Origin: a virus
Length of the DNA stretch: 43,453 nucleotides
IMG/VR virus record: IMGVR_UViG_3300005356_000009
Location: 1 to 43,453 of that record
Reading direction: 5' to 3' (one strand)
The position numbers and the translations under genes were made by a program. This document shows, piece after piece, positions 1 through 43,453 of the stretch. Within the stretch, counting starts at the first letter, position 1. Every line of letters starts with the position of its first letter. The notes beneath the pieces were generated by a model. The model was not told the DNA's origin and ran no database searches. It worked only from the letters and a program-made list of their open reading frames with translations.

Positions 1-1
1 C

Positions 2-301
2 ACCCGCTTCGACTTCTACGGCGTCGAGATCGAGATCGAGGTCGACTGGCGCCAGGTTCACAGTCAGGCGCGCACCGCCCTGGTCAACAAGTCCCGTCGC
101 TCGAAGCTCGGGGCGCTCGCCGTCAAGATCGTGGACCCGAAGCCGCCGGTCGTCGTGCCGACCGAGGCGCCCACCATCGCCGTCATCCGGGGCGGCTACC
201 AGTGCCAGAAGTGCGGCACGATCTACGCCACCCGCCGCCCGGCGGACAAGCACGCGGCGATCTGGCACGCGCTGCCGGGGCACACCGAGGCGCCGGCGTG
301 A
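2..301 (+). CDS. C2H2 zinc-finger protein, 5'-truncated by window edge
   Basis: This frame is open from the first bases to a TGA at 299-301, giving 99 visible residues without a start. The C-terminal part carries a C-x2-C-x12-H-x4-H pattern (CQKC ... HAAIWH), a classical zinc-finger spacing, so a small nucleic-acid-binding role is likely. It overlaps the next gene by 4 bp (GTGA). If the window is circular, the frame continues in phase from the gene starting at 43332, giving a 140-residue protein with an N-terminal Cys-rich part as well. The specific function is unknown. Confidence 0.75.
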   Translation, partial: TRFDFYGVEIEIEVDWRQVHSQARTALVNKSRRSKLGALAVKIVDPKPPVVVPTEAPTIAVIRGGYQCQKCGTIYATRRPADKHAAIWHALPGHTEAPA

Positions 302-546
302 CCGGCGTCGACACTCCCGAGGGGCCGCGCTTCACAACCACGGCCGACCTCGAAGCCCTTGAAGGACGGCTCATCAACCGTCTGGCATTGCTCGATGGTC
401 GCCTGGACCACGCGGTCACCCACAAGGACCTGCTGCTGAGCGCCCTGGCCATTGCCGGCCTCAACGTGGCTGTCGTAGCGGCGTTCGGCGCCGCCACCCT
501 GTTCGCACTCAACCAGCTAGCGGCCCAGATCGCCGCGCTGCGGTGA
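298..546 (+). CDS. small single-pass membrane protein
   Basis: This 82-residue protein starts at GTG 298, which overlaps the upstream stop by 4 bp; an upstream GTG at 202 would lie deep inside the previous gene. The N-terminal half is charged and probably helical, with residues LEALEGRL and RLDHAV. The C-terminal half is a strongly hydrophobic Ala/Leu/Val segment consistent with one membrane helix. It is coupled to another membrane protein downstream, and the pair could act in the envelope, for example as holin-like, superinfection or lysogeny-related proteins. No family is recognised. Confidence 0.7.
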   Translation: MTGVDTPEGPRFTTTADLEALEGRLINRLALLDGRLDHAVTHKDLLLSALAIAGLNVAVVAAFGAATLFALNQLAAQIAALR

Positions 547-761
547 GCCTGTTTGGCTTCGGCCTGGTCGCCGTCCTCGGGTTCGTTGCCTACGTGGCGA
601 TCCTGGGCGGCAGCCTGTACGCGATCAAGATCGTTGGCGAGTGGGCCGAGGCGCACCTGCCCAAGCCCGTGACCGTCATCCTGGCCATCGCGATGGTCGC
701 CGCCTGGTGCGTCTTCCTGTGGGTCTCCTGGGAAGTCGTCACGGGCTGGACCGGTGCCTGA
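543..761 (+). CDS. small two-helix membrane protein
   Basis: This 72-residue protein starts at GTG 543 with a 4-bp overlap to the preceding gene. Two hydrophobic stretches (about residues 5-30 and 43-66) are separated by a short polar segment with KIVGEWAEAHLPK. The two-helix plan and tandem position after another membrane protein resemble small phage holin-like or exclusion proteins. The real lysis cassette appears to lie near 11.2-12.3 kb, so lysis is not assumed here. Confidence 0.65.
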   Translation: MSLFGFGLVAVLGFVAYVAILGGSLYAIKIVGEWAEAHLPKPVTVILAIAMVAAWCVFLWVSWEVVTGWTGA

Positions 762-774
762 AAGGATCCATCCC

Positions 775-1053
775 GTGACCCCCGAACAACTCCAGGCCTG
801 GCGCCTGGACCGCAACCTGACCCAGGCGCAGCTTGCCGCTGCCCTGGGTGTCCGCATGCTCGCCGTCAGTCGCTGGGAACGCGGCCTACGCGGCATCCCC
901 GGCCCGGTCCCGGTGGCGCTCAGGGCGTTGGAGCGGGAGATGGCTCCCAGCCTAGCGTCGCCGCCATCCGTCGGACCGCCGCGTCCAGTGGCCGATCGTC
1001 CACGCCGACCAGGGCGCCCGCGTACGGTGGGGCTGCCCGCTCCTGCATCCTGA
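775..1053 (+). CDS. XRE/Cro-type helix-turn-helix protein
   Basis: GTG 775 is chosen over GTG 754 because it is preceded at suitable spacing by AAAGGA. The protein is 92 residues. Residues 1-50 match the Cro/CI helix-turn-helix pattern (LTQAQLAAALGV ... VSRWERG). Such proteins bind operator DNA, so this is a candidate Cro-like regulator at the end of the rightward operon. The Pro/Arg-rich tail after about residue 50 lies antisense to the 3' end of the convergent gene and may be a poorly constrained extension. Confidence 0.75.
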   Translation: MTPEQLQAWRLDRNLTQAQLAAALGVRMLAVSRWERGLRGIPGPVPVALRALEREMAPSLASPPSVGPPRPVADRPRRPGRPRTVGLPAPAS

Positions 1054-1267
1054 ACACCGCCCGCGTCGCCGCCCACTCCGGAGGGAGTCGGTCGGCGGCG
1101 TATTCCAGATCCGCGACCATCGCCACCAGGCCAAGCCGGTCGCCGCGACCTGCCCCATTGCCGTTGAGCGAACCGGTGCCACCCTCGGCACTGGCGACCA
1201 GCTCCGGCCACCGCCGCAGGTACTCCCTGATCTTCTCCGGCGTGTAGTCCTCCGTCTCGTCGCTCAC
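920..1267 (-). CDS. hypothetical protein at the end of the early operon
   Basis: This 115-residue protein overlaps the upstream gene by 4 bp (start at 1267). Its N-terminus is acidic (MSDETEDYTPEKIREYL). A Gly/Asn-rich linker follows, then a helical part with MVADLEYAADRLPPEWAATRAVF. No known family is recognised. It is the last gene of the minus-strand replication operon. Its last 134 bp run antisense to the convergent HTH gene, and no terminator is visible between the two. Confidence 0.6.
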   Translation of the reverse strand: MSDETEDYTPEKIREYLRRWPELVASAEGGTGSLNGNGAGRGDRLGLVAMVADLEYAADRLPPEWAATRAVFRMQERAAPPYAGALVGVDDRPLDAAVRRMAATLGWEPSPAPTP

Positions 1268-1899
1268 CGCACCAACTCCGCCAGGAGTGTGGACATCGGT
1301 TCGAGCCGCTGCTGCGGGACCCAGAACGCCCAGCGTCCTTTAGGCGCCGCCCAGAATTCCGGTTGCTTCCCGTCGCGAGCGTACTTCCAGCCGGCCAGCG
1401 TCAGGCTCGGCAGCTCGCCGACCACGAGGATGTAGATCTGGTCATCGTGATCCGTCTCGTGCAGGATCAGCCGCCCATTCTCGTGATGCGAGGTGCGGAC
1501 CTGCAGCGGCCCGACGTCGCGAGCCTTGTAGTTGCCAAGCTGCCCGGACCAGAAGCGGTCGACGTAGCGGGCGACGGCCAGCTCGCCGCAGGCGCCCAGG
1601 ATATCCGCTTCCCACGGGTCATCCGGCCCGCCGTGCGGCTCGTGGACGTTGCGCTTGCGGAGGTTGTCGATCCGCCTGGAGACGCCGACCAGGGCACCCT
1701 GGAACAGGTCGAACCAGGGCAGGCTGTAGGTCACCTCGATTTCCGTAACGGGGTCGTTCCGGAAGATCCTCGTCGCATCCTGGGCGGCCGACGAAGACGG
1801 CCCCGTCTCCGGGATGAGGGGTTCTAGGGGAGAAGGGTCCGTAACGCCGTAATTCTCTTTAAAGGGCAGGTTGTCGTTACGGACATCCCAGGCGCTCAT
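1264..1899 (-). CDS. PD-(D/E)XK-like phage protein
   Basis: This 211-residue protein starts at 1899 with a 4-bp overlap to the ATPase gene. The central part reads as a restriction-endonuclease-like core: GACGELA with a conserved Glu, then a strand ending DVGPLQVRT, then D-x2-D-x-IYILVVG, and later LAGWKYA. The expected (E/D)XK is not canonical, because QVRT sits at that position. It may therefore be a divergent nuclease or an inactive relative. The recombination/replication context (RepA, VRR-NUC, RecT) supports a DNA-processing role. The family assignment is inference. Confidence 0.55.
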   Translation of the reverse strand: MSAWDVRNDNLPFKENYGVTDPSPLEPLIPETGPSSSAAQDATRIFRNDPVTEIEVTYSLPWFDLFQGALVGVSRRIDNLRKRNVHEPHGGPDDPWEADILGACGELAVARYVDRFWSGQLGNYKARDVGPLQVRTSHHENGRLILHETDHDDQIYILVVGELPSLTLAGWKYARDGKQPEFWAAPKGRWAFWVPQQRLEPMSTLLAELVR

Positions 1900-3290
1900 T
1901 GGGCGTCGTCCTCAGGCTCCAGCGGGAGGTCATCCAGGGCGCCCCGGAACGGTTCCGGAACGTCCGTAACGGGGGTCAGCGCCCAGATCGCGGGCTGCCC
2001 GGCGATGCCTGGCCGGACCTGCATCACCTGACCACTCTTCTGGAGCTTGTTCAGGGTCACGCGGACGCTCTCCTGGCCGGCCTGGTCGGTCCGCCCGATC
2101 AGGTACGCCACCTTGCGGCTGTCGCTCGGGCCGTGCTGCTGGAGCACCTCCAGAACCTGCTGCTGGAGCGGCGCCCGCTGGGCCAGGTCGGGCGCCTCGT
2201 ACATGGCGCACTTCTCGAAGCGCACCGCGCCATCGGGGATGAAGTGGACCCGCAGCGCGAACGGCTCGCCGAGGGCACCGTCGTTGGCCTTGTGCTGGTA
2301 CAGCCCCAGGTGCATCTCGTTCTTCGAGGACTGCTCCTCGGACTTGCGGACCTCGAAGCCGGAGCGCGCACCGTTGCGGAAATAGATCGAGCCGAACGGA
2401 TCCACGCGCGCATTCCCCTGGCGGAGCGCCGAGTCGCGGCTCACATGGTGGACCGCCAGGCGGGTGACGCTGCCGCCCAGCAGGCGCAGGTTGTTGATCG
2501 CGGCCCGCGCCACGTCGTCGTCGCTGAGCTTGCCGTTGAGCATGAAGCCGACGGAGTCCGCGACCACCAGCCCGATGCGCTCGCGGCTGATGTACGTCCG
2601 CAGGCTGTCGACCTCGTCGGCCAGCATGCCCAGCACCGGCGCGTTGGTGTCGCCGGCGATGGTGCCCATGTACACGAGGTCCTCGTTGCTCGGCACCGGC
2701 ACCTCCAGCCCGTCGCACAGGCGCCGCAGGCGGCGGCCGAAGGTCACGTCATTCGTCTCCCAGTCCAGATACGCCACCCGCAGCCGCTTCGTCGGCCGCG
2801 CGCCCCAGGGCAGCTCGATGCCGAGCGAGACGCAGATCGCGATGAGCAGGGCGAGCATGCTCTTGGCGCTCGCCCCGTCGCCGTACAACATGCTCGTCTC
2901 GCCAGCCAGGATCAGCCCAGGCAACACCCAATCGATGGGTCCCACCGAGCGCAGCGCGGCATCCTGGGCACCAACCGCCGGCGGCGGCGCGGTCCACTGG
3001 TAGTGCACGATCGTGCAGGCTGATGACACGAGGTCGAACCAGTTAGTGTCACTGGCGCCGATCCGCTTGGCCAGCGCGTCACCGGTCCGCTTCTGGCCCT
3101 CGATCGAGACGAGGTTGACCGTCGTCGGTCCGGCCAGGTTCAACCAACGGCTGCCATCGGTCCGCTCCACGGTCAGGATCGCGCGCAGCTCGCCGTGGCT
3201 CTCGTGCACCTTGCGGAAGACCAGGCGCACGCCGCGCCAGGTGATGATCCACTCGTTGCCGAAGCGGACTACATCCTCCGGCGCGCTCAC
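1896..3290 (-). CDS. RepA-like RecA-fold replicative ATPase/helicase
   Basis: This 464-residue protein starts at GTG 3290, overlapping the upstream gene. A Walker A motif GDGASAKS lies at about residues 137-144, YLDWE at 174-178, and a Walker B strand LVVAD at 241-245. This is the RecA-type core of RepA/AAA_25 hexameric helicases or loaders. The C-terminal about 80 residues (LQQQVLEVLQQHGPS ... VRVTLNKLQKSGQV) look like a winged helix. It probably powers phage genome replication. No DnaG-like primase is seen, so priming would come from the host or another gene. Confidence 0.8.
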   Translation of the reverse strand: MSAPEDVVRFGNEWIITWRGVRLVFRKVHESHGELRAILTVERTDGSRWLNLAGPTTVNLVSIEGQKRTGDALAKRIGASDTNWFDLVSSACTIVHYQWTAPPPAVGAQDAALRSVGPIDWVLPGLILAGETSMLYGDGASAKSMLALLIAICVSLGIELPWGARPTKRLRVAYLDWETNDVTFGRRLRRLCDGLEVPVPSNEDLVYMGTIAGDTNAPVLGMLADEVDSLRTYISRERIGLVVADSVGFMLNGKLSDDDVARAAINNLRLLGGSVTRLAVHHVSRDSALRQGNARVDPFGSIYFRNGARSGFEVRKSEEQSSKNEMHLGLYQHKANDGALGEPFALRVHFIPDGAVRFEKCAMYEAPDLAQRAPLQQQVLEVLQQHGPSDSRKVAYLIGRTDQAGQESVRVTLNKLQKSGQVMQVRPGIAGQPAIWALTPVTDVPEPFRGALDDLPLEPEDDAQ

Positions 3291-3511
3291 CCGTAGCGGC
3301 TCAGGTCGATTGCCTCGGACTGCCAGGGTGTGCGCGACGGCTCCGTCACCTGCGGCACTTCCTCCACCGCCTGCGGCGCCGTCTCCACCGCCTCCTCGAT
3401 CAGGTGGTCCAGCCAGTCCGGCAGGTCATCCTCCACCGGCCCGAATTTCGCATTCAATTCCGCCAGGCGGTTCTCCACATGCAGCCGCCGCTGCCGGTCC
3501 CGATCAGTCAC
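3287..3511 (-). CDS. small acidic hypothetical protein
   Basis: This 74-residue protein starts at GTG 3511 and overlaps both neighbours by 4 bp. The N-terminus is charged and helical (RQRRLHVENRLAELNAKFG). The middle is rich in Glu and Pro, and the end is short and polar. There is no recognisable domain. It lies between a VRR-NUC nuclease and the RepA-like ATPase, so an accessory role in replication is possible but unproven. Confidence 0.65.
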   Translation of the reverse strand: MTDRDRQRRLHVENRLAELNAKFGPVEDDLPDWLDHLIEEAVETAPQAVEEVPQVTEPSRTPWQSEAIDLSRYG

Positions 3512-4011
3512 GCCGCGCCCTCCAGCAGGATCGCCCGCACACGCTCTTCGTCATGCGGGTACCAGACTTCCACCTGCAGGCCGCACGCCCGCAGGTCCGC
3601 CATCCACTCACGTTGCGCGGGTGTCGGATGCCGACGCTCCCGCTTCAATTCGATAATCAGCAGGCGCGGCGGCTTGCACAACACCAGATCGGGGAAGCCC
3701 GCTGGACTGTGGTCCGAGCGCCAGGTGAAATAAAACCGCCAGCCCCCGCGCGCGGCCCAGCCGAGCACGAGCTTGCGCCACTCCGCTTCCTTCGTCGCGT
3801 TCCAGATCGGCGCCCGCGTCGGCGACGTATCACCGATGCGGACCCAGGACCAGTTACCACTCACGGTGCGGCCGGGGCCGTGTGTCCCGGCCAGCATGGT
3901 GATCGCCCGCCAGCCGCGTTGCTGGCAGGCCTTGCCGCAGTACAGCGCATCGGCCCGTTGAGCGGGGAACGGGCGGCCACACTCGACGCAATTCCGCGCC
4001 GAGGTGACCAC
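3508..4011 (-). CDS. VRR-NUC domain nuclease with N-terminal zinc ribbon
   Basis: This 167-residue protein starts at GTG 4011, directly after the upstream TAG. Residues 8-29 hold C-x2-C ... C-x3-C, a zinc-binding motif. From about residue 75 it matches the VRR-NUC form of the PD-(D/E)XK fold: GFPDLV (Asp about 108), then IIELK (Glu 121, Lys 123), then TPAQREWM and a terminal strand VEVWYP. VRR-NUC proteins are structure-specific nucleases and Holliday-junction resolvase-like enzymes. Here it would serve recombination or repair next to the RecT-like protein. Confidence 0.85.
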   Translation of the reverse strand: MVTSARNCVECGRPFPAQRADALYCGKACQQRGWRAITMLAGTHGPGRTVSGNWSWVRIGDTSPTRAPIWNATKEAEWRKLVLGWAARGGWRFYFTWRSDHSPAGFPDLVLCKPPRLLIIELKRERRHPTPAQREWMADLRACGLQVEVWYPHDEERVRAILLEGAA

Positions 4012-4719
4012 CTACGCCGTCGCTTCCTCCGGCTCCGGGGTTGCCTCCGGCTCCGGGCGCGCCGCGATGGCGGGCTGGTCATCAGCCGGCCAGAACTGGT
4101 CGTACTGCGCGCTGAGCGCCTTCGTCCGCTCGGGGTCCGTCCGCTCGGTGATCTCGGTCTGCATCAGGTCGGCAATCTGCTCGTCATCCGGCAGCTCCTG
4201 GCCGAACGCCAGGCGCCCGGCTCGAGCGATGGCCCGCTTCTCGGCGATCTCCACCGGATGCACCGCGATCGGGGCAGCCCGCTTGCCGCTCTGCTTGGAG
4301 CGGTTGAGCGCCGCCTCGCGCTCCGAGCCGGAGACCTTGCCGCGTGCGCGGATCTCGCCCCAGTTGAGCGTCTTGACGCACGCCTCGATGACGAGGTCAT
4401 CCAGGGCGTACCCCCACTGCTCGCGCTCCTCGGGCGTCAGCGGCCGGCACTCCAGCCCACGGAAGTCCGGGTGGCGGCGGAGCAGGCGACCCCAGCCCTC
4501 GATCGTGATCCACGGGCGACCCTCGTAGATGGTGATGTCGGTGACCGGGTCCAGCTTGTACTGCTTGGACAGGACGAAGATCACGTTTAGCTGCGCGGCG
4601 CTCGCGGACTCCAGACCGAACCGCGCACTGCGGTTCATCTCGATCCGCTGCTTGAGCTGGGTGTCAGTGAAGAACGGCGCCTGAACGATCGAGCGTTCGC
4701 GCACCTCCGGGTCAGTCAT
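4012..4719 (-). CDS. RecT/Bet-like single-strand annealing protein
   Basis: ATG 4719 gives the usual 4-bp overlap with the upstream stop, while TTG 4725 is the alternative. The protein is 235 residues. The pattern LNVIFVLSKQYKLDP ... ITIYEGRPWITIEGW, followed by HPDFRGLECRPLT and VEIAEKRAIARAGRLAFG, fits RecT/Red-beta family phage recombinases. These anneal complementary single strands during recombination-dependent replication. The C-terminus is an acidic Pro/Glu/Ala tail. The adjacent VRR-NUC and PD-(D/E)XK-like proteins could supply nuclease activity, since no obvious RecE or lambda-Exo is present. Confidence 0.75.
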   Translation of the reverse strand: MTDPEVRERSIVQAPFFTDTQLKQRIEMNRSARFGLESASAAQLNVIFVLSKQYKLDPVTDITIYEGRPWITIEGWGRLLRRHPDFRGLECRPLTPEEREQWGYALDDLVIEACVKTLNWGEIRARGKVSGSEREAALNRSKQSGKRAAPIAVHPVEIAEKRAIARAGRLAFGQELPDDEQIADLMQTEITERTDPERTKALSAQYDQFWPADDQPAIAARPEPEATPEPEEATA

Positions 4720-5072
4720 CGGCAAGTCCAGGCGCTCGCGCGCCCCTCCATAATGGCGTTGGCCAGGTAGTCGATCGCTTCGTACGGGTTGTAGACGTCG
4801 GTGTAGCCGCGAGCGTAGAACCTGGGCAGCTCGCCTCCATATTTGTTGAATTGCACCGGCCCCCAGGAATTCCCGTGGTCGCCGACAACATGCGGATTGA
4901 ATGTCTGGCCGGTCTCGCAGCCCACGATCCGATAGAGGCGGGCGTACGGCACCCCGGTGTTGACGTGCGCGTCGTACAGCGCCTGGAAGGTGTCATCCAC
5001 CGTCCACGCGAATGCCTGGACTGGCACCAGGGCGAGCACGATGGCGCTGACGATGGCTCCGATGAGCCTCAA
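4716..5072 (-). CDS. secreted lytic-transglycosylase-like protein
   Basis: The start is placed at TTG 5072, whose TTGA overlaps the upstream stop; frames further upstream are Gly/Arg-rich read-through of the neighbour gene. The 118-residue product begins with a clear signal peptide or membrane anchor (RLIGAIVSAIVLALVPVQAFA). It continues with IVGCETGQTFNP ... GDHGNSWGPVQFN, a lysozyme/SLT-like core with a candidate catalytic Glu in CETG. It would act on peptidoglycan outside the membrane. It sits oddly inside the recombination operon, away from the lysis cassette at 11.2-12.3 kb. Confidence 0.7.
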   Translation of the reverse strand: MRLIGAIVSAIVLALVPVQAFAWTVDDTFQALYDAHVNTGVPYARLYRIVGCETGQTFNPHVVGDHGNSWGPVQFNKYGGELPRFYARGYTDVYNPYEAIDYLANAIMEGRASAWTCR

Positions 5073-5302
5073 CGCCCCGCCGCCTCGCGATGCTCCACCT
5101 CCGCCTGGACCTCCTCGTCGCTGGCCATCGTCAGCAGCTTGATGGACTTCAGGTCCTCCTGCATGTGCTTCGCCCAGGCGTCCCACACACTCCGCTTCCC
5201 GGGCGCGCCCTCCAGGGCACACCATTCGAGCTGTCGCACCACCGACGTCAGGTTGGCTGAGAGGTAGTGCTCGGGTGTCTTGCGTTGCGCGCTACTGACC
5301 AT
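5069..5302 (-). CDS. hypothetical protein
   Basis: This 77-residue, mostly helical protein has a charged C-terminus (DEEVQAEVEHREAAGR). It contains one Trp/Cys segment (QLEWCAL) and WDAWAKHMQEDL. It overlaps the gene before it by 11 bp, and its TGA is shared with the TTG start of the transglycosylase-like gene. No family is recognised. Confidence 0.6.
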   Translation of the reverse strand: MVSSAQRKTPEHYLSANLTSVVRQLEWCALEGAPGKRSVWDAWAKHMQEDLKSIKLLTMASDEEVQAEVEHREAAGR

Positions 5303-5510
5303 GCAGCAACTCCGTAAAGAACCGCATCCGCAGGTTCGTCAGGTTGATGCCGAGCAGCGCGTCCTCGTGATCGAGGACCCAGCCGAGCGCGTCAGCCGTC
5401 GCCGCGAGCAGCACCCCGACCTCCTCGGGCACGTCGCCCAGGTCCAGCGTGCCCGCCAGGACGTCCTCCAGCAGCTCGTGCGCGTCGGCAATCTCCGTCT
5501 CTGATTTCAT
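5292..5510 (-). CDS. small acidic hypothetical protein
   Basis: This 72-residue protein is acidic and Leu-rich (ADAHELLEDVLAGTLDLGDVPEEV) and probably all-helical. The start ATG 5510 overlaps the upstream stop by 4 bp. No motif is recognised. Its small acidic character and early-operon position would suit an inhibitor or adaptor, but that is speculation. Confidence 0.6.
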   Translation of the reverse strand: MKSETEIADAHELLEDVLAGTLDLGDVPEEVGVLLAATADALGWVLDHEDALLGINLTNLRMRFFTELLHGQ

Positions 5511-5791
5511 GCGATCTCCCGCGACTTGCGGCGCCGCGCCAGCTCACTCCGCCCGTCAATATGGGCGGCGATATCCGCGTCTTTCCGCAGCGCCTTCTCG
5601 TTCGCCAGCGCGCGGCGGATGACGTCCAGCCCGCCGCGCTTTTCGACCAGCTCGCGCGCCTCCGCCTCGGCGCCCTTCATGATCGCCATCTCGCCACGGG
5701 AGGAGCAGTCGCACAGTTCCAACCGGGGGACAATCATGACGAACGACGTCTTGCAGCGGGGGCAGGTGCGCGGGTTGGCCGCTTTGCTCAC
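5507..5791 (-). CDS. small zinc-ribbon-like protein
   Basis: This 94-residue protein starts at GTG 5791 with a 4-bp overlap. Near the N-terminus, CPRC and CDC are separated by about 14 residues, a plausible Zn-ribbon. A basic and acidic helical region follows and ends in ELARRRKSREIA. Nucleic-acid binding is likely. The specific role is unknown. Confidence 0.65.
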   Translation of the reverse strand: MSKAANPRTCPRCKTSFVMIVPRLELCDCSSRGEMAIMKGAEAEARELVEKRGGLDVIRRALANEKALRKDADIAAHIDGRSELARRRKSREIA

Positions 5792-6048
5792 GCGACCTTG
5801 ACCCCCCGCTCCATCAGCGCATCGCGCAGCTCATCGAACGTCGCCAGGTAGTGGTACTTCGCGGCTTCCACCGCGTCGGCCACGTCACTCCCGGCGTACA
5901 CCTTGATGCTGATGTCCACCGACCGCGCGGACGTCTTGATCTCGCAGCTCGAAATGCGCTCGCCCAGGAGCTGGACCGCGTCATTCGACAGCCGCTGAAC
6001 GATCGAGTCCCACACCCGGTCGGGGACTTCCAGCAGGGCGCCGCTCAC
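5788..6048 (-). CDS. hypothetical protein
   Basis: GTG 6048 gives a 4-bp overlap (GTGA) with the upstream stop and is preferred to GTG 6069, which would overlap by 25 bp. The 86-residue product has an alternating strand segment (SCEIKTSARSVDISIKVYAG) flanked by helices. No family is recognised. Confidence 0.6.
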   Translation of the reverse strand: MSGALLEVPDRVWDSIVQRLSNDAVQLLGERISSCEIKTSARSVDISIKVYAGSDVADAVEAAKYHYLATFDELRDALMERGVKVA

Positions 6049-6293
6049 ACGGACCTCGCCGCGAGCCACTTGTCAAACAGCGCGGCATTGATCCGCCGCA
6101 TGCGCGGCCCCTCGCTGAGCACCGGGAAACCCCGCGTGCGCGTCCACTCGTAGACCTTGTCGACGCCAACCGCCGCACGCTCGGCCGCCTCAGCCGGCGT
6201 GAGCATGACGCGCGGCTGCGGGACCGGTGCCCCACACTGCTCGCACACCTGGGGCGGGACATTCGGCCTGGACCCTCTGGCCACTCCGTCCAC
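6045..6293 (-). CDS. excisionase-like helix-turn-helix protein with CxxC
   Basis: This 82-residue protein has a short CEQC motif followed by an HTH_17/excisionase-type domain: LTPAEAAERAAVGVDKVYEWTRTRGFPV ... RRINAALFDKWLA. The family includes phage Xis and MerR-like DNA-binding proteins. It is the first gene of the leftward early operon, consistent with a directionality factor or early regulator. GTG codons at 6293 and 6284 are both possible starts. The upstream region (6294-6406) holds the candidate LexA-type site. Confidence 0.7.
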   Translation of the reverse strand: MDGVARGSRPNVPPQVCEQCGAPVPQPRVMLTPAEAAERAAVGVDKVYEWTRTRGFPVLSEGPRMRRINAALFDKWLAARSV

Positions 6294-6351
6294 CTCGAAG
6301 AGAGGGATCGCCGCAGGTCTTGCGGCGTCAGACGGAGTGTGCGAGGCTTAT

Positions 6352-6363
6352 GAACGAATGTTC
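6352..6363. promoter_or_regulatory. candidate LexA-type operator GAAC-N4-GTTC
   Basis: GAACGAATGTTC is a perfect 4+4 inverted repeat with N4 spacing. It fits the core GAACRNRYGTTY of Gram-positive-type SOS boxes. It lies about 59 bp upstream of the first early gene and downstream of the repressor gene. No convincing -35/-10 pair is visible around it. A related site, GAACTCCTGTTC, occurs at 10882-10893, and both are followed by TACG. Confidence 0.45.
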
Positions 6364-6384
6364 TACGGTCGGCGGGCGAATTTC

Positions 6385-6405
6385 ACCTGCAGCCCGAATG
6401 CAGGT
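6385..6405 (-). terminator. hairpin directly after the repressor gene
   Basis: ACCTGCA and TGCAGGT form a perfect 7-bp stem with a 7-nt loop, immediately downstream of the repressor stop codon (6407-6409). On the minus strand it is not followed by a T-run, so it may be a weak terminator, an RNA stabiliser or a DNA-binding palindrome. Confidence 0.4.
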
Positions 6406-6406
6406 C

Positions 6407-6823
6407 TTAGTGCGTTGGCAGCTCGCTACTTGGCAGGTCGCGGGCCTCGTTCAGTAGCCTGCGGAGGTGCTTCAGGATGCGCGTCGTGCGGGCGTCGTCA
6501 ATGCGTCGACCCAGGCGGATCGAGACATTGATGATGAGATCCTCGCCGTGTACGTCCATCAGAAATTCGGGCAGCGCCGCGCGCGGCTCGCCCTCACCGT
6601 GGAGGTACCGCTGCTCGACACCTAATTGATCAGCCAACCGCTCCAAGTGATATGGCGGAATCTGGGTCAGGCCTTTTTCATAGGCGCTGACGGTTGCCTG
6701 ACTAAGGCCGAGGCGATGGGCCAATTCCCCTTGGGTTAGGCCCAGCTCTTTACGCCGTTGCTTGATGCGCTCGCCCACGGCGCGGGGTTCCGGAGTCAGC
6801 GCGTCGGGTCGGATGGCGAACAT
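6407..6823 (-). CDS. CI-like XRE repressor
   Basis: This 138-residue protein has a textbook N-terminal HTH_XRE domain at residues 16-72 (RIKQRRKELGLTQGELAHRLGLSQATVSAYEKG). A C-terminal half of about 60 residues follows, with a strand (EDLIINVSIRLG) and a helical end, and probably dimerises. It lacks the S24 peptidase domain of RecA-cleavable CI proteins. It is transcribed divergently from the small HTH/integrase operon, the usual immunity-switch layout. A 10-bp palindrome 18 bp upstream of its start is a candidate autoregulatory operator. Confidence 0.85.
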   Translation of the reverse strand: MFAIRPDALTPEPRAVGERIKQRRKELGLTQGELAHRLGLSQATVSAYEKGLTQIPPYHLERLADQLGVEQRYLHGEGEPRAALPEFLMDVHGEDLIINVSIRLGRRIDDARTTRILKHLRRLLNEARDLPSSELPTH

Positions 6824-6841
6824 CTTCCTACTCTTTCTTTG

Positions 6842-6851
6842 TGATTAATCA
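6842..6851. promoter_or_regulatory. palindrome TGATTAATCA, candidate repressor operator
   Basis: This perfect 10-bp palindrome lies 18 bp upstream of the repressor start, in the switch region between the repressor and the rightward genes. It is AT-rich against a GC-rich background. Only one copy was noticed, so its role as an operator is inferred from position. Confidence 0.35.
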
Positions 6852-6950
6852 GCGTCCCGATCAAACAGCCCTAAGGGTACCAGTTGACCTACCCGTACGG
6901 CACCTCTTGGGCGTAAGCTCAGGCACATAACAGTCTGCTGATCGCCCTCA

Positions 6951-6979
6951 TTGACAGCCTGGGACCCATAGCGTACGGT
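6951..6979 (+). promoter_or_regulatory. candidate sigma70-type promoter for the HTH/integrase operon
   Basis: A consensus TTGACA (6951-6956) is spaced 17 bp from TACGGT (6974-6979). It points rightward and would start transcription about 75 bp before the ATG at 7061. The -10 is weak (3 of 6), so it may need an activator or be regulated by the nearby repressor. Confidence 0.45.
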
Positions 6980-7060
6980 GGGTGTCCCTCGATCTTGAAT
7001 CAGCCGAGGCACAAGCGAGGCACAACCAGCGAAGACGGGTTGCTGGAGGGCAAGCCACAC

Positions 7061-7288
7061 ATGAACGATGAGCATCTCACCGACGCGCAGCGCAGTGCGC
7101 GCCGGGCCAAGGTTCGCAAGTTGGCCAAGACGGTCGAGGGGGAGTTTGAACGCGAGGGATATTGCACTGAACAGCGCGCCGCCGAGCTGCTCGGGGTGGG
7201 CGTGCGGACCGTGCAGGTCCAGACCCACTGGGTCAAGTCGAGCTGGCCGATTCGGATGGCCGACCTGCCGCCCTGTTACCAGTACTAG
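7061..7288 (+). CDS. small HTH protein (Cro/excisionase-like)
   Basis: ATG 7061 is preceded by GGAGGG at 10-nt spacing and is preferred over upstream TTG 6995. The 75-residue product has a basic N-terminus and a predicted helix-turn-helix (YCTEQRAAELLGVGVRTVQVQTHWV) like HTH_17 proteins. It sits opposite the CI-like repressor and ahead of the integrase, so a Cro-like or directionality function is plausible. The stop overlaps an AGTACTAGTACTAGT palindromic repeat (7281-7295). Confidence 0.65.
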   Translation: MNDEHLTDAQRSARRAKVRKLAKTVEGEFEREGYCTEQRAAELLGVGVRTVQVQTHWVKSSWPIRMADLPPCYQY

Positions 7289-7331
7289 TACTAGTCGCTG
7301 ATGTGAGACAATCAGCCATCGTGCCGCCCTG

Positions 7332-7363
7332 GGCTGGGCCGAGGCGCAACCCTCGGCCCAGCC
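7332..7363 (+). terminator. strong hairpin upstream of integrase
   Basis: GGCTGGGCCGAGG (7332-7344) and CCTCGGCCCAGCC (7351-7363) form a perfect 13-bp GC-rich stem with a 6-nt loop, followed by GTTTG. It lies between the HTH gene and the integrase start. It could attenuate integrase transcription or insulate its translation. The T-run is too short to be sure of termination. Confidence 0.5.
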
Positions 7364-7392
7364 GTTTGCCAACAGAAAGGAATGGTTTCCTG

Positions 7393-8595
7393 ATGGCAGC
7401 CTCTGACCTTACCTCATCGAGCGTTGGCGAGATCAAGTACGCCAAGATCAAACGCGCGGGCCGCCCGTCCGCCATTCGAGCGCGCATCTGCGTCGGGTAC
7501 CACCCGCTCACGGGCAAGCTCACCTACCGCGAGAAGTACGGTGAGACGAAGCGCGAGGCCGCGACCCTGGCTCAGAGTTTCCTTAGGGACTGGGACTGGG
7601 CCACGGTTGTGCCGGCAGCCATCGATCGCACCACCGTGGCCGGCTACCTGGCCGCCTGGATCGACCAGAACGTCGAGAAGTGGGGGCCAGGTACGACGGC
7701 GAACTGGCGCTCCAAGGTCAAGAACCACATCAACCCCTACCTGGGCGAGCGCGAGCTGCTCAAGCTCGACGTCCCCGCGATCCGCGACTGGGCCGCCACA
7801 CTGCGCGACAACGGGGTCGGCCTGCCGACGCGCCGCGACACCATGCTGGTCCTGCGCCAGGCGCTCAAGTCGGCCGTCAAGGACGGCATCCTGGCCACCA
7901 ACCCGGCCGCCAACGTCGACCCGCCGACATACACCCGCCGCGAGGTTGAGGCGCCAGAACAGCCCGACACCCAGGCGCTGCTGGCGGCAGTCGAGGGCAA
8001 GGAGTGGGAATACGCCGTGCGGGTCGCGCTCGGCACCGCCCTGCGCCGAGGCGAGATCCTTGGCCTGCAGTGGGCCGACATCAATTTCGCGGCCAAGGAA
8101 TTCTGGGTGCGGCGGCACATCACCAACGCTGACGGGGTGCTGCACATCCTGCCCGGGACCAAGAGCCACCCCGGGAAATCCTGGCGCCTGCCGCTGCCAG
8201 AAGCGGTCGCCCGCGCGCTGCTCGCCCAGCGCGACAAGCAGGTCTTCGCGGCCAGGCCGAAGAAGGGTCGCAAGCGGTGGCAGGGACCGCCGCCTGGGTC
8301 CCCCGAGGGCTGGGTGTTTCCGAACATGATCGGCAAGGTCATGAATCCCGACAAGGTGTCGGAGTGGTTCCGCAAGGAGGCGGACAAAATCGGTCAGACG
8401 GAGAAAACTTTCCACCACCTCCGCCATGACTGCGCGTCATATTTGTTGAACGCGGGCGTACCAATCGAGGTGGTCAGTAAATTGCTGCGACACGCGCAGA
8501 TCTCGCTGACCCTGTCGACGTACTCCCACTTGACGAAGCAGGTGGAGCTGGATGCGCTGTCCGAAATGGACCGCGTGCTGGAGGGGGGCGGGTGA
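7393..8595 (+). CDS. int: tyrosine-family phage integrase
   Basis: ATG 7393 follows AGAAAGG and gives a 400-residue protein; the frame upstream of it is non-coding. The layout is typical: an N-terminal arm-binding part (residues about 1-70), a SAM-like core-binding domain (about 80-175) and a catalytic domain (about 190-395). The active-site set is Arg218 (ALRRGE), Lys about 257, His341 and Arg344 (HHLR), His367 (LLRHAQ) and Tyr377 (STYSH). It would catalyse attP x attB integration and, with an Xis, excision. Neighbouring genes run on in the same operon. Confidence 0.95.
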   Translation: MAASDLTSSSVGEIKYAKIKRAGRPSAIRARICVGYHPLTGKLTYREKYGETKREAATLAQSFLRDWDWATVVPAAIDRTTVAGYLAAWIDQNVEKWGPGTTANWRSKVKNHINPYLGERELLKLDVPAIRDWAATLRDNGVGLPTRRDTMLVLRQALKSAVKDGILATNPAANVDPPTYTRREVEAPEQPDTQALLAAVEGKEWEYAVRVALGTALRRGEILGLQWADINFAAKEFWVRRHITNADGVLHILPGTKSHPGKSWRLPLPEAVARALLAQRDKQVFAARPKKGRKRWQGPPPGSPEGWVFPNMIGKVMNPDKVSEWFRKEADKIGQTEKTFHHLRHDCASYLLNAGVPIEVVSKLLRHAQISLTLSTYSHLTKQVELDALSEMDRVLEGGG

Positions 8596-9473
8596 CCAGC
8601 CGCTCACACACCGCGTGTCGAATCTGCGGCCGTAACGCACACGGCGGCAACGATGACCATCTGTGCGGGAAATGCTGGCGCGCCAAGCGCGCCACCGAGC
8701 GCCAGGAGAAGGTCAGGGCGCGCCTGGACAACCTCAGCGCCAGGGTTGTCGCTGAGCACAACATTGGCGTGGCGATCGCCGAGGCCGGCTTCCCGCGCTA
8801 CACGCCGCCTGGCGACTGGATCCGTGAGGCGGTTGGCGAGGGCGTCATGGCCGCCGTCCAGCAGGGTGAGATCAGCCGTGAGGAGCTGATGAAGCGCAGC
8901 CTGGAGGGAGTCGCCAAGCGCCACATCCCTGACCTCGCCGTCATCGTGGCCGAAGAGTTGGCCGAGCCAGAGGAGGACGTCATGCCTGAACCCGCCGTCG
9001 ATCACACCGCTCGCGACGCCAACATCATTGAGCTGTACACCCAGACCCCCGCGCCGGTCGCGGCGATCTGCGACGCATTCAGAATCAATGTGGCTGTCCT
9101 GTACGAGGTCCTGCGCGCGCATCAGATCGCCAAGCGTGGCCCCCCGAGGGGGCGCGTCAACGGGATGATCCAGCAGGTCGACGGACGGTACGCGTGGGCC
9201 GACCGCGAGGCCCCCGCCTCAGAGGCCCCTGCGGCGCCGCCAGAGGACCTCCAGGCGCAGCTCCAGGCACTCCAGGCCGAGCTGGCCACCCTGCGCGCCA
9301 ACGGCACCGCAGCGGCCCCTGTGGCGCCAGGAGAACAGCAGTGGCGCGTGAGCTGGCAGGCCACCCGCCAGGGCGAGGAGGTTGTGGCGGCAGCGTCGAT
9401 GATGGCTGCCGTCGAGCTGGTCCGCCAGCAGATCGGCGGGGATGTCGAGGTCACCGGGGCGGTGCGGGAATGA
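8592..9473 (+). CDS. zinc-finger/HTH protein of unknown role
   Basis: This 293-residue protein starts at GTG 8592, overlapping the integrase stop. The N-terminus holds CRIC (Cys9/12) and CGKC (Cys25/28), a four-Cys zinc site, followed by a basic helix. Around residues 138-185 there is a resolvase-like HTH pattern (APVAAICDAFRINVAVLYEVLRAHQI). A Gln/Leu coiled coil (about 215-240) and a small C-terminal domain follow. It probably binds DNA. Coupling to integrase suggests a lysogeny or recombination accessory, which is inference. Confidence 0.7.
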   Translation: MTSRSHTACRICGRNAHGGNDDHLCGKCWRAKRATERQEKVRARLDNLSARVVAEHNIGVAIAEAGFPRYTPPGDWIREAVGEGVMAAVQQGEISREELMKRSLEGVAKRHIPDLAVIVAEELAEPEEDVMPEPAVDHTARDANIIELYTQTPAPVAAICDAFRINVAVLYEVLRAHQIAKRGPPRGRVNGMIQQVDGRYAWADREAPASEAPAAPPEDLQAQLQALQAELATLRANGTAAAPVAPGEQQWRVSWQATRQGEEVVAAASMMAAVELVRQQIGGDVEVTGAVRE

Positions 9474-9817
9474 TCCTCTGGTCCTCGCCCACTGGGCGTA
9501 AGAAGTGGTGCTGGATCCCGGTCACCCAGATGCAGGACTGGTCGCCCGGTGTGTGTGTTGCAGCGGTGGCGGACATGCCGTTGCGGTTCATGGGCTGCGC
9601 CGATCGTCAGGTTGTCCAGGGCGGCCACCTGTCCGAACGGTTCGAGTCGCAGCTCACGCAGTGGCTCGGCCTGTCGCAGCGCATCTACATGGTCTGCTGC
9701 CCGCGCTGCGGCAGCCACGAGGGATATCGGAACTGGGCGCGCCCACGGTGCGCCCCATGCGCGATCGAGGCCGCCAGGCAACGACGGCTGCGTCGCCAGC
9801 ACGAGGCCAACAAGTGA
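9470..9817 (+). CDS. hypothetical protein with C-terminal zinc ribbon
   Basis: This 115-residue protein starts at ATG 9470 with an ATGA overlap. The N-terminal part is Trp-rich (ILWSSPTGRKKWCWIP). The C-terminal part has CCPRC ... CAPC about 17 residues apart and ends in a basic Arg/Gln helix, consistent with a nucleic-acid-binding zinc ribbon. No known family is recognised. Confidence 0.6.
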   Translation: MILWSSPTGRKKWCWIPVTQMQDWSPGVCVAAVADMPLRFMGCADRQVVQGGHLSERFESQLTQWLGLSQRIYMVCCPRCGSHEGYRNWARPRCAPCAIEAARQRRLRRQHEANK

Positions 9818-10167
9818 GCGGCATCTGCGACTTCTGCTCGGCGCCGAACCCGCCCTGGCAGGAGGTCTGTCCCGAGGACGAGTACAAGCTGATCGGCGTC
9901 CAGCATGGCCGTGAATTCGATACGGGCTGGGCGGGCCACAGCCTGGGGGACCACTGGGCAGCGTGCCGTAAGTGCCACACCATCATCGCCAAGGGTGACG
10001 CCGTCGCCCTGGCCCGTCGCGGCGCCGACCACCTCGTGCGGAAGCGCCAGGACTTCCGCCTGCTGGTCGCCCAGGGGTTGCTCAGCTACACCGACGTGGT
10101 TGCCATGACCCGTCGCAGCCAGGCGCCGTTCTGGCGCAAGCGGACAGGGGAGTCACGACCGCGATGA
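9814..10167 (+). CDS. hypothetical zinc-binding protein
   Basis: This 117-residue protein starts at GTG 9814, overlapping the upstream stop (GTGA). It begins with ICDFC and carries CRKC about 48 residues later, so four cysteines could bind zinc. The second half is helical (ALARRGADHLVRKRQDFRLL) with a basic end. Its position between other zinc-ribbon and small membrane proteins gives no specific function. Confidence 0.6.
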   Translation: MSGICDFCSAPNPPWQEVCPEDEYKLIGVQHGREFDTGWAGHSLGDHWAACRKCHTIIAKGDAVALARRGADHLVRKRQDFRLLVAQGLLSYTDVVAMTRRSQAPFWRKRTGESRPR

Positions 10168-10271
10168 CGCCCGTGGAGATCCTGATCCTGGCCTTCATCA
10201 CCGCGATCGTCGGCGCCAGCCTGGGCCTGCTCACGTACTACGCCGTCGGTGTGATCCGAGGCTGGTTCTGA
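10164..10271 (+). CDS. 35-residue membrane peptide
   Basis: ATG 10164 overlaps the previous stop by 4 bp, and the TGA at 10269-10271 overlaps the next ATG by one base. The peptide is one hydrophobic helix (ILILAFITAIVGASLGLLTYY) with a short basic, aromatic end. Tight translational coupling on both sides argues that it is real. The function is unknown. Confidence 0.55.
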   Translation: MTPVEILILAFITAIVGASLGLLTYYAVGVIRGWF

Positions 10272-10522
10272 TGGGGTGTCCAGGCCACAGTGGCTGGCGG
10301 CATACCGATACCTGCCCGACCATCGAGCGCGAGCGCGACGAACTGCGCGCCGAGAACGACAAGCTGCGACGAGCGTTCAATGATCAAAGCCAACGCCTTC
10401 AGCTAGCCCTCGCCGAGAACGACGAACTGCGGGCGGCACTGACAGGGGTTCTCGCTGAAGCGGATCGAAAGACGGATGCTTTTGACCGAGCACACGCCGC
10501 GCTCGAGCGACCTAGGGGATAG
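10271..10522 (+). CDS. coiled-coil hypothetical protein
   Basis: This 83-residue protein has a short N-terminal Cys/His segment (CPGHSGWRHTDTC) followed by a long heptad-like charged helix (ERERDELRAENDKLRRAF ... LAENDELRAAL). It is probably a dimeric coiled coil. The stop TAG (10520-10522) is directly followed by the next small gene. The role is unknown. Confidence 0.6.
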   Translation: MGCPGHSGWRHTDTCPTIERERDELRAENDKLRRAFNDQSQRLQLALAENDELRAALTGVLAEADRKTDAFDRAHAALERPRG

Positions 10523-10523
10523 G

Positions 10524-10628
10524 TTGAGCTGGGTGCTGGTCGCCTGGATCGCGCTCGCCTGGTGCGCCCTGTCGTGCCTGGTGGCCTGGCTCCTCGGCCG
10601 CTGGTTCGCCTCGCTCAAGGATGACTGA
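10524..10628 (+). CDS. 34-residue single-pass membrane peptide
   Basis: TTG 10524 is preceded by a purine-rich AGGGGATAGG at short spacing. An alternative ATG at 10476 inside the previous gene would give 50 residues. The peptide is one Trp/Leu/Ala-rich membrane helix (VLVAWIALAWCALSCLVAWLLG) ending RWFASLKDD. It is the last gene before the strong terminator at 10654-10719. Confidence 0.5.
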   Translation: MSWVLVAWIALAWCALSCLVAWLLGRWFASLKDD

Positions 10629-10653
10629 GCCACCGCGCTAACATTCAAGGCGA

Positions 10654-10719
10654 AGCCCCGCTCCCGTGCCCGCGACCCCTGTCAGGAGGTGGTCGCCGAG
10701 GCTGGGGGCGGGGCTTTTT
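10654..10719 (+). terminator. strong nested rho-independent terminator
   Basis: The outer stem pairs 10654-10666 with 10703-10715 (13 pairs with two G-U, core AGCCCCGC/GCGGGGCT). It is followed directly by TTTTT (10715-10719). The 36-nt apical region contains its own stem GCGACC (10672-10677)/GGTCGC (10691-10696). It ends the integrase-region operon and protects the control region and convergent late operon behind it. Confidence 0.85.
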
Positions 10720-10790
10720 GTTGTCCTGGCGCCTTTACCGTTCTGTTACCCACTGTAACGGCCCACTCGGGGCACGCGTTACGTGAGATC

Positions 10791-10988
10791 GGGGTACATT
10801 CCGGGGTACATGCCCCCAAACGGCCCTGTTTTGAGATCAAAATGGAGGCAAAGTGATGAACTCTTCCATTTGGTTTTTGCCGAACTCCTGTTCTACGTTT
10901 GATCTCGTTTTCGTCGGCTGGTGTCGGCTCTCGTAGGCCCTTGTACCCCTGGGTTAGGGGTACAGCTAGGGGTACAGCGAGGGTACCC
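10791..10988. repeat. 12-bp-phased GGGGTACA iterons; candidate attP/arm sites
   Basis: GGGGTACA occurs at 10791 and 10803 (12 bp apart), inverted at 10942, and again at 10957 and 10969, followed by GGGTACCC at 10981 (12-bp steps). The two groups flank a less GC-rich core of about 130 bp that contains TTTTGA-GA-TCAAAA (10829-10842) and GAACTCCTGTTC (10882-10893). Paired direct repeats flanking a core resemble arm-type integrase sites, and the place between lysis genes and the integrase operon suits attP. The same repeats at 38830-39009 leave other binding proteins possible. The stretch 10720-10790 shows only TTACC/GTAAC inverted motifs. Confidence 0.6.
10856..10936 (+). CDS. possible 26-residue peptide in the control region
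   Basis: ATG 10856 follows GGAGG at 7-nt spacing and the frame runs to TAG at 10934-10936. The peptide (MNSSIWFLPNSCS ... GWCRLS) has no family resemblance and its codon use is unlike the neighbours. The RBS is good, but the region is better explained as a DNA site, so this is a weak call. Confidence 0.2.
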   Translation: MNSSIWFLPNSCSTFDLVFVGWCRLS

Positions 10989-10990
10989 GC

Positions 10991-11254
10991 TCACCTCTCC
11001 AATGTAACGACGCCGCCCAGTTTCCAGGCGTAGACGAAGGCCTCGTGGATCGCCCGCTCGGCGTCCTCGACGGTCTCCAGGCGGTAGGACAGCACACGTC
11101 GCCAGCCAATGTACGCCAGGTCGACATGGCTCGGCTCGTCGGCGTCGAAGTCGTCGGCGGGGTAAGATGGCTGCGTCGGGCGAGTCACGGCGCGGGGAAA
11201 AATCTCTTCCGAATCAACCGCGTGCCTGGACGTGGCTATGTGGCCGCTCGGCAC
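10991..11254 (-). CDS. hypothetical protein, last gene of the late operon
   Basis: This 87-residue protein starts at GTG 11254, a few bases after the holin-like gene, with AGG upstream. The C-terminal half contains YIGWRRVLSYRLETVEDAERAIHEAFVYAWKLGGVV, a probable helix pair. No family is recognised. It closes the 28-kb late operon and abuts the iteron region. Confidence 0.55.
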   Translation of the reverse strand: MPSGHIATSRHAVDSEEIFPRAVTRPTQPSYPADDFDADEPSHVDLAYIGWRRVLSYRLETVEDAERAIHEAFVYAWKLGGVVTLER

Positions 11255-11260
11255 CTTGCC

Positions 11261-11479
11261 TCACTCGCGCCGCCGATCCTGAAGCATCGCCGAGCCTCGG
11301 CCGAACCAGTAGCCCAGGACCAGGGTGCAGAGCTGATAGGCGCCCTGGTTAACAACGTCAGGGGTGGGCGCCAGCAGCACGATGAAGCTCAGCCCCAGCA
11401 CGCCCACGGTGACAGCGAACTCCATCCACAGCCGCAGGTTGTGCGAGACCGTGTGGGCCAGCTCGTGGCGGACGGTCAC
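11261..11479 (-). CDS. holin-like membrane protein
   Basis: GTG 11479 overlaps the lysin stop by 4 bp, giving 72 residues. A basic/His N-terminus precedes two membrane helices (MEFAVTVGVLGLSFIVLLAP and GAYQLCTLVLGYWFG) and a charged end (DRRRE). The GYWFGRGSAM motif before the charged tail resembles the GFYFGSS motif of several phage holin families. Its place right after the peptidase gene supports a pore-forming role in lysis. Confidence 0.75.
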   Translation of the reverse strand: MTVRHELAHTVSHNLRLWMEFAVTVGVLGLSFIVLLAPTPDVVNQGAYQLCTLVLGYWFGRGSAMLQDRRRE

Positions 11480-12048
11480 CTCGTCCCGAGGATCCACATC
11501 CCGTTCCACGTACCCCAGGTAGCCGCCTCGGTGGCATCGAGCTGCGCCCCGACGCCGCGCCAGGAGGGGGCGGGGTTGGCGAGGTGGATGACTCCTGAGC
11601 CAAGCTCGCGCAAGCCTGAGTGGTGGTACCAGCGCGCCCCGTTGACCTGCATCGGATATCTGCCGGCCACCGCTGCCACGTCGTCTAGGACCAGGCGCTG
11701 CTTGCGGCCGACCGTGTATCCCAGGGACCAGAACATGGTTTCCAAGTCGGCCATATCTGCCCGTGCCAACCCATAGTCCGGCGTCACGGCACCCCAGTAC
11801 GTCGCCTCGCGCAGGCGGTCGACCACATCCCATTCCTGCCACCGCCGCCCCAGCCGGTTGTCGCCCAGGGAGTTGAGCATCCAGGCACTTGAGGCGCATG
11901 AGCAGGTCCAGTCGGCCGTCTGATAGACGGCGACCTCGCCTGGGTCGTAGGTCAGCCCAGGCGCCGGCTCTGGCGCAGGCGGCTCCGTCGGCAAAGGCGG
12001 CCACGGGTTGGGCACCCAGAGGGCTGGCGCCCAGGCCGGGTTAGTCAT
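11476..12048 (-). CDS. C39-like cysteine peptidase, probable endolysin
   Basis: This 190-residue protein starts at ATG 12048. After a Pro-rich N-terminal stretch, TADWTCSCASSAWMLN supplies a candidate catalytic Cys. WYHHSGLRE supplies the His and LANPAP the third residue, as in peptidase C39/papain-like folds. No signal peptide is seen, so release would depend on the downstream holin-like protein. The preceding gene is an LGFP wall-binding protein, so catalysis and binding may be split between two polypeptides. A bacteriocin-processing role is unlikely in this context. Confidence 0.65.
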   Translation of the reverse strand: MTNPAWAPALWVPNPWPPLPTEPPAPEPAPGLTYDPGEVAVYQTADWTCSCASSAWMLNSLGDNRLGRRWQEWDVVDRLREATYWGAVTPDYGLARADMADLETMFWSLGYTVGRKQRLVLDDVAAVAGRYPMQVNGARWYHHSGLRELGSGVIHLANPAPSWRGVGAQLDATEAATWGTWNGMWILGTR

Positions 12049-12280
12049 TCGCCAGCTCGGCTCCTGTCTCAGATGACCAATTGATGACCGCGCCCGAGGC
12101 GAACCCTTGCTGGGTACCGACCGGGGTGTCGATCTCGGGGGTCACCGGCACGCCCAGGTACTGCGGCGGGTCGGCCTGCTTGAGGCTGCGCCAGTACTTG
12201 TAGATCGCGCTGTCCGGGTTGAACTGGTCAGCGCCGATGACGGTGCCCCACAGCGCGTGGTCGATGTACGAACCAGCCAT
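12041..12280 (-). CDS. LGFP-type cell-wall-binding protein
   Basis: This 79-residue protein has a strong RBS (AGGAGG spaced 6) that overlaps the upstream stop. The C-terminal half matches an LGFP repeat: YLGVPVTPEIDTPVG ... QQGFASGAVINWSSETGAE. LGFP repeats occur in wall-associated proteins of actinobacteria and others. Next to the C39-like lysin and holin it is probably a separate wall-targeting subunit or a virion-attached binding protein. Confidence 0.65.
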   Translation of the reverse strand: MAGSYIDHALWGTVIGADQFNPDSAIYKYWRSLKQADPPQYLGVPVTPEIDTPVGTQQGFASGAVINWSSETGAELAND

Positions 12281-12289
12281 AGTTTCCTC

Positions 12290-12946
12290 CTAGGCTCGCT
12301 GCTCAGTGACCCAGATTGATGAGTTGTTGCCGCCGTACATACCCGCCCCCGCCGTGCCATAAAGCCACAGGCCAATCCGATGAACCCCGGGCGTCACCGA
12401 GACGTGGTACATGACTCCAGTCAGGGTGTTGAAATCGCCGCTGGCCGCGCCGATCCAGGCGCCCTCATTGGCCCAGGTCAAGCTACCGTCGATACCCAAG
12501 CCCACATAGATTGCCTCGTGCCCAACGACCTGAACACAGGCTTGCCATTCGATCCGCAGAGGCGCCCCACTCCACGTACTCGAAGCCCGAACGTCTGTCT
12601 CCAACCATTGGCTCGAGGCGGGCAGGCGCCAACCACTGCCCTGGTGCCACTGGCCAATCAGCGCCTGCGCCGACCCGGCTGGCAGCCGAACATTCCCCTC
12701 TAGATAGAGCGGGTCGCCGTGGATATAGAGCGGGCGGAAACTTGCCCTGTCCCGGCTGTATGCCTGGAGCAGGCCGTAGCCGTTCGCAGCAGCAGGATTG
12801 GGGTCATCCTTGACATACAGCAATTCCACCCCGGTCCCCAGCTTAGGGACGATTGTTTCGGGCGGGCTGTGGTTGGCTCCCTGAATATGCAGGTAGCCGC
12901 CCGTATGGACGACTGGCCCGTTGTGCGTCTCGACGTGATGGGTCAT
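12290..12946 (-). CDS. tail fibre/lectin-like beta protein
   Basis: This 218-residue protein starts at ATG 12946 in a TGATG overlap. It is rich in Gly, Trp, Ser and Thr with alternating strands (HIQGANHS, WLETDVRASSTW, VTPGVHRIGLWLYG). This is a jelly-roll-like composition typical of phage receptor-binding or fibre-tip proteins. No specific domain can be named. It lies at the end of the fibre cluster. Confidence 0.5.
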   Translation of the reverse strand: MTHHVETHNGPVVHTGGYLHIQGANHSPPETIVPKLGTGVELLYVKDDPNPAAANGYGLLQAYSRDRASFRPLYIHGDPLYLEGNVRLPAGSAQALIGQWHQGSGWRLPASSQWLETDVRASSTWSGAPLRIEWQACVQVVGHEAIYVGLGIDGSLTWANEGAWIGAASGDFNTLTGVMYHVSVTPGVHRIGLWLYGTAGAGMYGGNNSSIWVTEQRA

Positions 12947-13368
12947 CAGATTCGATAGTCGGGCGTCGGGACGAACCAGGCGTCGATGTAGCCGGTCGCG
13001 TTACGAGCACCGAACCCTGAGTCCATCCCGGTCAGTTGGCAGGTGAAGACCGTGCCACTGCCCGCGAAGGCGGCCCATACGACCGACAACATTCCGGTGT
13101 GCGACGGGTTATTGCTGCCACCATCAATGCCCATAGTGCCGCCATCCGCCCCGTTGACGAGGATGCGGACATAGCCACTGGGGTTCGGCGCGCCGACAGC
13201 AGTGTCGGTCATGTTGTTGCGGACCTGCACCACCCAGAAACCGGTGCGGTTGACCGTGATCGTGCAAGCCGTCTGAAAGTTGAGCAGCCCGCTCGTGCGT
13301 GGCGTCGCCCCGCTCGCGTTCATGGTGGCTGGCGTAGCGGCGACACCAGCCATCTGCAGAGTGGTCAC
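12946..13368 (-). CDS. small beta-rich fibre/tail protein
   Basis: GTG 13368 overlaps the upstream stop (GTGA) and gives 140 residues; the longer frame is read-through of the neighbour. The sequence has a C1q/TNF-like feel: NFQTACTITVNRTGFWVVQVRNN and later GYVRILVNGADGG and a hydrophobic strand with TVFTCQLTGMDSG. Such trimeric jelly rolls cap phage fibres. The assignment is by composition only. Confidence 0.5.
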   Translation of the reverse strand: MTTLQMAGVAATPATMNASGATPRTSGLLNFQTACTITVNRTGFWVVQVRNNMTDTAVGAPNPSGYVRILVNGADGGTMGIDGGSNNPSHTGMLSVVWAAFAGSGTVFTCQLTGMDSGFGARNATGYIDAWFVPTPDYRI

Positions 13369-14444
13369 AGTACCCACCAGTTGCTGCCGTCGCAGTAGAT
13401 GCTCAGCGAGTCGCCGTTGCGGAGGACGTACTGGCCCGAGCTGTACTGGGTGCCGAACAGGATCATGGTGCCGTTGGTCAGCAGCATGGTCAGGTTTTGC
13501 CCCCACGCCTTGATGTAGCGCCACTTCCCGACGTTGCCAGTGACCGTTGGCAGGGTGACACTTGCCCCGCCCAGGGTGACCTGATTCATGAGTTGCGGGT
13601 CGTAGATCGCCTTGTTGGACAGCCCGATCGCGTTGCTCTCAGTCGCCACCATCGCGCCGTTGACGTACAAGTTGCCGTTCGGCATGACGTAGTTGGTGGC
13701 GTCGAAGCCGACGTGGTGCGAGGCGTTGCCCAGCCACAGGTAGCCCGTATTGCCGCCCCGGTTCGCGGTGATGTCGCCGGGCGTGCCGCTCAAGTTGGTG
13801 CCGGCCGCGAGCCAGGAGTTGACCTGGGCGTAGCCGACCACTGTCATCCCGACGGCATCGGCGATGACCTGGCTGCCCGCTGCCGCGCGCAGAAACAGGT
13901 TGCCGACGTCAGCGTAGACCGCGCCATTCGCCCCATCGCTGGTGTGCAGGTACCGACCGGTGATGTTGCCGCCCGCCGTGAGGTCACCGCCGACCGTCAA
14001 CCCACCTGGCGCGTTGATACTGCCCGGGATATTCAGCACGCCCACGGCGTCGAGCGTCACCGCTTGCCCGGCCCCGTTGATCAGGGACACCGTCTGCCCC
14101 TTGATGCGGGTCGCCCGATAGGCGTCCAGGGTGCGGTCGTAGGACTGCACCGTCCCTGCCCCGGCGGCGCTATCCCAGTACAGTTCCAGGCCGATGCCGT
14201 CCTCGGGCAGCGGCGTCGTCACCCCCGTGCTGCGGATCCAGTCGTTGAAGTCGAACGGGCCGCTCAGGTTGGCGGCGACGATGCGTCCGCCGGCGTGGGC
14301 GCCCGCGTGGTCGTGGCCGGTCGTCTCGGAAAACAACCCGTCAATAATCGACAGTGACGGGCCGAGCATGTCGACCAGATAGTCGGCGCTGTCGTCATCC
14401 ATCACTGCCTCTTGGAGGCCCAGCTCGGCGGTTAGATCAGGCAT
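13365..14444 (-). CDS. tail fibre protein
   Basis: This 359-residue protein has GAGG upstream of ATG 14444. The N-terminal about 60 residues include DHAGAHAGGRIVAANL, a motif common at the base of phage fibres. Gly-rich repeating strands follow (NINAPGGLTVGGDLTAGGNITGRYLHTS style), then NLFLRAAAGSQV and a C-terminal WRYIKAWGQNLTMLL ... DGSNWWVL domain. The Gly/Asn/Thr-rich repeats are typical of trimeric fibre shafts. It probably contributes to host adsorption. Confidence 0.65.
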   Translation of the reverse strand: MPDLTAELGLQEAVMDDDSADYLVDMLGPSLSIIDGLFSETTGHDHAGAHAGGRIVAANLSGPFDFNDWIRSTGVTTPLPEDGIGLELYWDSAAGAGTVQSYDRTLDAYRATRIKGQTVSLINGAGQAVTLDAVGVLNIPGSINAPGGLTVGGDLTAGGNITGRYLHTSDGANGAVYADVGNLFLRAAAGSQVIADAVGMTVVGYAQVNSWLAAGTNLSGTPGDITANRGGNTGYLWLGNASHHVGFDATNYVMPNGNLYVNGAMVATESNAIGLSNKAIYDPQLMNQVTLGGASVTLPTVTGNVGKWRYIKAWGQNLTMLLTNGTMILFGTQYSSGQYVLRNGDSLSIYCDGSNWWVL

Positions 14445-14450
14445 AGGTCC

Positions 14451-16502
14451 TCACAGAGTCTTGAGCAGACGAATGGGGTACCCCTTGAGGTCCCGAATCT
14501 TGGTGCCCTTTAGGCGACGGATGATTCCGTAGATTTCGATGGTCGCAAATTGGGTCGCTTGAAAATCGATCAACCAGGCGGTCCCACCGAACTGGCTGCG
14601 GATCGCCTGGCGCTCTTGATAGCCGAACACCGCCAGGCTCTGGAGCGTCTCGTCGGGCAGCTCCAGGGTGACCGCATTGGGCCGCGCGGCCGCCTCCATC
14701 ACCGCCTTGCGGACGCGGTCGGTCGGAATCCGCGAGGTCGCCCCGTCGCGACGCGCGACGTTCGGCGTGGCGTTGATCGAGCCGGTGTAGTCCCGCTTGA
14801 AAGCAGGCACCACCCGCTCGTGGATGGCGATCGTGTCGATGACCGGGGTGGCGTCTGGCTCCGAGTTGATCAGCGTCACCTTGAGCGACAGCGCCGTACC
14901 AGCCAGGTTGCCTGGCGCATCGATCCTTTCGCCGTTGTGTTCAAATTCCTTGGCGAGGTCGATGAACCCGCCCAGCGGGTCGACCGGCACCGCTCCCGCA
15001 GACGCCATGACGCGGTAGCTGAGGCGGACCTCGTCACCCTGACGCATCAGGGGGCCGAACACGCTGAACCCGACCCACGCTTTGGTGTCAGCCTGGAACA
15101 TCGCGTGATGGAGCGGGAGCACAAGATAGGACTCCTCCTCCGTAAATTCGGCGCCGCTGTCAGGTGCGAGCGGGTTCCGCACGAGGTGGAAGTACGACCA
15201 GCCGCCGTCGCTAAAGCCGATGTAGAGCCGCTCCTGGCCGAGCTGCTGCGACAGGCCAAGGGCGGTGATCTGGCGACCAGGGAACGACGCCACTGCGCCG
15301 TCATACTGGTCCACAAACTTGAAGCCGGTGGAGTCCGCCTCGGGCGACGGCTGCCAGTTGCCGAACGTCAGGATGTGGCTGGTGTTGGTGTCATCGTTGT
15401 GTAGCGCGCAGTACGCCTGATAGCCACCCCAGCCACAGAAGGCCTGCATGCGCCCGTGCACGGGGGAGGCGTTGTCGAGCATGCGGCCAGGCCCCGTCGG
15501 GGTGAGCTGTGGGGTGGCGCCGAGGGCCAGGCGGTAGAAGGACGGACCGGTGCTGTACCAGACGGAGTCCAGCCAGGCGGCGGCGGTGCGGCCGTTCTCG
15601 ATGTTGGGCGTCGTCTTCATCCCTGGAAACAAGTCGTTATCACTGCCGTCGGCGTTGATCGTGAACACGTCGCCATCGGCCTTGAAGATGGCCAACTGGT
15701 TCATCGCCTGCCTGAGCGCGGTGCACTTGACTGACTGGTCGCCGACCTGAATCGGGCCGCCCCAGGAGCCGGCCAGGGTCGGGTCGCCCGTGGTCTTGCG
15801 AATGACCGATCGGTCGCGGTCGCAGGCCCACAGCTCGTCGCCGACGATCTCGAGGAAGTGTGCGCTGAATCCTGAGGGCAGCGCGCACACAACATCGGCC
15901 GTGCCGTTGAACCGGTGCAGCGTGCCGTTGTCGTACGCGATGTACAGCGCGTCAACGGAACCGGCGCCAGCCGCCTGGAAGCGGACCATCGACAGAGCCG
16001 GCACGCCCGCGACACTGATCGCCGCCACGCGCACCTGCCCTGCATCAGTGTCGTCGTTGCGACGGTAGATGCTGTCGCCAGCCATGATGTACTGAGCCGG
16101 GACGTTGGCCGAGTCTTTGAAGTCGATGAACTGGCGGACCATGCCACCCGGCACCACCACGGGCGTCAGGTTGTGGACGAGCGGCCCCTTGCCGATCAGC
16201 CCGCCCTCCACTCGGACGTTCTGGCCCCAGTAGTAGCGACGGTCCGCGTGGCTCGACTGGACGCGCTCGCCCATGCCCGCCGTGGCCTTGAAGGGGAACG
16301 TCCGCTCGCGGTAGATCGGCGCCGAGTTGTATTCCTGCTGCGTGGGAACGACCTGCTCCAGGGTCTGTTGCTTGCGGCCGACCAGCAACCCGTTCTCCTG
16401 CGGCACCAGCATCAAGCCGATGCGGCCAGCAGGCGTGTCGATGGGCACGCCCAGGCGGGCGTCCCACGGCCACGGGCGCTTGCGGGAGCTGGGGCCGCTC
16501 AT
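14451..16502 (-). CDS. large tail protein (nozzle/hub-like, beta-propeller character)
   Basis: This 683-residue protein starts at ATG 16502 (one-base overlap). The long central part alternates short strands with repeated W/F-G-D motifs (DELWACDRDRSVIR, VWYSTGPSFYRLA, LYIGFSDGGWSYFH), as in beta-propeller tail proteins. The C-terminal 70 residues (IRSQFGGTAWLIDFQATQFATIEIYG) resemble a tail-appendage attachment domain. By position after the fibre and connector genes it could be a podoviral nozzle or hub. The exact role is inference. Confidence 0.5.
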   Translation of the reverse strand: MSGPSSRKRPWPWDARLGVPIDTPAGRIGLMLVPQENGLLVGRKQQTLEQVVPTQQEYNSAPIYRERTFPFKATAGMGERVQSSHADRRYYWGQNVRVEGGLIGKGPLVHNLTPVVVPGGMVRQFIDFKDSANVPAQYIMAGDSIYRRNDDTDAGQVRVAAISVAGVPALSMVRFQAAGAGSVDALYIAYDNGTLHRFNGTADVVCALPSGFSAHFLEIVGDELWACDRDRSVIRKTTGDPTLAGSWGGPIQVGDQSVKCTALRQAMNQLAIFKADGDVFTINADGSDNDLFPGMKTTPNIENGRTAAAWLDSVWYSTGPSFYRLALGATPQLTPTGPGRMLDNASPVHGRMQAFCGWGGYQAYCALHNDDTNTSHILTFGNWQPSPEADSTGFKFVDQYDGAVASFPGRQITALGLSQQLGQERLYIGFSDGGWSYFHLVRNPLAPDSGAEFTEEESYLVLPLHHAMFQADTKAWVGFSVFGPLMRQGDEVRLSYRVMASAGAVPVDPLGGFIDLAKEFEHNGERIDAPGNLAGTALSLKVTLINSEPDATPVIDTIAIHERVVPAFKRDYTGSINATPNVARRDGATSRIPTDRVRKAVMEAAARPNAVTLELPDETLQSLAVFGYQERQAIRSQFGGTAWLIDFQATQFATIEIYGIIRRLKGTKIRDLKGYPIRLLKTL

Positions 16503-16858
16503 CAGCCGACCTCGGCCGCCGCTTCCGTCCAGACGTGGTTCAGCGTGCCCACATCGGGCGGATTGGTGACGTCGGTGATGAACTGCATCACGCGGCGGTC
16601 GACCATCGCCCAGGGCATCACGTTGAGCTTCTGGATGAGGTGCTCCCAGTCGGCATCGTCCAGCTCCAGAGTGGTCCCGGTCGCCGCCTCGACGGCGTCG
16701 AGGATCCTGATCCCCCGCCGCATCTCTTCGATGTCCACGCCGCGCTGCGGATCGAGCGGGCGACGGACTACGGCCATGATCACCTGGCGGTAGTCAACGA
16801 TGTCCGGGCCGCCCTGCTGATTCGGGTCGGGCAGCACCTTCAAGGGAATTCGCTTCAC
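16502..16858 (-). CDS. hypothetical tail/assembly protein
   Basis: This 118-residue protein starts at GTG 16858 with AGGA almost adjacent. It contains two mixed helical blocks (RQVIMAVVRRPLDPQRG, DWEHLIQKLNVMPWAMVDRRVMQF). No signal or membrane segment is present. It sits between fibre and tail genes in the late operon, so a minor tail or assembly role is likely. Confidence 0.5.
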   Translation of the reverse strand: MKRIPLKVLPDPNQQGGPDIVDYRQVIMAVVRRPLDPQRGVDIEEMRRGIRILDAVEAATGTTLELDDADWEHLIQKLNVMPWAMVDRRVMQFITDVTNPPDVGTLNHVWTEAAAEVG

Positions 16859-16861
16859 TCC

Positions 16862-17143
16862 TTACATCCCCACGATCTGCGAGATAAAGGCCAGGTCGAT
16901 CGCGTCCAGGGCGGTGTCGAGGTCCGCGATCGCAGATTTCAGGAGCGCCTCCTGGCTGTCGCTGAAGTGGTACGGCGCGGCCTTCAGGTCGGTGACGGCG
17001 AAGAACTCGTGGTCCTGATTGATGCGCGCCCTGCTCACGAGGAAGTCGCGCAGATGGGTGCCGACCAGTCCGTTGACTTCGCTCGCGTTGCGGGGCTGCG
17101 TGCCGACCGTCTCGGGCGGCGGATTGATGTCGATCTGCGTCAT
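16862..17143 (-). CDS. hypothetical late protein
   Basis: This 93-residue protein starts at ATG 17143, overlapping the fibre stop by 4 bp. It is a probable helical protein ([24 protein letters not shown] ... [26 protein letters not shown]). No family is recognised. The overlap with the fibre gene and cluster context suggest a tail-assembly or fibre-chaperone role. Confidence 0.5.
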
Positions 17144-19725
17144 GCGTCTAGTCTCCTCTCCAATTCAGCGATGCGCGCGTTGGTCTGCGTCACGTACTGC
17201 TTGAGGGCTTCGTATGTCACTGCCCCCAGCCGGTCGTAGTCGAAGGCGAGCGGCGCGCCCTGGTCATCCAGGCTGACGATCTCGGGCAGAGCTGGCAGCC
17301 AGTCGTCGGCCACCATGCCCAACGTGGCCCTGTCCGTGCCGATCTCGGTGTAGCGGACCGCGTGCAGGCGGTCATCGAGGACGATGCCCAGCGGGTCCGC
17401 CAGCGGGCGGATGTCAGTCTTGAAGCGACGTGCTGACGTGGGCGCGAACGCGGAGGCGTACAGGGGCATGTACTGGTTCGGACTGATGCTCTGGAAGTGG
17501 AATCCCCCAGAAGTCGTATTGCAGTAGAAGACCATGTTCGATTCGTCGCCGCGAATCCGTGCCGTGGCTGCCGCCGCGTACGACGGCGCAAACTCCAGAT
17601 TGACGGTCGTCTTGACGATGCCGTTCACCGACAGGTTGCCGATGTTGTCCATCATGCCGAGACGCACGGTGTTGGCGTAGTTGGTGAGCAGCAGCCCGGC
17701 TGGCCCGCAGTACAGGGCGTTGTAGTTGTCGCCGGTGGAGGTCATCCCCCACTGCGGCGAGTTACCGCTATAGCTCAGCTTGTAGCCGTTCTGGTAGGGC
17801 ACCGTGATGGTGCCCCCCAGGGCCAGGTTGCCCAAGGAATCCACGGCCATCACCTGGGTGAACGCAGGCGGCACCGCAGCGCCGGCGCTGGCCGCGTAAT
17901 TGAAGACCAAGCTATTGCCATTCAGCGTCAGATTGGCCGCTTCGCCGGTCGCTATCCGGGTCCAGGCCCCGCCGTCCCAAAACCCATTGTTGACCAACGC
18001 GGCTTGAGTCTGGCCGGACACATGGGCCATGCTGGTCGGGTGTTGCAGGTGGACGGTGGGATAGGCCCCAGCGACGCTAAAGACCTTGCCAGCGGAACCG
18101 AACTGCGCCGCGCCGGCCAGGTACAAGTTGCGCGGGCGAACTGCGCCAACGGCCCCGATGTCGAAGGCGTTGTCCGTCTCGGCCCACAGGTCGCCGGTCG
18201 TGTGGATGCGCCACTTGGCGGCGTTGCTCGCGTAGAACTGCAACGCTGAGCCTGACTGCACCAGCGCGGTCGCCACCACGGGCGTGATGACCCCGGTACC
18301 GGCATAGACGTAGCGCGGCCGGGTCGCGCCGGACGCGCCGATGTCCAGCGTGTTGTCCGTTGCTGCCAGCAGGTGTCCGGCTGAGCTTACGGTCCACTTG
18401 TTCACGCCGCTGATCTGGAAGCTGAGCGAGGTTCCGTTCACCCGCAGCCCACTCGTTGACTCAACCGCTGGCGTTGACACGTTGACCCCGGCGAACAACG
18501 TGGTGCCGACGTAGATCGTCCTGGGCCGCTGCGCTCCGCTGGCCCCGATGTCGTACGTGTTATCGGCGTTGGCGACGAACTCGCCGGTACTGAGCACGAT
18601 CCAGCGCGCAGTGTTATTCGACCGCAGCACCAGCCCGTTGTTGGTCGTGGGGCCGGCGTTCTGAGTGTCAACCGATGGCGTGATCACCGACCCGCCGATG
18701 TAGGCCCGGTACGGGCGGGTCGCCCCGGCGGCACCAATGTCGTAGGTGTTGTCTGGGCTGAACGTCAGGTTCTGCCCGAGCGGCAGGGTAAGTCCGCTCC
18801 CCGCCAGGGCATAGCGCGTATCGAGCGACACCCCGTTGACCGTGGGCACGTTGGTGGACTCGATGTCCACCGTCCACACCTTCCGCCAGCGCAGCGCCGT
18901 CGTCCCCAGGTCGCGGGTGTTCGTGGTGGTCGGGCCGAGCAGGCCAGTCATCACGCTGCCACCGGCTAGCGGGACATACGTCGACGCTGCCGTGGCCGGG
19001 GTCAAGTAGCGCGCATCCGCCAGAGTCTGGGTGAACGGGGCCGTCCAGCTCAGGGCATAGTTCGAAGCACTGCTCTTGACCAGCATGTCGCCGCTCGCGC
19101 CACCGGTCGGGACTGCGCCTGGGCCGATGAACGAGGTTGCCGCGTAGACCGTGCGCGGGCGGTTGGCTGCCACCGCCCCAACGTCATAGGTGTTATCGGG
19201 GCTGAATGTGAGCGCCTGGCCAAGAGGCAGCGACAGTCCGCCACCCGACGGCGCCGGGATCCAGGCGGTGTCGTAGTTCGCGTTGGTGTTCTTGGCGAGG
19301 AGCTGACCAGTCGTGCCGCCGGTTGGCACCCCCTGCCCAGACGGCCCCTGAGGGCCAGGTACCGTTGAATCAGCCCCAGTCGGACCCTGCGGACCGGTCG
19401 CTCCCTGGGGACCGGTCGATCCGGTTGGTCCAGTTGCGCCCGTTGGCCCGGTCGGTCCTGGCACCGTGGAGGCGGGGCCGGTATTCCCCGTCGGACCCAT
19501 CGGCCCGGACGGACCTGTCGGCCCCGTCGGCCCAGGCACTGTCGAATCGGCACCAGGCGGCCCTTGCGGTCCGGGAGGACCCTCGGGGCCAGGCGGACCG
19601 GGGACAGTGGAATCAGCGCCTGTCGGCCCCATCGGCCCAGGCGGCCCCGGGATACCCGACGTATGGATCGGCGGGACGGGGTTGACGTTGACTGTTGGCG
19701 CCGTGGTCAGACTATCGAGCGACAC
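17140..19725 (-). CDS. collagen-like tail fibre with C-terminal S74 chaperone
   Basis: GTG 19725 is used, giving 861 residues and a 14-bp overlap upstream; the frame before it is Arg-rich read-through. Residues about 24-130 are Gly-X-Y collagen-like repeats (GPTGPTG, interrupted by ADSTVP). The shaft then repeats a module with N-T-Y-D-(I/V)-G-A and R-P-R several times. Residues 764-861 form an intramolecular chaperone/endosialidase-type S74 domain. It begins SARRFKTDI, the likely Ser/Lys cleavage dyad, and ends in a coiled coil ([16 protein letters not shown]). The fibre should trimerise and self-cleave. Confidence 0.85.
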
Positions 19726-20593
19726 TGGACAGGCCGCCAACTCCGAATGGCTCGCTGAATCCGTAGCGGCCGCGCGAGTACGGCATCCAGATCGACGTCT
19801 GCCTGGACATCTCCACGGCGGCCATCTGCTGCGTCGCCTGCTGCCCACCGGCGGCGGCCGCCTGGAGTCGGGCGGGAAGGATATGCCAGGCCTCGATGTG
19901 GCCCGCAGCGGCGGCGTAGTCGAGGTCGACGGCCAGCTCGTCGGTGTCGCTCGACGGATAGCCGTCGACCCCGTTGACCATCGTATCAGCGGGCCGCCGC
20001 GCAGTCAGGACGGAGCCGTTGAGGTTGAACCCCCCAGCGGTCACCAGAACGTGCCCCCCGCGCGTGTAGGCCTTATAGGGCAGGTTGGTGTAGGGATTGT
20101 CGCCGACGGGATAGACGTACCCCAGGGCCTGGATCTGGCGCGGCCCGGTGAGCCACGGCGCCTGGTAGGTGACATCCACCTCGCCGTCCACGCTGTTGAT
20201 GACAAGCTGGTCAAGAAAGAAGCAGCGTCGCAGGCCGCCGAGAACAGCCGGCCGCAGCTCGGTGCGCGGATTGAGGTGATGGAATTCGAGAACCTCGCCC
20301 GGCTGGGTCGGTTGCTGCCAGTTGCGCTCGGAGATGACGGAGCCGCTCGCCGAGTCGTAGGCCTGGATCAGCCGCCGCCGGTCCTGATCGCCGACGGTGA
20401 ACGTGGTCCCGTCTTCCTTCACCCCGCGCCGCAGGCACCACAGGTTCTCCGGTTCGCCCAGGGCGAGGCCGGACTGCATCTCGGGGACATAGGCGGTGCG
20501 GGCGGTGCCGGTGCGCGAGGTGTCGTGAACGACCTGAAAGAATGGGCCGACGCGGCGCGCGACAGCCCGCTCGACGTCGGCCAGGGTGGTCAT
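19712..20593 (-). CDS. probable head-tail connector/tail tube protein
   Basis: This 293-residue protein overlaps its upstream neighbour by 4 bp. The N-terminus ([23 protein letters not shown]) resembles adaptor-type proteins that plug below the portal. The remainder mixes strands and helices ([35 protein letters not shown]). Position between capsid and fibre genes fits a connector or tail-tube role. I cannot name a family with certainty. Confidence 0.5.
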
Positions 20594-20871
20594 TTCTTCT
20601 TGCTGTCCTCGTCTTTGGCCGGCGCGTTGATTGGCTCAGGCGCCTTCACTGGCGGCACCGAGTCACCGCCTGGCCGCTGCGCGCGGGCAGAGTAATTGCC
20701 CTCCGCATCAGCCGTGGCGTGCGCCTTCTGCTCAGCCGCGCTCGCCGCGACCTTCCCCTCGGACCGCAGCAGGGCGTAGTCCTCGTCGCCCAGGGTGATG
20801 TCGTCCCCAGCCGCGACGAGGTTGCCGCTATCGGGGTGGGTGAGCGGAACGAGCGCAACGGTTGTCGGCAT
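20590..20871 (-). CDS. hypothetical late protein with disordered tail
   Basis: This 93-residue protein has a strong AGGAGG six bases before ATG 20871. The N-terminal half is a short strand-rich domain ([25 protein letters not shown]). The C-terminal half is Ala/Pro/Lys-rich and probably disordered, ending in KDEDSKKK. It follows the capsid genes and may be a minor head protein. Confidence 0.5.
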
Positions 20872-20881
20872 GTGTACCTCC

Positions 20882-21295
20882 TCAGAGCGTGCGGAACGTG
20901 AAGTCCGGCGACAGGGTGACGTAGCTGCCGACCGTGACCGAGATACGGACGTGGTAGAGCGTGTTGGTTGTCAGGCCCGCCAGGTTGACCACGATGGCGC
21001 CGGCGCCGGCCGCCGGCGTGGCCGGCTGAGAGCTGCCGTAACCGGTGGTCGTGCCGTAGTCGCCCTTCATCGCCGTGCAGGCCTGGTCGACGGCGAAGAC
21101 GATCGACGCCGAGGTGGTGGCGATCGAGACCGCCTGGATGCCCCGGATGTCGGCGCCCTGGAGCGCGCACTTGCCCTCGCGCTGAAACGCGCGGACCATT
21201 GCCTCGTCAGCAATGGTCGCCGCTTCGTCACGGGCGTAGATGGTGGTCGGCGTGGTGGTGTCCCTGACCGGAGCCAGGAACACAACAGCACTCAT
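20882..21295 (-). CDS. probable capsid-decoration or head protein
   Basis: This 137-residue protein lies immediately after the major capsid gene. The first half is mixed. The second half (GAGAIVVNLAGLTTNTLYHVRISVTVGSYVTLSPDFTF) reads like an immunoglobulin/FN3-type beta sandwich. Small Ig-like proteins next to the capsid gene are commonly decoration proteins. The assignment is by position and strand pattern. Confidence 0.5.
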   Translation of the reverse strand: MSAVVFLAPVRDTTTPTTIYARDEAATIADEAMVRAFQREGKCALQGADIRGIQAVSIATTSASIVFAVDQACTAMKGDYGTTTGYGSSQPATPAAGAGAIVVNLAGLTTNTLYHVRISVTVGSYVTLSPDFTFRTL

Positions 21296-21297
21296 GA

Positions 21298-22299
21298 CTA
21301 ACCCTCGCCGCCAGTGGAAGCCTTCTGCTTCAGATGGAAGAACGGGTAGCGGCTGGCTTTGGTCGGCTGCATCTTGGTGATCGGATTCGGGACCGCGAAG
21401 CCAAACCTCGCCGTCACGCGGAGCGCGACCATGTCCTGCTGCAGCAAGTTGTAGACAGTCAGGCCGCCCGCGTCCGAAATCACACCCGTATCAAACATCT
21501 GCATCGAGATGTCGTCGCGGATCGCCAACATGCCCTGGTCCCAGTCCCCGCCAATCATGCTGGAGTTGGTCGCCCCCGCCGCGAAGCCCGACAGCCCGGC
21601 GTTGGAGAAGATGATCTTCTCGCCATACAGGGAACCAACCGACGGCGACGCGGTGGGCGCACTCTCGGGGTAGTAGAGCAGGCCCTTGGTCGTGTCGCGC
21701 AGCCCGCGCAGCTTGGCCCGGACCTGCTTCCTGGCCCAGAAGCCATTGATGTCGAAGCCGTCCGCCTCGACGGTGGCCATCGCGTTGTTGATGTCATCGA
21801 GGTAGTCGACGGTCGACGCGCCCGCCAGGATCTCATTGCCCGCCGCCGCAGCGGAGGCGACGATCGAGGTTGGGAACGTGGCCGGGGCGTTGACGCCGAA
21901 AAAGATCGCCTCGTCCAGGGCAATCCCGAACGCCTCGGTGACGCGCGGCTTGATCTCGGTCCAGAAGTCGTAATCGAGATCGTCCAGCAGGTTCTTCGCG
22001 ATGGGCACGATCACCGCGATCTCTTCAGCGTTGATGTAGACGTTGTCCCAGGTGACGGACGTGGTCTGCTTCAGGCCGATGTCGCGGGCATCGAGGCTGG
22101 CGCCGCCGACCCAGTAGGCCAACGGGAACGAGGCCAGGACCGGGATGCGCTGCTGGGCGCGCTTCATTTTGATGTGGCGGAACAATTGGAGGGCAGCCGA
22201 TTTCTCAACGATCGACTGCACGATCTCGCGCTGATATTCCTCGGGAATGAGAGGCCCGCCGCCTGGCGTGGCACGGGTGGCAATTGAGTTGTACGGCAT
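21298..22299 (-). CDS. HK97-fold major capsid protein
   Basis: This 333-residue protein starts at ATG 22299. The N-arm includes LIPEEYQREIVQSIVEKSAALQLFRHIKM. HK97-type features follow: PVLASFPLAYWVGGASLDARDIGLKQTTSVTWDNV, then EIAVIVPIAKNLLDDLDYDFW and AFGIALDEAIFFG. The C-terminus has VALRVTARFGFAVPNPITKM. This spacing matches the Phage_capsid family. Mature length (about 333) is short, so little N-terminal delta domain exists and a separate scaffold gene upstream fits. Confidence 0.88.
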   Translation of the reverse strand: MPYNSIATRATPGGGPLIPEEYQREIVQSIVEKSAALQLFRHIKMKRAQQRIPVLASFPLAYWVGGASLDARDIGLKQTTSVTWDNVYINAEEIAVIVPIAKNLLDDLDYDFWTEIKPRVTEAFGIALDEAIFFGVNAPATFPTSIVASAAAAGNEILAGASTVDYLDDINNAMATVEADGFDINGFWARKQVRAKLRGLRDTTKGLLYYPESAPTASPSVGSLYGEKIIFSNAGLSGFAAGATNSSMIGGDWDQGMLAIRDDISMQMFDTGVISDAGGLTVYNLLQQDMVALRVTARFGFAVPNPITKMQPTKASRYPFFHLKQKASTGGEG

Positions 22300-22306
22300 C
22301 GCTGGT

Positions 22307-22329
22307 CCCCTGCTGACAGCCAGCAGGGG
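22307..22329 (-). promoter_or_regulatory. stem-loop over the capsid gene ribosome-binding site
   Basis: CCCCTGCTG (22307-22315) and CAGCAGGGG (22321-22329) form a perfect 9-bp stem with a 5-nt loop in the short gap between scaffold and capsid genes. On the minus strand the 3' arm is CAGCAGGGG, the purine-rich sequence just before the capsid ATG. The hairpin could therefore modulate capsid translation or protect processed mRNA. Confidence 0.5.
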
Positions 22330-22335
22330 GTCCTG

Positions 22336-23079
22336 CTAACCGCCGACGTAGTAGTCGCGGAGGAGGCGGCTGAGGTTGTGGTCGTTGTCCGAGCCAGCAC
22401 TCGCTGGCAACAGATCCGGCTCACCTGTCCGCTGGCCACGCATCTCCGCGAGGAGCTGCTTGCGGAAGGCGGCATTGGTGCGGAGCTTCTTCTCCGCCTC
22501 GGTGCCGCCGCTGCCCTTCCAGCTCTTCTCCAGAGCCTTCAGAGCTTCCTTGACGATGAGGGTGCGTCCAGCCAGGCCTACGCCTGCGCCGTCCATTTTC
22601 AGGATCCTGTCGCGGTCCGCCTGCGGGAGCATTTCCAGCAGGGGGTCGATGGTGGTGCGATCGTGGATCGAACCAATCTGGTGGAGCTGCGACATGAAGT
22701 TGCCTTCAGCCTGAGCGGTCTGTTCAGCCTCCCGCTCCTGCTGGGCATAACCCCAGGGGTCCTCGTCACGGAGCTTGCGGCGCTGCTCGCGCTGATACTC
22801 CGACTGACGTTTGGCCTCGCGGCGATCCGCCTCGGCCTGGACGCGCCTTTGGAGTTCCTCCTCGGTCAGCTCCAGCTTGCCCGACGTCTGCGCTTCCGGC
22901 TGCTCCTCCCGCCCCGTCGGTCCGTTCTCCCCGCTGTCGCGGCGGTTGAACATCCGCTGCCACCAGCTTGGTCCGGAAGAACTTGACTCGGACGGAGTCT
23001 CTGAAGGAGCTGCCGACGGCGCCGCATCGCTCGGCGTGGAGTCCGTCGAAAGACTCGTTTGTACCTGTTCGTCGGCCAT
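22336..23079 (-). CDS. probable scaffolding protein
   Basis: This 247-residue protein has GGAGG upstream of ATG 23079. The N-terminal about 65 residues are Ser/Pro/Thr-rich and disordered. A long charged coiled coil follows (LTEEELQRRVQAEADRREAKRQSEYQREQRRKLR), then a helical C-terminus with short basic/polar ends. Length, helix content and location directly before the capsid gene match phage scaffold proteins. Confidence 0.7.
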   Translation of the reverse strand: MADEQVQTSLSTDSTPSDAAPSAAPSETPSESSSSGPSWWQRMFNRRDSGENGPTGREEQPEAQTSGKLELTEEELQRRVQAEADRREAKRQSEYQREQRRKLRDEDPWGYAQQEREAEQTAQAEGNFMSQLHQIGSIHDRTTIDPLLEMLPQADRDRILKMDGAGVGLAGRTLIVKEALKALEKSWKGSGGTEAEKKLRTNAAFRKQLLAEMRGQRTGEPDLLPASAGSDNDHNLSRLLRDYYVGG

Positions 23080-23113
23080 TGTCTACTACCTCCGATCGGA
23101 ATGCAACGAAGCG

Positions 23114-24811
23114 TTACCCGCCCTGGTACTGGTACTGGCCGATGCCGGCCTGCACCCGTTGGTCCGCCACATCAAGGTTCTGGCGCTTCCGCCACTCGGT
23201 GTACCAGTCGGGTTGCGCCGCTTGCGCCGCCGGGGCGGCCGTCATAACTGGGGCAGGGGCACCCGCGACGCCGCCACCGGCAGGGACCGGCCCGCCACCA
23301 CCGGCCGGGACCGGCGGCACGCCGCCACCACCGCCTGGGGACGGCGCCATGACCGCGCCGGTGCCGCCGAAGCCGTACTTGGTGCGATCGAGGGCCGTGG
23401 CCAGGTCGATGCCTGCCGGAATCTGCAAGCCGCCGCCGCCAGGATTGCCCGTGGCAGCGGCGGCCCCTGGCGAGATGCCGGCCAGGGACTGCTGCACCGC
23501 TTTCTCGGAGATCTCTTGCAGGCTCGGCCCTTCCCAGACCAGCCCCTTGGCGTCGATGCTCGGCATCTTCTTGTCGCGGTAGCCGTTCAGGATCTGCTGC
23601 ATGGCCGCCTCGTAGCCGGGGCCGACCATGTTCTTCGAGGAAGCGTTGTAGGCCTGGACCGCCAGCGAGCCAGCGTTCTGCGCCGTGGTCATGTTCTGGC
23701 GCTGCTGCTCGCCAGCCTTGATCTGGTTCTCGAACAACTGCTGCCGCTGGCCCTGATCGATCGACTGGCGGCGCGGCTCGACGGTGGAGTCCCACCACTT
23801 GTTGAACTGGTCGGCGGCCTGGGCGCCCTGCATCTGGCCCTGCTGCACGAGCTGGTTCAGCTCGGTCTGCTTGGCGAGCGCCGCCTGCTGGAGCGCGGCG
23901 ATCTGCGCGCCGGTCTCTTTCGGCGCGTAGTTGGGGTTGACCTGGGAGCCGTACTTGCCGGTCTTCGGGTCGAATGTGTCGCGGAACTGCGCGGTGGTGT
24001 CGCTCGCGATCTGCTGCGGGCGATCGAGGTTCGCCGTGGTGGCACGGAACTGGGCGGCCTGGGCGCGGGTCAGGTCGCCGCGCGCCTCCATCTCGCCGAT
24101 CTCGGCCGGAGTCTTGGCCCGCAGCGCGTCGATCTGCGCCTGGTCGAGGGCGTTCTGCGCGCCGATCCGACCGACCTGCGCGCCCTGCAGGTCGATGTCG
24201 GACTTGGTCTTGTTGATCGTGTTCTGGAGCGCCAGGTTGTCGAGGACGTTCTTGTCACTGGCGATCTTGAGCTGGGCGTTGATCTGGTTCTGGTCGATCT
24301 GGTTCTTCTGACCGGCCAGGGTGATGTCGGAGTACGTCTTGTCATCGACGTAGAAGCCGTGCTCGCGGAGGTTGCGCTCGCGCGCATTCCGCAGCGCCGT
24401 GTCTTCCTGGGCCTTGATCGCGATCGATTGGTCGGCATCGGGATTCGACGGCTTGCCAGCGATCGCGGCTGTGGCCGTCTGCGTTCCGTCGGGGTTGGTG
24501 TTGACGGTGTAGATCGTGCCGTCCGGCCCGGTGACGTTGGACGTTCGGTTGGTGTTCGTCGCCTCGATCTTCGCCTCTTCGGGCGGCTTGGCGATCCGCC
24601 AGCCACCCTCGTCGTCCTTATCCGGGACAACGGTCATCGTCTGTGGCTGGAAGCCGGGCTTGGTCAGGGTGACGGTGAATGCGCCGGTCGGCTGCATCCC
24701 CGACGTCTCGCCGATGTTGCCCGCGACGCGCCACACCGACTCTTGCACGGGCTGGCTGACGGTCCAGCCGGCGCGGTTGTGCTGGGCCGCGATCTGCTCA
24801 ATGGTTGGCAT
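23114..24811 (-). CDS. coiled-coil virion/ejection protein
   Basis: ATG 24811 is six bases after GGAG and is preferred to GTG 24814, giving 565 residues. The N-terminal about 100 residues may form a small beta domain (TVTLTKPGFQPQTMTVVPD). A very long Asn/Gln/Ala helical region follows (NQIDQNQINAQLKIASDKNVLDN), then a Gly/Pro-rich tail and a Trp-containing end. It is coupled to the giant protein upstream. It is probably an internal virion or ejection protein; no enzymatic motif is seen. Confidence 0.6.
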   Translation of the reverse strand: MPTIEQIAAQHNRAGWTVSQPVQESVWRVAGNIGETSGMQPTGAFTVTLTKPGFQPQTMTVVPDKDDEGGWRIAKPPEEAKIEATNTNRTSNVTGPDGTIYTVNTNPDGTQTATAAIAGKPSNPDADQSIAIKAQEDTALRNARERNLREHGFYVDDKTYSDITLAGQKNQIDQNQINAQLKIASDKNVLDNLALQNTINKTKSDIDLQGAQVGRIGAQNALDQAQIDALRAKTPAEIGEMEARGDLTRAQAAQFRATTANLDRPQQIASDTTAQFRDTFDPKTGKYGSQVNPNYAPKETGAQIAALQQAALAKQTELNQLVQQGQMQGAQAADQFNKWWDSTVEPRRQSIDQGQRQQLFENQIKAGEQQRQNMTTAQNAGSLAVQAYNASSKNMVGPGYEAAMQQILNGYRDKKMPSIDAKGLVWEGPSLQEISEKAVQQSLAGISPGAAAATGNPGGGGLQIPAGIDLATALDRTKYGFGGTGAVMAPSPGGGGGVPPVPAGGGGPVPAGGGVAGAPAPVMTAAPAAQAAQPDWYTEWRKRQNLDVADQRVQAGIGQYQYQGG

Positions 24812-24822
24812 CACTCACTCCT

Positions 24823-27800
24823 TCAGGCGGCTCCAGTGCCACGGGGGATCTCTTTGGTCTTCTGCTCGCCGTAGCGACGCTGAATTTCCGCCCGGTCCAA
24901 CTTGCGGATCAGCTCGCCAGCGGCCATCTCGCGGGCGTCGCGGCCGACCGTCTCAAGGATCGCCTGCTGCTTTTCGCGTGAGAAGCTGCTCCAGTCGGAT
25001 CGCGCCATCTGCTTCCGTGTCAGCTCGGTGATGAGCTGGCCCGAGCGGGTCTGGAGGGCGCGCTGCTCACTCTCAGTGAACGGCACCCCCTGGATGGACT
25101 TGGCGACGTCGGGCAGGTTGACAGCGCTGCGGCGATGCTCCGCCAGGACGTCAGCGGCAGGATCGTCGCTGATGCTGTAGCGGAGTGGCGAGGCGAACGC
25201 CCCGATGCCTTCAGCCCCAGGCGGTATCTCGCGGCCGAGCTGGTCCTGGCGCGGCCGCACGAGGTCGGCGGCGGGGGTATTCGCCAGGAGACCTTCCCAG
25301 GGGTTGGTCGGGTCGCGAGCGGTCTCGCCCTGGGCCTGGTTGATCTGGCGGTTGAGCGCCCCGTACGGTGCCCACTGGCCGGCGAGCGACTCGAGGAAGT
25401 TGCCCGCGTAGCGGTTGGGCTGGACGATCGCGTTGATCAGGTTGTTGAGGCCCGTCAGCGCCGTCTGGTCGGCCATGTAGCGACCGATGGACGCCGCTCC
25501 GCGCACCCAGTGCTCGGGGTTCAGCTCCTCGCCAGGCTTGTGCTCGGCGGCCGCCGTGGCGCCGATCGCCAAGGGTGCGCCGATCGAGCCGAGGGCACCG
25601 TAGGGAATGTAGACGTCGCCCTCCTCGCGCTGGATCTTCACGCTCCAGGGTCGCCAGTTCTGCGGCAGAGCGTTGCGCTGTGCCTGGTCCTCGGGATAGC
25701 CAGCGGTCAGGTGTCCCTGCTGGCCGAGCTGGTAGGCCGCGTACATCGCCCCCGTGCCGATCGCCGCGCGCGCGACCCGATCAATAGCTTCACCGCGACG
25801 CCCGTTCTGGGCCGCGTGCCAGGCGCCGATGAAGCCAGCGGGAGTCATGCCCGCCGCCTGGGAGGCGATGTTGATCGGCGTCCGCGAGAACGGGATTGGC
25901 ACCGACAGCACCTTGCCGACGATGCCGCCGCGCGGGATGAGCCGCTGGATATCGCGCTCCTCCTGATAGACCGATGCGGCCGCCGCCTTCTCCGCCTCGT
26001 CGGCGATCTCGGGGAAGTCGCTCAAGTTCTGGCGGATCTCCAGGGCGCGAGCCTTCGCCGCCGCGCCAGTCAGCCCCTCGTTGAGCGCCGTCCGCAAGCT
26101 GATGGCGTGGGTGTTGCCGCCGCGTGCGGTGCCACGGAACAGGACATCAGCGGCGGCCATCGTCCGCAGCGGTCCTTCGGCCGCGAAGTCGATGATCCCG
26201 CCCGCGCGCTGCCCCTTGGCCAGGGCGCCGACCGTGCCGCCAGCGACGGCGCCGAGACCGGCCCGTCGGAGGCGCGCCATCGGATCGTCCTTCTCGTCTT
26301 CAGGTGTGGTGGCCGCGCCGCCCAGGGCGCCGACGATCGAGCCAAAGCCAGCGCGGGCCGAGGCGCTCTGCGCCGCACCGAAGCCCTTCGGCAGGTCGGT
26401 GAGGTCACCGCCCAGGTCGCGGCCGCTGACGCCTGAGCGCATCATCTCGACGGCCTCGGGCAGCGCCGACATAAAGCCGTCGCCGTAGCCGCCGAACATC
26501 TCGGGGATCTCCCGCAGGTAGCGCGATCGCTCGCCGCCGCGCGCCATCTGGACTGCCCGATCGATCGGCGCGCCGACCAGGGTGGTCGCGGGCTGCAACA
26601 GCGCGCGGCCGGCGTTGCTCACCGCCTGGACGCCGTGGGTCGTGGTCGCCGACAGCATGCCCGCGTAGCGCAGGATGTTGGCGCGGTCCCACCAGCCAAC
26701 GTGCTGCATGCTGCGGACAAACTTGTTCAGCGCCAGCGGGTCCTTGCTCTGCTGGAGCTTGACGAACTCATCGAGCATGTCCTGGGTGACCTTCTGGCCG
26801 CCGAGGACAGACAGCGCCTTCTCGGCGCGCTCCATCTGGTACTGCCTGACTTTGTCGTTGCGCGCGGCCGCCTTGTCCAGGCGCTTCTGCGCCGCTGCCA
26901 ATTCCCGCTCGGCGTCCTTCGCGGCGGCCTTGTCAGCACGCTTCGTCGCTGCCGCCCACTTCGCCTGAGCCTTGTCGACAAACTCCTGGGCGCGCTTCTC
27001 CTCGTTGGCCGTGGTGATCGTCTGCGCCAACTCGCGGTTGAGGCGGATCTTCTGCTGGTTGAGCGTGCGGCCCGCCGTGGAGCCGCCGCCCTTGGCGACC
27101 TGCTGCAAGCGCGCTGCATCGAGCAGGGTAGTCATGTCCGCCAGGCGCTGCTCGGGGTCACGGAAGCGGGAGCCGCCGGCCGCTGCGATGTCGTTGGCCA
27201 TCTCCGTCAGGCGGCCCGTGGTCTCGATCTGCGTCGCGCGCAGGGTGAGCAGCTCGTGCTCGTTGAAGGCCTTGCCAGCGGGCGTCTTGAGGAAGTCCTC
27301 GGCCGTCATGCCGATGCCCTCGGAGACGTCGGCGATGAGGTCCTTCCACTTCTGCGTGCCGCGCTGGTACTCCTTGACCAGCTCAGGATCGATCTCTGCA
27401 TTGCGAGCCATCGTCGCCAGCACGTCAGGCATGTCGCCCGCGAGCTTGCTGATGTTCGGCATGCGCGCCAGGATCTCATCGGACGGCGGCTCGGCCGCCG
27501 CTGCGCCCGCATCGGTGAACGCTGCGCCGGCGCGGCCCTCGGGCGTGCGCGCGGTTACCTCTAGCATCTCGCCGCCCTCACCCGCGTTGCCCCGAAAGCG
27601 AGTAGTCAGCGTCGCTCCTTCGGGATCGGTGGTGCGGCCAGGCGCACGGCCAGGCCCCCAGCGCGCCCGAGCGAAGTCCTTCTCGACGGCGCTCTCCTGG
27701 GGCAGCACGCGGCCGGCGTCGTCAGTGACGGCAGCTCTGCGGCCTGCGGCAAAGCCTGCGCCCGCGTCGGTGTAGCCACTCCGCCCGCTCGCGGCCTCGA

Positions 27801-30800
27801 CGTCGAAACCGGCCTCCTGCGCCGCCTTGTACAGCGCCGTAGCAATGCCCTGCCGCTGGTGCTCCGGATCGACGCTGACGAAGAGATGCGACGGCTGGCC
27901 ACCGGCGTCGAGGTCGTGGCCGTACATTTCGAGAATGCCGAGCGGGCGGCCCTCGCCATCGCGGTGAACCACGTACCTCGTGATTCCACCAGCGCCGGCC
28001 TCGATCGACGTCCCCGGCGGGCCAATAGGATCACGGAGCTTCTGTGCCATCTCCGCGACAGACTCCGGCTCGCGGCCGGCGGCCCGACCACCCTCGCCAA
28101 TGACATTCGCCAGGCGCGCGGCCTGGCCGCTGCCCAGCGCGCGGCGGAGACCAGAACGCCCCGCCCCAAGAGCCGCGCCGCCAGTTATCCCCAGCGCGAT
28201 CTCTGCGGGCGAGGCGTCCTCGTCCTGCTCAGCGGCGTAGCCGCCGGCTAGTCCTCCTTGAGCAGCTCCTCGGCGGACGCCGCTGGCGCTACCTTCGCGG
28301 CCGACAAAGCCGAGGCCGGCTGATACGTCCCCAGTGCCGCCTCGGGATCGAGTGGCAATGACGTCGCCGAGGGGTTGATCACCGTAGCTTCCTCGTCCGG
28401 GTCCGGCGCCAGGTCCACCATCTGCGGCCGCTCGCCCAGGCCCAATACCGCCCGCTTCGGTGCGGCCGCTTCCGGCGCGTCGAATGGGATCCTCGTAACC
28501 TTCGCCATTGGGGTTCAGGCTCCAATCATTGGTGAAACGCTCGCCATCGAATCGGCTCGGCCGCGTGGTGGCAGCGTCGACGGAGTCTAACGCCTCGACG
28601 GCCCGATCCGAAGCGTTGTGGAACGCCTTGTTGGGCGCTTCGCTGCGGTTGATCACCCAGGCGCCGTCCTCGGTCGGCACCACCCAGCCGCCCCCCGGAC
28701 CGATCAGGTCATCGAGGTTCGCCTGGAGCTGCTTGATCTCGCTCGGGTCCAGCTCACGGCCGGCGGTGACCACCATCCCGTTGGCCTCATCGAGCTTGCG
28801 GAAAGGGAACTCGCGCGCCCAGAAGACCTCATCGAGCTGGCCCTGCTTCCCGCGTGTGGCGACATAGGCGTTCATCGCGCGACGGGCCGTCTCGTCAACC
28901 GCACCGCCCGCCCCTGGTCCAACGACCTCGACGCCGCCCTGGGACTGACGGGCCTTGGGCAGTGAGATCCGCCCGTCCAGGCTGAGCAACCCCAGGTCGC
29001 GGGCGAGGGTGTCGTCGGGTCCGCCTGCCACAATATTCGAGCGCCCCAGGCGATCGCGCATCGCGGTGCCGTAGTGGAAGGTGCCCTCGGCCGACAGGTC
29101 CATCGGCACCTTGCGCGACGCGTGCTCCGTGGCCGCCTTGGTGGCAACCCAGATCGCGGCCTGGGCCTGCTCGGGCGTCCAGCCCCGTTCGGCGGCAACC
29201 TGGGCGATCTCGCGCGCGGCGAACTCGTACTGGCCGGTCCCTGGGCTGGGCGAATTCCGCAAGGAGTTGAGCGCCCGCAGCATCCAGATGTCGACCGTGA
29301 CCCCGGTCTGGCCATCCGCCAGGCCCATCTGGGTGTACCGCTCGGGGTCGATGTTCTTCATCAGGTTGCGGTAGAAGTTGTTGGTCTTGGCGCCGTTCCA
29401 CTCCTTGCCCTCGTAGAGCAGCTCGGCGGCACGCTTGTTCGGCCCACTCATGCCCGGCACGTCGATCGGCTGGCCGTTCTTGAACTGCGCCCACGCCGTC
29501 ATGGCGCGATTCATGTTCTCGTTGACGTCGGTGCGGTTCGAGTACAGGCCGACGAGCTGGGCGATCTTCTCCGCATCGTCACGATTGCCGCCGGTCGCGG
29601 CCAGGATGTCGCGACTTGAATCGTCGTACCAGAAGCGTTGCTCGGCGCCCGCATCGGCCAGGGCGCGGAGCTGGCGGCGGACGGTCGACAACCCTTCGGG
29701 GGACTGGGCGGTCGGGAAGGCATTGAGCGCGCTGGTGCCGCGCAGCCCGTCGATGGTGCGCTGGGCATCGGTCAGCTCGTCGCCCGAAGGCGCCCTGGCC
29801 TGGGCCTGCCTGACGGCATCAGCCACTGGGCCGCTGATGTTCTGCTCCAGCTCGGGGATCCGCGAGACCGGGACATCCTGGCCGGTGACAGCGTCCTCGA
29901 TGATGTTCGCGCGCGTGCCGTCGCCCAGCGCGCCGAGGACGCCCAGGGCGCGATCACCGAGCGACTGCGGCTCCCGCTCCACCATGCGCGCGACGTCGGC
30001 GGCGCGATCGCCCGCCCACTCGGCGCTGCGGCCGGCGTAGCTGGCCAGGTCCTCGGCGCGGCTGATTGGACCGTGCAGCGCCTGGGCGACCTCCGGTGCC
30101 CCGCGTAGCGCGCGCGCGGCTCCTTCAAAGGCCTCGCTGCCCGCGACGAACGGCACCCCGCCTGGATCGATGGCAGCGGCAGCGGCAGCTCGCGCGAGGC
30201 CAGGACCGGTCCGCCCGACCGAGCCAGGCAGGAGCGCCGTCGACAGGATCGCCTGGGTCGCGGCACCCGCGATCTCGGGTTCGAGCTGGTCGCGCTCAGA
30301 GGTGCGGCCGTAGGCTTCGTAGGCCTTCTCGCCCATCCCGCCGAGGGCGTTCCATGTGGTCCTGGCGCGCTCGATGTCCGGCGAGAACGTGTCCCGCGTG
30401 CCGTCGCGGATCTCCATCGTCTGCTTCGCGGTCTCGCGCTCCAGGGCGGCGTAGCTGAGGCCTGTCGCCGCCTCGAAATCACGGACCTGCTGGCGGACGC
30501 CAGCCTCCTCGCGCAAACCGCCGACGATCGGCCCTGCCAGCGCACCGCCACTGTGGAAGCGTTCGCTCGGCCCGCCGGTCAGGTCCATCAGGAAGCCCGC
30601 GCCTTCGCTGGCCGCGTCGCGCACCGGCTGGGGGATGTTCTTCGTCGGCAGCAGGTTGTTGCCCAGGAAGCCGCCCGCCTCGCCGAGGGTGTTGCCGAGG
30701 CGCTCCAGGCCGCTGGGTTCCGCCGTGGACTTCAGCTTCGGGTTGGTCAGGCTGTCCGAGGAAGTCGGCGTGCTGCTGACGCCCAGGCTGCGGAGCTGGT

Positions 30801-32592
30801 CCTGCCCGTTGGCGGCGGCCGAGCCGAGCTGGGAGAACTTGTCGCCGACCGAGGTGCCGACCGAGGCCGCGCTCTGCACCGCGTCATCGAGCATCGACAC
30901 CGCGCGGTCCTGATTGCCCTGGCCGCTGACGGTCGCCTGGAGCGGGCCGATGATGTTGCGCGTGATCGGGTTGCCAGTGAACGAGCTGGTGATCGAGTCC
31001 TTGGTGCGGTCGAACCAGCTCGAAGAACCCTGGTCAGCAGTGGACGGCGCGGTGACGCCGGGGTTGTCGGCGATGAGTCCGCCCTGGAGCTGGCCCATGC
31101 GGCCTTCCATCTGCGCGGGTGTCATCCACTCGCTGCCGCCCTTGAGGTCCGTGCCGCTGGCGCCGACGCGGAACTGGCCGGTCTGCGCGTTGTACGCGTC
31201 GGCGGTGAAGTAGTGGCCAGGCGTGCTGATCACCACCGGGTTGCCCGTCTGCGCCTCCTGAGCGAGCTTCTCCCAATTGGCGCCGACCTGGCGCGCGGGG
31301 ATGCCGAGCTTCTCGAAGAGCTTCGCCTCGGAGGCCAGGCCGGCCATGCCCGAGCCGGCGGACCAGCCGACGGTGGAGGCCAGGTCGACCGCCTCGCGGA
31401 GTGACGGGTTGCGACCGAACATCTGGGCGAAGCGGACCGCCGCCGCTGGGCCGCACGCGGCGTAGGCCTCGCTGGAGCTGAGCGCCTTCTCGCCGAACTG
31501 GGACACCTGGCCGAGCACACCACGCGCCGCGCCGCCCGCCGCATCGGCGGCCGTTCGAGCGTAGTTGCCTGCCACCGACGCGGCGTTGCGATCGATGCCG
31601 TCGAAGCCGGTGATGCCCTGCGCCTTGGCGCCGTACCACTGCCCCCAGCCGGACTGCTTGGCCTGGTCCAGGGCGTAGTTGGTGGCCGCCTGCCAGCCGG
31701 CAGGATCGCCTGGCTGAATGCCCGTCTCCGCCGTGAAGCGGTTGCCCATGCCCGCGACGTCGCCGAGCTGCTCGTATCCCTTGCCCCCGTAATGGAGCTG
31801 GAAGGGCCACCACGAGCTGCCGGTGCTGAAGGTGCCCCGACGGGCGGCCTCGAAGCCACCTTCGCTCTGGGCCACCTTCAGGGCGATGCTGGGGTCAATC
31901 CCGCGCTGGCTGGCCGCCTGGGCGATGTAGTTGCGGACGTCATCCGTGGATGGGTTGGCGCTCGAGGAGCCGCGCGCCAGGGGATTGGTCAGGCTGTCGC
32001 TGGACGTCGGCATCTGCGGCGGCGGCTTCGGTGGCTCAACCCAGGAGCTGGCGAACCGCTGCGCGTCGCCGCCCGCTTTGAGGACCGCGTTGAGGCCGGA
32101 CTCGAAGGTGTTGGCGGCGTCGTGCTGGAAGTTGTCGGCGAACGTCTGCGCGTCAGCGCCGGCCTTGACTGCCGCGTTCAGCGCGTTGCCAAAGATGTCG
32201 AACCCACTCCCAGTTTGCCGCGACCCGGGAGGAGGCGTTGGGCTGGGAGTGGGGGTCGGCGGCGGCGCCTGGGAGGGCGCCGAGGGTCCCGCCGCCGGCG
32301 CCGGGGTCGGAGGTGGCTCCGGCGCCGGCGCGGGGGGTGGGGGAGTCTCAGCCGGCGCCGGCGGGTACGGTTCCGCCGGCGCGGCCGGAGCACTCGGGGC
32401 GGCCTGAGAAATCGCCCCGAGCGGGTTGGTCAGACTGTCAGAGCTGGTGGGCGCCTCGTACAGCGAGCCGATGCGCTGCGTGCTGTCATGCATGAAACCG
32501 AGCGAGCCGATGCGGCTTTCGGTCTTGCGCGAGAAATCCGCGGCCTCGTATCCGCGCCAGGATTCCTCGTCGACATCAGGCAGCATCGTCAC
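24823..32592 (-). CDS. giant multidomain (polyvalent-type) ejected virion protein
   Basis: This 2589-residue protein starts at GTG 32592, overlapping a small upstream gene by 4 bp. Visible parts in order: a Pro-rich N-terminus; a lysozyme/transglycosylase-like domain (about 205-335, Glu in AQSEGG); a C39-like peptidase domain (Cys about 380 in AACGPAAA, His in GHYFTADAY); helical domains to about 1355; a Gly/Arg linker (about 1362-1448); a GNAT acetyltransferase-like domain (about 1537-1620, HQRQGIATALY); a coiled coil (about 1838-1910); and C-terminal helical domains like those of phage large polyvalent proteins. PTSSDSLTNP recurs three times. It probably enters the cell with the DNA. Confidence 0.8.
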   Translation of the reverse strand: MTMLPDVDEESWRGYEAADFSRKTESRIGSLGFMHDSTQRIGSLYEAPTSSDSLTNPLGAISQAAPSAPAAPAEPYPPAPAETPPPPAPAPEPPPTPAPAAGPSAPSQAPPPTPTPSPTPPPGSRQTGSGFDIFGNALNAAVKAGADAQTFADNFQHDAANTFESGLNAVLKAGGDAQRFASSWVEPPKPPPQMPTSSDSLTNPLARGSSSANPSTDDVRNYIAQAASQRGIDPSIALKVAQSEGGFEAARRGTFSTGSSWWPFQLHYGGKGYEQLGDVAGMGNRFTAETGIQPGDPAGWQAATNYALDQAKQSGWGQWYGAKAQGITGFDGIDRNAASVAGNYARTAADAAGGAARGVLGQVSQFGEKALSSSEAYAACGPAAAVRFAQMFGRNPSLREAVDLASTVGWSAGSGMAGLASEAKLFEKLGIPARQVGANWEKLAQEAQTGNPVVISTPGHYFTADAYNAQTGQFRVGASGTDLKGGSEWMTPAQMEGRMGQLQGGLIADNPGVTAPSTADQGSSSWFDRTKDSITSSFTGNPITRNIIGPLQATVSGQGNQDRAVSMLDDAVQSAASVGTSVGDKFSQLGSAAANGQDQLRSLGVSSTPTSSDSLTNPKLKSTAEPSGLERLGNTLGEAGGFLGNNLLPTKNIPQPVRDAASEGAGFLMDLTGGPSERFHSGGALAGPIVGGLREEAGVRQQVRDFEAATGLSYAALERETAKQTMEIRDGTRDTFSPDIERARTTWNALGGMGEKAYEAYGRTSERDQLEPEIAGAATQAILSTALLPGSVGRTGPGLARAAAAAAIDPGGVPFVAGSEAFEGAARALRGAPEVAQALHGPISRAEDLASYAGRSAEWAGDRAADVARMVEREPQSLGDRALGVLGALGDGTRANIIEDAVTGQDVPVSRIPELEQNISGPVADAVRQAQARAPSGDELTDAQRTIDGLRGTSALNAFPTAQSPEGLSTVRRQLRALADAGAEQRFWYDDSSRDILAATGGNRDDAEKIAQLVGLYSNRTDVNENMNRAMTAWAQFKNGQPIDVPGMSGPNKRAAELLYEGKEWNGAKTNNFYRNLMKNIDPERYTQMGLADGQTGVTVDIWMLRALNSLRNSPSPGTGQYEFAAREIAQVAAERGWTPEQAQAAIWVATKAATEHASRKVPMDLSAEGTFHYGTAMRDRLGRSNIVAGGPDDTLARDLGLLSLDGRISLPKARQSQGGVEVVGPGAGGAVDETARRAMNAYVATRGKQGQLDEVFWAREFPFRKLDEANGMVVTAGRELDPSEIKQLQANLDDLIGPGGGWVVPTEDGAWVINRSEAPNKAFHNASDRAVEALDSVDAATTRPSRFDGERFTNDWSLNPNGEGYEDPIRRAGSGRTEAGGIGPGRAAADGGPGAGPGRGSYGDQPLGDVIATRSRGGTGDVSAGLGFVGREGSASGVRRGAAQGGLAGGYAAEQDEDASPAEIALGITGGAALGAGRSGLRRALGSGQAARLANVIGEGGRAAGREPESVAEMAQKLRDPIGPPGTSIEAGAGGITRYVVHRDGEGRPLGILEMYGHDLDAGGQPSHLFVSVDPEHQRQGIATALYKAAQEAGFDVEAASGRSGYTDAGAGFAAGRRAAVTDDAGRVLPQESAVEKDFARARWGPGRAPGRTTDPEGATLTTRFRGNAGEGGEMLEVTARTPEGRAGAAFTDAGAAAAEPPSDEILARMPNISKLAGDMPDVLATMARNAEIDPELVKEYQRGTQKWKDLIADVSEGIGMTAEDFLKTPAGKAFNEHELLTLRATQIETTGRLTEMANDIAAAGGSRFRDPEQRLADMTTLLDAARLQQVAKGGGSTAGRTLNQQKIRLNRELAQTITTANEEKRAQEFVDKAQAKWAAATKRADKAAAKDAERELAAAQKRLDKAAARNDKVRQYQMERAEKALSVLGGQKVTQDMLDEFVKLQQSKDPLALNKFVRSMQHVGWWDRANILRYAGMLSATTTHGVQAVSNAGRALLQPATTLVGAPIDRAVQMARGGERSRYLREIPEMFGGYGDGFMSALPEAVEMMRSGVSGRDLGGDLTDLPKGFGAAQSASARAGFGSIVGALGGAATTPEDEKDDPMARLRRAGLGAVAGGTVGALAKGQRAGGIIDFAAEGPLRTMAAADVLFRGTARGGNTHAISLRTALNEGLTGAAAKARALEIRQNLSDFPEIADEAEKAAAASVYQEERDIQRLIPRGGIVGKVLSVPIPFSRTPINIASQAAGMTPAGFIGAWHAAQNGRRGEAIDRVARAAIGTGAMYAAYQLGQQGHLTAGYPEDQAQRNALPQNWRPWSVKIQREEGDVYIPYGALGSIGAPLAIGATAAAEHKPGEELNPEHWVRGAASIGRYMADQTALTGLNNLINAIVQPNRYAGNFLESLAGQWAPYGALNRQINQAQGETARDPTNPWEGLLANTPAADLVRPRQDQLGREIPPGAEGIGAFASPLRYSISDDPAADVLAEHRRSAVNLPDVAKSIQGVPFTESEQRALQTRSGQLITELTRKQMARSDWSSFSREKQQAILETVGRDAREMAAGELIRKLDRAEIQRRYGEQKTKEIPRGTGAA
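28248..28508 (-). CDS. candidate gene embedded in the giant virion-protein gene
   Basis: A second frame on the same strand runs from ATG 28508 to TAG 28248 (86 residues), with GGAG about 10 bases upstream. I count G/C at the third position in 71 of 86 codons, against about 46 of 88 in the main frame across the same bases. Main-frame codons just upstream return to about 75%. The alternative product is acidic and protein-like (MAKVTRIPFDAPEA ... EELLKED). The main-frame product here is a Gly/Arg-rich linker. It is either a real overlapping gene or a relic; no family is recognised. Confidence 0.5.
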   Translation of the reverse strand: MAKVTRIPFDAPEAAAPKRAVLGLGERPQMVDLAPDPDEEATVINPSATSLPLDPEAALGTYQPASALSAAKVAPAASAEELLKED

Positions 32593-32714
32593 GGCTTCGG
32601 CTTAGCCTCCGGGTGGCAGACGGCACACACGAGGCCCCACGGCTTCTTGACCCACACCGCGACCGGGCACGGTCCGTTGCCCAGGCAGGTTCGGCGGGGA
32701 TGAGGCTGCGTCAC
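32589..32714 (-). CDS. 41-residue zinc-ribbon-like peptide
   Basis: GTG 32714 overlaps the preceding stop (GTGA), and the TGA overlaps the GTG start of the giant protein, a continuous coupled chain. The product has CLGNGPC followed by CAVC, four cysteines able to bind zinc, with basic flanks. It fills what would otherwise be a 118-bp gap in the late operon. The function is unknown. Confidence 0.6.
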   Translation of the reverse strand: MTQPHPRRTCLGNGPCPVAVWVKKPWGLVCAVCHPEAKPKP

Positions 32715-33808
32715 TGGATCTTGAACCCGCCGACCTGCGGCGTCTGACTGCCGTACTTCGGCAGCGACTGCTTGTACAGATCTGTAACGTCCTGCGGGTT
32801 GTAGCCGAGCTGCTCGTACATGCCACCCGCCATCTGCTTCTGGGTGGTGGTCATGGCGTTGTACGCCTGGGGGGCGATCTGGTTCGGCGGCGGCAGGCGC
32901 TGCGCCTGGGCCATGTAGTTGGCGTAGTCGGTGCCGCCACCCTGCTGCTGTCGCTGGTCGTACTGCGCCAGGGCAGTCTGGTTGGCCGCCTGGGACTGCT
33001 GGTAGGGCGTCTGCTGCTGGGTGGCGCCGTACTGCATGTTCTGCATCTGCGGCTGCGACTGGGGATAGGCGTACTGACCGGGGGCGTACTGCTGACTCGC
33101 GCCGCTCGCGGCGCTGCCCATGAAGCTGCCCAGGCTGACCGGCACCGGCTGGCCGTAGGTCGCGCCCGTCGCCGGCTGGTACTGCCCGCTGACGGCGCCG
33201 ACGAGGTCCTGCAAGCCTTGCGGCGTGGAGCCGAGCACCTTCAGGTACTGGCCATAGTCGGCGGGACCGCGCAGGCCGCTGAGCAGGTTCAGGTAGTCCT
33301 GGCGATTCTTGTCCGCCTGCTGCTGCTCGCTGAAGCCCTGCTGCCAGCCCTGCTGCTGCCCAGCCAGGGTCTGCGTCCCACCAGGCGCGCCGCCGCCGGA
33401 TGGATTGAGCCAGCCGGTCAGGCCGGCCTGGGCGTTGGCGATGTCGCTGGCTTGCTTGACCGCAGCCTGGGTGTCCTGGCCCTGGTAGGTGCCCGTCAGC
33501 CCGGCGGTGGTGACGCCCTGCTGGAATTCCTGCTCCTGGGCCTTGAGGGTTTTCTGCCCCGCCTCAGGCGTACTCCAGTCGCCAAAGGTATTGCTGTAGT
33601 ACTGCATCGCCGCCTGGGTCGGCGCGCCCTCGAACATGCCCGTCTGGGCGGCTCGATCGAGGGTCTGCTGCCAGGCGAACATCGCCTTCTTGAGGGCCAG
33701 CTCTTCGCCCTGATTGCCCAGGACGGCGTTGTAGTACTCGTGCTGGGCGATGTTGTTGGCGTTCTTGAAGATCTCCGCGTTCTGGTCGGCGTTGGTTTGC
33801 AGCGCCAT
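32711..33808 (-). CDS. Gln/Gly-rich virion protein
   Basis: This 365-residue protein starts at ATG 33808 (one-base overlap). The first 200 residues are helical, with many Gln and Ala (EELALKKAMFAWQQTLDRAAQTG). The second half is a low-complexity Gln/Tyr/Pro/Ser region (YAPGQYAYPQSQPQMQNMQYG) followed by a short helical end. There is no signal peptide or enzyme motif. It is probably an internal or neck-associated structural protein, given its place between portal and giant protein. Confidence 0.55.
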   Translation of the reverse strand: MALQTNADQNAEIFKNANNIAQHEYYNAVLGNQGEELALKKAMFAWQQTLDRAAQTGMFEGAPTQAAMQYYSNTFGDWSTPEAGQKTLKAQEQEFQQGVTTAGLTGTYQGQDTQAAVKQASDIANAQAGLTGWLNPSGGGAPGGTQTLAGQQQGWQQGFSEQQQADKNRQDYLNLLSGLRGPADYGQYLKVLGSTPQGLQDLVGAVSGQYQPATGATYGQPVPVSLGSFMGSAASGASQQYAPGQYAYPQSQPQMQNMQYGATQQQTPYQQSQAANQTALAQYDQRQQQGGGTDYANYMAQAQRLPPPNQIAPQAYNAMTTTQKQMAGGMYEQLGYNPQDVTDLYKQSLPKYGSQTPQVGGFKIQ

Positions 33809-33957
33809 CAGGGCACCAGCTCAGCGAACGCGACACCGCCGATGAGCAGTGCCAGGACGAAGTCGAGGCGACCCATCAGCGCGAGCACGAAGCACGCGAG
33901 GAGGACGAGCAGGGCGACCACCCGCCCGACGGTTACGGGGTACTGGGCGATGTTCAT
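33808..33957 (-). CDS. 49-residue membrane protein
   Basis: ATG 33957 overlaps the previous stop (ATGA), and the TGA at 33810-33808 overlaps the next ATG. Two hydrophobic stretches (TVGRVVALLVLLACFVLALM and FVLALLIGGVAFAEL) give a helical hairpin. It is coupled within the virion-gene cluster rather than the lysis cassette, so a structural or ejection-related membrane role is possible. Confidence 0.6.
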   Translation of the reverse strand: MNIAQYPVTVGRVVALLVLLACFVLALMGRLDFVLALLIGGVAFAELVP

Positions 33958-34325
33958 AGTTGGGCAGTCTCCGGTGGAGCGAGGGCTGGCATTTCGCCAG
34001 GCATCGGGGTGGGAACCTGTTCTTCGGGCGGCAGCTCCGCTGGCTTCAGCTCGGGGTGCGCCTTGAGGACGGCGCCGTAGACGGTGCGGAATCCCTGCGG
34101 GCCGAGGCGGGCGATCTCTTGATTGCGCCCCGCCTGGTTGGGGGTGCCGTCCGGGTTGAAGAGCTGCCGCGTGTAGAAGTCGAGCTTCTGCTCCTCGGTC
34201 AGCCGCGCGGCGAACGGGGCGCTCGCACCGCCGAGCATGGCAGCGGCGATGTCGTCAGCCATGCTGTCGATCCACACCGCTATGTCGGCGGCGATCAGAT
34301 CGAGCTGGTTGACGCGCTTAGGCAT
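33954..34325 (-). CDS. hypothetical late protein
   Basis: This 123-residue protein starts at ATG 34325, overlapping the previous small gene by 8 bp. The N-terminal part is helical (LIAADIAVWIDSMADDIAAAMLGGAS), and the middle has KLDFYTRQLFNPDGTPN. The C-terminus is Pro/Glu-rich and disordered. No family is recognised. Location after the portal suggests a head-assembly role. Confidence 0.55.
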   Translation of the reverse strand: MPKRVNQLDLIAADIAVWIDSMADDIAAAMLGGASAPFAARLTEEQKLDFYTRQLFNPDGTPNQAGRNQEIARLGPQGFRTVYGAVLKAHPELKPAELPPEEQVPTPMPGEMPALAPPETAQL

Positions 34326-34470
34326 CGACCTCCTCGCTGTCCGGGACGCTGATGTACGGCGCGGGGATGTGGTAGGCCGAGCGTAGGACGCGAGCGATGT
34401 CCTGCAAAGCGCGGATGATCTCCTCCGCCTGGATCTCGGTGATGCCCTGCACCGGCTGCGGCTCGTTCAT
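34318..34470 (-). CDS. 50-residue hypothetical protein after portal
   Basis: ATG 34470 lies in a TGATG overlap with the portal stop, and the frame ends at TAA 34318-34320. The peptide is helical in the middle (ITEIQAEEIIRALQDIARVLRSAYH) with a polar end. The coupling on both sides supports it as a real gene. The role is unknown. Confidence 0.55.
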   Translation of the reverse strand: MNEPQPVQGITEIQAEEIIRALQDIARVLRSAYHIPAPYISVPDSEEVDA

Positions 34471-36728
34471 CAGAACGGCACCGGCGGGCCAGGCATCGGG
34501 ACTTGCGGCATGCCCGCCACGCCGCCAGATCCGGGTCCGGGACCAACCCTGACACCGGCCGCCCCAGGAGGCATTCCCGGTACCAGCGGCATGCCTTGCC
34601 CAGGACTCGGCACCGGGTTGATCGGCGGACCCCCGACGGGACCCATTGGCGGTGCGCCAGGTGTCCCTATCGGCCCAGGTGGCAGCGCCATCGGCGCCTG
34701 GGTGGGCATGCCCTGCTGCGCCTGGACCTCCAGCGGATTGGGTCCCATGCCCGGCGGCAGCGCGGCCGTCTGGATGGTGGCCAACTTCTGGAGGACCTGC
34801 TCTTTGATCTTGGCCTGGATCTCGTCGGACTTCTTGAGGTCCTGCACCATCCAGCTCCGTTCCACCTCGTCGGGATTGGAGCCAGCCGCTTCGACGGCGT
34901 CCTCGTAGGAGATCAGGCGGAGCTGCATCTTCTCAGCGAGGGCACGGGTGGTGACGATGTCATCGGACGGCGTCGACGGATCGAGGGTGATCAGGTAGCG
35001 GTGGTTGCCCTTCAGGTCGTCCGGCCCCAGCGACAGCCAGCCGGCGCGAGTCTTGTCGACGCCGCTCTTGCTCTTGCCAGGCTTCTCTTCCTCGCTCCAC
35101 GCCATGACCGTCTCGGCGATGTCGTGCTCGATCAGCCAGCTTTCGAAGCCGACGCGATTGGCCTCGGCAGTCTGGGCGTTATCCACGATCGGGTCCCACG
35201 CCAGCCGCGCCAGATGAGCCGCCTGATTAATCGCATAGCCGGACTGGGATCCGCTCATCGCGCCCTGAATAACCGACGGCAGGGCCAGGTCCAGAAAGCT
35301 GCGGATATTGGAGATTAATTTCTCCGCCTCGGCGCCTGCTTTCGGTTGGTCGATCGGTGTTATATCGAACGGATAAATGGTGCCCGGTTCGATATTGTCA
35401 CTAGCCTCCGCCTCGCGGCCGTCCTTGCCGTAGGGCACCTGAGCGTCGGGGACGCCAGGGACGCTGCCGGGGGCGAGGGTCCGCTTGAAGGCGGGGAACA
35501 GGGTCATGTACGCGGCGTTGGTCTGCGCCGTCAGCAAGCTGTCCAGCAGCGGGAACAGGCGCAGGAAGCCGAACAGGATCGACAGGCCCGCGCGCTCCGG
35601 GAGGCGGCTGGCGGTCGTGACGCCCAGGGCGTGGAAGTAGGGACCCTTGAGGGTGCGGAGGATCGGGTCGCCGAAGTGATGCTTCTGCGCGGAGACCAGG
35701 GTCCCGTTGCCGAGCGCGCTGCGCGAGCTGCCCTGGCCGGGGCCGCACAGGATGACGGCGCACAGGTCGCTGTCCCACACCTCCAGGCAGGTCAGGCTCT
35801 GGTTGGTGCCGCGCATGACCTCGCCCCACTCGGCCCGTGCCAGGCCGCGATCGCGGTGGTCGACCTCGGCCCAGTCCTTCGGGCCAACGACGCGCCCGGA
35901 GCGATCGAGACCCGCTCCAAACCGCTCCAGGGCGTCGTAGTACGGTACCTCTTTGATCTCCACCACGCTGGTGAAGCCGTTTTCATTTTGCGTGTAATAA
36001 AACGTTTCCGGCGGGACGTCGGTGGTGGCGATGGGGTACGGCAGGAGCCGCTTCATCTCCTCGGTGTCGTGGTCGTACAGCCGATCGCGCGCGTCGTCGT
36101 CCAGATCCTTGTCCTCGCCGAGCTTCTGCAGCAGCTTCTGGCTGTCCTTGGTGTAGTCGCTCCAGGCGACGTGGGTGCGCGGCAGGGTCTTCAGAATCCC
36201 CTCGCCCTTGGTCACCAGGCTCCACATGAACAGGCGGTGGAGCTGTCGCTTGGCTTCCTGCTCCTGGCGCAGCCAGCTCGCCTCGAAGAAGTGCTCGCGC
36301 AGGCTCGCGTTCTGCATGGCGATGTCGGAGAATGAGACGGGACGGTACTGCACGGTCGGTTTATTGACCGACAGGGCAGCCGCGACGGTGGTAGCGATGT
36401 GGAGCGGCAGCGGCGAGCGGACTTCGGTCGTCGTCTTGCGATAGTTCTCCGGGATCTCCACCGGGATTTCGCCGAAGAGGACTTTATCGATGTCCTGATA
36501 GAGGGCGTCCCGATCGGCGAAATCGTCCTTGAGCTGGCGCGCCAGGTCGGTTGCCGCGTCAACCAGGGCGTCGTCGCTGGTCTTGGTGCCCGGGAAGGCG
36601 CCCGTCTTCTTCGAGGCCGATGGCTTGGGCATCGAGTCATGACGGACGCCCGTCCCCCCGGAAGCGGAGGCCGAGCGGCCATACGAGCTGGACGGCAGGT
36701 CGACGTCCAGGCCCCTACTCCTGGCCAT
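34470..36728 (-). CDS. phage portal protein
   Basis: ATG 36728 follows GAGGA at good spacing and is preferred over the upstream start at 36746; the product is 752 residues. The body has features of a portal: an N-terminal helical part with LARQLKDDFADRDALYQDIDKVL, a wing with VPPETFYYTQNENGFTSVVEIKEVPYYDAL, and a long C-terminal stem/crown region (MAWSEEEKPGKSKSG ... RSWMVQDLKKSDEIQAKIKEQVLQKL). The final 100 residues are Pro/Gly/Met-rich and disordered. Position directly after the terminase and small genes supports the call. Confidence 0.8.
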   Translation of the reverse strand: MARSRGLDVDLPSSSYGRSASASGGTGVRHDSMPKPSASKKTGAFPGTKTSDDALVDAATDLARQLKDDFADRDALYQDIDKVLFGEIPVEIPENYRKTTTEVRSPLPLHIATTVAAALSVNKPTVQYRPVSFSDIAMQNASLREHFFEASWLRQEQEAKRQLHRLFMWSLVTKGEGILKTLPRTHVAWSDYTKDSQKLLQKLGEDKDLDDDARDRLYDHDTEEMKRLLPYPIATTDVPPETFYYTQNENGFTSVVEIKEVPYYDALERFGAGLDRSGRVVGPKDWAEVDHRDRGLARAEWGEVMRGTNQSLTCLEVWDSDLCAVILCGPGQGSSRSALGNGTLVSAQKHHFGDPILRTLKGPYFHALGVTTASRLPERAGLSILFGFLRLFPLLDSLLTAQTNAAYMTLFPAFKRTLAPGSVPGVPDAQVPYGKDGREAEASDNIEPGTIYPFDITPIDQPKAGAEAEKLISNIRSFLDLALPSVIQGAMSGSQSGYAINQAAHLARLAWDPIVDNAQTAEANRVGFESWLIEHDIAETVMAWSEEEKPGKSKSGVDKTRAGWLSLGPDDLKGNHRYLITLDPSTPSDDIVTTRALAEKMQLRLISYEDAVEAAGSNPDEVERSWMVQDLKKSDEIQAKIKEQVLQKLATIQTAALPPGMGPNPLEVQAQQGMPTQAPMALPPGPIGTPGAPPMGPVGGPPINPVPSPGQGMPLVPGMPPGAAGVRVGPGPGSGGVAGMPQVPMPGPPVPF

Positions 36729-37041
36729 CGTTGTCCTCGCCGACATAGGCCGCCTTCACCGCCGCCACCTCCTCGGGCGACAAGGGGTCGACGCCCGGTG
36801 GGTGCCACAGCCCGTCACGGTTGGCCGCGTAGTGCTCGACGGGCGTCGACAGGGCGTGTTCCGCGCGTCGCGCCACGGCCGTCCAGATCATGCGCTGGGT
36901 GGCGTCGATCGAGCGCCAGGACAGGCGGGGGGCGTAGATGGTGGTGCGGGCCGACTCGCCGCGACGGATATTGGGGTCGACCCGATCGGCCGCGTCGCGC
37001 CAGGCCTCGTACAGAATCTCGGCGAGAACCTCGATGTTCAT
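36715..37041 (-). CDS. hypothetical protein between terminase and portal
   Basis: ATG 37041 overlaps the previous stop by 4 bp, and the product is 108 residues. The sequence is mixed helical (EVLAEILYEAWRDAADRVDPNIRRG and QRMIWTAVARRAEHALS) with an acidic end. The last 14 bp overlap the portal start. No domain is recognised. Confidence 0.55.
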   Translation of the reverse strand: MNIEVLAEILYEAWRDAADRVDPNIRRGESARTTIYAPRLSWRSIDATQRMIWTAVARRAEHALSTPVEHYAANRDGLWHPPGVDPLSPEEVAAVKAAYVGEDNDGQE

Positions 37042-37181
37042 GCCTGCCTCCACCAGGGATGGGCTTCGGTCTGATGCGGCCAGGTGAAGGCCCGCCAGTG
37101 GAAGGCGAACCAGCTATCGAACCACCAGTTGCGGCGCTCGTAGGACGGCGGATCGCGATGCAAACGAACCGGATGCCTCAT
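37038..37181 (-). CDS. 47-residue Trp-rich peptide
   Basis: ATG 37181 overlaps the terminase stop (ATGA); a longer upstream start would lie inside terminase. The product is basic and aromatic, with six Trp (WWFDSWFAFHWRAF and HPWWRQA) and no Cys. It is coupled on both sides. The function is unknown. Confidence 0.5.
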   Translation of the reverse strand: MRHPVRLHRDPPSYERRNWWFDSWFAFHWRAFTWPHQTEAHPWWRQA

Positions 37182-38494
37182 CCGAACTTCACCTTTCTGC
37201 GCGTGGGCGTCGGCGGCGAGGCCTCGGCGACCAGGCCGTAGCGGCACGCGTCAGCGGCGTGGTCCGCGATCTTGCGTCCATTGACAACGTCGGCGACGTC
37301 CTCGGGATCGAGCTGGTCCTGCACCAGGCTGGGGATCTCCCGCGCCAGGTTCGGAGCGCGGCCGCGCATGAGTTGCATACGCGGCGGCCCCTGGTCGGTG
37401 GCGAGGGCGCGTCGCATCACCGCCCAACCCTGCTTGCGGCTGTTCATACCCGGATAGACCGGCCGAACGCCGTGGTTGAAGTAGACCTGGGCGATGCTCG
37501 GCCGCTGCTGCTCGGAGCGGTTGTTGAACATCGACGGGTCCAGAATCCGCAGGTTGATCTTCTGCTCGCCGCACTTCTGGAGGATCGCCTCGGCCTGCTG
37601 CTCGTCGCGGAGGCCGGCCGTGTACAGCTCGTCGTAGACGTAGATCCGCCGATCCTCCGGACAGCGGGTGAACCACAGGCAGGCGAACGGAACGGCGAAG
37701 CCGTAGTCGACGGCGATCCAGCGCGGCCAGTGGGCGGGCACCTCGAACGGCTCGCAGATGTGGAGCGAGGGGTCCCACTCGTGGAAGTAGACCCCCTCGG
37801 CCGCCACCCACTGCCCCAGGCGGAGGCGAGCATGGAGCACTCCGCTCAGGGCATCCAGGGTCTTGATGTACTCGACGCCGCGTGCCGTCCACGTCTCGGC
37901 CGCACGGTCGTACAGCTCCGGGTTGTCCTCGTGGCTGGACTCCAGCAGGCGGGTCTGCCCGTCATCGCAGCGCCGCTTGAGCCAGTGGTCCGGCTGGGCC
38001 GGGTTGCAGTCGGCGATGAGCTGCTGATACGGCAGCACGCCGTTCCGCAAGCCACGCAGGAGGAGGCCCCAGTCATCCTCGTCCAGCTCGGTGGCTTCCT
38101 GCACGTAGACCACGTCGAACTCCACGGACTTCAGCTTCTCGGCGTCGTCCAGGCCGGAGACCATGATCCGCGCGCCGTTGGGATAGCGGAATTCCTGATC
38201 GCCCTCATGGAAGCGAACCGCGCTCGGCTGGGGGAGGACCTTCTCGTTAAACGTCACAAGGGCGGATTGGGTGATGGACTTGCGAACCTTTCGCACGATC
38301 GCCCCGCGAATTGGGAGCTGCATGGCGATCAGGTTCAGCTTCTCCAGGCAGCTCCGGCTCTTGCCAGTGCCGGCCGGTCCGGCCAGCAGGACCTCCCGCT
38401 CGGTGCAGCGCATGAGCTGCATGCTCGCCCCGTAGGGCATGTACGGTCGCTCGGCGGCTGAGGTACTCGTGCCGCGTTGGACCGTGGTGGGCAT
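37178..38494 (-). CDS. terL: terminase large subunit
   Basis: This 438-residue protein overlaps the upstream gene by one base. The ATPase domain has Walker A GPAGTGKS at residues 39-46 and a Walker B-like strand FDVVYVQEATE. The C-terminal RNase H-like nuclease domain has an Asp in AVDYG, a second Asp in ILDPSMF and a third in ADHAADACRYG. It powers DNA packaging and cuts the concatemer. The length and motif order are normal for phage terminases. Confidence 0.92.
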   Translation of the reverse strand: MPTTVQRGTSTSAAERPYMPYGASMQLMRCTEREVLLAGPAGTGKSRSCLEKLNLIAMQLPIRGAIVRKVRKSITQSALVTFNEKVLPQPSAVRFHEGDQEFRYPNGARIMVSGLDDAEKLKSVEFDVVYVQEATELDEDDWGLLLRGLRNGVLPYQQLIADCNPAQPDHWLKRRCDDGQTRLLESSHEDNPELYDRAAETWTARGVEYIKTLDALSGVLHARLRLGQWVAAEGVYFHEWDPSLHICEPFEVPAHWPRWIAVDYGFAVPFACLWFTRCPEDRRIYVYDELYTAGLRDEQQAEAILQKCGEQKINLRILDPSMFNNRSEQQRPSIAQVYFNHGVRPVYPGMNSRKQGWAVMRRALATDQGPPRMQLMRGRAPNLAREIPSLVQDQLDPEDVADVVNGRKIADHAADACRYGLVAEASPPTPTRRKVKFG

Positions 38495-38748
38495 CAGGGG
38501 TGGCGGTTCAGCTTCTCCGCAATGCGCTTGACGTACCGCTCGATGTCGACGGCTTCGAGCTGCGCGACCGTCATCAGGAAGCCGGCCATCGGTCGATCAG
38601 TCCACTCCAGCGTGACGTGCAGGCTGGGGTTATCGATGTCGGTGCCTGGGTCAACGGTCAGGCGCCGATCGGGATTCAGGTGGGTGTAAATGGCAGCAAT
38701 GAGCGCCTGGTACTTCGCCTGGGGGAGGGAGGTAGCCAGATTGACCAT
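38494..38748 (-). CDS. hypothetical protein between terminase subunits
   Basis: This 84-residue protein is coupled to the large terminase by a TGATG overlap. The sequence is mixed (KYQALIAAIYTHLNPDRRLTV ... QLEAVDIERYVKRIAEKLNRH), and its small size suits a packaging accessory protein. It is separated from the terminase small subunit by a 177-bp gap that holds a large hairpin. Confidence 0.55.
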   Translation of the reverse strand: MVNLATSLPQAKYQALIAAIYTHLNPDRRLTVDPGTDIDNPSLHVTLEWTDRPMAGFLMTVAQLEAVDIERYVKRIAEKLNRHP

Positions 38749-38829
38749 AACCAGAAATTCAGTTTCGCCGGATGTGGATTTTTCGGGAATCGACTTCAGC
38801 TATAGCGCAGCGCACGGGCGCCGAGGCCC

Positions 38830-38868
38830 GGTACCCCTGGGTGGCACGGAGTGCCACCTGGGGGTACA
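38830..38868. repeat. 17-bp-arm inverted repeat carrying GGGGTACA
   Basis: 38831-38847 pairs with 38851-38867 (17-nt arms, two G-U wobbles on the plus strand, loop GGA). The arms end in GTACCCC/GGGGTAC, so the repeat presents GGTACCCC and GGGGTACA in opposite orientation. It fills the non-coding gap 38749-38925. Nothing else is seen in that gap. The arms recall the iterons at 10791-10988. Confidence 0.6.
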
Positions 38869-38925
38869 GATGCACCTGCCCGCGTCCTTTCACCGCGCCG
38901 AAAGGTCCTCGGCCGATGAATCCAG

Positions 38926-39477
38926 CTAGTTCATCACCCTGCCTGGATCCTGCTCGATTTCAATCTCAACCTGAGCAGGCGGCAGGGCCGGTACCCCTGG
39001 TTGTACCCCTAGCACCTCGGATCCGAGGACTTCCGTGGGATCGAAACCCACCGTCTTGATCACCTGCGCCACGGCCAAGTCGAGGCGGTCGCGGTACTTG
39101 TCAGGCGCTCTGGCCTTCAGCAGGGTAGTAAGCAAGCCGTCACTGTATTCGGTCTTCTCATCGACACCCACCTCCTCACCGCGCCAGTAGCTGGTGCGGC
39201 GGTACGGGGTGCCGATCACGGCGCGGCGGTAGGCCTCCAGTTCGAGGACCTCGACGGCGGTCTGCTCCGCCTCCCGGAACCGCTCCGCGAAGTCAGGGTC
39301 ATCTTCGAGCCAGCGATAGATCTGCCGCCGATCGACGCCGACGGGGCGACACGCGGCCGCCACATTCCCGTGGACCGCGAAGTCGGCGAGGAACGCGGAC
39401 TGGCGGTGGGACGTGCGTGCTCTTCGACGGCGAATCCCAGGCTGCGTCCCAGATTCGGTCCCAGGCTCAGCGGCCAT
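38926..39477 (-). CDS. terS: terminase small subunit
   Basis: ATG 39477 is five bases after a GGGGG purine block and is preferred to TTG 39504; the product is 183 residues. After a basic, disordered N-terminus, an HTH domain is visible (SAFLADFAVHGNVAAACRPVGVDRRQIYRWLEDD). A helical oligomerisation core (ERFREAEQTAVEVLELEAYRRAVIG) and LTTLLKARAPDKYRDRL then follow, as in TerS proteins. It recognises the packaging site and regulates the large subunit. Two GTACCCC repeats (38990, 39002) lie inside its coding region near the C-terminus. Confidence 0.78.
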   Translation of the reverse strand: MAAEPGTESGTQPGIRRRRARTSHRQSAFLADFAVHGNVAAACRPVGVDRRQIYRWLEDDPDFAERFREAEQTAVEVLELEAYRRAVIGTPYRRTSYWRGEEVGVDEKTEYSDGLLTTLLKARAPDKYRDRLDLAVAQVIKTVGFDPTEVLGSEVLGVQPGVPALPPAQVEIEIEQDPGRVMN

Positions 39478-40198
39478 CAATCCCCCAAAGGTACGGGGTG
39501 CCAATTTCAGTCCAAGACATGCCGCTGCGCTCTGCCGCTGACTTTACGCCAATCTCAGCCGGCAGTCCACGCCGGCATTACTTGTCCCTATTGATCCAAT
39601 GGACTATATTCACCTCGTCAGCGCCGCAGGGGGCTGAAGCACCTGAACAACCCAAGAGCGATCGCAGGCCCCACGGGCCGCTTGAGCCAGCAGGCTCGCA
39701 CCGTGTGACTGCCGCGATCGTCGCCTGACTCGGCCGGCGCTGCGCTCGAACGTGCAGCCCCGGAGGAAGCGAGCAGGTCCCTACGTGGATGCAGAACGAC
39801 GAGACCCTTCATGCCAGACCCAACCCGGACGCAGCGGAAAACGCACGGCTCGCGAGACCAGCGAGCAGGATGCCGAAGTACGCCAGGCGGTCCCGAAGCG
39901 ATCTGGATGCGGGGGAATCTCAGAGGGGCGTGTGATCGTCCACAGAGTCGCTGCCAGCCGAAACGCTGGGGCGGCACCTCACACCCAACCTCGTGAACGT
40001 CGGACACTCCGAAGCTCGGTCTACTCATTGTGTGGAGCACCAGTAAGGCGTATCGGTGCGGCTCTGCCGCCTGCATCCACCGCTACAGATGACCGTCCCG
40101 CCGGTAAGGGCCGACGCTCGCGAACATCGCTCGATCAGCACGCCTGGTCGGTCGATGCTCGCGATCATGCGAGACAACCTGAGAGGAGCCATCCTGAC
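39478..40198. other. 0.7-kb intergenic region between divergent operons
   Basis: No convincing gene is seen. Long frames on both strands here have Arg/Ser-rich, shadow-like products and only about 70% G/C at third positions. Structures include GCCGGC-N7-GCCGGC (39558-39576), two adjacent hairpins GGCCC-CAC-GGGCC (39667-39679) and GAGCC-AGCA-GGCTC (39684-39697), and CTCGC-N6-GCGAG (40158-40173). A GGGGAATCTCAGA motif near 39910 recurs before the gene at 42050. It may hold the late-operon promoter, an untranslated leader or ncRNA, and possibly the packaging site. Confidence 0.45.
39582..39610 (+). promoter_or_regulatory. candidate sigma70-type promoter pointing right
   Basis: TTGTCC (39582-39587), a 17-bp spacer and TATATT (39605-39610) form the best -35/-10 pair noticed. 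It points toward the right-hand operon, but the first gene starts only at 40199, so transcription from it would give a leader of about 580 nt. Confidence 0.5.
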
Positions 40199-40450
40199 AT
40201 GGCATACCCATTGGAGTACGGGGACAGCCCCGACACCGCCGCGTTCAACGCGATCAACCGCCCTCGCCTCGGCTACACCAACGTGGTCGCCCGCAACCTG
40301 GCCGGCGAGCACGTCGGCACCCTCCGCTACATCGGTGGCAACACCTACGCCGCGCTCAACCTGGGCGAGGCGTTCTCTGTCACCGGCGAGGTCGCCCACG
40401 CCATCTACACCGGCTGGCAGGCCAACGGCTACCGCCTGATGGTCATCTGA
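40199..40450 (+). CDS. hypothetical protein, first gene of the right-hand operon
   Basis: ATG 40199 follows AGGAGCCATCCTGAC, the leader repeated before four other genes here. The 83-residue product is compact (NVVARNLAGEHVGTLRYIGGNTYAALNLGEAFSVTG) and probably mixed alpha/beta. No family is recognised. Upstream codons in the same frame are Arg/Ser-rich and not used. Confidence 0.65.
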   Translation: MAYPLEYGDSPDTAAFNAINRPRLGYTNVVARNLAGEHVGTLRYIGGNTYAALNLGEAFSVTGEVAHAIYTGWQANGYRLMVI

Positions 40451-40665
40451 TGATCAACGGTGCCGACCGCAGGCAGGTCCTCGTGGCTCGCGAGATGCTG
40501 GCCGCCGTCTGCCATCGCACGGTCCAGGGCAGCCCGGAGCACCAGGCGCTGCTCGATGTCCTCGCGTCGATCAACGACGCGCTCTACCTGGGCGTCCGCC
40601 GCCCGGCGCCTCCAATCGAACCGGCCGACCCATTCACCACCTGGCTCAAGGAGCACTCAGCATGA
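40450..40665 (+). CDS. small hypothetical protein
   Basis: This 71-residue protein starts at ATG 40450 in a TGATG overlap. It is mostly helical (RRQVLVAREMLAAVCHRTVQGS ... LLDVLASINDALYLG) with a Pro-rich end. The last codons overlap the next gene. The function is unknown. Confidence 0.6.
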   Translation: MINGADRRQVLVAREMLAAVCHRTVQGSPEHQALLDVLASINDALYLGVRRPAPPIEPADPFTTWLKEHSA

Positions 40666-40886
40666 AGCGCACGATCCTCACCCTGGTCACCGCCCGCCGT
40701 CCGGGTGGCCCCGGCTTCTCTCATCAGGAGCACCTGACCGTCGACGGCAACCTGCGCCAGACCGCGTGCGGCCTGGAAGTGCGCTCGCCGATCAACCACC
40801 TGGCGCCAGCCTTCACCCTGGCGACCTGCAAGCACTGCCGCCGCATCGCCGGGCGGCTCGGCTTCAACGCAGAGAGGCCCGGCTAA
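40662..40886 (+). CDS. small zinc-binding protein
   Basis: ATG 40662 overlaps the preceding stop, and the product is 74 residues. Cysteines in TACGLEV and CKHC, with nearby His, form a likely zinc site. The end, FNAERPG, matches the end of the protein from the next gene (FNAE). The TAA stop lies in the loop of an RNA hairpin (element at 40878-40924). Confidence 0.65.
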   Translation: MKRTILTLVTARRPGGPGFSHQEHLTVDGNLRQTACGLEVRSPINHLAPAFTLATCKHCRRIAGRLGFNAERPG

Positions 40887-40924
40887 GCCGGGTGTAATGC
40901 GGCCGCCCGGTCTCAAGCCCGGGC
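40878..40924 (+). ncRNA. structured intergenic RNA element, family A copy 1
   Basis: Stem 1 is CCCGGC/GCCGGG (40878-40883/40887-40892) and its 3-nt loop is the stop codon of the upstream gene. TGTAATGCGGC follows, then stem 2, GCCCGG/CCGGGC (40905-40910/40919-40924), with loop TCTCAAGC. AATCTCACCGCAGGAGC then leads to the next start. Copy 2 at 41290-41335 has different stem bases but keeps both pairings and the loop motifs. Confidence 0.6.
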
Positions 40925-40949
40925 AATCTCACCGCAGGAGCATCCTGAC

Positions 40950-41288
40950 ATGACCCTCCCTACCCTCGCCCAGATCAATGAGAAGCTCGGCGGCCGCGTC
41001 CGCTCCTGGGGCAAATACAACCTGCTGGAGTCCTTCGCCGTCGGCTCGCAGAGCCAGCGGTACGGGACCTCGCCGAAGACGCACATCCTGCGCCTGGAGG
41101 TGGTGACCGAGGACCGCGAGCCGAAGCGCGGCACCTACAAGCTCGGCGACACCCTGTCGGCCCACGCCCTGTGCATGACCAACGGGCAGCACACGGGCCG
41201 GGCCTACCCCGGCGTCGACACGGACAGCATCACCTGCTCGAAGTGCCTCGCCAGGATCAACGGATGGACTGCCTTCAACGCAGAGTGA
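40950..41288 (+). CDS. zinc-binding hypothetical protein
   Basis: ATG 40950 is preceded by CAGGAGCATCCTGAC. The product is 112 residues, with a beta-rich N-terminal domain (THILRLEVVTEDREPKRGTYKLGD). A C-terminal zinc-ribbon-like part follows (HALCMTNG ... ITCSKC). The end, NGWTAFNAE, parallels that of the upstream 74-residue protein, suggesting duplicated modules. The function is unknown. Confidence 0.65.
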   Translation: MTLPTLAQINEKLGGRVRSWGKYNLLESFAVGSQSQRYGTSPKTHILRLEVVTEDREPKRGTYKLGDTLSAHALCMTNGQHTGRAYPGVDTDSITCSKCLARINGWTAFNAE

Positions 41289-41289
41289 A

Positions 41290-41335
41290 CCCGCCACCAG
41301 GCGGGGTAATGCGGCACGCCGGTCACAAGCCCGGC
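41290..41335 (+). ncRNA. structured intergenic RNA element, family A copy 2
   Basis: Stem 1 is CCCGCC/GGCGGG (41290-41295/41300-41305). GTAATGCGGC follows, then stem 2, GCCGG/CCGGC (41318-41322/41331-41335), with loop TCACAAGC. AATCTCACCGCAGAGGAGC follows. Compared with copy 1, stem 1 changes by compensating base pairs while TAATGCGGC and TC(T/A)CAAGC stay constant. Confidence 0.6.
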
Positions 41336-41363
41336 CAATCTCACCGCAGAGGAGCCACCTGAC

Positions 41364-41738
41364 ATGGCCTACGACATTCTTCCCTACGTCAACCTTGACG
41401 CGATCGATGATCGCGAGGTCCGCAATCTGGTCGCCGAGTACGCCCAGTACGCCGACCACGGCACAGTCCGCCAGCCTGGCAAATTCGAGGCGGAGCCGCT
41501 CTACGTCGTCTTCTACTGGGGCCTCATGCTCCAGGGTGACGGCGAGACGTCCTACCTGCCGTGCGAGGAGCACGAGGATGGGGACTGCGAGTGCGACCCG
41601 GAGGTCGACTACGACCAGTTCGACATCCAGGCCGGCGATGCCGAGGCGTTCCCGGAACTCGAGCCGTCGATCGGCAAGTACCTGCGGATCCGCGAGGACT
41701 CGCAGGGGTACGTCACCGCCTGGATCGCGGCCTCATGA
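41364..41738 (+). CDS. acidic hypothetical protein
   Basis: ATG 41364 follows AGAGGAGCCACCTGAC. The 124-residue product is acidic, with a Cys/Asp/Glu stretch (PCEEHEDGDCECDPEVDYDQFD). The N-terminal half is mixed (NLVAEYAQYADHGTV ... LYVVFYWGLMLQGDG). It could bind metal or mimic nucleic acid, but no family is recognised. Confidence 0.65.
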   Translation: MAYDILPYVNLDAIDDREVRNLVAEYAQYADHGTVRQPGKFEAEPLYVVFYWGLMLQGDGETSYLPCEEHEDGDCECDPEVDYDQFDIQAGDAEAFPELEPSIGKYLRIREDSQGYVTAWIAAS

Positions 41739-41971
41739 GCCGCAAGCCTCGGGTGGACCCGCTGGTCCCGACGCACCAGATCGACCGCCGCCTGGCGATC
41801 ACCCACGTCAGCACCCCGGACAACGCGGTCATCGACATGATCGAGACCGCGATGGGCCGCCAGCAGGACCCGCGCTGGACCACCAAGATCAGGCGGCAGA
41901 CCATCGCGTACGCCCTCTGGCGGCATCACCAGAACCAGGCGGACTACGCCTGGGTGATGGGCGGCCACTAG
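41735..41971 (+). CDS. small basic hypothetical protein
   Basis: ATG 41735 overlaps the previous stop (ATGA). The 78-residue product is basic and helical (TTKIRRQTIAYALWRHHQNQADYAWVMGGH) and may bind nucleic acid. The TAG stop lies in the outer stem of the following RNA element. Confidence 0.6.
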   Translation: MSRKPRVDPLVPTHQIDRRLAITHVSTPDNAVIDMIETAMGRQQDPRWTTKIRRQTIAYALWRHHQNQADYAWVMGGH

Positions 41972-42019
41972 CCCCGACATCTGCTGCTCGCCCTGGTGGG
42001 CAGCGGACGCCCCGGCTAG
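41968..42019 (+). ncRNA. structured intergenic RNA element, family B copy 1
   Basis: The outer stem CTAGCC (41968-41973)/GGCTAG (42014-42019) contains the upstream stop codon. The inner hairpin includes GCCC-TGGT-GGGC. The flanking internal-loop bases GACAT and GGACGCC are shared with copy 2 at 42568. GGGAATCTCAGAACAGGAGC then leads to the next start. Confidence 0.55.
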
Positions 42020-42049
42020 GGGAATCTCAGAACAGGAGCATGCCTGACC

Positions 42050-42571
42050 ATGCCATCGTCAACCGACCTCACCGTCGCCGCCCTCACCGGCTGGGACTCG
42101 TTCGAGGACCTGCTCAACACCAAGGGCGACTACCGCCCGACCATCCGCCCCCAGGCGAACGACCGCCGCTACGAGATCCTCGCCGATGCCTACGACCTCG
42201 CCCAGCGCGAGCGGGGTGATGAGCGCCGGGCCTACCGTGGCGGCGGCGCTGCGCGCCTCTTCGAGCAGGTCCTCGTGGTCCGCCTCCAGGGCGTGCCGAA
42301 GGGCAGCGGCCAGTACTCCGAGTGGCTGAAGGTGATCCACGCGATCAACGCCCGCTGCCGCAGCATGGGCCGCGATCTGGCCTTCAGCACACCGGTCGCC
42401 TGCTACGAGCAGTCCAACCGACGCTGGTTCGAGGAGTACCCCGAGTTTCGGGTGGTCCTCAACACGGACCCGTTCAACCCGGACGAGTCCGTCCGCATCG
42501 TCGCCTTCACGGACCGCGCGAGCCAGTGGCTCACCGACGCGGTCCTCGAAGTCACCGGCCACGCCATCTAG
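42050..42571 (+). CDS. hypothetical protein
   Basis: ATG 42050 follows AGGAGCATGCCTGACC. The 173-residue product is mixed, with a helical centre (RRYEILADAYDLAQRERGDERRAYRGG) and a C-terminal alpha/beta part (FRVVLNTDPFNPDESVRIVAFTDRASQWLTDAV). No known domain is recognised. Its stop lies in the outer stem of the next RNA element. Confidence 0.65.
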   Translation: MPSSTDLTVAALTGWDSFEDLLNTKGDYRPTIRPQANDRRYEILADAYDLAQRERGDERRAYRGGGAARLFEQVLVVRLQGVPKGSGQYSEWLKVIHAINARCRSMGRDLAFSTPVACYEQSNRRWFEEYPEFRVVLNTDPFNPDESVRIVAFTDRASQWLTDAVLEVTGHAI

Positions 42572-42618
42572 CTTGGACATCCGGCCCCGAGTGTCGCGGG
42601 GCCGGACGCCTGCGCTAG
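42568..42618 (+). ncRNA. structured intergenic RNA element, family B copy 2
   Basis: Outer stem CTAGC (42568-42572)/GCTAG (42614-42618). Inner perfect 10-bp stem TCCGGCCCCG/CGGGGCCGGA (42580-42589/42597-42606) with loop AGTGTCG. Internal-loop bases GACAT and GGACGCC match copy 1, while the inner stem sequence is entirely different. Confidence 0.6.
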
Positions 42619-42650
42619 CAGGACACATCAACCCGGAGGCCCATCCTGAC

Positions 42651-42941
42651 ATGGACGCCATCGAGACCATCTATCTGCCCGCGACCAACACGCGCGGCAG
42701 CCGCGTCAAGGCCAAGCGTGTTGACGCTCCCTCGAAGCCAGCCAACTCGATCACCGTCGAGTACGACCACGCGCTGAACTCGTGGGACAACCACCGCGCC
42801 GCCGCCGAGGCACTCATCGGCAAGTCCGGCTGGACCGGCATCACCTTCGTCGGGGGCTGGACCGGCCAGGGCACGATCTGGGTCGCCGACACCGGGCGCC
42901 CCCAGTACACCATCCGGGTGATCGAGGGGGTTGCGTCGTGA
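42651..42941 (+). CDS. conserved-type phage hypothetical protein
   Basis: ATG 42651 follows CCGGAGGCCCATCCTGAC. The 96-residue product contains YLPATNTRGSRVKAKR, then ITVEYDHALNSWDNHRAAAEALIGKSGW and a Gly/Trp-rich end. This pattern (T-N-x-R-G-x-R-x-K-A, then an N-H-R-A-A-A helix) I recall from small proteins of many phages; its function is unknown. Confidence 0.7.
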   Translation: MDAIETIYLPATNTRGSRVKAKRVDAPSKPANSITVEYDHALNSWDNHRAAAEALIGKSGWTGITFVGGWTGQGTIWVADTGRPQYTIRVIEGVAS

Positions 42942-43339
42942 CCCACCTCGACATCTCGGACGCGGTCCGCGCGCAGGTCATCGCTGAATTCCTGACATCG
43001 CAGACGATCTACTCGGAGAACCCGAACGTCTTCTACGAGCCGTTCGTCATCGACGGCCGCGTCGGGTACCGCTGCCAGACCTACAACGCCGGCGACACCC
43101 GCGAGACGTACCTCTACCTCAACCCGTCCACGGATGACAGCGACGGCATGCCCAACGTGTTCGTCTACGAGGGCGAGGAGAACGACCCGGCCGACGATCG
43201 GCCCGTCACCTACATCGCCCTGGAGGACCTCTCCGACGGGCCGCTCCAGACGTGCGGCCACAACCTCAACCAGCTAAGCAACGACGGCGATTGCCACGGC
43301 TGCGAATTCGGCGAGGAGCCACACCGCCGCTATGCCTGA
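42938..43339 (+). CDS. acidic hypothetical protein with C-terminal Cys cluster
   Basis: GTG 42938 overlaps the previous stop (GTGA), and the product is 133 residues. The sequence is acidic (DDSDGMPNVFVYEGEENDPADDRP). Near the end it has TCGH and CHGC, a possible zinc site. It overlaps the next gene by 8 bp. No family is recognised. Confidence 0.6.
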   Translation: MTHLDISDAVRAQVIAEFLTSQTIYSENPNVFYEPFVIDGRVGYRCQTYNAGDTRETYLYLNPSTDDSDGMPNVFVYEGEENDPADDRPVTYIALEDLSDGPLQTCGHNLNQLSNDGDCHGCEFGEEPHRRYA

Positions 43340-43453
43340 GCACCTCGCCCGCTGTGTGTGCGGCCACTCGGCCGCGCAGCACCATTCCCGCCCGACCACC
43401 CGCTGCCGCGCCTGTGTCCAGTGCGCGGCGTTCACGCCTACAATTGATCCAAA
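43332..43453 (+). CDS. Cys-rich protein N-terminus, cut by window end
   Basis: ATG 43332 opens a frame to the last base (40 residues and two bases). It carries CVCG, CRAC and a further Cys with His (HSAAQHH), a zinc-ribbon pattern. Joining the last two bases to base 1 completes a codon and continues exactly in the frame of the C2H2 gene at 2-301, giving 140 residues. This supports a circular or circularly permuted genome. Confidence 0.65.
   Translation, partial: MPEHLARCVCGHSAAQHHSRPTTRCRACVQCAAFTPTIDP

Follow-up and report, generated by a model that had tools for sequence, protein, structure and literature searches.

Two elements at gene junctions of the window, the 43,453-nt stretch of an IMG/VR virus record analysed here in full, are almost certainly type-P5 twister self-cleaving ribozymes whose cleavage is predicted by homology, and they probably split a polycistronic phage transcript. 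An Rfam scan of the window returned exactly two matches above the gathering score, both to the type-P5 twister ribozyme RF02684 (cut-off 37.6 bits). Copy 1 occupies positions 40868-40922 (+; 48.6 bits, E 3.2e-7) and copy 2 positions 41279-41334 (+; 56.3 bits, E 3.4e-9), with E-values computed for the whole window. The alignment spans model positions 1-58 in order and at full length, and the permutation is that of type P5, with a loop-closed P1, the outer strand of P2 first and P4 last. None of 14 control genomes scanned for RF02684 gave a match, which together with E-values near 3e-9 and 3e-7 excludes chance similarity; membership of the class is as firm as sequence allows. The copies share with RF02684 the sequence core, P1, P2 and P4, the T1 pseudoknot, the permutation and a score above gathering. 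The motif itself is no different here, and the arrayed, stop-docked placement in phages is a matter of context. Weak matches to PreQ1-III and mir-1842 in the window (E 3-5) were taken as chance.

Part of this architecture had been recognized in the original prediction, which described two stems and a constant linker at both junctions. Its first stem is P1, with strands 40877-40883/40887-40893 in copy 1 (40877-40893, +) and 41290-41295/41300-41305 in copy 2 (41290-41305, +). The pairings it reported, CCCGGC/GCCGGG (40878-40883/40887-40892) and CCCGCC/GGCGGG (41290-41295/41300-41305), are both seen in the sequence and differ by a compensated change, G-C in one copy and C-G in the other. The linker TAATGCGGC is found at 40895 and 41307 and holds the cleavage site and the inner strand of P2. 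The second stem is P4, and its loop TC(T/A)CAAGC is followed by AATCTCACCGCAG in both copies. The P2 helix (CGCA/UGCG), T1, the U-A cleavage site and the name of the family had been missed. In the Rfam consensus structure, the outer P2 strand CGCA lies at 40868-40871 (+; partner UGCG, 40898-40901) in copy 1 and at 41279-41282 (+; partner UGCG, 41310-41313) in copy 2. The elements thus begin about 10 nt earlier than proposed, at 40868 and 41279, because CGCAGAG, earlier taken for the terminal part of the upstream gene, belongs to the ribozyme core (outer strand of P2 and L1/T1).

T1, which links L1 and L4, covaries between the two window copies: AGG (40875-40877, +) pairs with UCU (40911-40913) in copy 1, and UGA (41286-41288, +) with UCA (41323-41325) in copy 2. 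The T/A difference in the P4 loop is thereby compensated by the variable position of CGCAGAG(A/T)G. The putative T2 strands GGC/GCC are also present; they are invariant in our alignment A1, where covariation is uninformative for them. Both elements are built into stop codons. In copy 1, the UAA that forms the P1 loop (40884-40886) terminates the open reading frame (ORF) at 40662-40886, and the T1 strand UGA of copy 2 is, with the same three bases, the stop codon of the ORF at 40950-41288. Twister ribozymes cleave at a U-A step (PMC6154101), and the cuts are therefore predicted between 40895 and 40896 and between 41307 and 41308 (both +), 9 nt and 19 nt 3' of the respective stop codons.

A second CGCA lies 3' of each copy (40933-40936 and 41345-41348, both +), and the one behind copy 1 could form a new pairing with AAUGCGG, the 5' end that cleavage would create. 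Such a CGCA before the ribosome-binding site accompanies 47 of the 94 phage copies, where about 11 would be expected, but only 3 of the 14 copies of a bacterial-genome hold-out. A general rule of refolding after cleavage was rejected, and we regard the second CGCA as a feature of some phages only.

Relatives were collected by an exact search for the core pattern, which gave 60 viral-contig and 12 bacterial-genome stretches, and by a covariance model (R1) built from A1, which found 111 copies in 62 loci. The conserved core, UAAUNCNGC and CAAGCCC, is invariant across relatives and carried by both window copies, as are all other invariant columns of A1. Among the 102 distinct copies, 94.4% of cells are paired, compared with 70% in shuffles, and two-sided changes occur in all 14 pairs. 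Covariation scores 0.509, compared with 0.119 for shuffles and no more than 0.11 for slid structures, in an alignment fitted to the structure and with shuffle controls that overstate independence because copies within a clade are related. P1, P2 and P4 are each backed by covariation, and P2 is 98% paired across the distinct relatives. Two independent counts agree: P1 has at least 5 bp in all 66 distinct copies (17% of shuffles), and T1, which lies outside the model, has standard pairs at 188 of 198 positions, compared with at most 175 in 1000 shuffles. The covariance-model and Rfam searches that the original prediction had named as its check were thus positive (RF02684; 111 copies), and its view of the elements as a selected RNA structure is borne out by covariation and homologues. 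Among the roles it offered, that of a processing site appears to be the right one, given the homology to a self-cleaving ribozyme.

Eight loci (L011, L020, L021, L030, L040, L043, L050 and L056), again in phage contigs, carry (C)GCAGAG after P4 and not before it, a different, type P1-like permutation. BLAST matches of the core to Pseudomonas phages covered only 24 nt inside annotated genes of the opposite strand and were taken as chance.

The ribozymes form arrays and are docked on stop codons. Same-strand copies over the cut-off number seven in each of the L044 and L035 records, six in the L009 record, six within 5.5 kb in L003, five in each of the L026 and L037 records and four in Tunturi_4. 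Of 95 copies, 84 have a nearby stop codon, with an ORF of 45 codons or more ending between -60 and +40 relative to the first base of the element, and 89 are followed within 150 nt by a Shine-Dalgarno sequence and start. Both signals accompany 79 of the 95, compared with 16% of random positions, and the start codon with its ribosome-binding site typically follows about 29 nt after the element. The register of the stop is sharp, with 57 of 95 at -5 to -1 or exactly at +7, the latter class being the UGA within CGCAGAGUGA. In the cultured phage Tunturi_4 (PP885687), each of the four copies falls into a gap that separates co-directional genes of the depositors' annotation, 0, 0, 4 and 25 nt 3' of the upstream gene. 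As expected of a ribozyme-processed phage operon (PMC3088659), multiple ribozymes are thus found on the same strand, between genes that run in one direction. A point against transcript splitting is that some gene junctions of these operons have no twister. Docking is less regular in bacterial genomes (5 of 14 copies); since several Desulfosporosinus and Clostridia-type copies are undocked, it is common and not universal. In three Desulfosporosinus loci (L078, L080 and L082), TTTTTGAG precedes the twisters in place of a stop codon, in a context unlike the phage operons.

In the window, the genes on either side of each copy are co-directional, and the stop codon of the upstream one is overlapped or adjoined by the ribozyme. 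The gene upstream of copy 1 (40662-40886, +) encodes 74 aa with a CxxC C-terminus and has no Pfam or PHROGs match. It is followed by genes for 112 aa between the ribozymes (40950-41288, +) and for 124 aa downstream of copy 2 (41364-41738, +). The small proteins of the operon gave no match in Pfam and, in PHROGs, one PHROG of unknown function. Between a minus-strand ORF that ends the left gene block and this operon, no gene is evident over about 700 nt (39505-40198), which contain several hairpin-like stretches and, at 39913, GGGAATCTCAG, a sequence found again at 42020. The terminase is closest to those of Thermobifida phage P1312 (41%) and Streptomyces phage Dagobah (42%), a likeness that suggests an actinobacterial host. 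The DNA of the operon resembles that of named phages only in the ribozyme itself and in 58 nt of a portal gene. Loci L012 and L041 come from the same phage as the window. Positions 4178-4249 of L041 bridge the window end (43453) to its start (1) with about 70 extra bases, and the genome is therefore circular or circularly permuted.

The function of the ribozymes is probably transcript splitting. By homology, each would cut itself between U and A just after the stop codon. The upstream message would keep its stop codon and end in the GC-rich P1 hairpin with a 2',3'-cyclic phosphate, and the downstream message would begin with a 5'-OH and have P4 near this new end and a free ribosome-binding site on its leader. 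From the predicted cuts to the ATGs at 40950 and 41364, these leaders measure 54 and 56 nt. A long phage transcript would in this way be divided into mRNAs of gene length whose ends are protected, allowing neighbouring genes to differ in mRNA level and lifetime. The docking on stop codons further suggests that P2 and T1 are covered for a short time by the ribosome as it terminates, and that cutting would then follow translation.

The two elements might resemble each other through descent alone. They lie in a block running from CTTCAACGCAGAG to CCTGACATG (95 nt, 81% identical, E 3e-21), and the duplication noted in the original prediction is real, although the CGCAGAG within it is more than a gene end. 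The similarity extends to the proteins: the C-terminus of the gene between the ribozymes (TCSKC...FNAE) resembles that of the preceding gene, the last 18 aa of the two upstream proteins are 56% identical, and their common TCxxC...FNAE ending is partly encoded by the ribozymes. What speaks against a recent duplication without RNA function is that the copies differ by compensated changes and that unrelated phages and bacterial genomes have the same structure with different stems; this explanation is left with a negligible probability. Probably the block of gene end and ribozyme was copied, and the stems and T1 then diverged by compensation. It is likewise highly improbable that the structure does not cleave and acts as a protein-binding site, a transcript stabilizer or a degenerate ribozyme. 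Self-cleavage at the U-A step is a prediction from homology, but every position invariant among relatives is kept in both window copies, and compensation preserves P1, T1 and P4.

Other explanations accept cleavage and assign it a different purpose. The ends that twisters leave (5'-OH and 2',3'-cyclic phosphate) are suited to ligation, and tandem same-strand copies with a constant P2 would permit the half-ribozymes at the 5' and 3' ends of a released gene RNA to re-form a twister, closing the RNA into a circle by the reverse reaction or through a host RtcB-type ligase. Such circularization is very unlikely: where neighbours are of different T1 type, cross-pairing yields only 0-1 of the 3 T1 pairs at 5 of 13 junctions, whereas self-pairing always yields at least 2 of 3. 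This neighbour-pairing test led us to reject it as the main selected function. T1 pairs within a copy even where neighbours differ, which indicates that each ribozyme is selected singly, as a cis-acting unit. A regulatory switch, in which translation, ions or a ligand would tune cleavage and so set expression of the downstream gene, is unlikely but deserves more weight. In its favour, stop codons coincide with P2/T1 or with the loop of P1, and in L003 and L026 one P1 each is replaced by an extended, aptamer-like hairpin in which AAGAAA(U/C)G is conserved. Most P1 loops, however, are short and unrelated in sequence, which argues against a general ligand domain. The longer hairpins of L003 (2681-2750, +) and L026 (7175-7244, -) have a covarying inner stem, CUAG/CUAG versus CCAG/CUGG, and may represent the fusion of an aptamer domain with the ribozyme.

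A second structured RNA, family B, occupies the same kind of gene junction as the twisters and has no Rfam match. Two copies lie in the window (41966-42023 and 42566-42622, +) and four in L064 (693-749, 1157-1218, 1884-1945 and 2513-2568, -), so that the family comes from two phages only. Its layout comprises a strand bearing a UAG stop, GACAUC, a long covarying hairpin, GACGCC and a hairpin of CCCC/GGGG type, and the loop of this 3' hairpin pairs with the UAG-bearing strand in a pseudoknot. The covariation score is 0.516 against 0.206, from only six sequences and with a structure chosen by eye. Family B is a candidate structured RNA and possibly a ribozyme. The combined idea that the stop-built twisters are translation-gated scissors, masked at P2/T1 by the terminating ribosome and cutting upon its release, and that family B does the same job at neighbouring junctions, is doubtful.

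Ribozymes in phage transcripts have precedents. For clustered prophage hammerheads, the accessible part of the published account reports tandem copies that cut polycistronic RNAs of about 2 kb in vitro and already proposes transcript processing (Perreault 2011, PMC3088659). As in our operons, several self-cleaving ribozymes per phage transcript flank single genes there; the ribozyme class is different, and that part of the account contains no precise stop-codon register. Theta (HDV-like) ribozymes of gut phages (PMC10879173) are also self-cleaving and located in phage genomes, but have a different fold and are linked to tRNA-based recoding; twister is absent from the main text of that study. 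Hammerhead and twister have both been reported to be enriched near Mu-like phage genes and other ribozymes, and why ribozymes cluster near phage genes is described as unknown (PMC10085705), as is the biological role of natural twister ribozymes (PMC10226581). The ribozyme class and the general idea of processing are thus known already; the stop-docked arrays and a cultured test phage are added here. Arrays of 4-7 type-P5 copies, mostly docked on stop codons and with a ribosome-binding site downstream, indicate a single role, the cutting of polycistronic phage mRNA between genes, and Tunturi_4, a cultured phage with four copies, makes this proposed role directly testable. The stop-codon register also hints that cleavage by the ribozymes may be connected with the termination of translation.
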